From Bacteroidota bacterium (GTDB lineage: Bacteria; Bacteroidota; Bacteroidia; UBA8524): a DNA stretch of 64,000 nt. The first letter of the stretch is position 1. Each line of letters starts with the position of its first letter. The position numbers and the translations under genes are program-made. This document shows positions 1 through 64,000 of this stretch, piece after piece. The stretch spans positions 62,001-126,000 of the forward strand of contig WBUH01000003.1 in assembly GCA_008933805.1 (NCBI GenBank). The letters run 5' to 3'. A model generated the notes under the pieces. It worked only from the letters and a program-made list of their open reading frames with translations. It had not been told where the DNA came from and searched no databases.

Positions 1-104
1 ATAAAACACCGCAACAAATACATCAAAAAACTTTTCAGAATTAACAAACAAGGACTACATTCATAGTAAATAACTGTCAACCTATTTTAGGACGACTCCC
101 TCAC

Positions 105-138
105 AAAAAAAAGCCAATGGCTAACGGCCAATGGCTTT
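105..138 (-). terminator. Rho-independent terminator of the tRNA-Ala gene
   Basis: Read on the minus strand, a stem built from AAGCCA/TGGCTT plus an inner GGCC-type stem (one internal mismatch) is followed directly by a run of eight T. It starts just past the 3' end of the tRNA, which fits transcription termination of a monocistronic tRNA. Confidence 0.75.
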
Positions 139-146
139 TAAGGAAG

Positions 147-220
<74 letters not shown>

Positions 221-477
221 TTTGAAAATTTAAAGGACGGCAAAGATATAAACTGCTGCGTGTGAAATGCAACTATTTATTAAAAAAGTTTACCCACTCC
301 TAATACATTTAGTTTTTGTGTACGTAACTCTCTCTTAACGTTTTATTTATACCCGTACGCCATCTTTGCTGCGTTGCAGTACCCATATAGCAATAGCAAT
401 TCATAGCTCTTTGGTGGCCTTTGTGGTTGGGAAACCACAAAGGCATTTTTATTGCAATAACAAGGGGCAACATTACG
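221..477. other. Intergenic region between tRNA-Ala and bamD
   Basis: I see no credible gene here. An open frame extends upstream of bamD to about 421, but it precedes the promoter of that gene and has no recognisable signal peptide, so I treat it as untranslated. The region presumably also holds the minus-strand promoter of the tRNA gene, which I could not pin down. Confidence 0.5.
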
Positions 478-509
478 TTGGAAATTAACGATACTAAATA
501 TTACCTTTG
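478..509 (+). promoter_or_regulatory. Bacteroidota-type promoter of bamD
   Basis: TTG at 478-480 and TACCTTTG at 502-509 match the -33 TTG and -7 TAnnTTTG consensus, with 21 nt between them. Transcription should begin around 513-517, almost at the ATG at 517, so the leader is very short or absent. The box also argues against an upstream start codon. Confidence 0.75.
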
Positions 510-516
510 CAGGTCA

Positions 517-1524
517 ATGCTTTTAAGCAAATACATAACAAAACCGTTGATAATTGTGCTATTGGGGCTTCTGGTAAGCTCTTGCAGCAAATTTTCAAAA
601 CTGATGAAGTCGGGCGATAGCGAGGCAAAGTTTGAAGCCGCTATGAAGTACTACGAAAAAAAGGACTACTACAAGGCAGGCCAACTGTTCGACGACTTAT
701 TACAAACCTACCGCGGTACTTTGCGTGCTGAGCAGGTGTATTACTACTATACGTACTGTAAATACCACCTGGCCGAAATACCGACGGCAGCCTTTCACTT
801 CCGAAACTTTTTCGAAACCTATACCAACAGCCAGTGGGCAGAGGAGTGTTATTACATGTATGCCTACTGTACCTATATTGAGGCATACCCGTATAACCTT
901 GACCCTTCATACACCTACAAAGCCATTGATGAGTTTCAATTGTTTGTAAACGTGTATCCGCAAAGCAAATACGTAGATAAGTGTAACCAATTGATTGATG
1001 AGTGCAGGGGACGTTTGCAGCTAAAAGCCTACAAAGCTGCTAAACTTTATTACAATATCGAGGATTATAAGGCAGCAATGGTTTCGTTTAAAAACCTGCT
1101 TAAAGATTTCCCTGATTTGGGCGAGAAGGAGAAAGAAGAATCGGAGTACCTTATTATTAAGGCCGCTTACAAATACGCTGAACAAAGTATTGATAAGAAA
1201 AAGAAGGAGCGTTACGGTGATGTAATTACTTCTTACAACTCATACAAAGAAACTTACCCCGCCGGTGAATACCTTAGCGATGCAAAAAGTTATGCCGAAA
1301 GAGCGCAACGTAGAATTGAAGAGCTTGACTTTTTAAACATTGTTACTGAGTATGAACTTGCCGACCAAGGCGACCAAGAGAAAAAATCGGAAGCCTTTAC
1401 CAAGGTAAAAAAAGAACTTGATGACTATATTGCAAAATTCCCCGAAGGCTTTTACACAAAACAAGCCAAGAAGTATGCAGTAAAAGTGCAGCAAAAGCTT
1501 ACCAAATTAACACCCACTAATTAG
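517..1524 (+). CDS. bamD: Outer membrane protein assembly factor BamD
   Basis: A lipoprotein of the beta-barrel assembly (BAM) machine. It sits on the periplasmic face of the outer membrane and helps fold barrel proteins delivered by chaperones. From the ATG at 517 the 335-residue product has a lipoprotein signal (hydrophobic residues 9-20, lipobox ending SSC, lipidated Cys about residue 23). Helical tetratricopeptide-like repeats rich in Tyr, Lys and Glu follow, as is usual for this family. The frame stays open to 421, but that extension would bury the signal peptide and lies upstream of the TACCTTTG box, so I chose 517. It leads a run with rpoZ-like, coaBC and a DUF4835 gene, an order I recall from other Bacteroidota. 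Confidence 0.88.
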   Translation: MLLSKYITKPLIIVLLGLLVSSCSKFSKLMKSGDSEAKFEAAMKYYEKKDYYKAGQLFDDLLQTYRGTLRAEQVYYYYTYCKYHLAEIPTAAFHFRNFFETYTNSQWAEECYYMYAYCTYIEAYPYNLDPSYTYKAIDEFQLFVNVYPQSKYVDKCNQLIDECRGRLQLKAYKAAKLYYNIEDYKAAMVSFKNLLKDFPDLGEKEKEESEYLIIKAAYKYAEQSIDKKKKERYGDVITSYNSYKETYPAGEYLSDAKSYAERAQRRIEELDFLNIVTEYELADQGDQEKKSEAFTKVKKELDDYIAKFPEGFYTKQAKKYAVKVQQKLTKLTPTN

Positions 1525-1544
1525 AATAACCACTTTAATACATT

Positions 1545-1865
1545 ATGATAGTTAAATCAAACGTGCCCGGTTCAACCATTCCCCGCGATGTTAGGGATCT
1601 TGAAAACCCAACCGGTAACCTGTACGAAAGCCTTGTAATTATTGCCAAAAGGGCTAACCAGATTTCGTCGCAGATAAAAGAAGAGTTGCACAACAAACTT
1701 TCTGAGTTTGCTACTGATAACGATACTCTTGAAGAAGTTTTTGAAAACCGTGAGCAAATAGAAATTTCTACTTACTACGAAAAACTTCCAAAACCAACCG
1801 TTATTGCTACTGAAGAGTTTCTTGGCGGTAAGGTTTACCACAGAAACCCCAACAAAGAACAATAA
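1545..1865 (+). CDS. rpoZ: RNA polymerase omega/Rpb6-like subunit
   Basis: A 106-residue soluble protein resembling the divergent omega (RpoZ/Rpb6) subunit of Bacteroidota RNA polymerase, which helps assemble and stabilise the beta-prime subunit. The core NLYESLVIIAKRANQI (about residues 26-41) fits the conserved omega/Rpb6 helix, where a Tyr/Arg-rich start leads to an A-x-R-A-x-Q pattern. A short acidic helix and a tail follow. It begins 20 nt after bamD and its TAA overlaps the coaBC ATG by one base (TAATG), so the two are translationally coupled. The family call rests on this motif and the neighbourhood. Confidence 0.8.
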   Translation: MIVKSNVPGSTIPRDVRDLENPTGNLYESLVIIAKRANQISSQIKEELHNKLSEFATDNDTLEEVFENREQIEISTYYEKLPKPTVIATEEFLGGKVYHRNPNKEQ

Positions 1866-3061
1866 TGCTTTCGGGCAAAAAAATTATTTTAGGTATAACG
1901 GGTAGTATTGCAGCCTACAAAGCTGCAATACTTACCCGTTTACTTGTTAAAGAAGGGGCTGAAGTAAAGGTGGTGATGACCGCCGCCTCGCAAGAGTTTA
2001 TTACCCCGCTTACCCTGTCCACCCTGTCAAAAAACCCTGTGTTGAGCCAATTTAAAAACGGCGATACGGGAGAATGGAACAACCATGTTGATTTGGGATT
2101 GTGGGGTGATGCAATGGTAATTGCTCCGGCATCGGCAAATACAATGGCTAAAATGGCTCAAGGCCTTTGCGATAGCCTGTTGTTGGCCACCTACTTATCA
2201 GCACGCTGCCCTGTTTTTTTTGCTCCTGCTATGGATTTAGATATGTACCGACACCCTGCAACGGCTGCTAATATTGCCGCCTTGCAATCGTACGGTAACG
2301 AACTAATCCCACCCGGAAACGGTGAACTTGCCAGCGGACTCAGCGGGGTTGGCCGCATGGCTGAACCCGAAGAGATTGTCGCTTTTCTGCGTAATTACTT
2401 TGGTACCAACCAACCGCTTAAGGATAAAAAAGCGATGGTGAGTGCAGGTCCTACGTATGAAAATATCGACCCTGTGAGGTTTATAGGCAACCACTCGAGC
2501 GGTAAAATGGGTTTTGCCATTGCCTTACAACTTGCTGAAAGGGGTGCACAGGTAACACTGGTTACAGGTCCTTCGCAGCAACACATCACACATCCTAATA
2601 TCACGAGGATTAATGTTACTTCGGCAAAGCAAATGTACGACGCCTGTGTATCGCACGCTGCCTCGCAGGATATTGTGGTGATGGCCGCAGCTGTGGCTGA
2701 CTATTCACCCGAAAGTGTGGCCGAAGAAAAAATTAAAAAAGCAGGGGAAGAAATGACCCTGAAATTGATAAAAACGCCTGATATACTAAAACAATTGGGG
2801 GCAACTAAACCAGCCGGCCAATTGCTTATTGGGTTTGCGCTTGAAACCAATAACGAATTGGAGCACGCACAAGAGAAACTGAAAAATAAAAACCTCGACT
2901 TTATCGTTCTTAACTCCATGCGGGATGAGGGGGCAGGTTTTGGCGTTGATACCAATAAAATTGTTATTATTGATAAAAATAATACCCGAACCGATTTTGG
3001 CTTAAAAAGCAAAACAGCGGTAGCGGTGGATATAGTAGATAAAATTATTTCGTTGCTGTGA
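1865..3061 (+). CDS. coaBC: Bifunctional phosphopantothenoylcysteine decarboxylase / phosphopantothenate-cysteine ligase
   Basis: Two consecutive steps of coenzyme A synthesis: CoaB ligates cysteine to 4'-phosphopantothenate, then CoaC (FMN-dependent) decarboxylates the product to 4'-phosphopantetheine. The N-terminal flavoprotein domain shows GITGSIAAYKA (residues 10-20) and a PAMDLDMY segment matching the P-x-M-N-x-x-M-type active-site loop, with Asp in place of the usual Asn. The C-terminal ligase domain begins near residue 185 with SAGPTYENIDPVRFIGN followed by SSGKMG. At 398 residues it is the normal bifunctional length. It overlaps both neighbours by one base, so it is firmly inside the operon. 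Confidence 0.95.
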   Translation: MLSGKKIILGITGSIAAYKAAILTRLLVKEGAEVKVVMTAASQEFITPLTLSTLSKNPVLSQFKNGDTGEWNNHVDLGLWGDAMVIAPASANTMAKMAQGLCDSLLLATYLSARCPVFFAPAMDLDMYRHPATAANIAALQSYGNELIPPGNGELASGLSGVGRMAEPEEIVAFLRNYFGTNQPLKDKKAMVSAGPTYENIDPVRFIGNHSSGKMGFAIALQLAERGAQVTLVTGPSQQHITHPNITRINVTSAKQMYDACVSHAASQDIVVMAAAVADYSPESVAEEKIKKAGEEMTLKLIKTPDILKQLGATKPAGQLLIGFALETNNELEHAQEKLKNKNLDFIVLNSMRDEGAGFGVDTNKIVIIDKNNTRTDFGLKSKTAVAVDIVDKIISLL

Positions 3062-3963
3062 TGAAAAAGATTCTTTGGCTAGTATTGTTTATTTTACCCT
3101 GTATAACCTTTGCGCAGGATTTTAACTGCCGCGTGCAGGTTATATACCCACAAATACAAGTGGCCAATACCCAACGGTTCAAAAACCTTGAAACATCTAT
3201 CAGCGAGTTTATTAATAACCGTAAGTGGAGTGCCGAGAAAACGCAAACCAACGAACGGATTGAGTGGAGCCTTATTATTAATGTAACGGAGTTTGATAAT
3301 GCATCAAGCTCATTTAAAGCAACCGCCCAGATACAAGCCAGCCGCCCTGTTTATAATACTTCGTACAACTCAGTACTGATAAATCAGGAAGACCCTTCGT
3401 GGCAGTTTGAGTACATTGATTTTCAGCCGATGGATTTTGCCGAAGGTCAATACAGTAACAACCTTACCTCGCTGGTAGCTTATTATATTTATATCGTATT
3501 AGGTCTTGACGGGGACTCGTTCAAGCTGGAAGGCGGTAGCGATTACTTTAATAAAGCTAACGCTATTATGCTTGCCGCTCAACAACGCGGTATTCCCGGT
3601 TGGCAAACTACCGACGGAGGTAATAAAAACCGTTACTGGTTGATTGAAAACATATTGAGCGACCGTTTTAAACCCATGCGCGAAGCGTATTACAAATACC
3701 ATATTAAAGGCATGGATGTGATGAGTACCTCGGTAGAAGAGGCTCGTTTGCAAATCACTGCCTCGTTGCAGTTATTGCAAAAGGTGGCCAAAATAATGCC
3801 TAACTCAATGCTGTTAAAAGTTTGGTTTAATGCCAAGCGCGACGAGATTATCAATATCTATTGCAAAGCACTTACTGCGGATAAAAACAAAGTAGTAGAA
3901 ATTTTGAAAGAGGCCGACCCTGCTAACGGAGCCAAGTACGACGGTATTAAAACCTGTAATTAA
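3061..3963 (+). CDS. DUF4835 family secreted protein
   Basis: A 300-residue protein with a signal peptide (MKKILWLVLFILPCITFA, cleavage likely before QDF). I recognise it as the Bacteroidota DUF4835 family from its YPQIQVANTQRF segment, the SYN/LINQEDPSWQFEYIDFQPM stretch, and its constant position after coaBC. Function is unknown; a periplasmic or outer-membrane-associated role is inferred from the signal peptide. The coaBC TGA and this ATG share a base (TGATG). A GTG one codon earlier is also possible, but the ATG is the natural start. Confidence 0.85.
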   Translation: MKKILWLVLFILPCITFAQDFNCRVQVIYPQIQVANTQRFKNLETSISEFINNRKWSAEKTQTNERIEWSLIINVTEFDNASSSFKATAQIQASRPVYNTSYNSVLINQEDPSWQFEYIDFQPMDFAEGQYSNNLTSLVAYYIYIVLGLDGDSFKLEGGSDYFNKANAIMLAAQQRGIPGWQTTDGGNKNRYWLIENILSDRFKPMREAYYKYHIKGMDVMSTSVEEARLQITASLQLLQKVAKIMPNSMLLKVWFNAKRDEIINIYCKALTADKNKVVEILKEADPANGAKYDGIKTCN

Positions 3964-3989
3964 ACTTCCCCTTTCTCGCCCCTGCTTTC

Positions 3990-4286
3990 TTACACAAGAA
4001 ACTTAAAGTACACTATAACTGCACCCCACAACATGGTGGATAGGATAATTCCTCTGGGTGCCATTTCGTATTTAAACAGATACAACAAGAAAAACGAGGC
4101 TAGGTTTATTATCAGCGATATGCTGAGCAAACGGGGCATTAAACCCAAGTATATAGCCTCTTTCATAAACTCAAGCGGAGGCAAATCAGCGTAATGCCTC
4201 AAATATATTCCTGTATATACGAACACGGGCAAAAACAACCCCATTACCCCTCCTGCCCACATCTTATCCAACTTTTGCTTCCACAT
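3990..4286 (-). CDS. Small three-helix membrane protein, unknown
   Basis: A 98-residue protein with a short basic N-terminus and three hydrophobic stretches (about residues 11-28, 49-69 and 77-96), so probably an inner-membrane protein. I do not recognise a family. It is convergent with the DUF4835 gene, with only a 26-nt gap, and transcribed away from the HNH nuclease gene. It has normal base composition and an ATG start. Confidence 0.7.
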   Translation of the reverse strand: MWKQKLDKMWAGGVMGLFLPVFVYTGIYLRHYADLPPLEFMKEAIYLGLMPRLLSISLIINLASFFLLYLFKYEMAPRGIILSTMLWGAVIVYFKFLV

Positions 4287-4483
4287 ACTGCAAATATATA
4301 CAATAGAGGTGCTTAGTGCCTAAAAGGTATAGCCACCGTTTATCCATTATTTACAACGTGAGTATTGTTGGTTAAATAATAATACCGCCATTTATATAAA
4401 TACTATGGTATAAAACACATAACTGGCTGAAATTTCAGTTTATTTTCAAACCAACAAGTAGTTTTTTAATTTAAGGAAGAGTA

Positions 4484-5056
4484 ATGGGCGGCACAGAGAA
4501 TTACCCCGGAGAAATTTGGAAGGAGATTGAGTTTTCAGGGTATCCTTCGCACCCGGTTTACGAAGTATCTAACTTTGGCCGTGTGAAAAGTTACGCATAC
4601 AGCACAACAGGCCGCATGATAAAAGGCACATCTTCTGCCGGTTATAAGGTTTTTAAAACAAAACTGCTGGATGCCGATGGTAATTTAAAAGACCAGAGTT
4701 TTCTTATACACCGCTTGGTAGCACAATATTTTCTGCCGAATGAAGATACCGGACGTGCTTTTGTAATCCACAAAGACCACGACAAAGAAAACAACCACAT
4801 TAATAACTTGCTGTGGGCTACCCAAGACGAAGTAAATAAGCACAATGCCACTAACCCTAACGTGATACGGAATAATATTGAAAACCGTAATAAGGGTAAT
4901 TATAAGCTGAACGAAGCCAAAGTAAAGGTGATTAAAAAACAGGTGCAAAAAAACAAAACCCGTCCCCGCCTTATTGCTAAACAGTTTGGTATATCAGTAA
5001 CTCAGCTCAACCGCATTATTAAGGGTGAAAACTGGGGGCAGGTAAGAGTTGACTAA
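4484..5056 (+). CDS. Solitary NUMOD4-HNH endonuclease-like protein with C-terminal helix-turn-helix
   Basis: A 190-residue protein with three parts. Residues about 9-60 form a NUMOD4-type module (IWKEIEF, YEVSNFGRVKS), a DNA-binding repeat found in homing endonucleases. Residues about 72-121 form an HNH_3-type nuclease: IHRLVA, H96-K-D-H99-D, N103-N104, and N107-N-L-L. Residues about 145-188 look like a helix-turn-helix (LIAKQFGISVTQLNRIIKGE). No intron, intein or phage genes surround it, so it is a free-standing copy. It could be a relic mobile endonuclease or a domesticated regulator. The domain calls are firm; the biological role is open. Confidence 0.82.
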   Translation: MGGTENYPGEIWKEIEFSGYPSHPVYEVSNFGRVKSYAYSTTGRMIKGTSSAGYKVFKTKLLDADGNLKDQSFLIHRLVAQYFLPNEDTGRAFVIHKDHDKENNHINNLLWATQDEVNKHNATNPNVIRNNIENRNKGNYKLNEAKVKVIKKQVQKNKTRPRLIAKQFGISVTQLNRIIKGENWGQVRVD

Positions 5057-5063
5057 TTAATAG

Positions 5064-5588
5064 TTATTTTGCCGCCGCAAACGATTTGCACACTTTTATA
5101 AAAAATCCTGCATATTTATCAAAATCACTTGCCTTTGCTGAGCAAGTAATTACATACCCTTTATTATCAATAATAAATAAGTAACTCAATACTTTAAGGT
5201 TAAATCCTGCCGCCTTGTGGCTGTAGATAATGGTGCCCGCCTGCATACCGCTTTTCACCTTATCAACCCCTACAGAATCTACCTTCACATTGGTTAATAC
5301 GGATTTTATTCCCGCAGCGCTTAAATCCCTGTAATATTCCACCGTAATTCCGGTTAAATCTGTGGGGTCAACCACTACGTTTATATTCTCTGAAAAATCA
5401 TCGTTATCACTCTCCCTTGGGGCAATCGCCATCATTACAATTTGCGGGGTAAAGTTCTCGCTTAATTGCCATGCCTCAGGGTAATCTACTGTAAAGTTTT
5501 CAGTGGTAGACTTATAGTGCTTATATTTTTGCGCACTCGCAGCCAAAGCCACAATTAGAAAAAACAGTATAAACGTTATTTTTTTCAC
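5064..5588 (-). CDS. Secreted PsbP/DcrB-like protein
   Basis: A 174-residue protein with a clear signal peptide (MKKITFILFFLIVALAASA, then QKYKHY). The mature part contains FTVDYPEAW near the start, an I-A-P-R-E-S-D motif, and a long beta-rich middle. This is the pattern of PsbP/DcrB (DUF1795-like) domains, which bind or stabilise membrane partners. The start codon is GTG. It follows recN by 8 nt on the same strand, so the two are probably co-transcribed. Family assignment is moderate. Confidence 0.65.
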   Translation of the reverse strand: MKKITFILFFLIVALAASAQKYKHYKSTTENFTVDYPEAWQLSENFTPQIVMMAIAPRESDNDDFSENINVVVDPTDLTGITVEYYRDLSAAGIKSVLTNVKVDSVGVDKVKSGMQAGTIIYSHKAAGFNLKVLSYLFIIDNKGYVITCSAKASDFDKYAGFFIKVCKSFAAAK

Positions 5589-5596
5589 TACAACAA

Positions 5597-7261
5597 TTAA
5601 TTCATGGTTAATAATTCACGCGCACTTGCCCTTGCTGAATCGCTTGGGGTATCGCCGCTTATCATTTTTGCTATTTCCTCCACCCTTTCGGTTTCACTAA
5701 GCTGTTTCAACTGAGTTTCGGTAGTATTGTTTTTTACTTCTTTATAAACAAAAAAGTGTCGGTGCCCTGTACCTGCAATTTGGGGTAAGTGGGTAACGCT
5801 GATTACCTGATGGTTTTGCGCCAACGTTTTCATCACACGGCCTGTTTTTCCGGCTACTTCGCCTGATATACCCGTATCAATCTCATCAAAAATAAGGGTG
5901 GGTAGTTTCACATTATCAGCCACTAATGATTTTATAGCCAGCATAAGGCGCGAAAGCTCGCCGCCTGATGCCACTTTATTAAGCGGTTGCAACGCACTGC
6001 CCGGGTTTGATGAAAACAGGAAGTTCACAACATCAGCCCCTGTTTCATTTAAATCGCCTTCGGGCAACAGAGTAATACCTACTTCAATTTTTGCATTGGG
6101 CATACCCACCTGTGCCAATACCTGCGCCACATTTTGCTGTATGGGTTGAGCTTGTGCAAGGCGGTTACGGCTAAGTGTAGCGGCCATTTCAGTAAGCTGA
6201 TTTTTCAACTGTTCGCACGTTTGGGTAAGGTGCTGAATTTCTTCATCCCTGCCCCCCGCAGCATCCAGCTTATCAGCCAACTGATACTGTATTTCTATCA
6301 GTTGTGCCGTGGTTTCGCATTGGTGCTTTTTCAGCAGATTATACAACAGTTGTAAACGTTGGTTAATGTTATACAACCGCTCATCATCGGCCTGAACCGT
6401 ATCGCTAATGGTGTTCAGTTCATTGGCCACATCTTTCAGCTCAATCAAAGTACTGTCAATGCGTTGTGCCAGTAAGGCCAGTCGTTCATCGTTTTTACCC
6501 GCACTTGCCACCAATGTTTTGGTTTGGTTTAGCAAATCCACCACAGGCATTTCGCTTTCGGCCAGCAAGTGATAGGCGTTTAGTGAGTTCTGGCGTATTT
6601 CTTCGGCGTGGCTCAGCAACTCTTGCTCCTTCTCTAATTGTTCCAGTTCGTCGGGTAGCAGCGTAGCATCGGCCAGCTCATTGTACAAAAAGGTGGAGTA
6701 ATCAATATCACGTTTTGCAGCCTCTTCTTCGGCCTGCAACGCCTTTAGTTTCGACTCTGCCTGTTTATACGTACGGAATATTTCTTTGTATTCTTTTAAT
6801 AACGAAAAATGCCCTGCGAATGAATCAACTACCGAAAGCTGAAAGGTTTTATCATTCAACCCCAATGTTTCATGTTGGCTATGAACCGATACAAGCTGGT
6901 TGCCCAACTCTTTCAACACAGTAAGTTGTACAGGAGTATCGTTGATAAATGCCCTCGATTTGCCCGATTCGGTTATTTCGCGGCGGATAATGGTAGTATT
7001 GTCGTAATCCAGTTCGTTTTCGGCAAAAAACTCCTCAAGCCCGTAGCCTTTAATATCAAATATTCCTTCAACCACACATTTCTCATCCAAGCTACCCAAT
7101 GACTTCACATCGGCCCTGTCGCCCAAAATAAGCCCCAGTGCTCCCAGTAATATTGATTTTCCGGCACCCGTTTCACCCGTTATAATATTCATTTGCGGAT
7201 GAAACTGTGTGTTAAGGTTTTTTATCAGTGCAAAATTTTGAACCTTTAGTTGCGAAAGCAT
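5597..7261 (-). CDS. recN: DNA repair protein RecN
   Basis: An SMC-like ATPase that acts early in double-strand-break repair. The N-terminus has Walker A GETGAGKS (residues 29-36). The long middle is a coiled coil rich in Glu, Gln and Leu, and the C-terminal half carries the ABC signature SGGELSRLMLAIK and Walker B TLIFDEIDTGISG. At 554 residues it is full length. A TACCTTTG box lies only 7 nt before the ATG, predicting a nearly leaderless transcript. The DcrB-like gene follows in the same direction. Confidence 0.96.
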   Translation of the reverse strand: MLSQLKVQNFALIKNLNTQFHPQMNIITGETGAGKSILLGALGLILGDRADVKSLGSLDEKCVVEGIFDIKGYGLEEFFAENELDYDNTTIIRREITESGKSRAFINDTPVQLTVLKELGNQLVSVHSQHETLGLNDKTFQLSVVDSFAGHFSLLKEYKEIFRTYKQAESKLKALQAEEEAAKRDIDYSTFLYNELADATLLPDELEQLEKEQELLSHAEEIRQNSLNAYHLLAESEMPVVDLLNQTKTLVASAGKNDERLALLAQRIDSTLIELKDVANELNTISDTVQADDERLYNINQRLQLLYNLLKKHQCETTAQLIEIQYQLADKLDAAGGRDEEIQHLTQTCEQLKNQLTEMAATLSRNRLAQAQPIQQNVAQVLAQVGMPNAKIEVGITLLPEGDLNETGADVVNFLFSSNPGSALQPLNKVASGGELSRLMLAIKSLVADNVKLPTLIFDEIDTGISGEVAGKTGRVMKTLAQNHQVISVTHLPQIAGTGHRHFFVYKEVKNNTTETQLKQLSETERVEEIAKMISGDTPSDSARASARELLTMN

Positions 7262-7268
7262 ACAGCCC

Positions 7269-7276
7269 CAAAGGTA
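7269..7276 (-). promoter_or_regulatory. -7 box of recN
   Basis: On the minus strand this reads TACCTTTG, an exact TAnnTTTG match, with only 7 nt before the recN ATG. I found no -33 TTG at the expected spacing. Confidence 0.55.
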
Positions 7277-7399
7277 ATAATTTGCGTTGGGTTGGTTTTA
7301 AAAGTTTTACCTCAAAACATTGCCCGTTTGGTACACAAAAAAGGCAGCTTTATAACTATATTGGTATCTGTTTTCAGCTAAAAGTACCAGTTTTGCGCC

Positions 7400-8401
7400 A
7401 TGCTAAAAGGCTATAACATCAGAACAGGGATTATCTTCTCGGCCTCAATAGCTGCGCTTGCTACCGTTCCGCGCCTTATCCGCTTCGATTTTGATAATAT
7501 TAATATCGGCATCGAAAGCTTCTTGTTCCTGTTTGTAAACCTTTTTGGCAATTGGCTCACCCATCATCTTGTACTGCACAAACTTGGCACAAAAAGGTCG
7601 ATACTAACGGGCAGTGCTGCCATTATAGCCGGCGTGGTATTTACCCTTACGTTTACCTACCTATACAAGTTGGTTGCAACATTACCGCTGGGCATTTTGC
7701 TTTCAAGAGAAATGAATACCCAGCAGCTTACGGGTATCTACTTCTTCCGCTCATTACTCATCAGTGCTTTTACCTTTTTTGTGGTGTATTACTTCAAAAT
7801 GCTGTTTGCCCTGCAACAATCAAAACTTGAAAACGAATACCTGAAACAAGAAAGTTTAAAAGCAGAGTTGGCCTCATTAAGGCAACAAATAAGTCCGCAT
7901 TTTTTGTTCAATTCGCTCAGCAACCTATCATCGCTTTCTACTGATACCAATGTAAAAGAGTACATCATCAAATTATCTGATGTGTACCGCTATGTATTGC
8001 AGTTTCAGGAACAAAACGAGGTGTTGCTTGAGCAGGAGTTGAGTTTTATCAACTCATACATTTATATCCTTCAATCGAGGTTTGAGGAAGGGGTATCGTT
8101 TACCATTACTATTAGCGAAGAAGCCCGAAACGGTAAAATATTGCCCTTGGCTATACAATTACTGGTTGAAAATGCTGTGAAGCACAACGTGCTTTCGTAC
8201 ACCAAACCTTTACAGATAAACATCTATGATGCCGACGGCTACATAGTTGTTGAAAATAACTACCGACCCAAAGAAACCCTTGAAAGAGGGTCGGGTATCG
8301 GGCTAAACAATCTTTGCCAACGCTACCGCCTGTTTGCCGGTAAAGAGGTGATAATTGAACATACCCCCCATTTATTTAAAGTATTAGTACCCCTTTTATA
8401 A
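7400..8401 (+). CDS. LytS/AlgZ-type sensor histidine kinase
   Basis: An inner-membrane kinase of the His_kinase (PF06580) type. Four hydrophobic segments occupy about residues 10-130. A short coiled coil (QQSKLENEYLKQESLK) links them to the catalytic part. The phospho-acceptor is the His of QISPHFLFNSLSNL, with the N-box in LLVENAVKHNV and a glycine-rich G-x-G-I-G-L-N-N near the end. No periplasmic sensor domain is visible, so the stimulus is probably sensed in the membrane. Its TAA overlaps the ATG of the LytTR regulator by one base. Confidence 0.9.
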   Translation: MLKGYNIRTGIIFSASIAALATVPRLIRFDFDNINIGIESFLFLFVNLFGNWLTHHLVLHKLGTKRSILTGSAAIIAGVVFTLTFTYLYKLVATLPLGILLSREMNTQQLTGIYFFRSLLISAFTFFVVYYFKMLFALQQSKLENEYLKQESLKAELASLRQQISPHFLFNSLSNLSSLSTDTNVKEYIIKLSDVYRYVLQFQEQNEVLLEQELSFINSYIYILQSRFEEGVSFTITISEEARNGKILPLAIQLLVENAVKHNVLSYTKPLQINIYDADGYIVVENNYRPKETLERGSGIGLNNLCQRYRLFAGKEVIIEHTPHLFKVLVPLL

Positions 8402-9174
8402 TGAAAGTATTGATAATTGAGGATGAACGCAAACCCGCGCAGGAACTGAAGCAACTGCTGATAAAACTGCGCCCCGAATGGCAGGTGCTGGATATAATAC
8501 CGGGCGCTGAAGATGCCATTGAGTGGTTTGCGGTCAACCCAATGCCCGATTTGATTTTTAGTGATATACAACTGGCCGATGCTACCAGTTTCAGGATTTT
8601 TGAACAGGTGAAACCCACTTGCCCTATTATTTTTTGTACGGCGTATGATGAGTACGCTATTAAGGCTTTTGAAACCAACGGCATTGATTACCTGCTAAAG
8701 CCTATCGACGGTGCAAAACTTGAAAAATCGCTGGATAAACTAACCCGCTTTGAAAATATGTTTGGAGCTGCTGATACCAACGGATATGATTTGGTATCGC
8801 AACTAATTGGCAAAATGAAGGCAAGCTCTAACAAAACCTTGTTGGTGCATTATAAAGAGAAGATTATTCCCCTTAAATACAGTGAGGTAGCCTATTTTTA
8901 TTACCAACAGGGCATTGTTATTACCAAACTGCACAGCGGGCAACAATACTTTTTGGCAAAAACCATTGACGAGCTTGAAACGCTTGCCAACCCTGATGAT
9001 TTTTTCAGAGCCAACAGGCAATGTCTGCTTAGCCGCAATGCCATAAAATCGGTGGAACGTTTTTTTGGTCGCAAGCTGGTGGCCCACCTCCACACGGATG
9101 TGCCCGAACCTATTGTGGTGAGCAAAGCCAAATCGGGGGCATTTTTGTTATGGCTTGAGGGAGTGGATAGCTAA
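8401..9174 (+). CDS. LytTR-family response regulator
   Basis: The partner of the kinase upstream. The N-terminal receiver shows the acidic pocket EDE (residues 7-9), phospho-acceptor Asp55 in FSDIQL, the Thr of FCTAYDEYA, and the Lys of LLKPIDG. The C-terminal domain (about 145-257) is a LytTR DNA-binding domain, with VHYKEKIIPLKYSEVAYF and the FFRANRQCLLSRNAI segment. Such proteins bind paired direct repeats. The target may be the outer-membrane gene immediately downstream, but no operator is evident. Confidence 0.92.
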   Translation: MKVLIIEDERKPAQELKQLLIKLRPEWQVLDIIPGAEDAIEWFAVNPMPDLIFSDIQLADATSFRIFEQVKPTCPIIFCTAYDEYAIKAFETNGIDYLLKPIDGAKLEKSLDKLTRFENMFGAADTNGYDLVSQLIGKMKASSNKTLLVHYKEKIIPLKYSEVAYFYYQQGIVITKLHSGQQYFLAKTIDELETLANPDDFFRANRQCLLSRNAIKSVERFFGRKLVAHLHTDVPEPIVVSKAKSGAFLLWLEGVDS

Positions 9175-9241
9175 TTGGTATTACGATGGGCACATTGCCC
9201 GCTTCAACTCAAAAATCCTTACCTACTAAATACCGTACTTA

Positions 9242-9249
9242 TAGTTTTG
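9242..9249 (+). promoter_or_regulatory. -7 box before the 9.26-kb outer-membrane gene
   Basis: TAGTTTTG matches TAnnTTTG and lies 6 nt before the ATG at 9256. It supports that ATG rather than the in-frame TTG-type starts from 9175, and predicts a nearly leaderless mRNA. Confidence 0.55.
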
Positions 9250-9255
9250 CAGTGT

Positions 9256-10614
9256 ATGAAAACAATACGATTACTGGCGTTACTAATTGCAGGATTGCTG
9301 GCGGGGCGGATAGTTGTTTTTGCCCAACCTGCCGATACTGCCCAAAAGCCGCCCAAATTCAGGTTTGATGTTAGCGGCGGATTTTACCACCAAATGAGCG
9401 GAGGTGAAAAACCCAAAGTTATATTACCCGATTATTTGAATAACCGCAGGCCGCAAGAACCCCACCTTACCGATGTTTGGGGCTTGCACGAAGGTGAATT
9501 GCCCGATAACCCGTTAGGTCATGGAGCGTCTTATTTTACCTTCCACACGTGGGCAGATATCACTCCATCGCTACAACTATATGGTTCGTTAACAGCCGAC
9601 CATCGAGGGTTTTCATTTGCGCCTTATAATACATTGGCTCTTGCCTTTTTGGCGCGTTATCATGCGGCCTACAACAAAACAGTGCCCTTGTTTAAGGGTA
9701 CCGATAGTTTGAAAATTCATGCCCGTATTGGTACCCACGAAAACTACCGCAACAACGAAGGGCTTACATTGTATAACATGGATATACAAGCCCTTGAGGG
9801 CAGCCTGCAATGGCGTAAACTGTTTGTGAGTACTGAACGGATTACCGATTTGCAGTTTGGCATCGGGCTTAATATTGACGGGGTGATTGATTACAAGGCC
9901 GGTTTTAAAGAGTTGAGACTGAGCAAACGCTGGCAAGCAGAAGTGGGGATAGGTCGCCAAAAATATGAAAGCAGACCCGATGATGACGGGGTAAAGTACT
10001 TTACTGCTGCCATACACTCTGCCAATACCCGTTGGTATGTTGAAACCGGCTACCGCAACAGCGGCTTAGATGTAGATGCCGCGCTGAATGTTGCCTTTTT
10101 AGCCGGGGTACGCGGCAAACTAAGCAGCAAAAACACCACCCTTAGTTACGGTGTTGAATACCGTTACTACGGCGGCGGGTTTAACCACAGCCTGCGCAAA
10201 GAAACCAATACCCATTACCGCGATACAGCCAGAGGGCCGGGGCTGAATTATATTGGCGATAATGTATATCCGCTAAGTTTCCTCAACCGCCCGTTTAGTC
10301 AATGGGCCGTTTTTACCGAGTATGATAAGCAGTGGGTAGGTGGTTTCACAATTAATGCCCAGCTAAAACAAGTGCTTTATAAAAATTTTTATTTGCTTGC
10401 TGAAATCGACTGTAACCTAATAAGGGCGCAGGGTGAAGCACCCTTTATTTACCCTTTTTATAAAATTGGTGGAATGTTAGAAGCCGCGAAAGGTACCTGT
10501 TTGGCTGTCAGTATAACAAATAAAACAATGAATTTGGATAAACATTATACTACCTACTATTTGATAGATAAACCTGTGTTACAGTTTGAATTACGCAGAG
10601 ACATAAACCTATGA
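9256..10614 (+). CDS. Probable outer-membrane beta-barrel protein
   Basis: A 452-residue protein with a signal peptide (MKTIRLLALLIAG, cleavage after VVFAQ). The mature chain alternates polar and aromatic residues in many short strands (for example WADITPSLQLYGSL, NTTLSYGVEYRYYGG), ending in the strand VLQFELRRDINL. This suggests a transmembrane barrel of about a dozen or more strands. I do not recognise the family. The start at 9256 gives a proper signal peptide, unlike the longer frame from 9175. Its last codons overlap the next gene (ATGA), so they form one translational unit. Confidence 0.65.
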   Translation: MKTIRLLALLIAGLLAGRIVVFAQPADTAQKPPKFRFDVSGGFYHQMSGGEKPKVILPDYLNNRRPQEPHLTDVWGLHEGELPDNPLGHGASYFTFHTWADITPSLQLYGSLTADHRGFSFAPYNTLALAFLARYHAAYNKTVPLFKGTDSLKIHARIGTHENYRNNEGLTLYNMDIQALEGSLQWRKLFVSTERITDLQFGIGLNIDGVIDYKAGFKELRLSKRWQAEVGIGRQKYESRPDDDGVKYFTAAIHSANTRWYVETGYRNSGLDVDAALNVAFLAGVRGKLSSKNTTLSYGVEYRYYGGGFNHSLRKETNTHYRDTARGPGLNYIGDNVYPLSFLNRPFSQWAVFTEYDKQWVGGFTINAQLKQVLYKNFYLLAEIDCNLIRAQGEAPFIYPFYKIGGMLEAAKGTCLAVSITNKTMNLDKHYTTYYLIDKPVLQFELRRDINL

Positions 10615-11642
10615 AAACAAAAAAACTCCTTTTAGTAGTATTTGCAGTAACGTGTTTACTGCAAACGGCCTGCAAAACCGACGATAATATGCCGATGCCT
10701 AACCGTTGCGGCGACCCTGCGGTGCAGGTGTATACCAGTAATACCTATGATTTTCTGTTCGACAATAATTCTACCCAATTAATTGCTGGCGAGATAACGG
10801 GTCGTATTTCTAACAGTGCCGGAAACGCGCTTTGGTTTGTAAACAATGCCGTTGTTAGTTCACCCTCCGGCCCAAAAACTATTGCTAACTGTTTGGTAGA
10901 AGAAAACAACATGAAGTCGCAAATGGTATTCAGGGGTGCTTCAAGCTCACCTGTTGATTTGCTAAGCCCGCCAAATAGTAATAGCTGGTACAGTATTAAT
11001 GCCGGCCAATATTATAACGGTACAATAGAACTGGTTGTATCGTTATGGGAGCGTACAGGTAGCGGCACGTTTGACTTTGCCCACCGCGGCGTTGATGTAG
11101 TGGTATTAGATTCTGTTACTTACTCCGTATTAAACCAAGTTAGCGTTTGTTACTCCGATATTTTATTCGGGTCGTCGCTATTGCAAACCGATAACCACGT
11201 TTATATCTACGGTGCCCGCAATAACGGCCTTGATAAAGAATCGTTTGTGGCCCGTGTTGATGGTGGCAGCCTATTACAAACATGGAAGTTTTGTGAAGAA
11301 GGAAATTGGCTGGAAGACATTGCCCAAGCAAAACCCATACACCACAATGTAAACGATTATTATACCGTGTTTAATTACGACGGCATCTACTACATGGTGA
11401 GCCAAACAGCCGCATTTGGGCAGGAAATTGCCTTGTATAGCAGTACATCACCATTTGGAGGCTGGAAGTTTGAAAAGTATTTGTATTGCCGCAATACTGC
11501 TGACGGTTTAAACTCTATCAATACAAAAGTGCTGGGTTTAACGGGAGAATCGTTGCTGTGCGCACAACAACTGATTGATAAAAACTTGCAAAGTCTTTCG
11601 CCCAGAAAACCTGAGTTTATTGAATTGAAAAACTGGAAATAG
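10611..11642 (+). CDS. Lipoprotein with GH43/DUF4185-like beta-propeller features
   Basis: A 343-residue lipoprotein (signal MKTKKLLLVVFAVTCLL, lipobox QTAC). Segments such as YGARNNGLDKESFVARV, HHNVNDYYTVFNYDGIYYM and EIALYSSTSPFGGW resemble the blades of five-bladed propellers of the DUF4185/DUF5005/GH43 kind, where a sugar-active or sugar-binding pocket sits in the centre. I cannot identify catalytic acids. It overlaps the upstream barrel gene by four bases (ATGA), suggesting that the two work together at the cell surface. It is followed by a strong terminator. Confidence 0.6.
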   Translation: MKTKKLLLVVFAVTCLLQTACKTDDNMPMPNRCGDPAVQVYTSNTYDFLFDNNSTQLIAGEITGRISNSAGNALWFVNNAVVSSPSGPKTIANCLVEENNMKSQMVFRGASSSPVDLLSPPNSNSWYSINAGQYYNGTIELVVSLWERTGSGTFDFAHRGVDVVVLDSVTYSVLNQVSVCYSDILFGSSLLQTDNHVYIYGARNNGLDKESFVARVDGGSLLQTWKFCEEGNWLEDIAQAKPIHHNVNDYYTVFNYDGIYYMVSQTAAFGQEIALYSSTSPFGGWKFEKYLYCRNTADGLNSINTKVLGLTGESLLCAQQLIDKNLQSLSPRKPEFIELKNWK

Positions 11643-11658
11643 AGATAGGTACATTTGA

Positions 11659-11690
11659 GGGGCAAAACAGGACGTTTTGCCCCTTTTTTT
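11659..11690 (+). terminator. Rho-independent terminator
   Basis: A ten-base stem, GGGGCAAAAC pairing with GTTTTGCCCC around a 5-base loop, is followed by seven T. It closes the barrel/lipoprotein pair. Confidence 0.9.
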
Positions 11691-11738
11691 ATGCGCTTTT
11701 TTATGCCTTTAGCCACCTTTGATTAAACATTAGAACGT

Positions 11739-12152
11739 ATGAAAACACAATTGATTAAAATTAATTTGGTGATGCTGGTGCTATTTTTAGAAGTGCTTTC
11801 GGTTAATTTAATAGGAGCGGTAAAATCAGGCGGCCCCTTTATAAGAACCGATACTGCGGATGATATTGTGGGCGAATGGATGGACGATGAAAAAAGCAAA
11901 CGGATTAAAATAACCAAAAGCGGCACGGTGTACGAGGGAACCATTACCAACGCCGCCAAAACTGAGCTAATCGGTAAAAAGATTATTACCAATCTGGTGT
12001 ATGCTGACGGTGCTTACACCGGTAAAATTTACCTGCCTAAGCGCGATACGTATCTTGATTGTACCGCTACTATGAAAGATAAAAACACGTTGGTGTTAAA
12101 AGGTTCAGCAGGGTTTGTATCGAAAGAAACTACTTGGACAAGGCTTAAATAA
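11739..12152 (+). CDS. DUF2147 family secreted protein
   Basis: A 137-residue protein with an N-terminal signal/anchor (residues about 7-27). The domain has the DUF2147 hallmarks: D-I-V-G-E-W-M near the start, then a strand with Y-E-G-T-I, Y-T-G-K-I-Y-L-P-K, and the ending LVLKGSAGF...TWTRLK. The family folds as a small lipocalin-like barrel of unknown ligand in the periplasm. It stands alone between a terminator upstream and a convergent gene. Confidence 0.75.
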   Translation: MKTQLIKINLVMLVLFLEVLSVNLIGAVKSGGPFIRTDTADDIVGEWMDDEKSKRIKITKSGTVYEGTITNAAKTELIGKKIITNLVYADGAYTGKIYLPKRDTYLDCTATMKDKNTLVLKGSAGFVSKETTWTRLK

Positions 12153-12159
12153 ACCCCTA

Positions 12160-12711
12160 TTAATATTCGGGGCGTTTCAATATCTCGGCATATATAATTG
12201 CCTTGCGGGGGTCAAAATCTTCAAACAGCGTATGCTTTTCAAGTTTGTCCCCTGCTTTTGTTTTTGCATCATCATCGTGCATCAGGCTATGCAGTTCTTT
12301 GCCTTTCTGCATAGATTCTATTGATTTTTGGTCGTAGTTATCAAAAGGCAACGCATATTCAGGTCGTTTATAGCTTTCGTGTCTTTCTTCCACCTGCTTA
12401 ATATCCTCTTCGCTATAGTCTATCCTGCGTTGGGTGTATTTTTCTTCGTAGCGGCTGTATCGCTCATCCCCGGCATACTCGTCAAAGCTTTCATAGCTTG
12501 GAGTGGTTGGTTTGGCGGGCTGATAGGTCTCAACAGGCGGAGTATTGCGGGGTTCTTCCCGCTTACCCATAAACCGTTCGGCCATGCGGCGTATTTCTTC
12601 CTCAAGGTCGGCATCATTGGGCGCATTCTCTTTCTCTTGGTTTTTCTTTTTCCAAGCGCTCGATATAATCGATAAAATAACTAAGATTGCGAGGTAGATG
12701 AGGTTATCCAT
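12160..12711 (-). CDS. Membrane-anchored charged protein, unknown
   Basis: A 183-residue protein starting MDNLIYLAILVILSI, giving one N-terminal transmembrane anchor. The rest is very hydrophilic, Glu/Lys/Arg/Tyr-rich and probably disordered (EEEIRRMAERFMGKREE, then Pro-rich and Tyr/Glu-rich parts), with a final short helix FDPRKAIIYAEILKRPEY. I chose the ATG at 12711 because the longer frame to 12795 would put hydrophilic residues before the anchor and would run through folK. It starts only 28 bp from folK on the other strand. No family recognised. Confidence 0.7.
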   Translation of the reverse strand: MDNLIYLAILVILSIISSAWKKKNQEKENAPNDADLEEEIRRMAERFMGKREEPRNTPPVETYQPAKPTTPSYESFDEYAGDERYSRYEEKYTQRRIDYSEEDIKQVEERHESYKRPEYALPFDNYDQKSIESMQKGKELHSLMHDDDAKTKAGDKLEKHTLFEDFDPRKAIIYAEILKRPEY

Positions 12712-12739
12712 ACGGTAGCCCAAAAATACGAGATATAAC

Positions 12740-13201
12740 TTGGATTCGCTAATAAAATATACCCTGCTGCTGGGCAGCAACCAAGGCGACAGCATTGCTT
12801 ATTTGATGAATGCCCTTGGATTGATTGAGGATACGATAGGAAGTATTACAGCCAAAACAACCGTACACCAAACCGCAGCTTGGGGCAAAACCGATCAACC
12901 CGATTTTTATAACATGGCCCTTGAGGTTGAAACCGCACTGGCACCGTTGGATTTGCTGGATAAAACACAGGCTATTGAAAACAAACTGGGACGGGTGCGC
13001 ACTGAAAAATGGGGACCGCGCACCTTAGACATTGATATTTTGTATTGCGGGGATATGATTTTTGAAGACGAACGCCTTACCCTACCCCACCCCTACTTGC
13101 ACCAACGCAAGTTTACACTGGATTTACTGGTTGAGTTAAACCCTGATTTTGTGCATCCCGTGTTGGGAAAGACAAATGCTGAGCTGCAAAAAGCTCTGTA
13201 A
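12740..13201 (+). CDS. folK: 2-amino-4-hydroxy-6-hydroxymethyldihydropteridine pyrophosphokinase
   Basis: Transfers pyrophosphate from ATP to hydroxymethyl-dihydropterin in folate synthesis. Motifs in the 153-residue chain: LLLGSNQGD near the start, the F-Y-N-M substrate loop, LGRVRTEKWGPRTLDIDILY containing the Mg-binding D-x-D, and LPHPYLHQRKFTL. The only start compatible with the first strand is TTG at 12740; the next ATG would remove the LLLGSN motif. The start codon is just 28 bp from the divergent membrane-protein gene, so their control regions overlap. Confidence 0.92.
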   Translation: MDSLIKYTLLLGSNQGDSIAYLMNALGLIEDTIGSITAKTTVHQTAAWGKTDQPDFYNMALEVETALAPLDLLDKTQAIENKLGRVRTEKWGPRTLDIDILYCGDMIFEDERLTLPHPYLHQRKFTLDLLVELNPDFVHPVLGKTNAELQKAL

Positions 13202-13263
13202 TATAAACAAAACGAGCTGCCCCCTGTGTAGGAACAGCCCGTTGTATAATAAATTATCTAATA

Positions 13264-13506
13264 TTAGTTTAAACACTCACGTACGCGATTGGTATAATCG
13301 CGTAGTGCAGTTTTAAGGTCTTTGCCGTTTTGCTCCATATCTTGTTTAATGGTCATCGCAGCAAAAGCATGGGTAAGCTGTTCGCCCTCATCTTCCCCTT
13401 CAATTTCAATGGCCGGGGTGTTCCCTTCTGCAATAGAGGCCTCGGCGGCCATTAATTGTTCAACGGTGTATGTTTCAACCAGTTTTTTTATGATGGGTAG
13501 TTTCAT
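13264..13506 (-). CDS. Small soluble protein linked to thioredoxin (DUF6952-like)
   Basis: An 80-residue, acidic, helical protein starting MKLPIIKKLVETY. I associate this opening and its position next to a thioredoxin-fold gene with a small Bacteroidota family (DUF6952, from memory). It has one Cys (R-E-C-L-N) at the extreme C-terminus. It lies 7 nt after the thioredoxin gene on the same strand, so the two are almost certainly one transcript. Function unknown; a redox partner role is inference. Confidence 0.65.
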   Translation of the reverse strand: MKLPIIKKLVETYTVEQLMAAEASIAEGNTPAIEIEGEDEGEQLTHAFAAMTIKQDMEQNGKDLKTALRDYTNRVRECLN

Positions 13507-13513
13507 AAAATAA

Positions 13514-13828
13514 TTACGCTATTTGTTGCACCATCTTCTCTACTGCCTCTTCTTTCGAAGTGAAATCAGCCACAACCAATTCGCCGTCTTTAAACACAGC
13601 AAACGTCGGCAGGTTTTTAACGCCTACCAACTTGCGGGCTTCGGGGTTAGTTTCGGCGTTCACATCCAAAAACTTTATCCCTTTGTATTCATCTTTCTCG
13701 CTCATACGGTTAAATTTAGGAGCAAACAGGCGGCAGTTACCGCACCAATCTGCATAAAACTTCACCGCCACTTTATCATTATTTTTTAGTTCGTCAAAAA
13801 ACTCAGCGTCTGTTACTTTAGTTACCAT
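13514..13828 (-). CDS. Thioredoxin family protein with WCGNC active site
   Basis: A 104-residue cytoplasmic thioredoxin fold without signal peptide: FYADWCGNC (active-site Cys29/Cys32) and the cis-proline loop N-L-P-T-F. The usual CGPC is CGNC here, a change expected to shift redox potential. The family is common next to peroxiredoxin genes in Bacteroidota, but here the neighbour is only the small DUF6952-like gene. A minus-strand TATTTTTG box lies 8 nt before the ATG. Confidence 0.88.
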   Translation of the reverse strand: MVTKVTDAEFFDELKNNDKVAVKFYADWCGNCRLFAPKFNRMSEKDEYKGIKFLDVNAETNPEARKLVGVKNLPTFAVFKDGELVVADFTSKEEAVEKMVQQIA

Positions 13829-13836
13829 ATATGTTA

Positions 13837-13844
13837 CAAAAATA
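13837..13844 (-). promoter_or_regulatory. -7 box of the thioredoxin gene
   Basis: Minus-strand TATTTTTG, an exact TAnnTTTG match, 8 nt before the ATG at 13828. This predicts a very short leader. Confidence 0.5.
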
Positions 13845-13943
13845 TATTCACTTAAGCATAAACCAAATTTATGCCATATTGTTTAAACATTAATTTAACT
13901 GCCAAAGCCAAAAGCTGCATTATTTTTGGTGTAGCAGTTTACC

Positions 13944-14008
13944 GTTATCGGTTAGCTGTTATCTGTAAATACTGCTAATTGACTACCTGATAACTAATAA
14001 CAGATAAC
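13944..14008. repeat. Imperfect inverted repeat of GTTATC-type hexamers before the VWA gene
   Basis: Two 21-nt arms (13944-13964 and 13988-14008) are inverted copies with 17 of 21 matches. Each is made of GTTATC/GTTA hexamer-like repeats (or their complement GATAAC). The right arm ends 4 nt before the VWA start codon. It could be a leader hairpin or a worn repetitive element like the one around the S23 gene. Confidence 0.6.
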
Positions 14009-14012
14009 TGAA

Positions 14013-15110
14013 ATGTTAGGATACAGATTTACCAAACACACTCCCAAAAACGACCAAAGTACTTTTGATAAGCTGTTTAGCATATTTAAAGAACTGTTGG
14101 TATATACCAGCGGCGACGTAGCCGAATCGTTGGACTGGATGAACCAGTTGGACCGCGAATACCAACTCACGACCAATGAGTACGGTATGGGTGATTTTAT
14201 TGAAGAACTGAAACGTTTGGGCTACATACAGGACGATAACGATGGTAATGGCGGCTTTGCCATCACCTCGAAGACGGAACAAACAATTCGCAAAGATTCT
14301 CTCGACCAGATTTTTGGGAAGCTGAAAAAATCGAAACAGGGCAACCACAAAACCCAGTTTACGGGCAAGGGGGATGAGCCAAGCTCTGACACCCGTGAGT
14401 TTAGGTTTGGCGACGGGCTTGACCAGATATCGATAACGCAATCTATTAAGAATGCACAGGTTAATCACGGTACGGATGATTTTAAACTTACCGAAGGTGA
14501 TTTGGAAGTGGTGGAACAGGAGTTTAAAGCCCAAACCAGTACGGTGCTGATGATAGATATAAGCCACAGCATGATTTTGTACGGTGAAGACCGCATTACC
14601 CCTGCAAAAAAGGTTGCAATGGCACTGGCAGAATTGATAACCACCCGCTATCCCAAAGACACGCTGGATATTATTGTATTTGGCAACGATGCTTGGAAGG
14701 TGGAGATTAAAGACCTGCCATACTTGCAGGTAGGGCCTTACCATACGAACACTGTGGCAGGTTTGGAACTGGCAATGGATATTTTACGCCGACGTAAAAA
14801 CCCCAATAAACAGATTTTTATGATTACCGACGGTAAGCCTACCTGCCTGAAGGAGCCGAAAGGCTATTACCAGAACAGTTTTGGCCTCGATCGGAAAATC
14901 ATAAACAAAACACTGAACATGGCTGCACAGTGCCGCAGAGTAAAGATACCCATTACCACTTTTATGATAGCCAAAGACCAGTACTTGCAACAGTTTGTAG
15001 AAGAGTTTACCCGAGTAAACAACGGCCGTGCATTTTATACCAGCCTAAAAGGCCTTGGCAACTACATTTTTGAAGATTTTGAAAGAAATAGGAGGAAGAC
15101 TGTACGCTAA
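14013..15110 (+). CDS. VWA-domain protein, partner of a MoxR/Mg-chelatase-like ATPase
   Basis: A 365-residue cytoplasmic protein. Residues about 1-170 are a helical, charged region. From about 175 there is a von Willebrand A domain with a complete metal-ion (MIDAS) motif: Asp182-x-Ser184-x-Ser186 in MIDISHSM, the later Thr in G-P-Y-H-T-N-T, and Asp in MITDGKPT. Such proteins pair with MoxR/chelatase-type AAA ATPases, like BchD with BchI, to remodel or load metal into targets. The ATPase gene follows, but an S23 gene lies between them. The substrate is unknown. Confidence 0.85.
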   Translation: MLGYRFTKHTPKNDQSTFDKLFSIFKELLVYTSGDVAESLDWMNQLDREYQLTTNEYGMGDFIEELKRLGYIQDDNDGNGGFAITSKTEQTIRKDSLDQIFGKLKKSKQGNHKTQFTGKGDEPSSDTREFRFGDGLDQISITQSIKNAQVNHGTDDFKLTEGDLEVVEQEFKAQTSTVLMIDISHSMILYGEDRITPAKKVAMALAELITTRYPKDTLDIIVFGNDAWKVEIKDLPYLQVGPYHTNTVAGLELAMDILRRRKNPNKQIFMITDGKPTCLKEPKGYYQNSFGLDRKIINKTLNMAAQCRRVKIPITTFMIAKDQYLQQFVEEFTRVNNGRAFYTSLKGLGNYIFEDFERNRRKTVR

Positions 15111-15116
15111 ATCCCG

Positions 15117-15562
15117 GATGTCGGATTTTAGATGTCAGATGTCAGTTACAGAATTGAACCTAATTAATGAAATCGTATAAAGACTTGGATGTTTGGAAAG
15201 AGAGTAGAAAAATGGTGAAAACCATTTACCTGCTTACCCAAAACTTCCCCAAAGAAGAAACATACGGATTAACCCAGCAAATACGCCGCAGTGCTATTTC
15301 TATCCCTTCAAACATCGCAGAAGGGCACGGAAGAAATACGGCAAAAGACTCGATACAGTTTTTTCATATTTCAAGAGGCTCGTTATACGAACTTGAAACA
15401 CAAGTTTATTTAGCCTTTGATTTAGGATACACTGACGAAAAACAATGTAGCGATGTGATTGAGCAAATATCAACCAACGGTAAAATGCTCAACGGCTTAA
15501 TTAACTACTTCGAAAAACTTAAATAACCCCAATCCGACATCTGACATCTAATATCAGGCATC
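15117..15562. mobile_element. Putative S23 cassette bounded by inverted repeats
   Basis: 29-nt arms at 15117-15145 and 15534-15562 are inverted copies (25 of 29 identical, including a 16-base exact core) built from GATGTC hexamers. They enclose exactly one gene, the four-helix-bundle protein at 15167, and separate two genes that otherwise look like one operon. The layout resembles intervening sequences of 23S rRNA, which encode S23-type proteins and have complementary ends. That it moves as a unit is inference. Confidence 0.5.
15167..15526 (+). CDS. Four-helix bundle protein (S23 / 23S rRNA intervening-sequence family)
   Basis: A 119-residue protein with the family hallmarks: YKDLDVWKESRKM at the N-terminus, F-P-x-E-E-x-Y-G-L-T-x-Q-I-R-R-x-A-x-S-I-P-S-N-I-A-E-G in the centre, and FFHISRGSLYELETQ. 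It forms a pentameric bundle in solved homologues and is related to the Avd accessory protein of diversity-generating retroelements. No reverse transcriptase or variable repeat is present here, and no 23S rRNA. Its only context is the inverted repeats on both sides. Confidence 0.93.
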   Translation: MKSYKDLDVWKESRKMVKTIYLLTQNFPKEETYGLTQQIRRSAISIPSNIAEGHGRNTAKDSIQFFHISRGSLYELETQVYLAFDLGYTDEKQCSDVIEQISTNGKMLNGLINYFEKLK

Positions 15563-15579
15563 GGTAAACAACATATAAA

Positions 15580-17085
15580 ATGACTAAACCAACAACCTTA
15601 GGAGAATTAAAAAAACAAGGCTATACCTATAAATCTGTTAAAGATGAACTTCGTTCAAATCTAATCGTAAAGATTAAGAAGAAAGAAAACGTTTTTGAAG
15701 GGATTATAGGCTACGAGCATACCGTAATACCCGAAATTGAGCGGGCTATTCTTTCAAAACACAACATTAACCTGCTGGGGTTGCGCGGACAGGCAAAAAC
15801 CCGTATCGCCCGCCAAATGGTGAATTTGCTGGACGAATACATCCCGGTTGTGGCCGGCAGTGAGATTAACGACGACCCTTTCCACCCAATTTCGCGTTAT
15901 GCCATTGATTTGATTGCCGAAAAAGGGGACGATACTCCCATAGAATGGCTGCACCGCAGCGAACGCTACGGAGAAAAACTGGCGACTCCCGATGTGAGCG
16001 TTGCCGACCTTATCGGGGATGTTGACCCAATAAAGGCGGCGACCTTAAAACTGAGTTACAGTGATGAAAGAGTAATACATTTCGGGATAATTCCCCGTAG
16101 CAACCGCAGCATCTTTGTGATTAATGAGTTGCCCGATTTACAGCCCCGTATACAGGTAGCCCTGTTTAATATTTTGCAGGAAGGCGATATACAAATACGC
16201 GGTTTTAAATTGCGTATGCCGTTGGATATTCAGTTTGTATTTACAGCCAACCCTGAGGATTATACCAACCGCGGTAGTATTGTTACCCCGCTTAAAGACC
16301 GTATCGGCAGTCAAATTATTACCCACTACCCCAAAGATGTGCAAACGGCTATTGCCATTACCCAGCAAGAGGCTAAACGCAACAGCGGACAGGAAAACAT
16401 AAAAGTGCCCCAACTGGCGCAAGAACTTTTGGAGCAGATTGGCTTTGAAGCCCGCAACAGCGAATACATTGACCCTAAAAGCGGTGTATCGGCACGTTTG
16501 AGTATCAGTGCGTACGAAAACCTTATAAGCACGGCTGAAAGGCGCATTTTGCTTTCGGGCGATAAAGAAACTACTGTTCGCATCAGCGATTTTGCCGGGG
16601 TAGTACCTGCAATTACCGGTAAGGTAGAATTGGTGTATGAAGGTGAGCAGGAAGGCGCGCATATTGTGGCGCAAAACCTTATTGGTAAGGCCATCCGTAC
16701 ATTGCTTACGCAATACTTCCCCAGTCCTGAAAAGCTGAAAAAGAAAAACACCCCCACACAGGCCGACCCCTACGCTACCATTGCTCATTGGTTTGCCGAT
16801 GAAAACGTGCTGGACATAATGAACAACGCCACCCAAAAAGAATATTGGGCTGCATTACAAGCCGTTGAGGGTTTGGAAGACTTTGTGAAAAAGCAGTTCC
16901 CTAAACTATCGCAGGATGAACGGCTGCTGTACATGGAGTTTGTATTGCACGGACTGGCGGAATACAGCCGACTTAGCAAAAACGAGTTGGTGCAAGGCAA
17001 CCGATTTAAAGACCTGTTTAGCAGTTTTATAGACCCCAACCGCTTTACCGCCGACGATGAAGAAGGCATGGAAGGGTTGAATTAA
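15580..17085 (+). CDS. MoxR/magnesium-chelatase-like AAA ATPase
   Basis: A 501-residue AAA protein. The P-loop GLRGQAKT (residues 67-74) is the G-x-A-K-T form usual in MoxR proteins. The Walker B region IFVINELPDL has Asn where most AAA proteins have Asp; I recall this as typical of the subfamily. Sensor and arginine-finger regions follow (FTANPEDYTNRG, LKDRIGSQI). The C-terminal 200 residues are helical. It should act as a hexameric motor together with the VWA protein at 14013, on a substrate not revealed here. Confidence 0.88.
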   Translation: MTKPTTLGELKKQGYTYKSVKDELRSNLIVKIKKKENVFEGIIGYEHTVIPEIERAILSKHNINLLGLRGQAKTRIARQMVNLLDEYIPVVAGSEINDDPFHPISRYAIDLIAEKGDDTPIEWLHRSERYGEKLATPDVSVADLIGDVDPIKAATLKLSYSDERVIHFGIIPRSNRSIFVINELPDLQPRIQVALFNILQEGDIQIRGFKLRMPLDIQFVFTANPEDYTNRGSIVTPLKDRIGSQIITHYPKDVQTAIAITQQEAKRNSGQENIKVPQLAQELLEQIGFEARNSEYIDPKSGVSARLSISAYENLISTAERRILLSGDKETTVRISDFAGVVPAITGKVELVYEGEQEGAHIVAQNLIGKAIRTLLTQYFPSPEKLKKKNTPTQADPYATIAHWFADENVLDIMNNATQKEYWAALQAVEGLEDFVKKQFPKLSQDERLLYMEFVLHGLAEYSRLSKNELVQGNRFKDLFSSFIDPNRFTADDEEGMEGLN

Positions 17086-17098
17086 GGGTTATGGAATT

Positions 17099-17198
17099 GT
17101 GTGGCTGCGGTCATTCCCTTGCAAAAGGGAATCTGTGCGTAGGAAAAGAATATACTTCGCGCAGATTCCCGCCTTCGCGGGAATGACCGCAGCCACAC
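17099..17198. repeat. 100-bp nested palindrome (REP/MITE-like)
   Basis: The outer arms 17099-17118 and 17179-17198 are perfect 20-bp inverted copies, GTGTGGCTGCGG... against ...CCGCAGCCACAC. Inside are two hairpins, ATTCCC/GGGAAT at 17113-17132 and GATTCCC...GGGAAT(C) at 17164-17184 with a CTTCGC loop. It lies between two convergent genes. The GTCATTCCC-type core resembles palindromes common in many bacterial genomes. No ORF is present. Confidence 0.85.
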
Positions 17199-17208
17199 TT
17201 GATAAGGG

Positions 17209-17718
17209 CTACTCATCCAGCCAAACAAACTCGCGGCGGGTGGCATCTAAAATTTTAAGGTTCATGTGTTTTGATAAATAACGCGCTGCCATCATTGCTT
17301 TGTTCGGGTTATCCCCTATCCAAACCAACATTTTCTCGCGTTTATTTACAATAAGATTAACCTCTATCTTGTGGTAAGTATCGTCCCAGTTTAATCCCCC
17401 TCCATCTTCAAAAGGTTTATTCTTAAACTGCTTCCTAAATACCGATATATATTCAATTTCAGGCAGTGGCTCCCATTTGCCAAATGTACTCCCCGCAACA
17501 TCTACCCCAAGCCTGTATTGCTTTTTCTCCGTATCAATTTGCAAATGCTGTTTAACAAGAAAAAACAGTATTGGGTAGGATATAAATAATAACAGCGTTG
17601 TGCTATTCTTTGTGATAACCCATAACACTGTTGTTATTACACCTATTGCCAAAAAGCTGTATACTACTACTGAGGGAACATTTTTATTACCCCTGAAACT
17701 AAAATAAAACGAATACAT
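17209..17718 (-). CDS. Membrane protein, tandem paralogue 1
   Basis: A 169-residue protein with two N-terminal hydrophobic segments (about 18-36 and 39-55), a charged linker Q-I-D-T-E-K-K-Q-Y-R, and a cytoplasmic beta-rich domain ending NLKILDATRREFVWLDE. It is a paralogue of the next gene: both share the I-D-T-x-x-K-Q-Y-R turn, G-K-W, an E-I-E/L-S-H strand and the same last motif. The two-helix hairpin plus beta domain recalls bacterial PH-like proteins, but I cannot assign it. Confidence 0.72.
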   Translation of the reverse strand: MYSFYFSFRGNKNVPSVVVYSFLAIGVITTVLWVITKNSTTLLLFISYPILFFLVKQHLQIDTEKKQYRLGVDVAGSTFGKWEPLPEIEYISVFRKQFKNKPFEDGGGLNWDDTYHKIEVNLIVNKREKMLVWIGDNPNKAMMAARYLSKHMNLKILDATRREFVWLDE

Positions 17719-17729
17719 TTTTTGTTGGT

Positions 17730-18242
17730 TTATACGTCAATCCATTCAAACTCACGGCGGGTGGCATCTAAAATTTTAAGGTTAAGGTTCTTGCCGAGAA
17801 ATATTCCGGCCTCTTTTGCCTCCTCTTTATCATTTCCTTCCCACACCACCAGTGTTTTGGCTCGAAAAATCAGGCGCACTTGTATTTTTTTGGTTTGCTG
17901 ATAGTCATCCGTTGTGGGATTTTCTTTCTTTTTGTATTCGATAATTCCACCAATCTGTACATGTGATAGTTCTTCAAGCGAAATCCATTTCCCAACTGCA
18001 ATTCCAGAAAGATTTAACACTGAACGGTATTGCTTTGAGGTTGTATCAATTTCAAGTCTTACACGAATAAAATAGCGAAGAAAAAACCCGACAACCACAG
18101 TAACAATGAGCCAGTTTTCTCCAAAACTGTAGTACACCCAAAAACATAAAACAGCCCAAATAATGAATAATAATATAAAAACTAAAATATAAGGGTTGCT
18201 AACATAGTTCTGATGAAATACGTACAACCCTTCTTTTTTCAT
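17730..18242 (-). CDS. Membrane protein, tandem paralogue 2
   Basis: A 170-residue protein (ATG at 18242; a TTG two codons earlier is possible). Two transmembrane helices at about residues 16-36 and 43-60, then EIDTTSKQYRSVLNLSG, GKWISLEEL and a C-terminal NLKILDATRREFEWIDV. Its last 36 coding bases differ from those of paralogue 1 at only one position (17227-17262 against 17748-17783), while the rest has diverged strongly. This suggests either strong constraint or recent gene conversion at the tail. Function unknown. Confidence 0.72.
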   Translation of the reverse strand: MKKEGLYVFHQNYVSNPYILVFILLFIIWAVLCFWVYYSFGENWLIVTVVVGFFLRYFIRVRLEIDTTSKQYRSVLNLSGIAVGKWISLEELSHVQIGGIIEYKKKENPTTDDYQQTKKIQVRLIFRAKTLVVWEGNDKEEAKEAGIFLGKNLNLKILDATRREFEWIDV

Positions 18243-18271
18243 ATTCAATAATTGTCAGAATTTCGATTAAC

Positions 18272-19537
18272 TCACAACTGCAACACCATCTGCAACACCT
18301 TTTCGGTCTTTTGTTCCAGCAAAAGGGTTTTACCGTTCAGTACAATGTCAATGGCTTGTGCATTGTAGTTGCGTATGGTGGCCAGTTCAGCGTTCGTGGC
18401 TATTTCTACGTTGTAATGCCCATCTAAGGCTGCTTTTAATGCTGCCAATTTATCCTCGTCGTTATTGATGCACAACGAGAAGCTGATAGCACTGTTTTGC
18501 ATCAGATTAACGGTGATACCGCAATCAGATAATACCGAAAAAATGTTTTTAAGGTTATCCTCAACGATAAAAGAAAAATCGCGAGTAGATATTTTAACCA
18601 ACGCTTGGTTGGATTTAAAAATGTAAAACGGCAAGTGGGTTTCGTCATGGGCATCGTTACTCACCACCGTTCCTTTATCATCAGGGTTCACAAACGACTT
18701 CACAAACAAGGGTATTCCTTTGCTTTTCAGCGGTTGTATGGTTTTAGGATGGATAACCGTAGCCCCGTAATAAGCCAACTCAATGGCCACATTGTAGCTT
18801 AGTTCGTCAATTTTAACGGCATCGGGCATACGTTTAGGGTCGGCATTCATTACACCCGCCACGTCTTTCCATATCGTAACCCCTTCCGCACCCAAACAAT
18901 ATGCCATAATCGCTGCGGTGTAATCACTGCCCTCACGTCCCAAAGTGGCCGTAAATGCTGACGGAGCCTTACCTATGAACCCTTGCGTAATTACAATCTG
19001 CTTCTCAACAATGGGTTTCAAGCGTTTGGTAATAATCTCCTCGGTATCTTCCCACAACACATTGGCACTGCGGTGCGGTCCTGTGGTAAATATAAAGTTA
19101 CGGGCATCAATCCAGCGATTGCTAAACCCGTTTTCTTTCAAATAGCTGCTCACAATGCGGGTACTGATAATCTCACCAAAACTCACAATCTGGTCGTAAA
19201 TAAAATCAAAGCTGCCTTCGGGTTTTTGCTCCAACAGGCTCTCCAACTCTACAAACTGATTATCAATCTCATCGTACACATTGTACTTCCTGTCTTCCAG
19301 CAAATCGGCAATAATCGTATCATGAAAATCCTTCACCTTTCGGTAGTGGCCCCACATAGCCTCGGTTTGCTGTTTATAGTATGCATCGGCCAGCAACTCC
19401 AAACTATTGGTGGTTTTGCCCATTGCCGATACTACAATTAACAACCTTTCATCCCTGAAACGTTCTAAAACGCTTGCTACGTTGCGCACTGCGGCGGCAT
19501 CTTTTACCGATGCCCCTCCGAATTTGAAAACTCTCAT
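18272..19537 (-). CDS. lysC: Aspartate kinase
   Basis: Phosphorylates aspartate, the first step toward lysine, threonine, methionine and diaminopimelate. The 421-residue chain has the N-terminal KFGGASV motif, LLIVVSAMGKTTN, the catalytic segment TLGREGSDYTAAIMAYCLGA, and two C-terminal ACT-type regulatory regions (VKISTRDFSFI, SDCGITVNLMQNSAIS). It is monofunctional, with no homoserine dehydrogenase fused. Feedback control by amino acids is expected from the ACT domains; which one cannot be told from the sequence. Confidence 0.93.
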   Translation of the reverse strand: MRVFKFGGASVKDAAAVRNVASVLERFRDERLLIVVSAMGKTTNSLELLADAYYKQQTEAMWGHYRKVKDFHDTIIADLLEDRKYNVYDEIDNQFVELESLLEQKPEGSFDFIYDQIVSFGEIISTRIVSSYLKENGFSNRWIDARNFIFTTGPHRSANVLWEDTEEIITKRLKPIVEKQIVITQGFIGKAPSAFTATLGREGSDYTAAIMAYCLGAEGVTIWKDVAGVMNADPKRMPDAVKIDELSYNVAIELAYYGATVIHPKTIQPLKSKGIPLFVKSFVNPDDKGTVVSNDAHDETHLPFYIFKSNQALVKISTRDFSFIVEDNLKNIFSVLSDCGITVNLMQNSAISFSLCINNDEDKLAALKAALDGHYNVEIATNAELATIRNYNAQAIDIVLNGKTLLLEQKTEKVLQMVLQL

Positions 19538-19634
19538 TTCTTATTGTTCTGCTCTTTGCGTAAATTTAAGTCTGCAAAAATCGGTGTAAGAGGCTGAATT
19601 TCAAAAAGCAGATTTAAAAAACACGGCTAATCCT

Positions 19635-19642
19635 TACCTTTG
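19635..19642 (+). promoter_or_regulatory. -7 box of fbp
   Basis: TACCTTTG matches TAnnTTTG. About 31 nt of AT-rich leader separate it from the ATG at 19674, so this gene has a normal leader. I found no TTG at the usual upstream spacing. Confidence 0.6.
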
Positions 19643-19673
19643 CAAACTTTTATTTTATAAACACTTATAAACT

Positions 19674-20699
19674 ATGTCGATAGAGTCAGTTACCACATTA
19701 GGCCAGTTTATTATTAACCGCCAAAAAGATTTTCCGTTTGCCAAAGGTGAGTTTACCCGTTTGATGGCAGATATTGGTATTGCAGCCAAAACCATCAGCC
19801 GCGAGGTTCGCCGTGCGGGTATTGCGGGCATTATTGGTGTGGCAGGCAACCAAAACGTGCAAGGCGAAGAGCAACAAAAACTGGATGTGATGGCCAACCG
19901 CTTGTTTATTGAGTGCATGAAAAAAGGTGGCGAAGTTTGTGTGATTGCCAGCGAAGAGGACGAGGATTTGGTGTACCTGCATTCAGAAAATGCCGACCGT
20001 GAGCCTACTTATGTGGTGGCTATGGATCCGCTTGACGGATCATCAAACATTGATGTGAACGTTTCTATCGGTACAATATTTTCAGTTTATAAACGTATCA
20101 GTACAGGCCCCAACTGCGGTATGGAAGATGCATTGCAGCCCGGTGTGCAACAGGTGGCAGCGGGCTATGTGCTGTATGGCAGCAGTACCATGTTGGTATA
20201 TACCGCAGGCCGCGAGGTAAACGGGTTTACGCTTGACCCTTCTATCGGTGAGTTTTGTTTATCGCACCCAAACATCCAAATACCTAAAGACGGTAAAATA
20301 TATTCGCTGAACGAAGGCAGTTACGAGAACTTCCCTCAAGGGGTGAAGGATTATATTGACTATTGCAAAGAGATAGATAAAGATACGAAACGCCCATACA
20401 GTGCCCGTTATATTGGCAGTATGGTGGCCGATTTTCACCGTAATATGCTAAAAGGCGGTATATTTATTTACCCTGCAACGGCGGATGCACCTAACGGTAA
20501 ACTGCGCTTGTTGTATGAGTGTAACCCCTTGGCGTTTATTGCTGAGTGTGCCGGCGGACGTGCCACTACAGGCTACCAACGTATTATGGAAATACAACCT
20601 GAAAAACTGCACCAACGCACGCCTATTTTTATTGGCAGCGAAAACATGGTGAAAAAAGCGGAAGAGTTTATGGCCCAGTATGCCAATGCTTCGGTGTAA
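19674..20699 (+). CDS. fbp: Class 1 fructose-1,6-bisphosphatase
   Basis: Gluconeogenic enzyme converting fructose-1,6-bisphosphate to fructose-6-phosphate with Mg2+. At 341 residues it is full length. Metal and substrate motifs are intact: ASEEDE in the N-terminal half, the catalytic [23 protein letters not shown], and [24 protein letters not shown]. The C-terminal [22 protein letters not shown] binds the sugar phosphate. It is monocistronic, with its own -7 box and a downstream terminator. Confidence 0.96.
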
Positions 20700-20719
20700 A
20701 TAATGACTTTATGATATTG

Positions 20720-20748
20720 AAAAGCCTCGCTGATTGCGGGGCTTTTTT
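20720..20748 (+). terminator. Rho-independent terminator of fbp
   Basis: AAAAGCCTCGC pairs with GCGGGGCTTTT (one T-G wobble) around a TGATT loop and continues into a T-run. Confidence 0.85.
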
Positions 20749-20793
20749 GTTTTATTGTGTGTATATTAGATGATGTTTGAAGCGGATGCTTTT

Positions 20794-20839
20794 TTAATTC
20801 GGTCACAAGCGGGACGCTTGCGCCAGCGGGGGGAATTAA
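20794..20839. repeat. REP-like nested inverted repeat
   Basis: TTAATTC (20794-20800) and GAATTAA (20833-20839) frame a GC-rich centre containing the hairpin CAAGCG-GGA-CGCTTG (20806-20820) followed by a run of G. It is much richer in GC than the gene that follows and sits between the fbp terminator and the AT-rich orphan gene. Confidence 0.65.
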
Positions 20840-20874
20840 GGAGCGCGTTTTTAAACCCCATTGAAAAAATAGTA

Positions 20875-21384
20875 ATGAAAATTAATGCTTTAGATAGCTT
20901 TATTAATAAACTTAATAATAATGTTACAGACATATTTAATAGAATATATCTGGAAACTCAAAAAGAGGAGCTATTACGCGATAAGATAATTTATAGTAAG
21001 TCTTTCGATATAAATTTTAATCATATAACTAGAATATATTCAATTGTTCACTCTTTCTATATCGTTTCACCGTTAGATGATTCCGACTATGGGGTAGAGT
21101 TAAATATTAGCGTTAAAAGGACCCCTTTTGATTCACTAGATGATATAACTTTTAAACAGAAGCTATCAGAAAATAAAATTTATATTTGGTGTGATATATG
21201 TACACTTGGTGAAGATATTGGAGGACAGATAGAAGATAAAATCTTTGAGATAAATGTGAGTGATTTGCCTGTCGTTGGGGATGAGGTTTTAAATAGCATT
21301 GAAATATTCTTTTTAAAAAATACTTCCAACATAATATCTGAAGAATTAATAGTATTAAATCATGTATATTCTTTGGGTAGTTGA
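20875..21384 (+). CDS. AT-rich orphan protein, unknown
   Basis: A 169-residue soluble protein starting MKINALDSFINKLNNN. It is rich in Asp, Ile, Asn and Ser and has no motif I recognise. I chose the ATG at 20875 because the longer frame to 20770 would translate the REP-like repeat. The gene is visibly richer in AT than all its neighbours (Ile as ATA, Asn as AAT, Arg as AGA/AGG), and repeats lie on both sides, so it was probably acquired horizontally. The isolated-immunity-like layout seen in other genomes is one possible reading, without evidence here. Confidence 0.68.
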   Translation: MKINALDSFINKLNNNVTDIFNRIYLETQKEELLRDKIIYSKSFDINFNHITRIYSIVHSFYIVSPLDDSDYGVELNISVKRTPFDSLDDITFKQKLSENKIYIWCDICTLGEDIGGQIEDKIFEINVSDLPVVGDEVLNSIEIFFLKNTSNIISEELIVLNHVYSLGS

Positions 21385-21468
21385 TGAAGGTAAGCTAGAT
21401 AATGTATCAGATTGTTGCTCCTCGTTTGCACAAGATTCAAGCTTGTGTTTTGTACAAGGGAGCATCCG

Positions 21469-21494
21469 CTGTCAAATTGAGCGCAGCGAAATTT
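21469..21494. repeat. Dispersed repeat, copy 1 (left of the DUF1275 gene)
   Basis: A 26-nt stretch containing AATTGAGCGCAGCGAAATTT. It recurs at 22348-22373 with 24 of 26 identical bases, so copies in the same orientation lie on either side of the DUF1275 gene. It belongs to the GAGCG(C/T)AGCGAA type of short dispersed repeats. Confidence 0.7.
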
Positions 21495-21590
21495 CTAATT
21501 TCAAGTGTGTATGGGTAACGCTTCAAGCAACTTTTAAATATTTAACCTTTTTGAACGGATTGCGGGTATGGGATTTGTAAATTTGTTCAA

Positions 21591-22322
21591 ATGTTTAGAC
21601 ATACCGGAAAAGGGCGTACCTATTCACACAATCTTAAACTGGCCTCTATTTTATCGGGTGTAGCCGGAGTGGTAAATATTACAGGTGTTTTAGGATTGAA
21701 TACCTTAACCACAAATGTTACCGGCCACTTTGCATTTTTTGCCGAAGACATCTTCTTAAAGAATTATAGGATGGCCTTTGTTTACCTGCTTTATATCTTG
21801 TTCTTTTTATTGGGAGCATTTGTATCAAGCCTGATAATGGAGTCGGTATCAAAACAAAAAGCCCACACGTCTTATGTTATCCCCATATCCATCGAAATAG
21901 CCCTTTTACTTGCGGTGAGTTTTTCAGCACTTTTCATACCTGCCGGACTCCCCTCTTTTCAAACACTTTTATCGGCAGCATTACTTTTTTCTATGGGGTT
22001 GCAAAACGCATTAGTAACAAGGATATCCCAATCGGTAGTACGCACCACTCACCTTACAGGATTATTTACTGATTTAGGAATTGAACTTTCTCAGCTTTTC
22101 TTTTATACAACTACAAAAGACAGAAGGCTGCTAAACAATAGTATCCTGCTAAAACTCATCATCATCATCTGCTTTTTTACAGGTTGTATCATCGGAGGAT
22201 TTCTATACCACCATTTTGCCTTAAAAACCTTACTGCTTCCCTCAGGTTTGCTGCTATTTGTTTTGTGGTATGATAGTATTGTATTTAAGTACTACAATCT
22301 GAAAAGAAAGTACTGGAATTAG
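21591..22322 (+). CDS. YoaK/DUF1275 family membrane protein
   Basis: A 243-residue inner-membrane protein with about six hydrophobic segments. The family signature is clear: L-S-G-V-A-G-V-V-N-I-T-G, then T-T-N-V-T-G-H near residue 42, and a mirrored second half with M-G-L-Q-N-A-L-V-T and T-H-L-T-G-L-F-T-D-L-G. Function is unknown; a transport role is assumed for the family. Both flanks carry the same 26-nt dispersed repeat. Confidence 0.85.
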   Translation: MFRHTGKGRTYSHNLKLASILSGVAGVVNITGVLGLNTLTTNVTGHFAFFAEDIFLKNYRMAFVYLLYILFFLLGAFVSSLIMESVSKQKAHTSYVIPISIEIALLLAVSFSALFIPAGLPSFQTLLSAALLFSMGLQNALVTRISQSVVRTTHLTGLFTDLGIELSQLFFYTTTKDRRLLNNSILLKLIIIICFFTGCIIGGFLYHHFALKTLLLPSGLLLFVLWYDSIVFKYYNLKRKYWN

Positions 22323-22347
22323 GAAGAGTGCCTGTTACTGATACCAT

Positions 22348-22480
22348 CTGCCAAATTGAGCGTAGCGAAATTTATTCGCCCAAATCTGTTAACAGAATGC
22401 TATAAGATTCTTCCCCGCTGTCAGAAGGACATTTGAAATACCACAACCGCACATACTTCGACTCTGCTCAGTATGACAAC
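22348..22480. repeat. Dispersed repeats between the DUF1275 gene and iscX
   Basis: Contains copy 2 of the 26-nt repeat (22348-22373) and further on CTTCGACTCTGCTCAGTATGA, a related kind of short repeat often seen in Bacteroidota intergenic DNA. No gene is visible in this interval. Confidence 0.6.
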
Positions 22481-22521
22481 TGCACGTTGTTAATGATAAA
22501 TGTAAACTGCTAAATGAAAGA

Positions 22522-22758
22522 CTATTGATTATCGCGCCACTCGTACACCCACTGGCTTTGTATCATTTCAAGGTAGCCTTCGTTGCACTCTTCGCGTTTG
22601 CCTTTAAAATTGGGGATTTCAAGCACCCATTCAAGCAACTCAGTAAAACGTATGCGGTATATTTTGCTTTCGCCAAACTCATCGCCAAAGCGTTCGTACA
22701 AGGCCATCGCTATATCTTCAAAATCCGTCCAGTATATGGGTAGTTCAAACTTGGTCAC
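22522..22758 (-). CDS. iscX: IscX-like Fe-S assembly protein
   Basis: A 78-residue acidic protein matching IscX (YfhJ): WTDFEDIAMALYERF near residue 10 corresponds to the W-T-D-x-x-x-I-A-x-A-L-Y opening. R-F-T-E-L-L-E-W-V follows, then the end E-G-Y-L-E-M-I-Q-S-Q-W. IscX binds IscS and iron and modulates Fe-S cluster formation. It is slightly longer than the enterobacterial protein. The start codon is GTG. The ferredoxin gene lies just upstream on the same strand, the same order (fdx-iscX) as at the end of the E. coli isc operon, but no other isc gene is present. Confidence 0.85.
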   Translation of the reverse strand: MTKFELPIYWTDFEDIAMALYERFGDEFGESKIYRIRFTELLEWVLEIPNFKGKREECNEGYLEMIQSQWVYEWRDNQ

Positions 22759-22791
22759 TTTGTTATTTATTATTAGTTATCGTCAACCGCA

Positions 22792-22832
22792 CCCTTCGAC
22801 AAGCTCAGGACTATCCTTCGGCAAGTTCAGGG
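22792..22832. repeat. Pair of CTTCGACAAGCTCAGG-type repeats
   Basis: Two degenerate copies in tandem (CCTTCGACAAGCTCAGGA, CCTTCGGCAAGTTCAGGG). This is the reverse complement of the unit amplified at 44361-44504. They lie between iscX and the ferredoxin gene. Confidence 0.8.
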
Positions 22833-22854
22833 TATCAAAATCAATCAAAAATCA

Positions 22855-23184
22855 TTAATGGCCCATAAACTGGGTTTGGTCGGGTATTATCACCTCAATA
22901 TCCCCGTCTTCTTCCAACTCGCATTGGCAAGCTAAACGAGAGTTCAATTTAGGGCTCACCGCACGGTCAATAAAATCTTCCTCCTTATCGGTAATCTCCC
23001 TCAAATTATCCATTCCCTTTTGCACGTACACATGGCAGGTACTGCAAGCGCAAACTCCGCCGCAATTGTGGTGCAGTTCTATATCATTATCCAGTGCTAT
23101 GTCTTGCACTGTATCGCCTTCCTCAATCTCAAACGTTTGTGGTTCAAGGCCTTTTTGCTCAAAATAAAACGTAATTTTTCCCAT
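22855..23184 (-). CDS. fdx: [2Fe-2S] ferredoxin, adrenodoxin type
   Basis: A 109-residue ferredoxin with cluster ligands Cys41, Cys47 and Cys50 in H-N-C-G-G-V-C-A-C-S-T-C-H and Cys86 in RLACQCEL. Two additional cysteines (45 and 88) sit next to the cluster loop. The type supplies electrons for Fe-S cluster assembly. The neighbouring iscX-like gene supports that role rather than a P450 partner. Confidence 0.9.
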   Translation of the reverse strand: MGKITFYFEQKGLEPQTFEIEEGDTVQDIALDNDIELHHNCGGVCACSTCHVYVQKGMDNLREITDKEEDFIDRAVSPKLNSRLACQCELEEDGDIEVIIPDQTQFMGH

Positions 23185-23263
23185 CTCTATTCAGGTAACA
23201 AAGATAGTATCAAAAAGGTTGGGTAAAAAATTGAAGCCAAAATAGAAGACCTTCAAAACTTTT

Positions 23264-23365
23264 AGCTACGGATTAAAATCCGTAGCTCGTTCAATTACCT
23301 TGTGCAAACGGACTTAAGTCCGTTTGCACAAAGTAATCTTAACAAAACAGGGTTTCAACCCTGTT
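23264..23365. repeat. Triple-hairpin palindromic element, locus A
   Basis: Three consecutive hairpins. A1 (23264-23287): AGCTACGGAT-TAAA-ATCCGTAGCT. A2 (23294-23337): a 44-nt palindrome, ATTAC + 11-nt arm + GGACTTAAGTCC + complementary arm + GTAAT, with one mismatched pair. A3 (23346-23365): AACAGGGTT-TC-AACCCTGTT. It fills the gap between the ferredoxin and aat genes. The same architecture recurs at 35.1, 40.0 and 57.9 kb. Confidence 0.9.
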
Positions 23366-23375
23366 AACTTATTAG

Positions 23376-23933
23376 TTATGCCAAAGCCTTTGCCAACAGT
23401 TTCATGTACTCGCTTTGGGGTATTTCAATCGCTCCAAACTGTTTCAGGTGGTCGGTAATAAACTGTGTATCCAATAAGATGTAACCGTTTTCTTTCATCC
23501 ATGCCACTAAATACACCAGTGCCACTTTAGAGGCATCGGTAACTTTGTGAAACATACTCTCCCCAAAAAATGCCTTACCCATTGCCACACCGTATAAGCC
23601 GCCTACCAATTCACCATCTAAGCGGGTTTCAAAACTGTATGCCCAACCTGCTTCGTGCAACTTAGAGTAAACGTATATAATCTCTTCCGAAATCCAGGTG
23701 TCTTCACGTTCGGCACAAGCCTCCATCACGGCTTCAAAGTCTTGGTTAACCGTCACCTCAAATTTTCCCTGACGTAAAAGCTTGGCAAGATTTTTTGACA
23801 CCTTAAAACCGCCCAACGGAATTATCCCCCGCATTTTCGGCTCGTACCACCCAATGGTATTATCATCATCCGGGTCGGCCATTGGGAAAATACCCATACT
23901 GTAACCGTGTAAAACCTGATTGGGAGTAAGCAT
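23376..23933 (-). CDS. aat: Leucyl/phenylalanyl-tRNA-protein transferase
   Basis: Adds Leu or Phe from tRNA to proteins with N-terminal Arg or Lys, marking them for ClpAP degradation (bacterial N-end rule). Motifs in the 185 residues: GYSMGIFPMAD at the N-terminus, the I-G-W-Y-E-P strand, and the catalytic core V-G-G-L-Y-G-V-A-M-G-K-A-F-F-G-E-S-M-F, then L-L-D-T-Q-F-I-T-D-H-L. It is a little shorter than the E. coli protein but complete at both ends. The start is ATG. Confidence 0.95.
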   Translation of the reverse strand: MLTPNQVLHGYSMGIFPMADPDDDNTIGWYEPKMRGIIPLGGFKVSKNLAKLLRQGKFEVTVNQDFEAVMEACAEREDTWISEEIIYVYSKLHEAGWAYSFETRLDGELVGGLYGVAMGKAFFGESMFHKVTDASKVALVYLVAWMKENGYILLDTQFITDHLKQFGAIEIPQSEYMKLLAKALA

Positions 23934-24032
23934 GCAGCAAATATAAATTGACGTTGAACTGATTTTAGAATTATTTTAATGACTCCTGTCATAGGGTTGA
24001 CAGTAAGCCCGTTTTACTTTGCTTATATAATT

Positions 24033-24662
24033 ATGGAAAAGATAGATTTAACCAAACTGCACAAAGGGTATTACACCGCAAAAACCCACCCTGAACTGGT
24101 AACCATTGAGGCAGCTGATTTTCTTTCAATCAGAGGAAAAGGCGACCCTTCATCAGCTGAATATGCTGAAACAATACAAGCACTGTACGCAACTGCCTAT
24201 GCTGTAAAGTTTATGTACAAAGCAGATAAAAAAGATTTTACGGTAGCTAAACTGGAAGGACTTTGGTGGTTTGACGATGCTAAATACGGACACATAAGCA
24301 TGGAGGATGCACCGCTAAAAATACCCCGCAGCGAATGGGAATACCGTATGCTGATACGAATGCCTGACTTTGTAACTGAGGAAGCAATTTCAGACGCCAA
24401 GCAACAGGTTGCCAATAAAAAAGGAATAGCATTGGCCAACACCGTTGAGCTATACCCGATGAATGAAGGGCTTTGCATACAAATGCTGCACGTGGGGCCT
24501 TTTAATACCGAGCCTGAAAGCTTGCAACTGATAAAAGAGTTTTCAGAGGCAAACGGATTACTTAAAAACGGACTTCATCACGAGATCTATTTATCTGATT
24601 TTAGAAAAACAGCTCCCGAAAAGTTGAAAACCATTTTGCGCGAGCCTGTAAAGAATAAATAG
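24033..24662 (+). CDS. GyrI-like small-molecule-binding domain protein
   Basis: A 209-residue soluble protein, probably of the GyrI-like/SOUL-type binding family. Features: H-P-E-L-V-T-I-E-A-A-D-F-L-S-I-R-G-K-G-D-P at the start, a central EGLWWFDD, and the late H-V-G-P-F-N-T-E-P-E-S-L motif typical of GyrI-like proteins. There is no DNA-binding domain. The frame is open from 23979, but the ATG at 24033 follows a TACTTTG promoter-like box and begins at the conserved part, so I prefer it. Confidence 0.8.
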   Translation: MEKIDLTKLHKGYYTAKTHPELVTIEAADFLSIRGKGDPSSAEYAETIQALYATAYAVKFMYKADKKDFTVAKLEGLWWFDDAKYGHISMEDAPLKIPRSEWEYRMLIRMPDFVTEEAISDAKQQVANKKGIALANTVELYPMNEGLCIQMLHVGPFNTEPESLQLIKEFSEANGLLKNGLHHEIYLSDFRKTAPEKLKTILREPVKNK

Positions 24663-24683
24663 CAAATGCTTGCGCTACAAATA

Positions 24684-24719
24684 ACTATACATTTGGATAG
24701 TGGTTTACCAAAGTATAGT
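24684..24719. promoter_or_regulatory. Inverted repeat, possible terminator or operator
   Basis: Arms ACTATAC-TTTGG (24684-24695, one extra A) and CCAAAGTATAGT (24708-24719) are complementary over 12 bases around an 11-base loop. No T-run follows, so it may be an operator upstream of the pirin promoter rather than a terminator of the GyrI-like gene. Confidence 0.45.
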
Positions 24720-24734
24720 GATAAGCTAAGCGTA

Positions 24735-24754
24735 TACGACCGGTCGTAACTTTG
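24735..24754 (+). promoter_or_regulatory. Palindromic operator overlapping the pirin -7 box
   Basis: TACGACCGGTCGTA (24735-24748) is a perfect 14-bp palindrome. Its last two bases are the first two of TAACTTTG (24747-24754), an exact -7 box for the pirin gene. A bound repressor would cover the promoter. ACCGGT-centred palindromes are typical of TetR-family operators; the regulator itself is not in the window. Confidence 0.6.
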
Positions 24755-24774
24755 TAGAGTAATTTAATTGCTAC

Positions 24775-25638
24775 ATGATTATGATACACCGTAAGATATC
24801 AAAAATAGACACCCCATATTCAGGACAAGGATTTTTAGGTACGGGTCACACCGCTGCTGCTGTATTAGGCGATAACAGTTTTGAACAAACCGACCCGTTT
24901 TTATTACTGATGGACGACCAACTGGATTTACCCGGTGGCCCTCCTGTGGGAGGAGCACACCCACACGCAGGATTTGAAACTGTTACGTTGGTGTTAGAAG
25001 GTACTGACCATGGCTGGAAAACAGGAAGTTTTGAAATAATGACGGCCGGCAAAGGCATTGTGCATACCGAAGAAATAACTGCAAAAACCAAAATGCGAAT
25101 ACTGCAACTGTGGCTTGTACTACCCCCTGATAAAAGGTGGGCTGAGCCTTTTTTCCAAGAGCTACAACTCCAAAACGTTCCTACCCAAAAAACCACATCA
25201 GGAGAAATACGGGTGTATAGCGGGAGCAGTAACGGGCTAACCTCACCCATAAGCAACCAAACTCCAGTAACAATTGTTGATTTTACATTAGCTAACGATG
25301 CTTTAGCTACCCAAGAACTTCCCGCATCGTACAATGGTTTTATCTATGTGGTAGAAGGTGCAGTACAGGTAGGTGAAAAAGAAGTAAGAAAAGGCCAGAT
25401 TGCCTGGTTTGATAAAACCTCAATTAATGAGGCTAGTGTTATTGAGTTTAAAGCCGGGGAACATGGAGTCCGTTTTGTACTATATGCAGGCGAGCCGCAA
25501 AATGCTGCTGTTGTTAGTCACGGGCCGTTTATTGGTGATACTAAAGAGGATATAATAAGGCTTTACCAAGAGTACAGGCAGGGTAAAATGGTACACCTGA
25601 ACGATTTACCCCCAAACAGAAAAGTACATTATAACTAA
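24775..25638 (+). CDS. Pirin family protein
   Basis: A 287-residue bicupin. The N-terminal cupin has the metal ligands His62 and His64 (A-H-P-H-A-G-F-E) and His97 and Glu99 (G-I-V-H-T-E-E), so the iron or other metal site is intact. Pirins act as redox cofactors or, in some bacteria, as quercetinases. The start is ATG at 24775 (a second ATG two codons on is equally good). The promoter carries a perfect palindrome, implying specific repression and perhaps induction by an electrophile or phenolic compound. Confidence 0.93.
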   Translation: MIMIHRKISKIDTPYSGQGFLGTGHTAAAVLGDNSFEQTDPFLLLMDDQLDLPGGPPVGGAHPHAGFETVTLVLEGTDHGWKTGSFEIMTAGKGIVHTEEITAKTKMRILQLWLVLPPDKRWAEPFFQELQLQNVPTQKTTSGEIRVYSGSSNGLTSPISNQTPVTIVDFTLANDALATQELPASYNGFIYVVEGAVQVGEKEVRKGQIAWFDKTSINEASVIEFKAGEHGVRFVLYAGEPQNAAVVSHGPFIGDTKEDIIRLYQEYRQGKMVHLNDLPPNRKVHYN

Positions 25639-25698
25639 TCATTGGGGTAGGTTTCAACGCGTTGGGTAACGTATAATAAATCAATCCTTCTTTTCGGC

Positions 25699-25706
25699 TA
25701 TTTTTG
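25699..25706 (+). promoter_or_regulatory. -7 box of dgt
   Basis: TATTTTTG ends only 4 nt before the dgt ATG at 25711. With the usual spacing, transcription would begin at or next to the start codon, giving a leaderless mRNA. Confidence 0.6.
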
Positions 25707-25710
25707 CCCT

Positions 25711-27066
25711 ATGCCAATGAATTGGGATACCTTACTTTCAGCGCGTAGAATGCACGTGCCCGAAAGTGCAAAAACCGACGACCAGAGTTTTGCCCGCGAT
25801 GAGTTTCAGCGCGATTTCGACCGTATTATATTCTCCTCGCCCTTCCGCCGTCTGCAAAACAAAACACAGGTATTCCCGCTTCCCGGCAGTGTGTTTGTTC
25901 ATAACCGACTCACACACAGTCTTGAAGTAGCCAGCGTAGGCCGTTCGTTGGGCAATATCCTATCCAACCAGCTGAGGGAAAACAACGAAGCATCGGGCGA
26001 AAAGGTATTGGGCATGGGCAGCATTGTTTCTGCTGCCTGTTTGGCGCATGACATGGGAAACCCTTCATTTGGACACTCAGGCGAAAAGGCCATTTCACGC
26101 TATTTTAAAGATGGGGACGGCAAGGAATGGGAAAAGGAAATGACCCGCGAACAATGGGCCGACCTTACCAATTTTGAAGGAAACGCCAATGCTTTTCGTA
26201 TACTTACCCATCGCTTTAAAGGCAAAGGTGCCAGCGGTTTTGCCCTCACCTACTCAACCCTTGCAAGCATTGTAAAGTATCCGTGCGAAAGTCTTGTGGC
26301 CGGCAACAAAAGCAAGGTTCACATGAAAAAGTATGGGTATTTTGATAGTGAAAAAAATACCTACCTGAGCATTGCCCACCAGCTTGGCATTATACAAGAG
26401 CAGCAAAACCCTATGGTGTTTGTGCGCCACCCTCTGGTGTATTTGGTGGAGGCCGCCGATGATATTTGCTATAACATTATTGACCTTGAAGACGCACACC
26501 GACTGAATATACTTTCGCACGAAACCGTACGCGACCTTATGCTGGCACTATTTGAAGGCAACGACCGGAAAGAGATTGAGCATAATTTGGATGGTATTGA
26601 TGATGAGAACGACCGCATTGCCTATTTGCGTGGAAAATCAATACATACGCTGATTATGGCCTGCTCAAAAGTATTTTGGGACAACAGGGAAAGTATCTTA
26701 AACGGTACCTATAATAAAAGCCTATCGGATGGTGTAGGCGAACCGCACTTAACGGCTTTAAAAAAGATAGAAGACATTTCGTACAAGAAGATTTATAACT
26801 ACCAAACAGTGGTAGAAATTGAAGTAGCAGGGTATCAAATAATCAGCGGATTGCTTGAAGAATTTGTGCCGGCTATTGTTTCAAACGACAAATCACATTA
26901 CCACAAGAAATTACTGGCACTAATGCCTGCTCAGTTTCATACCGATGAAGATAATTTATATGCAAAAGTGCAAAGTGTGGTGGATTACATCTCAGGGATG
27001 ACTGATTTGTATGCCATCGAAATGTACCGTAAAATCAAAGGTATTTCAATACCTACTATTAAATAA
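25711..27066 (+). CDS. dgt: Deoxyguanosinetriphosphate triphosphohydrolase (dNTPase)
   Basis: Hydrolyses dGTP (or other dNTPs) to the nucleoside and triphosphate. The 451-residue chain has the HD-domain metal ligands in sequence: N-R-L-T-H69-S-L-E-V, A-C-L-A-H113-D114-M-G-N-P-S-F-G-H, and the later Asp in E-A-A-D-D-I-C-Y. SSPFRRLQNKTQVFPLP marks the dgt family. It is full length. The -7 box is 4 nt from the ATG. Confidence 0.94.
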   Translation: MPMNWDTLLSARRMHVPESAKTDDQSFARDEFQRDFDRIIFSSPFRRLQNKTQVFPLPGSVFVHNRLTHSLEVASVGRSLGNILSNQLRENNEASGEKVLGMGSIVSAACLAHDMGNPSFGHSGEKAISRYFKDGDGKEWEKEMTREQWADLTNFEGNANAFRILTHRFKGKGASGFALTYSTLASIVKYPCESLVAGNKSKVHMKKYGYFDSEKNTYLSIAHQLGIIQEQQNPMVFVRHPLVYLVEAADDICYNIIDLEDAHRLNILSHETVRDLMLALFEGNDRKEIEHNLDGIDDENDRIAYLRGKSIHTLIMACSKVFWDNRESILNGTYNKSLSDGVGEPHLTALKKIEDISYKKIYNYQTVVEIEVAGYQIISGLLEEFVPAIVSNDKSHYHKKLLALMPAQFHTDEDNLYAKVQSVVDYISGMTDLYAIEMYRKIKGISIPTIK

Positions 27067-27079
27067 ACCTGCTAAATCA

Positions 27080-27087
27080 TACCTTTG
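27080..27087 (+). promoter_or_regulatory. -7 box before the 27.2-kb secreted-protein gene
   Basis: TACCTTTG, an exact TAnnTTTG match, located 13 nt after the dgt stop and about 63 nt before the GTG start at 27151. Confidence 0.5.
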
Positions 27088-27150
27088 CAATAAGAAAAAC
27101 CCCTTACTTTCCGTTACTTAAAGGTATTATTCTTAAAACTTAACAACAGG

Positions 27151-28545
27151 GTGAACCGTACAACACTGCTAAAACTTGCTACCCTTTGCATGGCCTTGCT
27201 GGGCTTTGTATTTGCGCGTGCGCAGGAGTTAAAATTTGATTATAACCTGTTGGATAATCCCACCAAAAACAAAAAGCAGTTTGAAACCCTTTTTAAAACC
27301 CTTGAAACTAAAAAGGTAAACCCCAAAGCCCAGAAAGATGCCGTTGCTCTTGAAAACGGTTATGCTGCCTACAAGATAAAAGATGCCGAGGCTTGGAAAA
27401 AACTTAAGGCCAAAAACAAGGCGGTGCAAATTGAAGTGGTATATACTAAATACCCCAAAGACCTTCAGTTTTGGTTAACTCCTTACCACGATTTGCTTGC
27501 CGACCGTTTAAAAGCCCTTTTTGAGATTGACCCCGACCTGAACGATAAAGACATTAAGTTTTTTGTGGTGCTGCAAACCGAGTGCGAAACCGATGAGCAA
27601 GCCCGCAAAATGTGGCACGGCATATTAATACGCTACCGCCCCTTAACTGCAAAAGAAATTAAAGAAAAAGAAACGATTGAGAGCGAAGACGGGGATGCCG
27701 AAGCTACACCGGGTGCGCCCAGCGGCTTTAGCACAGTACAACGTTTTATAAAAAGTGTTGGCGGTATGTACGATTCGGTAATTTATAAAGTACTGGACCG
27801 TAATCCGCAATGGCAAAACAGTTTGATAGTAAGCGATTGGACAGGCAGTAACTACCAGTATGCAGCACAAAGCATCTACTGGCACATGCTAAACCCCACC
27901 AAAAGCGGCATCAAATACTTTTCGTTTTTTAACGACGGGGATGCTACTCCTGAGTTTGAAAAGAAAGTAGGTCAAACAGGCGGTTTGTACTTTGCCCCTG
28001 CAACAAAATCGAGGAAAGTGGTGAGTGCCTTTCAAACCAGCATGCGCAAAGGTTTGGGTGGTGAAATACCTGAAAACGATGCCGAAGCCGTTGTTAAATC
28101 CATTGAAGCATTTCCCGATGCTGAACACGTGATACTGGTTGCTGATAACAGTCCATTCCGAGATTTTGAATTGATTGATAAAATAAAAACCCCAGTGCAT
28201 GTGATTTTGCAAGGGGCTGAGTGGGGCATTAACCCACAATACATTAATATGGCCTACCTTACAGGAGGCTCACTGCACACCTTAAAAGCAGATTATCCTG
28301 CTGAGTTTTTTGCAAAAGGCGACACACTTATAAAGATTGACGGTTTCACTTTCTCGCTGAACACAACGTACAATCTATACCAGTGCCAAAACAAACAAAT
28401 CTGCCAAGATTTGGAGGCTATCATCCTAAAGAAAGAAGCCGAAACATTAGAAGAACTTAAAACTAAACCCGGCTATCGCGGCATGCACAAAGACAAGAAA
28501 GTTAGTGGGTTTGATAAGTTTTTCCACTGGCTTTTCGGCGGCTAA
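27151..28545 (+). CDS. Secreted VWA-like protein, unknown
   Basis: A 464-residue protein with a signal peptide (hydrophobic residues 4-22, cleavage after FARAQ). The first part is helical and Lys-rich. From about residue 220 a Rossmann-like domain follows with the strand/loop SLIVSDWTGSNYQYAAQSIYWHML and KYFSFFNDGDAT, resembling a von Willebrand A fold with a D-x-T-G-S metal site, and later HVILVADNSPFRDFELI. I infer a periplasmic protein. The start is GTG (27151); a later ATG would delete half of the signal. It does not match a family I can name. Confidence 0.6.
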   Translation: MNRTTLLKLATLCMALLGFVFARAQELKFDYNLLDNPTKNKKQFETLFKTLETKKVNPKAQKDAVALENGYAAYKIKDAEAWKKLKAKNKAVQIEVVYTKYPKDLQFWLTPYHDLLADRLKALFEIDPDLNDKDIKFFVVLQTECETDEQARKMWHGILIRYRPLTAKEIKEKETIESEDGDAEATPGAPSGFSTVQRFIKSVGGMYDSVIYKVLDRNPQWQNSLIVSDWTGSNYQYAAQSIYWHMLNPTKSGIKYFSFFNDGDATPEFEKKVGQTGGLYFAPATKSRKVVSAFQTSMRKGLGGEIPENDAEAVVKSIEAFPDAEHVILVADNSPFRDFELIDKIKTPVHVILQGAEWGINPQYINMAYLTGGSLHTLKADYPAEFFAKGDTLIKIDGFTFSLNTTYNLYQCQNKQICQDLEAIILKKEAETLEELKTKPGYRGMHKDKKVSGFDKFFHWLFGG

Positions 28546-28643
28546 CTAACTCAAAAGCGCTATTTACTATTCGGTTAAAGTTTTTTGCCTGATTTCTAAA
28601 ATTTTCAGGTAATTTTACCCTTTTTCCGTCAACAACAACTACT

Positions 28644-29528
28644 ATGAAGCGCCTTACCGTACTATTCTCTCTAGCTATAACAGCCGGTATTTTGCTGTTT
28701 TCAGCCCAGTCGTGTATAAAGAAAAACGACCCTGTACCCGAGGATTATGAAACAGGCGAAGACGTAGGGTACACCATGAGCTTACTAACAAACATTTACG
28801 ATGCAGCTTTGGATGTGGCGCAAACGATTGTTGCTCCAACGCCTGCGGCAGCCACCATTCTTCCGTCAACTGTTACTGTAGCTTATACCGATTCTTTATA
28901 CTCTGATGGCGACGGTATAGAATACGAAGTTGTGTTTAGAAATATTGACAGTGTTACGTTTGATGGAGGCTCACAATGCACGGATGAGCGCACAAGGGCA
29001 GGTTCGTTTTTTATCACCCAAACCAAACCCATTAACGAAGTAGGTGCTGTACTTACTCTAACCTTGAGCAATGCAGATAAAATACACTACGTGGGCAATG
29101 GTACAGATATGATTAGATTTAACGGTACTATTGTTATTACCCGCTCAGGAGCTAAAACTTTTAACATTGGTTCCAATGTAGATGCCAAATACAAAACCGG
29201 TAAAGTACATATTGAAACCGCCGAAGAACGCAAAGAAGTAACAAACGTTGGCCAAGGTATTTGGAATGCCGTGTACGATGTTACAGGAACAGGCAAAGGA
29301 ATCACCCGTGAAGGAAGCAGTTTTACCTTTTTCACGGCAACCGTTTTGCAAAAAAGCATTCAACCTATATGCTCACGTTCCTATGTGCAAGGGTTGGTTG
29401 AAGTGAAAAACACAACAGAGAATGCTAACGTTACGATAAACTTCGACCATAAGTTTAACAAAGAATGTGACCGTAATTTTGCCGTATCGTTAACTAATGG
29501 TCAAGCTAAAATCTATAAAATTAATTAA
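28644..29528 (+). CDS. Lipoprotein, tandem paralogue 1
   Basis: A 294-residue lipoprotein: signal MKRLTVLFSLAITAGILL, lipobox AQSC, then KKNDPVPEDYETGEDV. The beta-rich body contains YTDSLYSDGDGIEYEVVF, a Cys-rich S-Q-C-T-D-E-R-T-R-A-G-S-F, and E-C-D-R-N near the end. These positions match the second paralogue, including the paired cysteines. No family recognised. Likely an outer-membrane surface or periplasmic lipoprotein. Confidence 0.75.
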   Translation: MKRLTVLFSLAITAGILLFSAQSCIKKNDPVPEDYETGEDVGYTMSLLTNIYDAALDVAQTIVAPTPAAATILPSTVTVAYTDSLYSDGDGIEYEVVFRNIDSVTFDGGSQCTDERTRAGSFFITQTKPINEVGAVLTLTLSNADKIHYVGNGTDMIRFNGTIVITRSGAKTFNIGSNVDAKYKTGKVHIETAEERKEVTNVGQGIWNAVYDVTGTGKGITREGSSFTFFTATVLQKSIQPICSRSYVQGLVEVKNTTENANVTINFDHKFNKECDRNFAVSLTNGQAKIYKIN

Positions 29529-29645
29529 TTATCAGCTTTTTACATTGATTTGTTAATTAAAATGACTTTTATCTTTAGCCAAATTTTATAAACTTTGTAA
29601 TCGGTATTATTAGCACCAAACTATCCCAAACATATAGAAAACAAT

Positions 29646-30497
29646 ATGAAAAAAGTAATCCTTTCCGCAGCAGTTATTGCCTCTCTATCAGCAATACTAG
29701 CTACATCTTCATGCTCAAAAGTTGAAGAGGAAATTAAGAACACTACAACTACTGCCGAAGACATTACCCGCACAGAAACTTACCTTTCTTCTGTATTTAA
29801 TATCACTACTGATGTTGCCGCTACTGACGGCCGTTTAAGCAAAACGGGCAGTAACTTGTTGCCAACCGGTGTTGAAGTAGAGTTTACAGACTCATCATTT
29901 ACCGATGGTGATGACGTTGAATACTTTGTTGACTTTGGCGCATTACCCGGAAAACTTTGCCAAGACGGTGTTACCCGTGCCGGACGCGTTGATGTGAAAC
30001 AATCAAAACGTTTTAGCGAAGTGGGTTGTGTAGTTGAAATTAACCTGCCTGTTGCTAACAACTTCCATGTAAGCACTACCGGTGGTATGACTAAATTATC
30101 AGGAAAGGCAATTATTACCCGCCTAACTGCTAACAAAACAAACTTCAAAATTCAAGGTGGTAAAGCCGAAAACGCTACCGACGGTACTGTAACTTTTGAT
30201 TCTGATAAGGATATGGTAACCGAAGAGTTGGGAGCACCCGGTATTGTTGATGATGTTTTCAAAGGTTTTGGAAGCGGTAGCGGTACTAACACAAAAGGCA
30301 AACCTTATACTTGGAAAACTAAAGATACCATGGTTAAAGTTGAGCAACCAAATTGCTCTTTCCCAATCAAAGGTATTATTGAGTTAACCTCAGAAAAAAG
30401 CACTTACGTGATTGATTTTGAACCCGATGGTGGTGCTTGTGATAAAAAGGTAGTAATTACCTTACCTAACGGCACAAAAGTTCCGAAAACATTCTAA
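29646..30497 (+). CDS. Lipoprotein, tandem paralogue 2
   Basis: A 283-residue lipoprotein: signal MKKVILSAAVIASLSAIL, lipobox TSSC, then SKVEEEIKNTTTTAEDI. It shares with the preceding gene the D-S-x-x-x-D-G-D-x-V/I-E-Y segment, L-C-Q-D-G-V-T-R-A-G, E-V-G-x-V, and an R-x-x-A-x-x-T-N-F block. Codon use leans to T-ended triplets, as in the highly expressed-looking gene at 37942. It ends at a strong terminator. Confidence 0.75.
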   Translation: MKKVILSAAVIASLSAILATSSCSKVEEEIKNTTTTAEDITRTETYLSSVFNITTDVAATDGRLSKTGSNLLPTGVEVEFTDSSFTDGDDVEYFVDFGALPGKLCQDGVTRAGRVDVKQSKRFSEVGCVVEINLPVANNFHVSTTGGMTKLSGKAIITRLTANKTNFKIQGGKAENATDGTVTFDSDKDMVTEELGAPGIVDDVFKGFGSGSGTNTKGKPYTWKTKDTMVKVEQPNCSFPIKGIIELTSEKSTYVIDFEPDGGACDKKVVITLPNGTKVPKTF

Positions 30498-30524
30498 CCA
30501 ACCTATAAACCAATTTTACAAAGT

Positions 30525-30553
30525 AAAGCCCCTTTCATCGAAGGGGCTTTTTT
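30525..30553 (+). terminator. Rho-independent terminator
   Basis: AAAGCCCCTT and AAGGGGCTTT pair around TCATCG and are followed by T. It ends the tandem lipoprotein unit. Confidence 0.9.
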
Positions 30554-30585
30554 ATTTCCCCGCAATTGGTGGTAATTTGCAATGC

Positions 30586-31659
30586 TTGCAAACACTAAAT
30601 ACACTTAGATTATTACTGCTTCCGCTTTCGTGGATATATGGAGGCATACTCTCACTTCGCAATTGGTTTTTTAACAACGGACTTAATAAGAGTTTTCGCT
30701 TTGATTTCCCTGTTATCAGTGTAGGTAACCTATCAACAGGAGGCACCGGAAAAACCCCGCACATAGAGTTTTTGGCAAAACTGCTGAAAGATAAATATGC
30801 TGTAGGCGTAGTAAGTCGCGGCTATGGGCGAAAAACCAAAGGCTTTTTTGTGGTAAATGAAACCAGTACCGCAGCCGAAGTAGGCGACGAACCCTTACAA
30901 ATAAAACTCAACCATCCTCAAATACAAGTAGCGGTGGGCGAGCAACGTATATTGGCCATCCCCTCGTTGCTGAACGAAGCCCCTGAAACACAAGTGGTAT
31001 TATTAGACGATGCTTACCAACACCGCTATGTTGCACCCGGCCTTAACATATTGCTTAGTGACTACAGCCGTATGTTTTACGATGATTTTGTATTGCCCGC
31101 CGGAAATTTGCGTGAGTTTAGACGCGGCTACCGCAGAGCTGATGTGATACTGGTAACCAAATGCCCTGCAAACATTAGTAACGAACAAAAGCAGCAAATT
31201 ATCTCCCGTATAAAGCCCCGCAAGCACCAGCAGGTATTTTTTACGTGGCTAAATTACGGAACACCTTACAAGTTAGGCACTCCACAAGAAATGCTTGAGA
31301 GCATGGCACAACATAATGTGCAGTTTTTTGGTGGCATAGCCAATACAAAACCTGTGGAACAATACCTTGCTAAAAGCACTGCGGGCTATGAAGTAAAACA
31401 ACTTACCGACCATTTTAATTATACAGCCGAGGCATTAACAGAGATTGAAACCACGTTTACTGCTTGGGGGAAATCGAACAAAGTATTACTCACCACCCAA
31501 AAAGACGCTGTGAAGCTGATGCAAGGCGGGCTAAAAGAAATTGCAACCAAGCTGCCTTTGTATGTGCTGCCGATAGAGATTGGTATGAATGACAGCGAAA
31601 AACAGCAATTTGCATCCGTAGTTGAAACTTATATCCAAAAAGAGTTGTCTATTAATTAA
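30586..31659 (+). CDS. lpxK: Tetraacyldisaccharide 4'-kinase
   Basis: Phosphorylates the 4' position of the lipid A disaccharide at the inner membrane. The first 25 residues form a membrane-associated helix (LRLLLLPLSWIYGG), then S-V-G-N-L-S-T-G-G-T-G-K-T-P is the Walker A site, VVSRGYGRKTKGF follows, and the D-D-A-Y-Q-H-R segment is catalytic. Start choice is between two TTG codons, 30577 and 30586. I prefer 30586 because a TAATTTG box at 30573-30579 overlaps the first and the second gives the usual spacing to LRLLL. No ATG is in frame near the start. Confidence 0.92.
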   Translation: MQTLNTLRLLLLPLSWIYGGILSLRNWFFNNGLNKSFRFDFPVISVGNLSTGGTGKTPHIEFLAKLLKDKYAVGVVSRGYGRKTKGFFVVNETSTAAEVGDEPLQIKLNHPQIQVAVGEQRILAIPSLLNEAPETQVVLLDDAYQHRYVAPGLNILLSDYSRMFYDDFVLPAGNLREFRRGYRRADVILVTKCPANISNEQKQQIISRIKPRKHQQVFFTWLNYGTPYKLGTPQEMLESMAQHNVQFFGGIANTKPVEQYLAKSTAGYEVKQLTDHFNYTAEALTEIETTFTAWGKSNKVLLTTQKDAVKLMQGGLKEIATKLPLYVLPIEIGMNDSEKQQFASVVETYIQKELSIN

Positions 31660-31673
31660 ACAAATCCAAACGT

Positions 31674-33080
31674 ATGAAGCGTACCTTAAAATTTATATGC
31701 CTTTTAGTATTGCAAAGCTTGGCCTTGATAGCTTTTTCACAACACAAAAAGTTTAATATGGTACAGCTATCGCGTTGGGACAATGACAGCCTTAGCACAA
31801 TGGGCTTGCAAAGCTATAACGACGTTTGGGGCTGGTACGATACGATAAAAAAACGCGAATACGCAATTGTGGGAACCGTAGACAGTACTTACTTTTTTGA
31901 TGTTACCAACCCGTTTGCAACTCCGATAAAATGTGATGCCGAAGCAGGCCGTTCAGGATTTTCAATTTGGCGCGATTATGATACTTACAGCCATTACTGC
32001 TATGCTGTGCAAGATGCTAACGTTGGTGCGCTGCAAATATTTGACATGAGCTACCTGCCCGATTCGGTACATAAAGTATATCAAAGCGACTCTTTGTTAT
32101 ACCGCAGTCATACCATATTCAGGTCGGGGGATAAGTTGTATTGCAACAGTGCTACTACCCGCAACGGTACCCGCAGGGCTTCGCAAATATTATCACTGGC
32201 CGACCCTGAAAACCCTACGCTGGCAGGTATCATTACCCCGCCCATTTTTGGGGGTACTGCTGCTTTTAACTTTTGCCACGATACCTACGTGCGCCACGAT
32301 ACCGCCTATTGTTCAGGCGAAACCAGCGGCCTGTATATTTTTGATGTGCGCAACCCCGCTAACCCAAAATACTTGGCGGCCATCACTGATTACCCCGAAA
32401 AAGGTTATAACCACAGTTCTTGGACTACTGACGACGGAAAGTATATATTTTTTACGGACGAAAACCACGGCTTAGGTATCAAGGCTTTTGAGATTGACAA
32501 CTTTGCCAACATGGATTTCCAATCCGTATTCCGCTCTAATCCCGGAGCTATCGCCCACAACCCCTATATCAAAGGAAACTTCTTATACGTATCGTACTAC
32601 GAAGACGGTGTATATGTATTTGATATCCGTAACCCTAAAAACCCTCAAGTAGTGGCTTATTACGATACCCACCCACAAAACAACGAAGGACAATATCGCG
32701 GTTTTTACGGCTGTTGGTCGGTTTACCCGTTCCTACCTTCGGGTATTGTGCTGGCTTTAGACCAAACCAACGGTTTGTTTGTATTAAAGGCCGACGCCAC
32801 CATATCTGTAGAAGAATTGGGCGTAGAAACATTTAATGTGTACCCCAACCCTTTGAACAGTGATAACCTTAGCGTGAGTTTATTAAACCACGACGAACGC
32901 GAGGTAACGGTTACTATTACTGATGCTTTGGGCGTTGAAGTGTACCGCAGCCAACAAACAGTTGAAGAGGGTTTGAATAATTTATCGGTGCAGATGCCCG
33001 AAGGGGCTAAGGCAGGCATATATTTTGTAACAATTACGGGCAGAATTAGCAATATTTGCAAAAAAATACTGAAACCGTAA
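31674..33080 (+). CDS. Choice-of-anchor-B-type propeller protein with T9SS sorting tail
   Basis: A 468-residue secreted protein (signal MKRTLKFICLLVLQSLALIA). The body has repeated beta-propeller strands of the form G-x-Y-I-F-D-V-R-N-P-x-N-P (for example SGLYIFDVRNPANPKYLA, VYVFDIRNPKNPQVVA), similar to the choice-of-anchor B repeats. The C-terminal 80 residues are a type A T9SS sorting domain: FNVYPNPLNSDNL, ALGVEVYRS, AGIYFVTITG. So it is exported through the type IX system, presumably onto the cell surface or outside. It precedes the porin gene by 9 nt. Confidence 0.87.
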   Translation: MKRTLKFICLLVLQSLALIAFSQHKKFNMVQLSRWDNDSLSTMGLQSYNDVWGWYDTIKKREYAIVGTVDSTYFFDVTNPFATPIKCDAEAGRSGFSIWRDYDTYSHYCYAVQDANVGALQIFDMSYLPDSVHKVYQSDSLLYRSHTIFRSGDKLYCNSATTRNGTRRASQILSLADPENPTLAGIITPPIFGGTAAFNFCHDTYVRHDTAYCSGETSGLYIFDVRNPANPKYLAAITDYPEKGYNHSSWTTDDGKYIFFTDENHGLGIKAFEIDNFANMDFQSVFRSNPGAIAHNPYIKGNFLYVSYYEDGVYVFDIRNPKNPQVVAYYDTHPQNNEGQYRGFYGCWSVYPFLPSGIVLALDQTNGLFVLKADATISVEELGVETFNVYPNPLNSDNLSVSLLNHDEREVTVTITDALGVEVYRSQQTVEEGLNNLSVQMPEGAKAGIYFVTITGRISNICKKILKP

Positions 33081-33089
33081 AAGTTATTA

Positions 33090-35039
33090 ATGCCGCAACC
33101 TACCGCCCGTATTTTGTATAAATTCCTTTTAGTAGTATTAGCAACGGGCTTTAGCCTTGTAGCCAACGCACAGCTTACAGAGCGGTATTCAACCATTAAT
33201 ATACTGCCCATGCAAAACCTGTTTTATGCAGTGGATAGCATGCAGCACCCCGATACCGTACCTCAACGTTTTCAGCAATACCACCCCCTTTTCAGAAACG
33301 AAGTTGCTTTTCTAAGTCAGGGCAACATTGTGTCAGCGGCACAATCGCTCATATTTAATGCCGAACGGGAAAGCGGTTTAGATATGGGCTTACAACAGCC
33401 ATACAGCTATTACCTATTCTCACCCCAAAACATAAATATGTATAAGGTGCGCCGTGCTTATACTGATTTGGTGTACACGCAAGGAGCAGGTGAATTGATA
33501 GGGATTAAAACATTACACAGCCAAAACATACTTCCCAACTGGAACATAGGCGTTGATTACAACCGTATTAAAAGTGACGGTTTTCAGCTACGTCAGCGGA
33601 CCAGCGTTTACAATACCCGTTTTTTCAACTGGTACCACAGCCGTGATGAACGCTACCACCTGATTATTACAGCGACTTGGAACCGTTTACGTAATGAGGA
33701 AAACGGCGGACTGAAAAGCGATTCGGCGTTTGAAAATTCAACCGCCCTCAGCAAGTTTCCCGTACGCTTGGGGGACGATATTGATAAGGTTCGTAACTAT
33801 ATTAAAACCAACGATTACCGCATCACAAATATGCTGCGTTTGGGGCCTAAAAAACAGGTAAAGTATTACCAACCCGAGGCCATGACGTATGAACTGGACA
33901 CACAGCAAACACTGATACCTACTTATGTAATAGCGCATCAGTTTGCTTATACAGGAAACCGTTATTTGTATAGAGACGACAGCTACGACACCAATACTTA
34001 TTACCCGTACACGTTTCTGAATGATGACCGTACTTTCGACTCGATACAGCACAACGTAATCAGTAATTCTATCACTATTAGTAACGGCCCGTTTATGGGC
34101 TACCTGCGTGATACCTTGCCTGTGAAACGCTGGTTAATGCTAAGTGCTACGGGCGGATACGATTATCACTTTATAGCATGGCAAACTACTACCAACGCAC
34201 GCTATAACAATACCTACGTTGGGGGTAGCATTTTCTCAAATCCATACATACCTGCGGCTGTTAAATTTAATGCCGAAGGGCGTTTTTGGTTGACAGGCTA
34301 CAACCAAGCTGATTATAAGTTAAAAGGTCGCTTGGACATAAATTTTGGTGCATTTGTGCTTGAAGCCGGAGCATTGTTTCAGGCCTACCGCCCGCAAATC
34401 ACACAATACTTTTTTGTAGGTAATCACGCCTATTGGATAAACGATTTTGATAAAACCTTTGTAAACACGCTTTCGGCTACCTTGCGCACTAAACGTTTGA
34501 AAAACAACTACCACCTTACTTTCAAACAGCAATTGGTAAACAACTATATCTACTTTGACAGTACACTTACTGCAAAGCAAGAGGCAAAGGCTATCAGCAT
34601 CACATCCGTAAACTTAAAAAAACGCTTTCAGGCCGGTAAGTTCTTTTTAGACAACAACATTACCGCCCAGTTTACCAATAACGAAGACATATTGAGGCTA
34701 CCTGCCCTTTCAACTTGGAACTCGCTTTATTTCCAAGGCTATATGTTTAAAAAGGCTATGTACGCTCAAATAGGGGTTGATTTCTTCTATTACTCACAGG
34801 TAACGGCCAATACTTTCGACCCTGAAACCAAGCAATTCTACATTCAAAATAAGGTGGATATCGGTAACTATCCGTGGTTTGATGTGTTCATCAACGGGCA
34901 CGTGCGCAATTTTACCATATCGGCAAAAATGGAACACGTAACCGCAGGCTTCTTTGGCCGCAGGTATTACGCCATGCCCCACCAACCCATGCACGGCAGG
35001 GTATTCAGGCTGGGCATTTCGTGGAAGTTTTTTGATTAA
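33090..35039 (+). CDS. Porin_10-type outer-membrane porin
   Basis: A 649-residue barrel protein with signal peptide (VVLATGFSLVANAQ). The N-terminal region includes FSPQNINMYKVRRAYTDL, LHSQNILPNWNIGVDYNR, then RDERYHLIITATWNRLRNEENGG and further strands ending MHGRVFRLGISWKFFD. This is the Bacteroidota putative-porin pattern (PF14121). It is 9 nt after the T9SS cargo gene and on the same strand, so the pair is probably co-expressed. Confidence 0.8.
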   Translation: MPQPTARILYKFLLVVLATGFSLVANAQLTERYSTINILPMQNLFYAVDSMQHPDTVPQRFQQYHPLFRNEVAFLSQGNIVSAAQSLIFNAERESGLDMGLQQPYSYYLFSPQNINMYKVRRAYTDLVYTQGAGELIGIKTLHSQNILPNWNIGVDYNRIKSDGFQLRQRTSVYNTRFFNWYHSRDERYHLIITATWNRLRNEENGGLKSDSAFENSTALSKFPVRLGDDIDKVRNYIKTNDYRITNMLRLGPKKQVKYYQPEAMTYELDTQQTLIPTYVIAHQFAYTGNRYLYRDDSYDTNTYYPYTFLNDDRTFDSIQHNVISNSITISNGPFMGYLRDTLPVKRWLMLSATGGYDYHFIAWQTTTNARYNNTYVGGSIFSNPYIPAAVKFNAEGRFWLTGYNQADYKLKGRLDINFGAFVLEAGALFQAYRPQITQYFFVGNHAYWINDFDKTFVNTLSATLRTKRLKNNYHLTFKQQLVNNYIYFDSTLTAKQEAKAISITSVNLKKRFQAGKFFLDNNITAQFTNNEDILRLPALSTWNSLYFQGYMFKKAMYAQIGVDFFYYSQVTANTFDPETKQFYIQNKVDIGNYPWFDVFINGHVRNFTISAKMEHVTAGFFGRRYYAMPHQPMHGRVFRLGISWKFFD

Positions 35040-35053
35040 TAGGGTAACTCTTG

Positions 35054-35153
35054 CGAGGGATTGAAATCCCTCGTTGTTACAATTACCGTCTGCAAATGGA
35101 CTTAAGTCCATTTGCAGACGGTAATTTTGAAAGAATGGGGTTTTAACCCCGTT
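35054..35153. repeat. Triple-hairpin palindromic element, locus B
   Basis: B1 (35054-35073): CGAGGGAT-TGAA-ATCCCTCG. B2 (35081-35126): a perfect 46-bp palindrome with arms beginning AATTAC and a GGACTTAAGTCC centre. B3 (35134-35153): AATGGGGTT-TT-AACCCCGTT, with one T-G wobble. It lies between the porin and the monooxygenase gene, both on the plus strand. Each hairpin has the same position and design as in locus A but a different stem sequence. Confidence 0.92.
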
Positions 35154-35243
35154 ACAATCAGTTTCCCATTTTTTTAACATATGTAAAACCTTGCCGCGTG
35201 GCTAAACTTCAACTTTGCACCTACAAAACCATCCGATAAAATT

Positions 35244-36380
35244 ATGAAAGCAACCATACTAGGTGCAGGAATTGCAGGACTTACCACAGCCATCGCATTA
35301 CAGCAAAAAGGGATAGAAATTGAGATTTTTGAGGCTGCACCCAAAATTCAACCCGTAGGCGCAGGGTTGGCCCTTGCGGCAAACGCTATGCAAGCCTTTT
35401 ATAAATTGGGCATTGCTGATGCTATTATTGCCAAAGGTCGCAAATTGCCCGCCTTTTCGTTTTACAACCATCGCGGTATAATGCTAAACAGTACCAACAG
35501 CATAGAGTTGGGTAAAAAATACGGCATAGACAATTTTACCATCCACAGAGCAGCATTGCACAGTGCCTTGCTAGAACAATTGGGCGAAACCCCCATAAAT
35601 CTTTCAAAAAGAGCGGTAGGCTTTACCCAAAACGGTAATGTTATTACCCTGCAATTTGCCGATGGCAGTAGCCACATTACTCAATGCCTTATTGTTGCTG
35701 ACGGGATAAACTCCCCCATCCGCAGGCAGTTGATACCACACAGCCTACCCCGCTATGCGGGCTATGTGTGCTGGCGTGCAGTAATTGACAGTAAAGGTTT
35801 TGATTGGAGCGAAACCTCTGAAACCTTTGGCCCAATGGGTCGTTTTGGAATTACTCCACTTGCTAATAACTTGTTGTATTGGTATGCCTGCACCAACGCT
35901 CCAAAAGACAGTAAACATTATGCCGACTATACCGTTGATGATTTGCGCAAACACTTTGCGGGCTATCATCACCCCATAAAAGAAATACTTGACCGCACCG
36001 AAGATAACGCGCTTATCTATGGGCCTATACTTGATTTGGCACCCCTTGATAAATTTGCCTTTGGTAACATTTTACTGATTGGTGATGCCGCCCATGCAAC
36101 AACACCCAACTTAGGGCAAGGTGCCTGCCAAGCTATTGAAGATGCTGTAGTACTGGCCGATGAAATGGCGAAAACCACCGTGTACCAAAATGCCTTTGTA
36201 AATTTTGAGCAACGCAGATTGGAGCGCACCCGTTATATTACATTACAATCAAGAAAGGTGGGTGAAGTAGCCCAATGGCAAAACCCTGTGCTGGGATGGA
36301 TACGCGACAGAATAATGAAGAATATGCCCCAAAGCACCAAGGATAAACAGTTTGCAAAACTGTTTACGGTTGATTTTTAA
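35244..36380 (+). CDS. FAD-dependent monooxygenase
   Basis: A 378-residue group A flavoprotein monooxygenase. The GAGIAGL motif (residues 7-13) binds the ADP part of FAD. I-V-A-D-G-I-N-S-P-I-R-R is the D-G motif that contacts FAD and NAD(P)H, and LIGDAAHATTPNLGQGACQAIEDA holds the ribityl group. The overall pattern resembles zeaxanthin epoxidase/salicylate hydroxylase relatives. The substrate cannot be told. No signal peptide, so it is cytoplasmic. Confidence 0.9.
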   Translation: MKATILGAGIAGLTTAIALQQKGIEIEIFEAAPKIQPVGAGLALAANAMQAFYKLGIADAIIAKGRKLPAFSFYNHRGIMLNSTNSIELGKKYGIDNFTIHRAALHSALLEQLGETPINLSKRAVGFTQNGNVITLQFADGSSHITQCLIVADGINSPIRRQLIPHSLPRYAGYVCWRAVIDSKGFDWSETSETFGPMGRFGITPLANNLLYWYACTNAPKDSKHYADYTVDDLRKHFAGYHHPIKEILDRTEDNALIYGPILDLAPLDKFAFGNILLIGDAAHATTPNLGQGACQAIEDAVVLADEMAKTTVYQNAFVNFEQRRLERTRYITLQSRKVGEVAQWQNPVLGWIRDRIMKNMPQSTKDKQFAKLFTVDF

Positions 36381-36826
36381 CCAAAAGGAAATAGCGGCAA
36401 CTCGGCCACCTCTTTTACTGCGCTGTTTTGCTTATCAATTTTAATGTAGTGATGGCTCACACCGTTGCTCACCATTATATAATCAATCCCAAAACCGTAA
36501 GTGTACACAGCAGCCTGTGTAAAAACCGCTGCATTAATAGATACCGTAGGGGCTTTGCACTCTACCAATAAAGCGGGCTGGCCGTTGCGCCCAAACACCA
36601 CAATATCGGCGCGGCGGCTACGCCCCAATACGTTTATACCCTTCTCAACCCCAATAAGGTGCGGGGGTACGTTTTTATCTGTTACCAAAAAGTGGATAAT
36701 ATGCTGGCGCACCCATTCCTCGGGCGTTAGCACCACATATTTCCTTCTCACCTCATCAAAAATTAGTTTTCTTTGTGCCTCGGCTTTCACCTTGTACTCA
36801 AAAGGGGGAAGGTTTAACTGATACAT
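36377..36826 (-). CDS. Solitary type I restriction HsdR N-terminal-like nuclease domain
   Basis: A 149-residue protein that is a lone HSDR_N_2-type domain. A PD-(D/E)xK-like core is visible: R-R-A-D-I-V-V-F (Asp), then P-A-L-L-V-E-C-K-A-P (E-x-K). No helicase, methyltransferase or specificity subunit is present, so it is not a functional type I system. Similar lone copies are common in Bacteroidota. Its stop overlaps the convergent monooxygenase stop by four bases. Nucleic-acid binding is inferred; cleavage is unproven. Confidence 0.82.
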   Translation of the reverse strand: MYQLNLPPFEYKVKAEAQRKLIFDEVRRKYVVLTPEEWVRQHIIHFLVTDKNVPPHLIGVEKGINVLGRSRRADIVVFGRNGQPALLVECKAPTVSINAAVFTQAAVYTYGFGIDYIMVSNGVSHHYIKIDKQNSAVKEVAELPLFPFG

Positions 36827-36858
36827 AGCGCTTTTTCAAAAATACTTCAAATAATACA

Positions 36859-37881
36859 ATGGCAACAGCAGCATCTGCATCGTTTGATAAAATAATGGCT
36901 TCGTTAATAGCACGCAAATTCTCACCCGTGTATTTTTTGCAGGGTGAAGAAAGCTATTTTATTGATGCGGTAGCGGATTACATAGAGGATAATGTGCTGA
37001 ACGAAGGCGAACGCGGTTTTAACCAAACCGTGTTTTACGGCAAAGAAACCGATATGATGACGGTGGTAATGGCCGCGCGCAGGTTTCCGATGATGAGCGA
37101 TTATCAGGTGATTATTGTGAAGGAAGCCCAAAACCTGAAAGACTTTGATAAGCTGGAAAGTTACCTTGCTAATCCCGTAAGCAGTACTATTTTGGTGTTT
37201 GCCTACAAGGGTAAAAAACTGGATAAGCGCACCAAAACGGCTAAACTGCTTGCCAACTTTGAATTTTTAGACTCAGCCAAGTTATACGAGAACCAAGTGC
37301 CTGCTTGGGTAACTGATTATTTGCGCGGCAAAGGCTACACTATGAACGAGCGTGCCCAAGCGTTGGTGGCACAATCATTAGGAAATGATTTGGGCAAAAT
37401 TGCCAACGAGTTGGATAAGATGTTGCTAAACCTTGCAGGTGGTACGGTAAAAAACATCACTGAGAAAGAAGTTGAGGAAAACATTGGCATAAGCAAAGAT
37501 TATAACGTGTTTGAATTGCAGGATGCCATTGGCAAACGCAACTTTACCAAAGCCATTGAAATTGTAGATTACTTTTCGGCCTCTAAAAACCAAAATGCCA
37601 ACTTGGTAGTGGTGTTGCCCCAATTGTATTCATTCTTTAGTAAGCTGTATAAAATTCATTTTCTGGCTGATAAGAGTAAGGAAAAGGTGAGCAGTGCTTT
37701 GGGTATTAACCCGTTCTTTTTCAACGACTATATCAACTATTTCAAAAATTACTCGTCTATCAAGATTGAAAAGATTTTTGCTACGCTATCCGAATTCGAC
37801 CTAAAATCAAAAGGGGTAAACAATTCGGGCACCCCTGACGGTGAGTTGATGAAGGAGATGCTTGTAAAGATTTTTCATTAA
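36859..37881 (+). CDS. holA: DNA polymerase III subunit delta
   Basis: The delta subunit of the clamp loader, which opens the beta sliding clamp. The 340 residues show the opening F-S-P-V-Y-F-L-Q-G-E-E-S-Y-F-I, then MAARRFPMMSDYQVIIVKEAQNL, L-V-F-A-Y-K-G-K-K-L-D-K-R, a central helical linker, and K-S-K-G-V-N-N near the end. It lacks a functional ATPase site, as usual for delta. Monocistronic, with an ATG start. Confidence 0.93.
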   Translation: MATAASASFDKIMASLIARKFSPVYFLQGEESYFIDAVADYIEDNVLNEGERGFNQTVFYGKETDMMTVVMAARRFPMMSDYQVIIVKEAQNLKDFDKLESYLANPVSSTILVFAYKGKKLDKRTKTAKLLANFEFLDSAKLYENQVPAWVTDYLRGKGYTMNERAQALVAQSLGNDLGKIANELDKMLLNLAGGTVKNITEKEVEENIGISKDYNVFELQDAIGKRNFTKAIEIVDYFSASKNQNANLVVVLPQLYSFFSKLYKIHFLADKSKEKVSSALGINPFFFNDYINYFKNYSSIKIEKIFATLSEFDLKSKGVNNSGTPDGELMKEMLVKIFH

Positions 37882-37941
37882 TAAATAATTAACATTTGTC
37901 GTTTTTTCTTATTTATTTGCCTAAAAAACACCCTCTAACCA

Positions 37942-39909
37942 ATGAAAAGAATTTTACTAGCCTTATTAACAACACTGCCCGCTCTTGCTTTTGCGCAGCA
38001 AAGCAGCGACATCGAAGCGGGGGTGATTCCTCAAAATCCCAATGGGATTGTTCCGACTCAAGTTGAGCCGTTTAAACCTGCACACCCTGTTACTTCTAAA
38101 GGTTTTATGCGTAAATCGGGCAATTTGCCCTATAAGTTTGATACATTAGGTTTTACCTATTACGATTTGCAAACCAATGCTTCTGTTGGTAACCGTGTAT
38201 TGGTGCATGCTGATGGTAAAGTATCAGTAGCTTGGACGTATTCTCCTGACGGAACAGCTGAATTCCCTTTGCGTGGTAGTGCATACAACCACCACAACAA
38301 CACTGCTTGGGGTGCCCCTCCAACCAGCCGTATCGAAACCAACCTGCGTTTGGGTTGGCCAAGTATTGGTGTATTGCCCGGAAACAAAGAGTATGTTATT
38401 TCTCACTTTGCTACCAGCGGCGGTTTGCACGTAATGACCAACGATGCGATTGGCGGCAGCAACTGGACTACCGGTCCTCGTGTGCTAACTATTGCAGGAG
38501 GTAAGCCAATTTGGAACCGTGCAGATAACAACGGTAACACCATCCACGTACTTACTAATTACTCTGACTCAGCAGCTTCTACTGATCCTCCAAACATTCG
38601 TGTTGACGGTATGTTGTTGCCAACTACTTATTCACGCAGTACAGATGGCGGTCAAACTTGGAGCACTGCACTAAGTATGCTACCCGGTTATGATACCAGC
38701 CGTTATTTGCGTGGCGGTGGCGACCAATATGCTATTGATGCCAACGGTAACAATGTAGCTATTGTAATTGCCGACAATCTTGGCGGTGATGTTGCCCTTT
38801 GGAAAAGTACCGACAACGGACAAACTTTTACTAAAATTATCGTTGATACGTTTGCTTTCGCACCATACAAAACCGATAAAGTAATTGGTTCTAACGTGCC
38901 TACTAACGACGGTTCTGTTGATGTTGTAATGGATAACAACGGATATGCACACGTATTTTGGGGATACTCTGAAGTTAGTAAAAACCACCCAAGTGCCGAC
39001 TCTTCATTCTTTACCCCTGCTTCTAACCGTATTATGTACTGGGGCGAGCAAAACAATGTAAAACGCATTATTGGCGGTATGATGGATATGGACGGTGATA
39101 CACAACTAACCGTAGCTTACGGTACTCCACGTTCATTGGGTGCTAATAACACTTTGCCACGTTTGCAAGACAGCTTGGGTACTGTTGACCTTATCTCAGT
39201 TGCCCGCTATGGTAATACTTCATTGGCTACTATGCCCAGCGCAATGGTAGATGCCCAAGGCCGTATTTTCTGCGTGTATTCAGCTCCTCTTGAAGGTGAT
39301 TTGTATGCTTCTAACGAAGCCCGCGAAACTTCTAACTACCGTGATTTGTTTATCACTTTCTCTACTGATGGTGGTATCACATGGGCCGATCCTCAAAACA
39401 TTACCCAAGGACACGGTTACGAAGATGTTTTCGGATGTGTTGGTAAAACTATTGTAAACAACGTATTGCACGTAATTTGGCAACGCGACGAAATACCCGG
39501 TACCAACCTTCAGAACAACTCAAGCGATGGTTCTCACCCAACTGTAAACAACGTTATCCTTCATGCTTCTATCCCTGTGCAAGCCATTATCAACAACCAA
39601 ATTGGTCTTGGCCCCGGTGTAAGCGTTGAAGAGATTGACCAACCCAACGTTTACATCACCAACGGTTTCTATCCAAACCCTACCAGCAATGGCGGTGAAG
39701 TAGAAATTTTCTTGACTGAAACCAGCCCTGTTACTTTAACTGTTACCAACTTGTTAGGTCAAACCGTTGCTACCCAAGATTTGGGCAAGCAAGCTCCCGG
39801 TAACACCACTGTTAAAGTGGCTACTGATAGCCTTGCTGCCGGTGTGTACATGTATAACATCTCAACCGGAAAATACGCTGTTAGCGGTAAAATGGTTGTG
39901 ACTAAATAA
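37942..39909 (+). CDS. BNR/Asp-box protein with T9SS sorting tail
   Basis: A 655-residue secreted protein (signal MKRILLALLTTLPALAFAQ). Three Asp-box motifs are visible: STDGGQTWS, STDNGQTFT and STDGGITWA, the signature of sialidase-like beta-propellers. It also has a long glycine-rich N-terminal part. The end is a type A T9SS sorting domain (GFYPNPTSNGGEVEIF, LLGQTVATQDLG, AGVYMYNIS). Asp-boxes are structural, so sialidase activity cannot be assumed. Its codon use is unusually T-rich in the third position, as expected for a highly expressed protein. Confidence 0.85.
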   Translation: MKRILLALLTTLPALAFAQQSSDIEAGVIPQNPNGIVPTQVEPFKPAHPVTSKGFMRKSGNLPYKFDTLGFTYYDLQTNASVGNRVLVHADGKVSVAWTYSPDGTAEFPLRGSAYNHHNNTAWGAPPTSRIETNLRLGWPSIGVLPGNKEYVISHFATSGGLHVMTNDAIGGSNWTTGPRVLTIAGGKPIWNRADNNGNTIHVLTNYSDSAASTDPPNIRVDGMLLPTTYSRSTDGGQTWSTALSMLPGYDTSRYLRGGGDQYAIDANGNNVAIVIADNLGGDVALWKSTDNGQTFTKIIVDTFAFAPYKTDKVIGSNVPTNDGSVDVVMDNNGYAHVFWGYSEVSKNHPSADSSFFTPASNRIMYWGEQNNVKRIIGGMMDMDGDTQLTVAYGTPRSLGANNTLPRLQDSLGTVDLISVARYGNTSLATMPSAMVDAQGRIFCVYSAPLEGDLYASNEARETSNYRDLFITFSTDGGITWADPQNITQGHGYEDVFGCVGKTIVNNVLHVIWQRDEIPGTNLQNNSSDGSHPTVNNVILHASIPVQAIINNQIGLGPGVSVEEIDQPNVYITNGFYPNPTSNGGEVEIFLTETSPVTLTVTNLLGQTVATQDLGKQAPGNTTVKVATDSLAAGVYMYNISTGKYAVSGKMVVTK

Positions 39910-39953
39910 TACCTCGATACATACAGGTATAAAATACTTAATCCAAACTAAGC

Positions 39954-39985
39954 AAAACCCCGTCTGAAATCAGACGGGGTTTTTT
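39954..39985 (+). terminator. Rho-independent terminator
   Basis: CCCCGTCTG-AAAT-CAGACGGGG followed by six T. It ends the BNR/T9SS gene. Confidence 0.92.
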
Positions 39986-39997
39986 AATGCTTTTAGA

Positions 39998-40095
39998 AAC
40001 AGGATTAAAATCCTGTTCTGTTAAAATTACAAAGCGAAGCAGGACTTAAGTCCTGCTTCGCTTTGTAATTAAAGAGCGGCAGGTTTCAACCTGCC
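39998..40095. repeat. Triple-hairpin palindromic element, locus C
   Basis: C1 (39998-40017): AACAGGAT-TAAA-ATCCTGTT. C2 (40025-40070): a perfect 46-bp palindrome with AATTAC ends and a GGACTTAAGTCC centre. C3 (40078-40095): GGCAGGTT-TC-AACCTGCC. It lies in the convergent gap after the T9SS gene terminator. The 11-nt tract between AATTAC and GGACTTAAGTCC differs from loci A and B yet is perfectly mirrored. Confidence 0.92.
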
Positions 40096-40103
40096 TTAAT
40101 ATA

Positions 40104-41831
40104 TTAATCTACTTGAGGTACGTAAATAGAGAAATCTATCGTTTCCTGCTTTTGGATGTTCAGTTTCACGATATGGTGAGATTTTACTACACTATCGCGG
40201 GTTGCAGGATTAAGGAACACAGGCCGTAGTTCTGTGGTTTTATAATACGGCAAATGCAACTCCTCTGTGATTTCGTAGGGCAATACTTTCAGGCGTTCAA
40301 GCCCTTCGTCGGTAGTGTATAACCACACTGTTTCACCGTTCTTGTAACGGCTAAAATATTGTTCAGACCAAACGCTGGTTACATTCCAGCCTGTATAAAA
40401 ATCAAGCGAATGCGCTGAGCCAATGGGAAAAATCAGAAAATTCTTTTGGGTAATGTTTTCAGCGGGTGCTTTTTCGGCAATGTATTTTCCGCCCATACTA
40501 AACGCTTGGTAGCGCATTAGCTGCGGGTAAAAATGCAGGTTCATGGTAATATTTAGCAAACAGATGCTGATAAACGCCACCTGCAATACCGATGTAGTTT
40601 TTTGGTAGTTCTTACCTATGTAGTACAACACCATAATAAGCCCAACCGCCATAAGCACAGGTATCAAAATGTTTTCAGGCTTAAACACATAAAACAATAC
40701 GCCAATCAACGCCCACACAAGGGCAGCAATAAGTAGCTGGGTACCTTTTACCAAATGTTTTGCCCAAGGAAAACCCTCTTGCAGCACACATACTACCCAA
40801 CGGGCAGCAAAAATGGCCGCAAACGGGTAGGCAACAAAAATATAGTGCGGCAGTTGGTAACTTGATTTACTAAGAGCTAACAACGCAAAGGTAAAACCAC
40901 CCAAGGTGATGGCCTCCTGCCCTTTTTCAATCTTAAATTTTGAGCGGATTACCTTATACCAACCGTTTATCCACGCGGCAAACAGCCAGATAGTCCAAGG
41001 CATAAATGCCCATAAGGTTGACTCAGTAAGAAAAAACGGCCCTGCATTATTATCCCATACGTTTTCGCCAGTAATACGGCCAAAACTCTGGGTCCAGAAG
41101 TAAAACTTCAAGCCTGATTCACCTATGTGCCCGTTCACATCCACCGCAGGGTTGGCATCGTATTGATTATACAAACCGATACACATGGGCAACAGCACCA
41201 ATGCAACAATGGGTACACCCAGCAACCAACGCCAGTTAAAAATGGTTTTCCAATCGCGCTGCAACACTAAGTGAATACCGAAGGCTGCTATTGGCAGCAC
41301 TATGCCTATAGGGCCTTTAGCAAGCATGGCAAGGCCAATACCCACAAAGCCCAATACAAAATTCAAAACTTTTCTATGCTCAATATAGGCAGCAAGTTGC
41401 CACACCGCAAAAATCACCGAGCCGGTAAGCATCAAATCCGTACGCACATCGTTTACCATTAAGAAAAACGCCTGCGTGCTACCCAATAGCAATGCCGCCC
41501 AATAGGCTTCACGTTCGCTGTAATACAGTTTTGCCAAACCATACACCGATACCATTGCCAGCAAGGCAAATAGCATTGAGGGCAGCTTAAACGCCGCAGT
41601 TGACACTCCGAAAATGTGGTACGAAGCTGCTGAAAGCCAAAATAAAAGCGGGGGTTTATCAAGATAGTTACGCCCTTGGTCGGTAATGTGTAGATAGCTG
41701 TCCCTGTCTATCATCTCTTTAGCCATTGCGGCGTATTGAGACGAATCAACGTCCATTACATCAATAAACAGGGCAAATACGTAAACAATCAGTATTAGTA
41801 CGAAGGGGAAAAACTTTGCAGCTTTATTCAA
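40104..41831 (-). CDS. ArnT/PMT-like glycosyltransferase (family 39)
   Basis: A 575-residue inner-membrane protein with about a dozen hydrophobic segments. The first periplasmic loop carries the catalytic acidic pair and family motif: D-V-M-D-V-D-S-S-Q-Y-A-A-M-A-K-E-M, then Y-L-D-K-P-P-L-L-F-W. Members move a sugar from a polyprenyl-phosphate carrier to lipid A or proteins outside the membrane. The C-terminal 140 residues are periplasmic. The start codon is TTG. The acceptor is unknown. Confidence 0.88.
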   Translation of the reverse strand: MNKAAKFFPFVLILIVYVFALFIDVMDVDSSQYAAMAKEMIDRDSYLHITDQGRNYLDKPPLLFWLSAASYHIFGVSTAAFKLPSMLFALLAMVSVYGLAKLYYSEREAYWAALLLGSTQAFFLMVNDVRTDLMLTGSVIFAVWQLAAYIEHRKVLNFVLGFVGIGLAMLAKGPIGIVLPIAAFGIHLVLQRDWKTIFNWRWLLGVPIVALVLLPMCIGLYNQYDANPAVDVNGHIGESGLKFYFWTQSFGRITGENVWDNNAGPFFLTESTLWAFMPWTIWLFAAWINGWYKVIRSKFKIEKGQEAITLGGFTFALLALSKSSYQLPHYIFVAYPFAAIFAARWVVCVLQEGFPWAKHLVKGTQLLIAALVWALIGVLFYVFKPENILIPVLMAVGLIMVLYYIGKNYQKTTSVLQVAFISICLLNITMNLHFYPQLMRYQAFSMGGKYIAEKAPAENITQKNFLIFPIGSAHSLDFYTGWNVTSVWSEQYFSRYKNGETVWLYTTDEGLERLKVLPYEITEELHLPYYKTTELRPVFLNPATRDSVVKSHHIVKLNIQKQETIDFSIYVPQVD

Positions 41832-41930
41832 AACTTAAAAATTTGGTCAAAAATACACCTAACATTCAAAATCGTTGCCAAAAATAGCCCCTTAGTTAAA
41901 AGTTAATTCTTACTACAGGTAATAAAAGTA

Positions 41931-41966
41931 AAAAAGGCGCAAAAGCTTGTAGCCTTTGCGCCTTTG
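41931..41966 (-). terminator. Rho-independent terminator of the Omp28-like gene
   Basis: AAAGGCGCAAA (ending 41943) and TTTGCGCCTTT (41955-41965) form an 11-bp stem. On the minus strand it is followed by a run of T. It lies just after the stop codon at 41990. Confidence 0.85.
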
Positions 41967-41989
41967 CATATTTTTTAGCGATAGCCGTA

Positions 41990-42850
41990 TTATTTAATTT
42001 TGTTGCTGTAAGCGTTGATGAACTTATAACGTACACCCACTTTACGCCAAACTACCACAGTAGCTTCAAGGTTTTCTTTGTTGTAACCGCTGATATCAAA
42101 AGTAAATTTGTTATCCAACACGGTGTTTGCAGCAGTAGTGCTTGAAGTATTGATTTTATAACCGAAAGACTCAGCTTTGCTTGAACCGTCCAATTTACCG
42201 GCAGCCCTTAACACGTGGTGGTGCTGAGTGTTTGCACCGTCAGCGTGAGATGCTTGGTAACCTTTCACTTTATCTTCAGTTAAGTAAACAGCAAGGTATA
42301 AATCGCCGCCTACCTCTTGGAAAAACTTGGTGCGGGTTTCAACAGTCATAATGTTTGCACTGTCAGATACCCTCAAACCGCTGTTTACATACACAGGTGA
42401 TGCACTGTGAGCAGCAATAGCAGCATCCACTTTATCAAGTTCGCTTTCAATATTCACGTTATTTGTACGGTCAAGCATAGCTGTTCCGTTAGCCACAAAC
42501 GTAGGGTAACCTTCGCTCCTAAACATAGCATCCATATCCGTAGCTACTTGGGTAATAAACAATTGTGCCACAAAATTTTGGCTGTATGTACCCATATACA
42601 CAGCGTTTTTGCCATTCAGGGTCATTATTTGCTCAAAACCTTGCCAGCCCCATGAGCCGCAAGGGCCACATAGCGAACCTGTAAGTTTGTTTACCAGTGA
42701 AACGTTAGTTTCAGGTACTACAATTTCTTGTGGGGGATTGCTGTTACCATTACCGCCGGGATTTGGCTCAGGGTTGGTTTTGTTATCCTCTTTTTTACAA
42801 GCTGAAAACAGCATGATAGCCGAAGCTACGGTTAGTAATATTTTTTTCAT
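41990..42850 (-). CDS. Omp28-related lipoprotein with CGPC motif
   Basis: A 286-residue lipoprotein (lipobox FSAC, Cys18) followed by a Pro/Asn/Gly-rich linker (about 22-48). Then the segment LVNKLTGSLCGPCGSWGWQG holds Cys61 and Cys64. This is the T-G-x-x-C-x-x-C signature of the Omp28 family, placed as in a thioredoxin fold. Next come EGYPTFVANGTAM and later a long beta domain. Surface or periplasmic location is inferred. It is related to the protein at 56192 and ends at a strong terminator. Confidence 0.82.
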   Translation of the reverse strand: MKKILLTVASAIMLFSACKKEDNKTNPEPNPGGNGNSNPPQEIVVPETNVSLVNKLTGSLCGPCGSWGWQGFEQIMTLNGKNAVYMGTYSQNFVAQLFITQVATDMDAMFRSEGYPTFVANGTAMLDRTNNVNIESELDKVDAAIAAHSASPVYVNSGLRVSDSANIMTVETRTKFFQEVGGDLYLAVYLTEDKVKGYQASHADGANTQHHHVLRAAGKLDGSSKAESFGYKINTSSTTAANTVLDNKFTFDISGYNKENLEATVVVWRKVGVRYKFINAYSNKIK

Positions 42851-42972
42851 AATGAAAACGGATTCTGTTGTGTTTTAAAATTTATGTAAAAGTACAAAAA
42901 CAGGAATGATTTAACGATGACATAGACGTAGTGCTTTTAAAAAACGTTCTAAAGCGTTTTTACATTATTGAT

Positions 42973-42980
42973 TACTTTTG
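42973..42980 (+). promoter_or_regulatory. -7 box of hisS
   Basis: TACTTTTG, an exact TAnnTTTG match, 10 nt before the ATG at 42991. It sets the start downstream of the in-frame codon at 42931. Confidence 0.6.
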
Positions 42981-42990
42981 CAGCCACATC

Positions 42991-44358
42991 ATGCAAAAAC
43001 CGTCTATACCCTCAGGAACCCGTGATTTTAGCCCCGCAGAGGTGGTTAAACGCCGTTATATTTTCAGCACCATCGAAAGTGTGTTTGTAAAATATGGCTT
43101 TAAACCCATTGAAACTCCAAGTATGGAAAACCTAAGCACCCTTACAGGTAAATACGGTGACGAGGGGGATAAACTGCTGTTTAAAATCCTTAATTCAGGA
43201 GATTATGCCGGCAAGGTAGATGATGCACAATGGGCTGAAAAGAACAGCAACAAGTTGGTATCAAAGATTGCCGAAAAAGGCTTGAGATACGACCTTACCG
43301 TTCCTTTTGCCCGCTTTGTGGTGATGAACCAAAGCAAGCTTTCGTTCCCGTTTCGCCGCTACCAAATGCAGCCTGTATGGCGCGGTGATAGACCCAGCAA
43401 AGGCCGCTACCGTGAGTTTTACCAATGCGATGCTGATATTATCGGGTCTGATTCGCTGATAAACGAAGCTGATTTGGTATTGATATACGCCGAGGCATTT
43501 GAAAAGCTTGGGGTTAACGTTACCATTAAAATAAACAACCGTAAGGTGCTGATGGGTATTGCCCAATTATTAGGTGTTGAAAATAAACTTACCGATTTAA
43601 CAGTAGCCATCGATAAGCTGGATAAAATTGGTATGGACGGTGTGAAAACAGAATTAACCGACCGTGGTTTCTCGTCACAACAAATAGAAAAAGCGGCTGA
43701 AATTGTGGGGTTTGAAGGTGATAATCACCAAACGGTTGCCTACCTAAATACCTTATTTGCCGAAGGCAGCGAGGGAAAAAAAGGCGTACAGGAACTTGAA
43801 ACGGTTTTCACCTACCTGCAAGCCACCGGTTTTGATTTCGGTAAACTGAAAATAGACCTTACACTTGCCCGCGGTCTTAACTATTACACAGGGGCAATTT
43901 TTGAAGTTAGTGCAAACGATGCGAAAATGGGCAGCATTGGGGGTGGTGGCCGCTACGACGACCTTACAGGTATTTTTGGTTTGAAAGGTATGTCGGGCGT
44001 AGGAATATCGTTTGGTGCAGATAGGATTTACGATGTGATGGAAGAACTTAATTTGTTCCCCAACACAACCAACTCCTTTACCCAGTTACTGTTTTGTTGC
44101 ATGACGGATGAAGCCCTTACGTATGCCTTGCCGCTGGCGGCCAAAGCCCGCAAAGCAGGCATAAACACAGAAGTATACCCAAGTGCTGCAAAACTTAAAA
44201 AGCAGTTAGATTTTGCCAACGCCAATCAAATAGCGTACGCGGTGATTATTGGCGAAAGCGAAATGCAAAACGGACAATTGGCATTTAAAAACCTGCACAC
44301 AGGCAACCAACAAAGTATAGACATTGACGGTGTTATCGATATGATAATCGGGGATTAA
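42991..44358 (+). CDS. hisS: Histidyl-tRNA synthetase
   Basis: Class II synthetase of 455 residues. Motif 2 region: RFVVMNQSKLSFPFRRYQM and WRGDRPSKGRYREFYQCD. The histidine-binding A-R-G-L-N-Y-Y-T-G-A-I-F-E is intact, and motif 3 is GMSGVGISFGADRI. The opening is P-S-I-P-S-G-T-R-D-F. The ATG at 42991 is chosen because the -7 box lies upstream of it. The C-terminal anticodon-binding domain is complete. The gene is followed by the 21-bp repeat array and hutH. Confidence 0.96.
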   Translation: MQKPSIPSGTRDFSPAEVVKRRYIFSTIESVFVKYGFKPIETPSMENLSTLTGKYGDEGDKLLFKILNSGDYAGKVDDAQWAEKNSNKLVSKIAEKGLRYDLTVPFARFVVMNQSKLSFPFRRYQMQPVWRGDRPSKGRYREFYQCDADIIGSDSLINEADLVLIYAEAFEKLGVNVTIKINNRKVLMGIAQLLGVENKLTDLTVAIDKLDKIGMDGVKTELTDRGFSSQQIEKAAEIVGFEGDNHQTVAYLNTLFAEGSEGKKGVQELETVFTYLQATGFDFGKLKIDLTLARGLNYYTGAIFEVSANDAKMGSIGGGGRYDDLTGIFGLKGMSGVGISFGADRIYDVMEELNLFPNTTNSFTQLLFCCMTDEALTYALPLAAKARKAGINTEVYPSAAKLKKQLDFANANQIAYAVIIGESEMQNGQLAFKNLHTGNQQSIDIDGVIDMIIGD

Positions 44359-44360
44359 CT

Positions 44361-44504
44361 CCTTCGACAGACTCAGGATTAACTGAGCTTGCTGAAGAAA
44401 ATCCTGAGCTTGCCGAAGGACATCCTGAGCTTGTCGAAGGACATCCTGAGCTTGTCGAAGGACATCCTGAGCTTGTCGAAGGACATCCTGAGCTTGTCGA
44501 AGGA
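44361..44504. repeat. Tandem array of 21-bp CTGAGCTTGTCGAAGG units
   Basis: Four identical 21-bp units (44421-44441, 44442-44462, 44463-44483, 44484-44504), each containing CCTGAGCTTGTCGAAGGA, are preceded by two diverged units (44381-44420) and an inverted unit (44361-44380). The region is open in several frames only because 21 is a multiple of three. It lies between hisS and hutH. The reverse complement of the unit is found at 22792-22832. Confidence 0.93.
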
Positions 44505-44538
44505 CACTTATAAATAAAAACATAAAACACACAAACAC

Positions 44539-46020
44539 GTGGGCCATATAATCAAAGACATTATCACTTTAGAAGAGATATACAAAGCGGTACTAAGCGG
44601 CGAAACCGTTGAATTATCTGAAAAAAGTAAGCAACGCATTGCCAACTGCCGTGCCTTTATTGATAATAAAGTAAAAGGTGATAGTGGCCCTATATATGGT
44701 ATAAATACCGGTTTCGGCTCGTTGTACAACGTACATATTGATACCGATTCGTTAGGCCGTTTGCAACGTAACCTGTTACTGTCACACGCCTGCGGAACGG
44801 GCGATGAGGTACCTCAAGACGTTGTGAAGCTGATGTTGTTGCTAAAAGCTCAATCCCTTAGTTACGGACACTCTGGTGTGCAGCTTGAAACCGTTCAGCG
44901 TTTGTTGGATTATTACAATGCAGGTATTTACCCTGTAGTATACCAACAAGGCTCGTTGGGTGCTTCGGGCGATTTAGCTCCGTTGGCTCATTTGTGCCTG
45001 CCGCTGTTGGGCGAAGGACAGATTTATTACAAAGGTGAAAAGTTAGCCGGTGCCGAGGCCAATAAAATTGTAGGCAAGCCCAATATTGAGCTACAAGCCA
45101 AAGAAGGGCTTGCATTGATAAACGGTACTCAGTTTATGAGTTCATACGCGGTATGGTGCTTGCTAAAAACCGAAATGCTTACCCTGTGGGCCGATACAAT
45201 TGCTGCCACCTCGTTTGAAGCATTCAACGGTAATTTGAAAGCATTTGATAGCCGCATTGCACGTGTACGCCCGCATGCCGGCCACCTGCATACGTCTACT
45301 TATTTTAATGAGTTGTTGAAAGACAGTGCTATCACCAATTCACCCGATAAAGCAGTACAAGACCCTTACTCTTTCCGTTGTATCCCGCAAGTACACGGCG
45401 CCAGCAAGGATGCTATTTCGCACGTGAAGCACGTGGTACATACTGAAATAAATTCTGTTACCGATAACCCTCTTGCTTTCCCTGAAGATGATACCATCAT
45501 TTCTGGCGGTAATTTTCACGGGCAGCCATTGGCGTTGGTGCTGGATTACCTTGCCATTGCCCTTGCCGAATTAGGCAGCATCAGCGAACGCCGTACGTAT
45601 TTGTTAATCAGCGGCCAGCGTGATTTGCCACCGTTTTTGGTAACCCGTCCCGGTATCAACTCAGGATTTATGATTCCGCAATACACTGCTGCAAGCATTG
45701 TAAGCCAAAACAAACAACTTTGCTCGCCTGCATCGGTTGATAGTATTGTATCATCAAACGGACAAGAAGACCACGTGAGCATGGGTGCTAATGCGGCTAC
45801 CAAAGCCTACCGTGTGGTGCAAAACTTAGAGCGTGTTTTAGGTATTGAACTGTTTACTGCTATGCAGGCACTGGATTTGCGTAAGAAAATAAGCGGGCTA
45901 AAATCAGCAGATACTATTGAAAAAATTTATGAAAACTATCGCAAGGTGGTTCCGTTTATTGAAGAAGATAGCTATATGCACCCACACATTGATGCCAGTG
46001 TGAAATTTTTACAAAAATGA
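44539..46020 (+). CDS. hutH: Histidine ammonia-lyase
   Basis: Deaminates histidine to urocanate. The Ala142-Ser143-Gly144 triad in G-S-L-G-A-S-G-D-L-A-P-L forms the MIO electrophile. The Ser82-His83 pair in L-L-L-S-H-A-C-G suggests a histidine rather than a tyrosine lyase, which usually has a different pair there. F-R-C-I-P-Q-V-H-G and Q-E-D-H-V-S-M-G-A-N-A-A are also typical of HutH. 493 residues, GTG start. No other hut gene is nearby. Its last codons overlap the next gene (ATGA). Confidence 0.92.
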   Translation: MGHIIKDIITLEEIYKAVLSGETVELSEKSKQRIANCRAFIDNKVKGDSGPIYGINTGFGSLYNVHIDTDSLGRLQRNLLLSHACGTGDEVPQDVVKLMLLLKAQSLSYGHSGVQLETVQRLLDYYNAGIYPVVYQQGSLGASGDLAPLAHLCLPLLGEGQIYYKGEKLAGAEANKIVGKPNIELQAKEGLALINGTQFMSSYAVWCLLKTEMLTLWADTIAATSFEAFNGNLKAFDSRIARVRPHAGHLHTSTYFNELLKDSAITNSPDKAVQDPYSFRCIPQVHGASKDAISHVKHVVHTEINSVTDNPLAFPEDDTIISGGNFHGQPLALVLDYLAIALAELGSISERRTYLLISGQRDLPPFLVTRPGINSGFMIPQYTAASIVSQNKQLCSPASVDSIVSSNGQEDHVSMGANAATKAYRVVQNLERVLGIELFTAMQALDLRKKISGLKSADTIEKIYENYRKVVPFIEEDSYMHPHIDASVKFLQK

Positions 46021-46643
46021 AAAAACTAAGTGCCCTTATATGGTTTGTATGTGTTGCGCTTGCCGCCAATGCTCAAAAATTTGAGGGTGGTTTTACGGGC
46101 GGACTAAACCTGAGCCAGTTAGACGGCGATATGCTTTCTGGCTATCACAAAGCGGGTATTAACGGCGGTATTTGGGTGAGTTACCCGTTTAATGATAAAT
46201 GGTCGGCCGGGATTGAGTTTTTATATACCCAAAAGGGCGCTTTGCGCCAAATTGACGAAAACAATATTGCAGCTACGTTTGCCTTTGATAAATTTAAGCT
46301 GAATTATATTGAAGTGCCTGTGTACGGCGGGTTTACTTATAAAAAATTTACCGGCCAGTTTGGATTGACGGGCGGTTATTTATTAGGCGCAAAAGTGGAA
46401 GACTTTGCCGGAATACGCGATTATAAAACCAAACTAAAACCTTTTGAAACAGGTATTTTGTTGGGACTATCCTACCCTATCAATAAAAAACTGGCTGCCC
46501 AATTACGGTGGCAGTACACTATATCATCACTGGCAAAAGGTGATAACCGAAACATCTTTACTGATAACGGGTTTTCGCGGGTTATCCTCGGTTTGTACAA
46601 TAACCTATTGAGTGTGAACCTAAAGTATTCGTTAAACAAATAA
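46017..46643 (+). CDS. Outer-membrane beta-barrel (porin-family) protein
   Basis: A 208-residue barrel with a signal peptide (MKKLSALIWFVCVALAANA). The mature chain shows eight or so strands: FEGGFTGGLNLSQL, WSAGIEFLYTQKG, YIEVPVYGGFTYKKF, QFGLTGGYLLGAKV, FETGILLGLSYP, and a final L-L-S-V-N-L-K-Y-S-L-N-K. This resembles the outer-membrane-beta-barrel (PF13568) family. It overlaps hutH by four bases, so it is translated from the same message, which is unusual for a catabolic enzyme. Confidence 0.85.
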   Translation: MKKLSALIWFVCVALAANAQKFEGGFTGGLNLSQLDGDMLSGYHKAGINGGIWVSYPFNDKWSAGIEFLYTQKGALRQIDENNIAATFAFDKFKLNYIEVPVYGGFTYKKFTGQFGLTGGYLLGAKVEDFAGIRDYKTKLKPFETGILLGLSYPINKKLAAQLRWQYTISSLAKGDNRNIFTDNGFSRVILGLYNNLLSVNLKYSLNK

Positions 46644-46792
46644 GACGTAAGACTTTTGTAAAAGGCATCTTTTTATTTCGCTACAAAGACACTAAGATGG
46701 CTCATTACAAGTGTTTTGCGTCTTCGTGCCTTTGCAGCATAAAGAGTGTATTACATCCCAATTGAGCTAATATGAATATTCTTAGTTGGCCA

Positions 46793-49201
46793 TTACTTCA
46801 CCACCAATTTCTTGCTTAGGTGTTTGCCTAAGTTTACGTAGTAAATGCCTGCTGCCCACTCGTCAGTATCAACTTCAACAAAGTTTTGGCCGGGGTATAA
46901 GTGTACTTCTTCAACTTTACGCCCTGCATTATCAGTAATCAGTAATTGTTGTTTGTTGTACACATCGTCAAACTCAATTTTCACTTGCCCGTCGGTAGGG
47001 TTTGGGTAAATGTTTAGTTTACCATCCTTTATTTCTTCAGGGTTAGTTATTCCACCCAATGTTTTATCAAACATGGCAAACACGTACTCCCCTTTTTTAA
47101 TTCCGTTTAAGGTAATATTTCCGCGTTTATCCAATTTGTTACCCGTTGTGATTGTGTAGTGAGGGTATATAAACCATGCGCTTCTTGGGTCGGGACGGTA
47201 CAACAATACCAAACTGTCCTCAGTGGTTTTTATCAAGTCATTATCCAGCCAGCCGCTCGTAAATCCGCCGGGCGTGCTGCCATCATACTGCAATATTGTT
47301 GTTGCGTTTAGCAAGGTATCACTCCATGTGCCTGATATGCGCCAATACCTGCTACCCGAAGCATATAAGTTAGGATAAGGTATTGCTCCGCTTACCGGAG
47401 CCGTCCAGTGGTGTTCAACACGCATCAACGCGCTATCAGCCAAAGCATTTGCGTTTACAACCACATTCAAAAACGTGCCGTTAAAATAATACCCTGAGTT
47501 ACTTTTCACCCAATACTCGTTTTCAGTAACCGCATCGCTAAGTCTTGCATCACGGTCGGTAACCACCATTTTAGGGGCAAAGAGCATGGTGGCTATCACT
47601 TGGGTATCGGCAAGGTTTAGTTTTATAGGTAGATTATATACATCGCCCTTATCACTGATAAAGGATACCACCAAAGGCACATCTTTGTACAACTTATTGG
47701 TAAAGCGTAGTTGCTGATTCACTTTTGCAGTGCAGGTATAGTTGCTGCCGTTTTGCACGGTATTGGTTATATACGCTGAAAATGCTGTGAACCCGGCTGT
47801 ATATACCCAATTATCAAAAAACGCAGTAAGGTTGGCCGATGTATGTGCTTGCAATGTGGTTTTTAAATCCTCGCTGCTCACATCTGATAGTTTTTTAACA
47901 TTCTGAAATGCCTTGATACCTGCCATAAAATCAGCATCGCCCATGTAGCCGCGTAAGCTATGCACTACACTTGCTCCTTTCTTGTACACGTGGTCACCGT
48001 AGGTGTAGGCATGGGGAACACCACTTACGGGCCAGGGTTGTCCGTCGGTTAAATGGGCACGGCGCAATACCTCAAAGTGATTGTCCATTATAGCCTCGTT
48101 GTATCGTTTTTTGCCGTATATGTGTTCTAAAAACAACTTCTCAGAGTACGATGCCCATCCCTCATTCAACCACATATCTTCTTGGGTACGGCAGGTGGTG
48201 TTATCGCCCCACCAATGGTGGGCAAACTCATGAGCCATCAAAGTTTCCTGACTCAGCGTGCCGTCAATGGCAAACAGCGGGTATGCAATATTGGTTGCGT
48301 GTTCCATCGCGCCGCCACTAAAAGGTACTGCATTAAACCCTACCCTTTCGAAACGGTGTGGACCGTACCATTTTTCAAATCCTTCAAATGCTCCTTTTAA
48401 ATTGGTGAACGATGCTCTCATTTTAGCAGTATCGTTAGGATGTGCAGCAAGTGTAATTGGCGTTGGGCCTGATAAAGCCGCATACGAATCTTCTATCACC
48501 CCGTAAGGGGCAACAGCTACCGAAGCTAGGTAAGTAGGTATGGGTGTGTTTAATTGCCAGTACCAAGTTGTGCTACCGTCAAAATTATCGGTTCTGTTTA
48601 TCAATGTGCCGTTGCACATGGCGCGGTTGGTACCGTCGGTGGTAATTACAAAGTCATACAACGAACGACTGGTAAACTCATCTACACAAGGAAACCACAC
48701 CCGCCCGAAATTATGGGGATTGGCATCAAAGCCTACCCCAAGGTTAAACGCATATACCCCTGAAAAATAAAACCCTCCCCATTTTTTATCGGTTTGGGGC
48801 TTGCCCTCGTATTCAACACGCACTACTTGACTGTCGTTGGTGTTTAAAGGGGTTTTAAGTGAAATCAATAGTGCGGTATCGTTGTATAAATAGGTAAGAG
48901 AATCGGGACCTGCCCAAATTTTGTTTACCGTTAGTTTCAACAAATCAAGTTTAATGGTCGAAAGTCCGTTTTCTTTTGATACGATGGTTACATCGGTATA
49001 TCCCTTAATGGTTTTGGTTGATGTATTACGTATATCAAGGTTAATGCTGTATTTACGCACCTCAAATTTGTTAGCTGCGCCCGATTTTTTTTGTGAGACA
49101 AGTAAATCCCAATTGCCGTGAAAACGGCAGCCCCCTTGCGCTTTTAGGCCAAATGCAATGCATGCAAAAAACAGTGTAATGTATATTCTCCTCAAGTTCA
49201 T
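46793..49201 (-). CDS. M1 family aminopeptidase with T9SS sorting tail
   Basis: An 802-residue zinc aminopeptidase, secreted (signal MNLRRIYITLFFACIAFGLKAQ). The active site is complete: GGAMEH (296-301), H324-E-F-A-H328 and Glu347 in L-N-E-G-W-A, the H-E-x-x-H-x18-E pattern. The C-terminal tail has NIYPNPTDGQVKIEF, AGRKVEEVHL and W-A-A-G-I-Y-Y-V-N-L, a type A T9SS sorting domain, so it is sent to the outside or cell surface, presumably to trim peptides for uptake. Confidence 0.93.
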   Translation of the reverse strand: MNLRRIYITLFFACIAFGLKAQGGCRFHGNWDLLVSQKKSGAANKFEVRKYSINLDIRNTSTKTIKGYTDVTIVSKENGLSTIKLDLLKLTVNKIWAGPDSLTYLYNDTALLISLKTPLNTNDSQVVRVEYEGKPQTDKKWGGFYFSGVYAFNLGVGFDANPHNFGRVWFPCVDEFTSRSLYDFVITTDGTNRAMCNGTLINRTDNFDGSTTWYWQLNTPIPTYLASVAVAPYGVIEDSYAALSGPTPITLAAHPNDTAKMRASFTNLKGAFEGFEKWYGPHRFERVGFNAVPFSGGAMEHATNIAYPLFAIDGTLSQETLMAHEFAHHWWGDNTTCRTQEDMWLNEGWASYSEKLFLEHIYGKKRYNEAIMDNHFEVLRRAHLTDGQPWPVSGVPHAYTYGDHVYKKGASVVHSLRGYMGDADFMAGIKAFQNVKKLSDVSSEDLKTTLQAHTSANLTAFFDNWVYTAGFTAFSAYITNTVQNGSNYTCTAKVNQQLRFTNKLYKDVPLVVSFISDKGDVYNLPIKLNLADTQVIATMLFAPKMVVTDRDARLSDAVTENEYWVKSNSGYYFNGTFLNVVVNANALADSALMRVEHHWTAPVSGAIPYPNLYASGSRYWRISGTWSDTLLNATTILQYDGSTPGGFTSGWLDNDLIKTTEDSLVLLYRPDPRSAWFIYPHYTITTGNKLDKRGNITLNGIKKGEYVFAMFDKTLGGITNPEEIKDGKLNIYPNPTDGQVKIEFDDVYNKQQLLITDNAGRKVEEVHLYPGQNFVEVDTDEWAAGIYYVNLGKHLSKKLVVK

Positions 49202-49255
49202 AGTTTAGAAGTTGATATTGCAGTGTATATCTTCTTGATTAATCCGCAATATAGT

Positions 49256-49263
49256 TATTTTTG
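49256..49263 (+). promoter_or_regulatory. -7 box of the sterol-desaturase-family gene
   Basis: TATTTTTG with a TTG at 49235-49237 upstream (18 nt spacing). The ATG at 49273 is 9 nt downstream. It excludes the in-frame TTG at 49261, which lies inside the box. Confidence 0.6.
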
Positions 49264-49272
49264 CGCCTGTTT

Positions 49273-50178
49273 ATGAGTGAGTACCTCGTCTATATCACCA
49301 CCCCTCTGTATGCTGTCTTTATATTAGGCGAATTGCTTTACAGTCATTTTCATCACCTCAGACTTTATAGCGGAAAGGATTTTTTCACCAATCTTGGCTT
49401 GGGCATACTGGGTGCTTGTTTTGATTTTTTGATGATAGGCGTATGTTTTGGGGTGCTTAACTACATAGCCGCAAACTATGCACTCATACACATACAAAAC
49501 CCCGTACTACGGTGGGTAGGTGTGTTTTTGATACAAGACTTTTGCTTTTACTGGCTACACCGTGTTGAGCATTATTGCCGTTTCTTTTGGGCAGTTCACG
49601 CCAACCACCACTCAAGCAACTTATTTAATCTTTCAGTAGCCTTGCGTTCATCGGTGTTGCAACCGCTGTACCGATATATGTTCTTTTTGCCTTGCGGCCT
49701 TTTGGGTTTTACGGGTCAAGAAGTAATGTTTATCTACGCCGTAAACCAAGCGTATGCCTTTTTTGTGCACACCAAACTGGTGGGTAAACTGGGCTGGTAC
49801 GAACAGATATTTGTTACCCCTTCTCACCATCGTGTACACCACGGCAGCAACCCGCAATACCTTGATAAAAACATGGGACAAGTGCTGATTATATGGGATA
49901 AGATTTTTGGTACTTATGCTGAGGAAAATGAAGAAGTTGAGTTTGGCCTTACTACTAAGCTGGATACCTTCTTTTTGCCCCGTGTGGTAATGGGAGAATG
50001 GAGCAAAATATGGGCTGACGTGAAGAAACCCGTATCACTAAAAGATAAGCTTATGTACGTGTTTGGCCCGCCGGGATGGAGTCACGACGGTAGTACGCTT
50101 ACCTCCGCACAAATGAGGCAACAAATGGATGCAAAATCTTTGCAGCCTGTAAACATCAAAGAAGAACAATTGTTATAA
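49273..50178 (+). CDS. Sterol desaturase / fatty acid hydroxylase superfamily protein
   Basis: A 301-residue integral membrane di-iron enzyme. Histidine motifs: W-L-H-R-V-E-H (H-x3-H), W-A-V-H-A-N-H-H-S (H-x2-H-H), F-F-V-H-T-K, and P-S-H-H-R-V-H-H-G. All ligands for the di-iron centre are present. Substrate might be a lipid, carotenoid or sterol-like compound. It is 4 nt upstream of the peroxiredoxin gene, so they share a transcript. The longer frame from 49261 starts inside the promoter and is rejected. Confidence 0.92.
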   Translation: MSEYLVYITTPLYAVFILGELLYSHFHHLRLYSGKDFFTNLGLGILGACFDFLMIGVCFGVLNYIAANYALIHIQNPVLRWVGVFLIQDFCFYWLHRVEHYCRFFWAVHANHHSSNLFNLSVALRSSVLQPLYRYMFFLPCGLLGFTGQEVMFIYAVNQAYAFFVHTKLVGKLGWYEQIFVTPSHHRVHHGSNPQYLDKNMGQVLIIWDKIFGTYAEENEEVEFGLTTKLDTFFLPRVVMGEWSKIWADVKKPVSLKDKLMYVFGPPGWSHDGSTLTSAQMRQQMDAKSLQPVNIKEEQLL

Positions 50179-50182
50179 CATC

Positions 50183-50659
50183 ATGAATACATTAAAAATT
50201 GGCGACATTGCCCCTGCATTTACTTTGTATAACTCTGAAAAGAAAGAAATTTCTTTGGCGGATTTTAAAGGAAAAAACGTGGTAATTCTGTTTTTCCCGC
50301 TGGCATTTACCAGTACATGTACGGCTGAGCTTTGCGGCGTACGCGATGATATTGCCAACTACCAACGCTTAGATGCTGAGGTTTTGGCTATATCGGTAGA
50401 TACCCCACACACGCTTGCCAAGTTTAAAGAAGAACAGCATTTTAACTTTAATGTGCTTTCTGACTTCAATAAAGAAGCGTCAACTGCTTACGGCAGTATA
50501 TACGAAACTTTTGTATTGGGTATGCGCGGTGTATCTAAACGTTCAGCGTTTGTAGTTGATAAAGCCGGCGTTATACAATATGCTGAAGTGCTTGAAAGTG
50601 CAGGCGATGTGCCCAACCTTGAAGCGGTAAAAGCTACCCTTGCAGGTTTAAGCAAGTAA
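50183..50659 (+). CDS. Peroxiredoxin (AhpC/TSA family)
   Basis: A 158-residue thiol peroxidase. Peroxidatic Cys46 lies in P-L-A-F-T-S-T-C-T-A-E-L-C, with another Cys51 five residues on. The later Arg in the G-V-S-K-R-S-A-F-V-V-D segment completes the catalytic set. This arrangement resembles AhpE/Bcp-like peroxiredoxins. It reduces peroxides with electrons from thioredoxin. It ends at a strong terminator. Confidence 0.93.
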   Translation: MNTLKIGDIAPAFTLYNSEKKEISLADFKGKNVVILFFPLAFTSTCTAELCGVRDDIANYQRLDAEVLAISVDTPHTLAKFKEEQHFNFNVLSDFNKEASTAYGSIYETFVLGMRGVSKRSAFVVDKAGVIQYAEVLESAGDVPNLEAVKATLAGLSK

Positions 50660-50682
50660 TTGAATTAAAGAAATAGAACAAG

Positions 50683-50711
50683 GCATCAGGAGAACTCCTG
50701 ATGCTTTTTTT
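50683..50711 (+). terminator. Rho-independent terminator
   Basis: GCATCAGGA-GAAC-TCCTGATGC followed by seven T, after the peroxiredoxin gene. Confidence 0.93.
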
Positions 50712-50732
50712 GTTTGTATTATGGGGTAAAAA

Positions 50733-51293
50733 CTATTGAGCGGCCGAGGCCCTTATACGGCTAAGGCTCACTTGGGTGATACCCAGATACGAAGCAATGT
50801 ATTTTAGCGGACAGCGGTTTATCAAACCGGGATATTTTTGGTTTAGTACCTCATACCTTTCTTTTGCTTCATGAAATCTTATACTTTCTATCCGTTGCTG
50901 CCCCTCTAAAAAAGCAAAAATAGCCATCTTCCTTCCTACCCTTTCAATATCGTGATGACGGGTACACAACTCCTCAAATTGCCGGTAATTAACCCGCAAC
51001 ACTGTTGAATCTTCCAACAGTTGTATCCCCTTTTTAGATGGTCGCCCGCTAAAAAGGCTATCCACCCCACCTATAAATTGCCCGTCGATGGCAAAATAGT
51101 CCGTTACATCCAACCCGTTCACCTCATAATACACCCTCGCTACTCCTTCATTCACAAAATACATGTAGTGCGAAACCCCGCCGATTTTTAGCAAATGGGT
51201 GTTGCGTTTGTAGGGTTTCTCTTCAATTATCTCTGAAAGTGCCGCTTGCGCTTCAGCCGAAAGCGGGCTTATTAGCATAAGAGAATGTAGCAT
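50733..51293 (-). CDS. Crp/Fnr-family transcriptional regulator
   Basis: A 186-residue regulator. Residues about 20-115 are a cyclic-nucleotide-binding beta barrel (H-L-L-K-I-G-G-V-S-H-Y-M-Y-F-V-N-E-G, F-I-G-G-V-D-S-L-F-S-G). The C-terminal part is a helix-turn-helix (L-K-Y-I-A-S-Y-L-G-I-T-Q-V-S-L-S-R-I-R). It lacks the N-terminal cysteines of FNR. Ligand unknown. It is transcribed away from nhaD, with 117 bp between the start codons. Confidence 0.92.
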   Translation of the reverse strand: MLHSLMLISPLSAEAQAALSEIIEEKPYKRNTHLLKIGGVSHYMYFVNEGVARVYYEVNGLDVTDYFAIDGQFIGGVDSLFSGRPSKKGIQLLEDSTVLRVNYRQFEELCTRHHDIERVGRKMAIFAFLEGQQRIESIRFHEAKERYEVLNQKYPGLINRCPLKYIASYLGITQVSLSRIRASAAQ

Positions 51294-51381
51294 TTTTCAA
51301 TTTTTTGTAAAAATAAATAATAAGTAATGAGGTACTTAGCGCGAAATATATAATTAGCGGCGGTAGGAAAAGAGTAAATTT

Positions 51382-51389
51382 TATATTTG
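51382..51389 (+). promoter_or_regulatory. -7 box of nhaD
   Basis: TATATTTG, an exact TAnnTTTG match, 21 nt before the ATG at 51411. It lies upstream of the in-frame codon at 51387 that would extend the protein by eight residues. Confidence 0.6.
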
Positions 51390-51410
51390 CGACGCGAAAA
51401 TTTGCTCTTT

Positions 51411-52799
51411 ATGGAATTAACCCTCGTGATTATTTTTGTGCTCGGCTACTTAGCCATAGCTTTTGAGCACCCGTTAAAAATTAATAAAACAGCCCCTGCA
51501 CTTCTAATCGGGGTTTTAACATGGACCGCTTGGGTTCTTTTCACCGGAACATCAGAAGAAAATGCTCACGGCATCGGACACGAACTAAGCCACCATTTAG
51601 GCTCTATCAGCGAGATTCTATTCTTTTTGCTAGGTGCCATGACCATTGTTGAGATTGTGGATGCCCACCAAGGTTTTAAGGTCATTACCAATCGTATTAA
51701 AACCAAAGATTCGCGCAAGCTGCTTTGGATTATATCCATCATCACCTTCTTTTTATCTGCCGTACTTGATAACCTAACTACCTCAATTGTAATGGTATCG
51801 TTATTGCGCAGGCTGATACACGATAAAGACCAACGTAAGTTTTTTGCCTGTATGGTAATTATTGCTGCCAACGCGGGTGGTGCGTGGTCGCCCATTGGTG
51901 ACGTAACCACTACCATGTTGTGGATTGACGGACAAATTACTTCGGGTAATATTATTAAAACCCTTTTTATACCCAGCTTAGTTTGCCTTATTGCACCGCT
52001 TATCTTCCTTTCGTTTAAGATGAAAGGAGATATTAAACGTGCCGAGTACGATTACGAAGAGGCTGAACACCAAGAAGAAGTGAAAGGCAGCGTATTGATG
52101 TTCTTTTTAGGGGTTGGTTTGCTGTTGTTTGTTCCCGTATTTAAAACTGTTACGCATTTACCTCCCTACGTAGGTATGTTATTCGGCTTAGGGGTTATTT
52201 GGGTAGTATCAGAGTTATTACACGTTAATAAGACCGAGGAAGAAAAGAAACCTTACACTGCTTTGCACGCACTAACCCGTATTGATACTTCAAGCATCTT
52301 GTTTTTCTTGGGTATTTTGCTGGCTATTGCCTCATTAGAAGCCACCCACGTGTTAGAACACCTTGCCAAATGGATGGATAACAGCATTGGCGACCCCAAT
52401 ATTATCGTTACCTCTATTGGTTTGCTTTCATCGGTGGTAGATAACGTACCATTGGTAGCCGCATCAATGGGTATGTATCCGCTTGCCTCCGGTGCTGTTA
52501 ACCCCGAAGCCTTCCAATGGGCGTTGGCAAACCCAAGTGCTGTAACTGAAGGCTACTTTATGTTTGAAGGTGTTAAATACTACCTTACCGATGCCAAGAT
52601 GTGGGAATTTATGGCCTATGCAGCCGGTACAGGCGGTAGCTGCCTTATTATAGGTTCAGCCGCAGGTGTGGCCGTTATGGGTATGGAAAAAATCGACTTT
52701 ATTTGGTATCTTAAAAAGATAACCATGCTGGCGCTTATAGGCTACTTTGCAGGCATTTTCTGCTACCTTGCCATCTACCCGATTTTTGCCGTACACTAA
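51411..52799 (+). CDS. nhaD: NhaD-type sodium:proton antiporter
   Basis: A 462-residue inner-membrane protein with about a dozen hydrophobic segments, exchanging sodium (or lithium) for protons. Family motifs include V-L-D-N-L-T-T-S-I-V-M-V, I-I-A-A-N-A-G-G-A-W-S-P-I-G-D-V-T-T-T-M and a mirrored V-V-D-N-V-P-L-V-A-A-S-M-G. A His-rich loop (E-E-N-A-H-G-I-G-H-E-L-S-H-H) lies near residue 50. I start at MELTLV because the promoter box is upstream of it. Confidence 0.94.
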   Translation: MELTLVIIFVLGYLAIAFEHPLKINKTAPALLIGVLTWTAWVLFTGTSEENAHGIGHELSHHLGSISEILFFLLGAMTIVEIVDAHQGFKVITNRIKTKDSRKLLWIISIITFFLSAVLDNLTTSIVMVSLLRRLIHDKDQRKFFACMVIIAANAGGAWSPIGDVTTTMLWIDGQITSGNIIKTLFIPSLVCLIAPLIFLSFKMKGDIKRAEYDYEEAEHQEEVKGSVLMFFLGVGLLLFVPVFKTVTHLPPYVGMLFGLGVIWVVSELLHVNKTEEEKKPYTALHALTRIDTSSILFFLGILLAIASLEATHVLEHLAKWMDNSIGDPNIIVTSIGLLSSVVDNVPLVAASMGMYPLASGAVNPEAFQWALANPSAVTEGYFMFEGVKYYLTDAKMWEFMAYAAGTGGSCLIIGSAAGVAVMGMEKIDFIWYLKKITMLALIGYFAGIFCYLAIYPIFAVH

Positions 52800-52825
52800 G
52801 ATTTTTTGTGATACTTAAAATTATG

Positions 52826-52851
52826 CCCCGGCTATATGGCCGGGGTTTTTT
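52826..52851 (+). terminator. Rho-independent terminator of nhaD
   Basis: CCCCGGC-TATATG-GCCGGGG followed by six T. The last T is also the first base of the next promoter box. Confidence 0.9.
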
Positions 52852-52858
52852 ATTTTTG
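52851..52858 (+). promoter_or_regulatory. -7 box of the family 2 glycosyltransferase gene
   Basis: TATTTTTG starts in the T-run of the nhaD terminator and lies 14 nt before the ATG at 52873. Terminator and promoter share a base. Confidence 0.6.
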
Positions 52859-52872
52859 CACCCGATTTAGCC

Positions 52873-53619
52873 ATGATAAACGGAAAAAAACTGGTAATTG
52901 TGCTGCCTGCATACAATGCGGCCCTAACCCTTGAGAAAACCTACCGCGAAATACCTTTTGATATTGTGGATGAGGTGGTATTGGTAGATGATGCCAGTAA
53001 AGATGAAACCTCTGAAAAGGGCAGAGAATTAGGTATTAAGCACGTAATTAAACACCCAAAAAACCGTGGATATGGCGGCAACCAAAAAACCTGCTATACC
53101 AAGGCATTAGAGCTGGGTGCTGATATTATTATTATGCTGCACCCCGACTACCAATATACCCCCAAACTGATTACTGCTATGGCCAGCATTATTGCCAACG
53201 AGGTATATCCCGTAGTATATGGCAGCCGTATTTTGGGTAAAGGCGCATTAAAAGGCGGTATGCCGATATATAAGTACATCTTTAACCGTTGCCTTACGTT
53301 GTTCCAAAACGTACTGATAAACCAAAAACTGAGCGAATACCACACAGGCTACCGCGCGTTTAGTGCTGAGATTTTTAAGAAAATTGATATTGAGGCCAAC
53401 AGCGATGATTTTGTGTACGATAACCAAATGACGGCTCAGATTTTTATGGCCGGGTTTGATATTGCCGAGGTTACCTGCCCTACTAAGTATTTTGATGAAG
53501 CCTCTTCGATAAACTTCCGTCGCAGTTCTATTTACGGATTAGGAGTACTGCTTACCTCTATACAATACCGCTTGCAAAAAATGGGTATTGCTAAGTTTAA
53601 GTACCTAACGGTAAAATAA
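52873..53619 (+). CDS. Family 2 glycosyltransferase (dolichyl/polyprenyl-phosphate type)
   Basis: A 248-residue GT-A enzyme: V-I-V-L-P-A-Y-N-A-A at the start, V-V-L-V-D-D-A-S-K-D (D-x-D region), H-P-K-N-R-G-Y-G-G-N-Q-K-T and the acceptor motif M-L-H-P-D-Y-Q-Y. The T-G-Y-R-A-F segment is typical of dolichol-phosphate mannosyltransferase-like proteins. No transmembrane domain, so it acts at the inner face of the membrane. It may provide lipid-linked sugar for enzymes like the PMT-type protein at 40104; this link is inference. Confidence 0.9.
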   Translation: MINGKKLVIVLPAYNAALTLEKTYREIPFDIVDEVVLVDDASKDETSEKGRELGIKHVIKHPKNRGYGGNQKTCYTKALELGADIIIMLHPDYQYTPKLITAMASIIANEVYPVVYGSRILGKGALKGGMPIYKYIFNRCLTLFQNVLINQKLSEYHTGYRAFSAEIFKKIDIEANSDDFVYDNQMTAQIFMAGFDIAEVTCPTKYFDEASSINFRRSSIYGLGVLLTSIQYRLQKMGIAKFKYLTVK

Positions 53620-53690
53620 GCTCTTCTTTGTTCCTCTGAGTGATAACGAAGAACCTTATATTATTCCGTTATTAGTAAGCATTTCAGCGA

Positions 53691-53810
53691 AGATGTTTCG
53701 CTATGCTCAACATGATACGACCAACTGTCCTTCTGAACGATAGTGAAGAATCTTTGTTCGCTTTGTTCAGTTACAAATTGGGATAAGATGTTTCGCTACG
53801 CTCAACATGA
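53691..53810. repeat. Dispersed-repeat cluster with a 25-bp direct repeat
   Basis: AGATGTTTCGCTATGCTCA... (53691-53715) and its copy at 53786-53810 differ at one of 25 bases. Between them lies TCCTTCTGAACGATAGTGAA, another part of the same kind of repeat. It fills most of the gap between the family 2 glycosyltransferase and the convergent lipoprotein gene. No ORF is present. Confidence 0.8.
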
Positions 53811-53817
53811 CAGCGAA

Positions 53818-54249
53818 CTACTTCTTAGTAAACGTAAGGTATTCGAAGCCTTGTCCGTTTAAGCTGTTTTTAAGCTTCAATTCTTTATCGGTAAGAGTTA
53901 CCACCTCATACACAGGCTTGTTAATTTCTTGCGGGCCTTGCATTTTAGTAAACTCAAGGGTGAGTTTTTTATCGTTGGCGTTATAGTACCATTTACCCGT
54001 GCTTTCATACGTAAACCGTATTTCGGTAAATGTGCTGTCGTCTTTAAAAATGTAACGGGTATTCTTGTTCATTTCCTTGCCGCCCTGTTCGTACATGGCA
54101 GGCACATCCTTTAAATCATGGCTGTAATCTGTACCTTGCCATATACCCACCAGTTTGCTTTGGGCAGGTTGCTTATCGCCGCAGGCATTTACCAAGATTA
54201 TACATCCCGCTGCAAGCAGCAGAAACAGTTGCTTTACACTTGTCCTCAT
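53818..54249 (-). CDS. Lipocalin-like lipoprotein
   Basis: A 143-residue lipoprotein (signal RTSVKQLFLLLAAGCIIL, lipobox VNAC). The body starts L-V-G-I-W-Q-G, then strands with F-K-D-D-S-T-F-T-E-I-R, G-K-W-Y-Y-N-A-N-D-K-K-L-T-L and a late V-V-T-L-T-D-K-E-L-K-L-K. This is the common pattern of Bacteroidota lipocalin-like domains that report on or bind hydrophobic ligands. Its start overlaps the stop of the upstream lipoprotein gene (ATGA). Confidence 0.75.
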   Translation of the reverse strand: MRTSVKQLFLLLAAGCIILVNACGDKQPAQSKLVGIWQGTDYSHDLKDVPAMYEQGGKEMNKNTRYIFKDDSTFTEIRFTYESTGKWYYNANDKKLTLEFTKMQGPQEINKPVYEVVTLTDKELKLKNSLNGQGFEYLTFTKK

Positions 54250-54692
54250 TCAATCGTTATCTTACTGTCGCTATCAATATTGGTTCGTTTGTCAAAAATA
54301 AAGTCGTAGTAACCCGCATCCCCTTTCTTTGCTTTCACGGCCAGCTTGCTGCGACCCATTTCAAGCCCTTTGGCATCCGTTATTTTTATCACTACTTCGC
54401 TTTCAAAATCCTTATCAAACGTCATATACACCGATAGTTTGTTATCGTGTCCTTGGTTAGCAGTGGCTGTGTCGCTGCTTAACAGTACTTTACCAATACC
54501 AAGTCCTTTTTCTTTTAGCTGTGCAGATGGCTGTACCACAATATCAAAAGCGGTTTCAGCACCTTTGCCCACACCTTCGGTAAATTCACCCAAGGTTTCG
54601 CCTACTTTTTGTCCAGCCTTATTACTGCAACTGTTGCAGGATGAAACCAACAACGAAACGATTACAAAAACGGTTGTTATATGCTTGTTCAT
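54246..54692 (-). CDS. Lipoprotein, unknown
   Basis: A 148-residue lipoprotein (signal MNKHITTVFVIVSLLV, lipobox SSC, followed by NSCSN with a second Cys). The next part, GQKVGETLGEFTEGVGKGAETA, is an amphipathic helix. A beta domain follows with L-S-V-Y-M-T-F-D-K-D-F and V-K-I-T-D-A-K-G-L-E-M-G-R. No family recognised. It is the first gene of the lipoprotein pair and overlaps the second by four bases. Confidence 0.75.
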   Translation of the reverse strand: MNKHITTVFVIVSLLVSSCNSCSNKAGQKVGETLGEFTEGVGKGAETAFDIVVQPSAQLKEKGLGIGKVLLSSDTATANQGHDNKLSVYMTFDKDFESEVVIKITDAKGLEMGRSKLAVKAKKGDAGYYDFIFDKRTNIDSDSKITIE

Positions 54693-54704
54693 AAAGGTAG
54701 TTTG

Positions 54705-56117
54705 TTATTCAACTCTTTCGTAAGCTCCTACATCGGGTGCTCCATCGTTGCGAAGATTACCTTCTAAATCATCCAAAATCCCAAGTGAAGGTGCTTTATC
54801 TTTTGCGGGTGATAGTGTATCAAGACTAAAATCAAGGTCGGCAATGTTCTTAAACTTAGGGTCTTTGTTCAATGTATTGCTTGCATCCCATCCCAACAAC
54901 TCAGTTTTTATAAAGTTATCAAAGAAAGTGGCTGTTACATTGCCTTGCCCTTCTCGCACAAATAAAAACTCTTCACGCAAGCTGCCGTAAATAATACTGT
55001 TACGTATGTTTACCGTTAGCGGATTAATGCTGATAACATTACCTGCTTGGTTTTTATAATCAGCATTGCTGATGGCAAACGATTCTTCTTTACGGCTAAA
55101 TGTCCCTCCGTAGTTGGCAAACGTACAGTGTAACATTTCGTAGTTTCCGCCCAAATCGCCTGCAAAAGTGTATTGACCGCAGTTAACTACGCAAGTGTTT
55201 ACCATTTTTAACCTTGAAGTAAACGCAAGCACTCCAACGGCACTCATGTTTTTTATCAATGTATTTTCGATGGTTACCTTCGGGTTGGCATTGTTTGAAA
55301 GTGAATCGCTGCGCACCCCGACTGTTCCGTTAACAATGTCGGTGTACTTAATGGTGCTGTTTCTACTGGTAGTGATAAAATGTAACCCATACCATTGACC
55401 GGGAATATCCGTAAAGTCCTTACCCAAACGGGCACCCTGCATCACTACACGGTTTTGTTTGGTTCCGTTCACCTCAAGTGTCCCTTCGATAATAAAACCT
55501 GCCCCCACATCAGAGTATATCTTTACACCCGGCCCTATAGTGAGCTTGCGGTTTTGGGGTATCCAAAAATATCCGTAAATCACGTAGGGTTTGGTAGCAT
55601 CCATCCAAGCGGTATCGTTGGTACTGGTTACTTTATTAAAGTAGTAGGCATCTACCCCAAAGGCACGTAGTTGGGTGTATTGGGTATTGCCGTTGGTAAT
55701 AAATTCTATCGAGTCGCGTACAATAGGGTCGCCACCGTTGCGGGGGTCAATACTCGCTTCTACAAAAATGTAGATGCTATCCCCGCCCAAAATTTCATAA
55801 TCGTTCAGTTGGGTAGTGCGTTCCCCATCAATATTAATACGGTAGGGCGATGCATTACCGCCTGCCAACCGTATGGTTGTTTTAATAGCGTTTTTACTGG
55901 GATTATAAACTATCAGTCGCTTGTTTACCGAACGGGGAAAAGGGCCGCCACCCAAAATGGTGAACACGGTATCAAACATTACCGTATCGGTAGAAAATTT
56001 GAGTTTGGTGGACGGGTTGTTATCAAACTGCTCGCGCTTACACGAAGGAGTAAGCACTCCCACGCCGAAAAACAGCAATACTAATATCCATCCGCTATGT
56101 TGTTTTAATAGTTGCAA
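54705..56117 (-). CDS. Right-handed beta-helix lipoprotein
   Basis: A 470-residue lipoprotein (signal about residues 10-24, lipobox PSC). An immunoglobulin-like part (D-T-V-F-T-I-L-G-G-G-P-F, then NKRLIVYNPSKNAIKTTI) is followed by parallel beta-helix repeats: G-P-G-V-K-I-Y, N-S-T-I-K-Y-T-D-I-V-N-G, V-T-I-E-N-T-L-I-K-N, N-I-R-N-S-I-I-Y-G. It ends with a choice-of-anchor-like P-D-V-G-A-Y-E-R-V. Possible polysaccharide or protein contact on the surface; no enzymatic residues identified. The start codon is TTG. The lipoprotein gene at 54692 begins 12 nt after its stop. Confidence 0.83.
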   Translation of the reverse strand: MQLLKQHSGWILVLLFFGVGVLTPSCKREQFDNNPSTKLKFSTDTVMFDTVFTILGGGPFPRSVNKRLIVYNPSKNAIKTTIRLAGGNASPYRINIDGERTTQLNDYEILGGDSIYIFVEASIDPRNGGDPIVRDSIEFITNGNTQYTQLRAFGVDAYYFNKVTSTNDTAWMDATKPYVIYGYFWIPQNRKLTIGPGVKIYSDVGAGFIIEGTLEVNGTKQNRVVMQGARLGKDFTDIPGQWYGLHFITTSRNSTIKYTDIVNGTVGVRSDSLSNNANPKVTIENTLIKNMSAVGVLAFTSRLKMVNTCVVNCGQYTFAGDLGGNYEMLHCTFANYGGTFSRKEESFAISNADYKNQAGNVISINPLTVNIRNSIIYGSLREEFLFVREGQGNVTATFFDNFIKTELLGWDASNTLNKDPKFKNIADLDFSLDTLSPAKDKAPSLGILDDLEGNLRNDGAPDVGAYERVE

Positions 56118-56191
56118 AACAGGCCAAAATTATGCTTTATGAACTAATTTTTAAGGGTTTTTATTGCCTAACGATAAAATAGCCGAAGGGT

Positions 56192-57070
56192 TTAAAAGGG
56201 TTGTGCGTTGCCTGCATGCACTTCTTGTGCATTCAATACTTTGTATTTATGCAGTCTCATTGCGTCGCCTTGCCCGTGAATAAATGCCACTACCTTTAAA
56301 TGTGGCTTGCGGTAGGCTGAAATATCAATGCTGAAAGTAGCGGAGTATTGGGTGTTTGCAAGTGTATTGCCTGCCGGAATTGCTTGCCCCCAAAACGGAC
56401 TAATCGCTGCACGGTACACATCGTTATGTACATAGTTTTTTATGGGATGACCGCGACCAAACAGTTGGGGCACGGTAGCATCGGTGTTGTAATAGTTGGC
56501 TTGCCAGTAGCCTTCATCGCCTGTTACACTGTCTTCAAGCAGCAACACCGTAAGCGATAACGGCTCGATAATAGTTTGGCTAAACTTCACCCCTACTTTA
56601 ACATCCATCATCGAGTTGTTGATGGTAGAAGCATCAACACTAATACCACAAGCGGGTTGCAATGCCACATTACCCGCAATGGGTGTGCCCCAGTTACCGC
56701 CTGCAAACAACAACTTTGTAGTATCACCGGGTAAATGGTTTCTGTTGATGGCTGCAAAAGGAGTACCCAGTAACCCAAACATCGCGGCTATGTTTTGCCC
56801 CTCCAGCGTAGCCATGCTATCCCCGCCAAACTGTCCTGTGGGCAGGTGGTAATGCACCGATATAACTTTGCCATTGTATTGCTTCTTAAATGCTTCAATG
56901 TCCAAATCGGCACGCCCGCAATTACCGCAACTGGTGGTGGTAAATTTTTCAACCAGCACCTTTTGGCTAAACCCTTCGGGCTTTTGTGCAGCCGCGGGAG
57001 GATTGTCTTTTTTGCACGAATAAAGCAATGCTGTAACAGCGCATAACAGTATAGCCCCTTTTTTAACCAT
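56192..57070 (-). CDS. Omp28-like lipoprotein with CGNC motif
   Basis: A 292-residue lipoprotein starting MVKKGAILLCAVTALL (lipobox YSC, Cys19). The segment EKFTTTSCGNCGRADLDIE contains Cys48 and Cys51, followed by V-I-S-V-H-Y-H and F-G-L-L-G-T-P-F-A-A-I-N-R, a thioredoxin-like fold with cis-Pro. The rest is the beta domain shared with the Omp28-like protein at 41990. The longer frame to 57262 is rejected because it adds a long tail of no character before the signal peptide. Confidence 0.8.
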   Translation of the reverse strand: MVKKGAILLCAVTALLYSCKKDNPPAAAQKPEGFSQKVLVEKFTTTSCGNCGRADLDIEAFKKQYNGKVISVHYHLPTGQFGGDSMATLEGQNIAAMFGLLGTPFAAINRNHLPGDTTKLLFAGGNWGTPIAGNVALQPACGISVDASTINNSMMDVKVGVKFSQTIIEPLSLTVLLLEDSVTGDEGYWQANYYNTDATVPQLFGRGHPIKNYVHNDVYRAAISPFWGQAIPAGNTLANTQYSATFSIDISAYRKPHLKVVAFIHGQGDAMRLHKYKVLNAQEVHAGNAQPF

Positions 57071-57158
57071 ATTTCCTTTATGAATAAATACCTCTGATAT
57101 AATGACGACAAAAAAACCCGACGGGTTGTTGCGCAGGTATAAACGAACTATGTTTGGT

Positions 57159-57845
57159 TTATTGTGTAAATGCCATGGTAGCAATGCTGATGCTTTTGGG
57201 GTTTGCCTGCAACAGCATTTGGGCACAAGCCTCAAGAGTGGCACCTGTAGTAAGGGTATCATCTACCAGCAATACTTTTTTACCACTGATGTGTTGCGGA
57301 TTTATTAGGGTGTATTTTTCGTCGGCATTTACCCAACGTTGCCAACGGCTCTTCTTGGTTTGACTTTCGGTAGCCGTGGTCTTTAGCAATACATCCGTCA
57401 AGGTTGGGGCTTCTGTAATAGATGAAAGTCCTTTGGCAAACCACTCGCTTTGGTTAAAACCCCGCTTGCGTTGTTTGGCTGCGTGCATGGGCACAGGTAT
57501 TACCACCTCAATCCCGTTAAACCTGTTTGATGCTTGTAGCTCTTGCCCCATCAAGCGCCCCATATATTCGGCAAGCTCCTTTTCGCCCTTATATTTTATG
57601 CGGTGCATTATCTTTTGGGTAGCATTGCCTTTTCGAAAATATAAAAACGATGAGCCCGCTTCAATTTCCACTCGTCCCCAAAAGGCTTGTTCGGCAGGAT
57701 TAGGCGTTTGCCTTGAAAACCCCGTATAGGGCAACGATAGCAAACAGTTGATGCAAACAAACTCCTCGCCTTGCAGCAATTCGCCGTTGCAACCCGCGCA
57801 TACTTGGGGGTAAAACAAGGCCAAAAAATCTGCAAACAAGGGCAT
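57159..57845 (-). CDS. comF: ComF family protein (phosphoribosyltransferase-like)
   Basis: A 228-residue cytoplasmic protein related to competence protein ComFC. An N-terminal zinc finger has C-A-G-C and C-I-N-C pairs. The C-terminal phosphoribosyltransferase domain shows I-P-V-P-M-H and the PRPP motif V-L-L-V-D-D-T-L-T-T-G-A-T, which is well conserved. The ATG at 57845 is chosen over the frame to 57896, because that would start with a low-complexity stretch. Role in DNA uptake is inferred from the family. Confidence 0.9.
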   Translation of the reverse strand: MPLFADFLALFYPQVCAGCNGELLQGEEFVCINCLLSLPYTGFSRQTPNPAEQAFWGRVEIEAGSSFLYFRKGNATQKIMHRIKYKGEKELAEYMGRLMGQELQASNRFNGIEVVIPVPMHAAKQRKRGFNQSEWFAKGLSSITEAPTLTDVLLKTTATESQTKKSRWQRWVNADEKYTLINPQHISGKKVLLVDDTLTTGATLEACAQMLLQANPKSISIATMAFTQ

Positions 57846-57892
57846 GGTGCAATATGTTGATTTGTTGTTGTTTTTGCAATTACTGTTCAATG

Positions 57893-58114
57893 GCACGGGG
57901 TTGAAACCCCATGCTGTTACGATTAGCTACGGACTTAAGTCCGTAGCTAATAGGTAATTTCATAAGCGGCAGGTTGAAACCTGCCGCACAACGTTAATTT
58001 TCAACGAACATTTCGACGGGTATAAAACCCGCCGTTGTTGAGAAAGCTCGTCCCGAATGGTTTAAAACCATTCGGGACGCTCGCAGATAAAAGACCCGAA
58101 TTTTATATTCGGGT
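57893..58114. repeat. Hairpin cluster, palindromic element locus D
   Basis: Six hairpins in 222 bp. D1 57893-57914 (GCACGGGGTT-GA-AACCCCATGC). D2 57917-57957, with a 28-bp perfect core TTAGCTACGGACTT/AAGTCCGTAGCTAA. D3 57966-57987 (GCGGCAGGTT-GA-AACCTGCCGC). D4 about 58003-58041 (GACGGGT...ACCCGCC). D5 58049-58079, 15-bp arms starting CGTCCCGAATGG. D6 58094-58114 (ACCCGAAT-TTTAT-ATTCGGGT). D1 and D3 have GA loops, the complement of the TC loops at loci A and C, so this copy is at least partly inverted. It lies upstream of comF. Confidence 0.88.
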
Positions 58115-58267
58115 TAATGTAACGAAAATTTCCATACCACGAAGTCATCAAGATGCATAAACCGTTGTCTTCCAACATGGCGTCTTAGTGGCAAAAACAT
58201 CTTATTGAATGGGAAACCGTTTTGGAAAGCGGACATAAAACCCGTCGTTTTTGAGGGCTAACTCATA
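58115..58267. other. Intergenic remainder with degraded short repeats
   Basis: No gene is visible. The stretch holds pieces resembling the dispersed CCACGAAGTCATCAAGATGC/CGTCTTAGTGGCA type seen also around 46.7 kb, which look like worn inverted repeats. Confidence 0.5.
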
Positions 58268-58801
58268 TCACAAACTTTTCAAAATCACTTCCATCAACTT
58301 ATCAATTCCCTTCTCTTTGATAGATTGGCGTTCGCTATAATAATTGCAAGTAAGTTTAAGTAGTTTGGCCTCGTTGTCTTCATAAAATGTTTCAATCGTA
58401 ACATTTCCATACAAACGGTCAAGTTTGCTTATGTCCGTTGTTTCAAAAATAGTAGCGGGCTTCAGGTAATGTCGGTCAATGGTTTGCTTTACCCCGCCGT
58501 CCAGCGTTTGTTGCTTTTGGTCGCTCATGTAATTAAAGTAACCCTCGGCAATCAACGTTTCCTGCATCAAATCCATTAAGTAAGTAAAGTCACCATCAAA
58601 AAAATCATCACCATAATGCAGTACCATCATGCTATACTGCGGTTGACGGATAATATCACACCGCGCATCTCCCTGGCCAAAAAACGACGATTCGTATATC
58701 TCTTTAAATACATTTAGCAATTGTTTGCGCCGGTCTCCGGCCTTCCATTCGGCATAAGCAGCTTTGTATTCTTCAGTACGCTTTAAAACAGAAGGTTGCA
58801 T
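58268..58801 (-). CDS. Soluble protein, unknown
   Basis: A 177-residue cytoplasmic protein with no signal peptide or membrane segment. It is a mixture of helices (TEEYKAAYAEWKAGDRRKQL) and strands, with the Tyr/Asp-rich MMVLHYGDDFFDGDFTYLMDL in the middle and a Lys-rich end. I recognise no family. The ATG start is clear and it is 200 bp upstream of the divergent sigma-54-type activator gene. Confidence 0.72.
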   Translation of the reverse strand: MQPSVLKRTEEYKAAYAEWKAGDRRKQLLNVFKEIYESSFFGQGDARCDIIRQPQYSMMVLHYGDDFFDGDFTYLMDLMQETLIAEGYFNYMSDQKQQTLDGGVKQTIDRHYLKPATIFETTDISKLDRLYGNVTIETFYEDNEAKLLKLTCNYYSERQSIKEKGIDKLMEVILKSL

Positions 58802-58988
58802 GTGTATTGTATAAATTTAATTGACAAAACAATGTTACAACTTTAAGATTAACAATTTTGGTATAAATATGGTTAATATAAGGGGTAAACTATGCACAGA
58901 CAAAGGCCTGAACACTTTTTTACCCTTTAGCATCAACACTTAAGAGTGAAAAATTTTCCGAAAGCATGACATTCTGTCGCGATTATCT

Positions 58989-58996
58989 TAATTTTG
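58989..58996 (+). promoter_or_regulatory. -7 box of the sigma-54-type activator gene
   Basis: TAATTTTG, an exact TAnnTTTG match, 16 nt before the ATG at 59013. The box is of the main sigma-factor type, so the activator is probably expressed constitutively. Confidence 0.55.
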
Positions 58997-59012
58997 AAAT
59001 CTAACCTGAGTA

Positions 59013-60257
59013 ATGGACATACAATCCGTAAAACAGCGGTTTGAAATCATAGGCAACTCGCCTATGCTTAATATCGCCTTAGAAACTGCCGTAAAAGTGT
59101 CTCCCACTGATATTACCGTGCTGATAAACGGTGAAAGCGGTGTGGGTAAAGAGGCTTTTTCGAAAATTATACACCACCTTAGCAACCGTAAACACGGGCC
59201 TTTTATTGCCGTAAACTGCGGTGCAATACCCGAAGGAACCATCGATAGTGAACTTTTCGGTCACGAAAAAGGAGCCTTTACAGGCGCGCACGATACCCGC
59301 AAGGGCTACTTTGAAACCGTAAACGGCGGCACTATATTTTTGGACGAGGTAGGAGAACTGCCTCTTGAAACCCAAGCCCGCTTGCTGCGCGTTTTAGAAA
59401 GCGGTGAGTTTATTAAAGTAGGCTCATCCAAAGTACAAAAAACCGACGTCCGTGTGGTGGCTGCAACCAACCGCGATTTGCAAGAAGGTACCCAACGCGG
59501 ACGTTTCCGTGAAGATTTGTACTATCGTCTTTCTACGGTACCTATTAAGGTGCCCCCTTTGCGCGACCGCAAAGAAGATATTTACCTGTTGTTTTTAAAG
59601 TTTGCCGATGTATTTGCCGATAAATACCGCACCGAGCCCTTAAGGCTTGACGCAGAAGGTCGCCAAATGCTGATGAGTTACCGCTGGCCGGGCAATATCC
59701 GCCAAATGCGTAACCTTATAGAACAGCTTAGTGTGTTAGAAGCTGGTAATGTTATTGACGGAAACACGCTGATGCGCTACTTACCCCGCGAAAGCACAGT
59801 CCCTATGCTCTCGGGAAGTGAAAGCGGTAACAATAACTTTAGCGAACGCGATATTTTTTATAAAGTGCTGTTTGATTTGCGCAAGGACGTGATGGATTTG
59901 AAAAAAGTAGTGCTGGGTTTGGTTGAAAACGTGGGCAACGGCAATGATTTTGTGGCTACCAACAGCGAACTGATTAAAAACGTACTGGAGGTTGACGATA
60001 TTAATGTACACCATCACAGCAGCCCTTCACAGCCTGTACTGATAAGCAACCCCGCCCCTGCATTGCACAACGAGGTGTTTATTGAAGCTACCGATGCAAG
60101 CCGCGATGATGAAAGCCTTTCATTGGAGCAGAAAGAGAAGGAAATGATTAGCAAAGCCCTTACAAAATATAAAGGTCGCCGTAAAAAAGCCGCCAACGAA
60201 TTAGGCATTTCGGAACGAACATTGTACAGAAAGATAAAGCAATATGATATTGAGTAA
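59013..60257 (+). CDS. Sigma-54-interacting transcriptional activator (NtrC type, no receiver domain)
   Basis: A 414-residue AAA+ activator. Walker A is GESGVGKE (40-47), GAFTGA is complete (87-92), Walker B is GGTIFLDEVGEL (Asp111, Glu112), and the arginine finger R-E-D-L-Y-Y-R-L-S is present. A 100-residue linker follows, then a Fis-type helix-turn-helix at the C-terminus (KKAANELGISERTLYRKI). It starts directly with the ATPase domain, so no phosphorylation input is visible. It contacts sigma-54 RNA polymerase. The next gene, lptE, overlaps it by 14 bp. Confidence 0.94.
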   Translation: MDIQSVKQRFEIIGNSPMLNIALETAVKVSPTDITVLINGESGVGKEAFSKIIHHLSNRKHGPFIAVNCGAIPEGTIDSELFGHEKGAFTGAHDTRKGYFETVNGGTIFLDEVGELPLETQARLLRVLESGEFIKVGSSKVQKTDVRVVAATNRDLQEGTQRGRFREDLYYRLSTVPIKVPPLRDRKEDIYLLFLKFADVFADKYRTEPLRLDAEGRQMLMSYRWPGNIRQMRNLIEQLSVLEAGNVIDGNTLMRYLPRESTVPMLSGSESGNNNFSERDIFYKVLFDLRKDVMDLKKVVLGLVENVGNGNDFVATNSELIKNVLEVDDINVHHHSSPSQPVLISNPAPALHNEVFIEATDASRDDESLSLEQKEKEMISKALTKYKGRRKKAANELGISERTLYRKIKQYDIE

Positions 60258-60771
60258 ATACCGCCGTTTGCGCATACCTGCTTTGTTTTTTGTGCTTCTT
60301 TTCACGCTTACTGCATTTCAATCGTGCGGAGTGTACACCTTTAGCGGTGCTAACATAGGCACCGCCAAAACCATCAGCATTGATTTTATACAAAACAAAG
60401 CGTCGCTGGTTTCGCCTTCACTTAGCCAAGTGTTTACAGAAAAACTGAAAGACAAGTTTTTACGTGAAACTACATTGAAACTGGTAGATGCCGGCGGCGA
60501 TATGCACCTTAGCGGTACTATTATAGATTATGCCATTGCTCCTGTGGCCTTGCAGGGTACTACCCAAGCAGCACAAAACAGGCTGACGGTGAAATCAAAC
60601 ATAAAATTTACCAACAAAACCGAGGAAAAATTTAATTTTGAGCAGGTGTTTCAAAACTTCACCGATTTTGATGCATCCATCAACTTCTCGTCCCGCGAAC
60701 GTACTTTGAACGAAACGGTAATTGATATGATGGTGCAAGATGTATTTAACAAAGCTGTAATAAATTGGTAA
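60244..60771 (+). CDS. lptE: LPS-assembly lipoprotein LptE
   Basis: A 175-residue lipoprotein (hydrophobic residues 12-24, lipobox QSC with Cys28, then GVYTFSGANIG). It matches the Bacteroidota LptE family: G-V-Y-T-F-S-G, K-T-I-S-I-D-F-I-Q-N, S-P-S-L-S-Q-V-F-T-E-K-L-K-D and N-R-L-T-V-K-S-N-I-K-F. It plugs the LptD barrel that inserts lipopolysaccharide into the outer leaflet. It overlaps the activator gene by 14 bp and the next gene by 7 bp, so all three genes are one message. Confidence 0.88.
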   Translation: MILSKYRRLRIPALFFVLLFTLTAFQSCGVYTFSGANIGTAKTISIDFIQNKASLVSPSLSQVFTEKLKDKFLRETTLKLVDAGGDMHLSGTIIDYAIAPVALQGTTQAAQNRLTVKSNIKFTNKTEEKFNFEQVFQNFTDFDASINFSSRERTLNETVIDMMVQDVFNKAVINW

Positions 60772-62216
60772 GCCCTCAAAAAATCTCCTCGTACCTGCGT
60801 AAGCCGTTTGAATTGGATGCAAATGCTGAAACCGAACTGCGCGGACTGATAAAAGAATATCCCTATTTCAACAACGCTTGGTTATTGTTGGCTCGTAGCC
60901 TGCACAACCAAAAAAGCGACCGCTTTGCCGAGGTATTGCCACAAGCTGCCATGCAAGCCGGCGACCGCAGCTTGTTGTATAAACTAGTGAATATTGACGA
61001 GGCCGATGCTGCTGATTTAATAAAACAAGTTGAACAAACAGCACCCCAACAACCACAAGTAGTTGAGACGGTTGCTGCAGTTGAATCATTACCCCAAACA
61101 GAACCTGTTGTGGTAGCAGAAGAGCCTATAGCGATGGCTGTTGAAGCTGAACCGGCTATTCAAGCTATTGAAATAGAACCCGAGCCACAAAACGAAGAGG
61201 CCGAAAAAATGGCATCAGCATACGATGAGTTTTTGGGTGCTGCTTCTGAAGAAAACAAGAATGCCGATTTTGAACACTTTGAAATAACACCCACTGTTGC
61301 TGCCGAACCTGTAAGCATAACAACATGGGGAGATGATACTGCCGAAGAAGAGTTTGAATTACAGGTAGCCGACCACTTGGATAATGACGGCGACGGTGTA
61401 ATTGTTCCTTCGCCATCTGTAGATACCTCAGAAGAGAGTTTTGAACTTACTATGCTGGATACCATTGCTACCCAGCATGACGAGGTGGTAGCCGAGGCTG
61501 ATTTATACAATACGGAAGAAGATTTTGTTTTAGACATTGCTGAAAAGGTAGCCGAGTTGGAAAGTGAAACCTACACAGCTGCTTTTGAGCCTGAAATAAC
61601 CGCCCAACCGGAACCTGAAGAAGAACTACAAGCTCCTGTGGAAGAAATGCAACCCATTGCATTTAAACTATCACCCCCTATCAGCGAAACTCCCGCTCCG
61701 GTTGAAATCCCTGAAGCTGAAGAAACTCAAGAGGCCAGTGTGTTGATAACACAGGGTACTTTTTTTGAGTGGCTTGAACAACTTAAAAAACACACTCCTG
61801 AAAAGCAGGCGAAAGAAACAAGCGTCCCAGTTGTAAATGATGTAATACCTGCACCAACTGTACCTGTGGAGGCACCTGTTACCACACCACCGGTAATCCT
61901 TGCCGTTGAGACGCCTGCCCCTACTCCTGCTGAACCCGTAAAAAAATCTAACGTTGATGACATCATCAGCCGTTTTATAGCCATCAACCCAACAATATCC
62001 CGCCCAAAAACTGAGTTCTTCAACCCGCTTATCAAATCAAAAGAAAGCGATACCATGAACGATGATTTGGCAACTGAAACATTGGCAAAAATATACCGCA
62101 GCCAAAACCTTGTGGAGCGCGCTATGGATGTGTATGTGCGCCTAATGGCTAAATACCCCGAAAAGGCTGCCGAATATCAAAAGGCGATTGATGAAATGAT
62201 TGACGAAGAAGGCTAA
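60765..62216 (+). CDS. Acidic-linker protein with C-terminal TPR-like segment
   Basis: A 483-residue cytoplasmic protein. The N-terminal 80 residues are helical and repeat-like (LRGLIKEYPYFNNAWLLLARSLHN). About 270 residues follow that are very acidic, Pro/Glu/Val/Ala-rich and probably disordered. The end is a TPR-like pair (DDLATETLAKIYRSQNLVERAMDVYVRLMAKYPEKAAEYQ). The likely start is TTG at 60765, overlapping lptE by 7 bp. The family is known in Bacteroidota next to lptE; the role is unknown. Confidence 0.8.
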   Translation: MVSPQKISSYLRKPFELDANAETELRGLIKEYPYFNNAWLLLARSLHNQKSDRFAEVLPQAAMQAGDRSLLYKLVNIDEADAADLIKQVEQTAPQQPQVVETVAAVESLPQTEPVVVAEEPIAMAVEAEPAIQAIEIEPEPQNEEAEKMASAYDEFLGAASEENKNADFEHFEITPTVAAEPVSITTWGDDTAEEEFELQVADHLDNDGDGVIVPSPSVDTSEESFELTMLDTIATQHDEVVAEADLYNTEEDFVLDIAEKVAELESETYTAAFEPEITAQPEPEEELQAPVEEMQPIAFKLSPPISETPAPVEIPEAEETQEASVLITQGTFFEWLEQLKKHTPEKQAKETSVPVVNDVIPAPTVPVEAPVTTPPVILAVETPAPTPAEPVKKSNVDDIISRFIAINPTISRPKTEFFNPLIKSKESDTMNDDLATETLAKIYRSQNLVERAMDVYVRLMAKYPEKAAEYQKAIDEMIDEEG

Positions 62217-62219
62217 GCC

Positions 62220-62435
62220 TTATTTGTACAACCATTTTGCCATTAGCTTTTGCAGCAAGGGTATCGCCACAAAAACCATCAACGGTACTACTATAGCAGT
62301 TATCAGCAGTGTACGCAACGGCAACGGGTTAATTTGCATAAAAACAGGACCTAAAAAGGTAAACATCAGGGTGATGATAGGGTAAATGGCAATCCATATT
62401 AATATGGCCATTTTCCATTTCTTGGGAGGCTTCAT
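62220..62435 (-). CDS. Small two-helix membrane protein
   Basis: A 71-residue protein with two hydrophobic helices (about 9-30 and 39-60) around N-P-L-P-L-R-T-L-L-I-T. It resembles the short membrane proteins found near antibiotic-biosynthesis-monooxygenase genes, with a Pro/Lys-rich start (MKPPKKWKM). Function unknown. It is 3 bp from the convergent stop of the TPR-like gene. Confidence 0.75.
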   Translation of the reverse strand: MKPPKKWKMAILIWIAIYPIITLMFTFLGPVFMQINPLPLRTLLITAIVVPLMVFVAIPLLQKLMAKWLYK

Positions 62436-62558
62436 CTATATCTCTTAAAATTTATGGGCAAATTGTCGCAATGCTTATGCCATAATAAGGCAGCGTGTTA
62501 GTTTATTCCTAATTTCACAATGTGTTAACATAAATTGCAATTATTTTGCACGCAGATT

Positions 62559-63299
62559 ATGAGCCCCAAACCCACCGAAACCAATATACATCACGGTAAA
62601 AACCCGCTAAGTAAGTATCAAGGCTACTTGGGCGAGTTTGTTTATGGCGGTATCGACGGTTGTGTCACAACCTTTGCCGTTGTGGCAGGTGCTGCCGGTG
62701 CCGGTTTGGGCAGTGATGTGATTTTGATTTTGGGTTTTGCCAACCTGTTTGCCGACGGTTTTGCAATGAGTGTGGGTAGTTACCTAAGTGCGAAGGCCGA
62801 GCAGGATAACTACGAAAAGCACAAACGCCACGAGTATTGGGAAATTGAAAACTACCGCGAAAAGGAGATTGAAGAAATACGTGAGATATACATTGCCAAA
62901 GGATTTGAAGGCGAGTTGCTTGAAAAAGCTATTGAGGTAATTACTGCCGATAAAGACCGCTGGGTGGATGTGATGATGAAAGAGGAGCTGGAAATGTTTG
63001 AAAGCAGTAAAGCCCCTATTCAATCAGGGTTAATGACCTTTATTTCGTTTGTAATAGTGGGGTTTGTCCCCATTATGGTATATGTACTGGACTATTTGTT
63101 GATGCTTGATTTAGGCCAAAAAGCTTTCATTTGGTCGGCAGGGTTAACCGCTTTCGGGTTTATCAGTGTAGGGTACTTAAAGTCCATTGTAAACCATACC
63201 AGCAAAAAGAAAGGTATCATAGAAACCCTTGTGTTGGGCACTATCGCCGCCCTTGTAGCCTACTTCCTCGGCGATTTCTTAGAAGGCTTCCTAAAGTAA
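62559..63299 (+). CDS. VIT1/CCC1 family transporter (iron or manganese)
   Basis: A 246-residue membrane protein. The hallmark first helix is [21 protein letters not shown], then [19 protein letters not shown] long hydrophilic loop rich in Glu/Lys ([17 protein letters not shown]) that may bind metal follows, and three more helices. The family exports or stores Fe2+/Mn2+. I use the ATG at 62559; the TTG at 62535 adds residues with no support. Confidence 0.92.
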
Positions 63300-63367
63300 G
63301 ATTTGCATTTATTGCAAATTTAAAAATACCTGTAAGCAGTAATTGCCATAACTACTCCTTATAACTG

Positions 63368-63403
63368 CCATAGGTTTGTGTTGTTAATCATCATAACCTA
63401 TGG
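63368..63403 (+). promoter_or_regulatory. Inverted repeat spanning promoter and start codon of the desaturase gene
   Basis: CCATAGGTT (63368-63376) and AACCTATGG (63395-63403) are perfect 9-bp inverted copies. The left arm overlaps TAGGTTTG (63371-63378), the -7 box. The right arm contains the ATG (63400-63402). It could be an operator blocking the promoter or a hairpin near the start codon. Confidence 0.55.
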
Positions 63404-64000
63404 AAAAATTAAAATTCAGTAAAGACGAAGGTTCTTTATTTTACAGTGCTCTTACGCAACGGATAAATACTTATTTTGAAGCCAACGGTTTATCACACAG
63501 GGGTGGTTCATTAATGGCTTTCAAAATTTGTTTATATTTTGGATTAGTAGCACTGTTTTACATTCTAACCTTAGCATCCCCTTCGCTCGCAGCATTCTAC
63601 ATATTCTATTTATTAATGGGAGTATTTGTGCTGCTCACCGCATTTAATGTATCACACGACGCTGCACACGGGGTTGCCGTAAAAAATAAAAAACTAAACG
63701 ATTTCTTATTTGAGCTTAGTTTTAACCTGCAAGGAAACAATGCTTATATCTGGAAAAAATACCACAATGAATCGCACCACCTATATACCAATATTGAAGG
63801 CAGCGACATAGATGTGCTCAATAATCCGCTTATAAGGATGACGGATACACAACCTTTAAAAGGGTATCATAAATACCAGCATTTATACGCTCCGTTCTTA
63901 TATTTATTGTATTCGCTTAATTGGTTCTTATTCCGCGAAACCCTTATGGCTATTGGTTACAGTAGTCGCACAATTACCATCAAAATTCCCCGGAAAGAAA
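63400..64000 (+). CDS. Acyl-lipid fatty acid desaturase (partial, runs off the window)
   Basis: The first 200 residues of a membrane desaturase, open to the last base and cut by the window edge. It begins MEKLKFSKDEGSLFYSAL. Two histidine boxes are visible: H-D-A-A-H at residues 86-90, between two hydrophobic regions (about 42-60 and 66-83), and H-N-E-S-H-H at 122-127. A third box would lie beyond the end. The family makes unsaturated fatty acids or acyl chains at the membrane, useful for fluidity control. The promoter overlaps an inverted repeat. Confidence 0.9.
   Translation, partial: MEKLKFSKDEGSLFYSALTQRINTYFEANGLSHRGGSLMAFKICLYFGLVALFYILTLASPSLAAFYIFYLLMGVFVLLTAFNVSHDAAHGVAVKNKKLNDFLFELSFNLQGNNAYIWKKYHNESHHLYTNIEGSDIDVLNNPLIRMTDTQPLKGYHKYQHLYAPFLYLLYSLNWFLFRETLMAIGYSSRTITIKIPRKE

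Follow-up and report, generated by a model that had tools for sequence, protein, structure and literature searches.

The segment at positions 15117–15562 of the window, that is, of the whole 64,000-nt stretch of Bacteroidota DNA analysed here, is probably a small mobile element of the intervening-sequence (IVS) type. It consists of a heptamer arm, an S23 gene and an inverted heptamer arm and has entered an mRNA operon in the sense direction, separating two of its genes; our judgement takes in the mechanism proposed below for the S23 protein and its arms. The comparisons that follow establish the anatomy of the element, its empty sites, its recurrence throughout the family, the matched arms that follow the S23 lineage and the purifying selection acting on S23. 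The features of the locus are as follows:

14013–15110, + strand: VWA-domain gene, the upstream host gene (PF13519, E=5.2e-9), whose TAA stop codon lies 6 nt before the left arm
15117–15143, + strand: 5′ arm, the left terminal inverted repeat (89% complementary; strongest pair of its spacing in the window)
15167–15526, + strand: S23 (23S rRNA IVP) four-helix-bundle gene (PF05635, TIGR02436), which starts 23 nt past the left arm
15536–15562, + strand: 3′ arm, the right terminal inverted repeat, which begins 9 nt past the S23 stop
15117–15562, + strand: whole S23 element, missing from the same gap in relatives and with its arms paired in the predicted RNA fold
15580–17085, + strand: AAA/MoxR-like ATPase gene, the downstream host gene (PF07728, E=6.3e-6)

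The two arms are 27 nt long, match at 24 of 27 positions and lie 392 nt apart, which gives an arm-to-arm length of 446 nt with the S23 ORF as the sole gene enclosed, on the same strand as both the VWA and the AAA genes. When extended to 29 nt, they are identical at 25 positions and share an exact core of 16 nt (TTAGATGTCAGATGTC). The first-pass annotation had described arms at these positions bracketing the S23 gene and nothing else, as is confirmed here, but its view that they are made of GATGTC hexamers was wrong, since the unit is a heptamer (best period 7) formed by GATGTC plus one spacer base. Counted from 15116, the left arm reads GGATGTC GGATTTT AGATGTC AGATGTC and the right one GACATCT GACATCT AATATCA GGCATC(G), with four units per arm. 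Among inverted pairs spaced 100–3000 nt apart, this is the top one across the 64 kb (score 19.5, the next reaching 15), and 12 first-order Markov shuffles of the window gave a maximum of 18.5, none of them equalling it. The enclosed gene encodes a protein of 119 amino acids, a clear member of PF05635 (E=5e-41, 139.7 bits against a curated cut-off of 33.8) and TIGR02436 (E=2.9e-39, 133.7 bits against 24), and two solved S23 relatives matched by sequence, 2gsc and 2rld, contain five chains each. No transposase gene lies between the arms, S23 being alone there, and an Rfam scan of 13800–17200 gave no match, with protein genes flanking the element on both sides. Just 3′ of the AAA gene, at 17098–17200, there is a near-perfect inverted repeat (GTGTGGCTGCGGTCATTCCC ... 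GGGAATGACCGCAGCCACAC) that looks like a separate MITE/REP-like element.

The VWA and MoxR-like genes were expected to sit side by side, with the S23 gene splitting the pair, and related genomes bear this out. The AAA protein was searched in 60 relatives, which yielded 14 loci where both genes could be read, and in all 14 the gap measures −1 to 104 nt (usually less than 20) and is free of S23, versus 469 nt in the window. The window is a filled site and the relatives carry the empty ones; at the 56–72% protein identity (AAA) of these relatives, the comparison places the insertion in the gap without fixing its exact ends in this genome.

The precise ends come from other family members. In cyanobacterial plasmids, filled and empty sites could be compared at 90–96% identity in the best cases. 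The element of Calothrix brevissima lies between the stop codon (TAA) of an integrase gene and the next ATG, where Tolypothrix PCC 7601 has just 3 nt, and its ends are the arms themselves, AAGGGTATAGGGTG... at the left and ...CACACCCTT at the right. Two further comparisons, Nostoc C052 with C057 (96%) and N. edaphicum with Calothrix NIES-4105 (87%), also have the arms at the ends, with some flanking bases replaced, while the gap that holds the C052 element contains, in ATCC 53789, related arms but no S23. In these members, therefore, the arms are the ends of the insertion. No target-site duplication was obvious in the three filled/empty comparisons, whose flanks are not identical enough for a strict reading. 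The cas6–cas4 gap of Anabaena 90 and Dolichospermum was rejected as a clean empty site because the Dolichospermum gap holds a different inverted-repeat insertion; the comparison shows a hot gap, not element boundaries. On cyanobacterial plasmids, S23 elements separate cas6 from cas4 in type I-D CRISPR operons (L383, L385), which may explain the reported association of '23S rRNA IVP' with CRISPR (PMC10910872). The start of cas4 in Anabaena sp. 90 contains the 3′ arm of the element, which supplies the gene with a new N-terminus.

Armed S23 genes are far from being a peculiarity of this locus. The genome of the window has seven S23 genes, five of them armed at a score of at least 15 and each with a different arm sequence. 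Taking this genome together with its relatives, 48 of 72 distinct S23 genes are armed at that score versus 2 of 1080 controls, which were drawn at random from the same fetched stretches with identical geometry, and at a score of 18 there are 31 armed genes and no control. A scan of 561 kb found 73 inverted pairs (score at least 17, spacing 100–3000), of which 45 enclose an S23 gene and a further 14 are close to one; these stretches had been chosen around S23 genes, so that the share should not be read as a genome-wide rate. Among named genomes, arms occur at 24 of 47 S23 genes of Bacteroidota (0 of 705 control positions) and at 23 of 33 in other phyla (4 of 495), a set composed of Acidobacteria, Clostridia, Planctomycetes, Ignavibacteria, Cloacimonadota, candidate phyla, Akkermansia, and proteobacterial and other MAGs. 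All six S23 genes examined on cyanobacterial plasmids from five strains are armed as well, with scores of 25–31.5. The suggestion that S23 genes elsewhere would carry such arms holds widely, then, and for about a third of the S23 genes the score, which is ungapped and misses degenerate arms, shows no clear pair; the gene calls are heuristic and the relatives are not phylogenetically independent. The median arm is 29 nt long, about four units, and the best period of the 5′ arm is 7 in 92 of 120 cases and 8 in 21, versus a period of 7 in only five shuffled arms. No S23 relative was found in phage records at E≤1e-5, and no paper linking S23 with inverted repeats or arm sequences was found in the open-licence literature.

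Arm-like sequences also occur away from S23 genes. In the genome of the window, inverted GATGTC-type arms 5.4 kb apart (~1650–1676 and 7054–7080 of L039, G000:C12:128000-137000) enclose a CPBP-protease-like gene and a DNA polymerase III alpha-like gene, without S23, and an intergenic solo array, also without S23, mixes GACATCTGACATC heptamers with ACCATCAAC-type repeats (1360–1458 of L038, G000:C5:149500-152500). The arm sequence of an S23 element can likewise be repeated in neighbouring gaps of the same operon, where it forms short G..C hairpins that lack S23 in L099 and encloses a gene of 359 amino acids in L106, which suggests local spread of the arms.

Arms and protein have evolved together. 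Across 81 armed elements, the arms are more alike the more identical the S23 proteins are (Mantel r=0.42, p=0.001): the mean arm score is 13.5 for pairs with 75–90% S23 identity at different sites, while pairs at the same site with less than 50% identity score 4.5–4.7, the background level. Arm similarity thus follows the S23 protein and not the site, which implies related elements with related arms in different operons and either repeated entry of the same gap or divergence there past recognition. In genus g23, the S23 proteins at other operon sites in G430 and G425 are 77–81% identical to that of G192. The sufB–sufC gap of this genus measures 11–23 nt in six species, holds S23 in six and is longer, with unrelated short repeats, in eight; 7–8-mers such as CTTTGCG, CTTAGTG and CACAGATT appear there in other species (L220–L249), so that this gap is a hot spot for repeats of several families. 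Where S23 recurs in one gap (sufB–sufC, fadJ–fadA, metH), inheritance and re-insertion are mixed. In the genome of the window and in several Flavobacteriia, S23 elements lie between two parts of an apparently split metH (L003, L253, L255, L258, L266, L268), the N-terminus of the downstream part being encoded in part by the 3′ arm (TTNNQQ-like). Compared with each other, the arms of a single element keep a score of about 20 at all distances, somewhat inflated by the choice of armed elements at a score of at least 15, whereas a given arm, when set against its counterpart in same-site orthologs, drops from 39 (above 90% protein identity) to 21, 14 and 13. This matching within an element could stem from selection or from a copying process. 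The S23 protein itself is under purifying selection, with dN well under dS in all pairs that allowed dS to be calculated.

The closest known relatives of this arrangement are the IVSs of 23S rRNA, whose make-up of complementary ends plus S23 ORF had been recognised from the start in the window element, and the likeness extends down to tandem heptamers. The IVS of Coxiella is 428–444 nt long, with a 28-bp terminal stem and an S23 ORF; tandem GACAGAT heptamers, variable in number among strains, precede the S23 start, the element is cut by RNase III in vitro with a site at the first heptamer, and its S23p is apparently not translated (PMC4990558). The window element compares well in size (446 nt), in the 27-nt arms that frame its ORF, in the sense orientation of S23 and in the four heptamers at 15116–15143 upstream of the S23 start. 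In contrast, the Coxiella IVS sits in helix 45 of 23S rRNA, from where RNase III excises it, and its S23p is decaying, while the window element lies between two protein genes and the S23 of operon elements is under purifying selection. The first-pass annotation had suggested that the locus may be an rRNA-type element settled in an mRNA, a direction that the survey does not support: none of the 75 named S23 loci scanned with Rfam, arm-less ones included, has rRNA nearby, so that these elements seem to reside in operon gaps as a rule and in rRNA as a special case. A single element family with operon gaps as its main habitat looks like the economical reading. The origin and role of the 23S rRNA IVS and its protein, described as a toroidal homopentamer, have been called unclear (PMC4990558), and the sources found describe PF05635/TIGR02436 through the rRNA members, none of them mentioning heptamer arms or mobility as a family trait.

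Other known repeats offer partial parallels. Terminal inverted repeats at the insertion ends, as in DNA transposons and MITEs, are seen in other family members, the window itself having only distant empty sites. REP/RAYT and MITE elements likewise lie in intergenic gaps, as short inverted repeats that enclose at most a small gene; unlike them, the window element has no transposase gene, S23 occupying the place of a Y1 (TnpA_REP) gene between its repeats, and S23 arms are tandem heptamers that differ between copies rather than palindromes. A RAYT-like Y1 transposase gene does exist in the genome of the window, between perfect palindromic repeats of 31 nt (L363, G000:C2:244565). In Beggiatoaceae, Xanthomonas and Nostoc, intergenic repeats form arrays of 7-nt units, sometimes inverted, with four units preferred in the Xanthomonas/Nostoc study (PMC4679880, PMC4692102). 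A link to the S23 arms is possible, although the text of those papers mentions no S23 genes.

The arms may instead have been kept for what they do in RNA. In this alternative, which we hold to be somewhat unlikely, the arms pair upon read-through and RNase III cuts the stem, splitting the message and setting gene dosage, with mobility being incidental. The pairing that had been proposed, a stem enclosing the ORF, does appear in the predicted fold of the transcript 15105–15579 (475 nt), where the arms pair around the ORF at −116.4 kcal/mol versus −85.8 for shuffles (z=−5.5), and by analogy with the in vitro cutting of the Coxiella IVS at its first heptamer, RNase III processing of the window element is plausible. 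Moreover, between two co-directional genes S23 lies in sense in 59 cases and in antisense in three (neighbours called by a simple ORF rule), the same bias as in rRNA IVSs, and the arms stay matched within an element while diverging between orthologs. Selection for pairing in the sense RNA predicts more G.U than A.C mismatches, but over 128 elements the counts are 111 and 114, which leaves such selection unsupported, and the arm motif tracks the S23 lineage across operons, as would not be expected of a processing signal that acts only locally. Scans for promoters and terminators around the element did no better than shuffles.

A different question is whether S23 is what makes the element move. 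The arms could be a MITE-like repeat mobilised by another enzyme, for instance a GxxExxY PD-(D/E)XK nuclease or a Y1 transposase, with S23 as one of several cargo genes, an idea that we find unlikely. GxxExxY/PF13366 loci of the relatives (L330–L359) have inverted arms of 7–8-nt units, mostly of the CACAGAG/CACAGATT type, in 16 of 26 cases at a score of at least 15; over 60 genomes, the number of PDDEXK_3 genes is correlated with that of S23 genes (rho 0.51, p 4e-5), and some operon gaps contain arm pairs that lack S23 (L099, L396). Against this, the correlation may reflect general mobile-DNA load, the arms of S23 and GxxExxY genes differ in motif, and the co-divergence of the arm motif with the S23 protein means that S23 is not interchangeable cargo. 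Among 20 S23-rich genomes, two have no PDDEXK_3 and three no Y1, the latter making a Y1 transposase unlikely as universal mobiliser. The GxxExxY genes may be a parallel family or a helper.

Movement through an RNA copy, with S23 acting like its relative Avd together with a reverse transcriptase in trans, would account for the strong sense bias in operons, yet we consider it quite improbable. The window S23 shares the fold family of the accessory protein of diversity-generating retroelements (DGR Avd; NF033474, bAvd PF22296) while falling below both curated cut-offs (NF033474 E=8e-10, 39 versus 80 bits). There is no reverse transcriptase at the window locus, the only RVT_1 match of the genome being on another contig (C1); RVT_1 is absent from 13 of the 20 genomes with at least four S23 genes, and reverse transcriptase and S23 counts are uncorrelated (rho 0.10, p 0.44), so that co-occurrence lends no support to a reverse transcriptase in trans as the mover. 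Finally, a chance inverted repeat beside an ordinary S23 gene can be dismissed: two weaker pairs (score 15) do occur elsewhere in the window, as shuffles also yield, but the Markov shuffles and the control positions, far exceeded by the recurrence across the family, together with the 7-nt period, rule it out.

For the mobile element that we favour, a mechanism can be sketched from these comparisons. The S23 homopentamer would recognise the heptamer arrays, perhaps with one heptamer per subunit (a guess prompted by the 7-nt period of the arms), and would bring both arms together in a synapse; a host or trans-acting enzyme might then move the segment as DNA into A+T-rich operon gaps. Once inserted, S23 would depend on read-through for its expression, and RNase III may cleave the stem formed by the arms, as it does in vitro with the Coxiella rRNA IVS. 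The element encodes no recombinase and no target-site duplication was seen, which count against this reading, as do the S23 genes without clear arms, the lack of a near-identical empty site for the window insertion, the mixed recurrence at certain gaps and the apparent absence of S23p in Coxiella. The strong sense bias is likewise unexpected for a DNA transposon of the ordinary kind, unless selection removes antisense copies.

A broader proposal, about which our confidence is evenly divided, is that of a pan-bacterial class of very small mobile elements that encode a single protein. This pentameric four-helix bundle would recognise the heptamer arms of its own element, which co-diverge with it, at one heptamer per subunit; the elements would live mainly in operon gaps, the 23S rRNA IVSs being those members that landed in rRNA. 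The hosts include core operons and genes such as sufB–sufC, sdhA–sdhB, fadJ–fadA, metH and the type I-D cas6–cas4. If this were true, many genes annotated as 'four helix bundle protein' would gain a context, and the small genes that seem misplaced in conserved operons, as well as the altered gene starts there, would be accounted for. The 23S rRNA IVSs, unexplained for more than 25 years, would then find their place within a class of mobile elements, and if heptamer-armed mobile elements spread across phyla include them as one branch, it would become directly testable whether S23 binds its own arms and whether it moves them.
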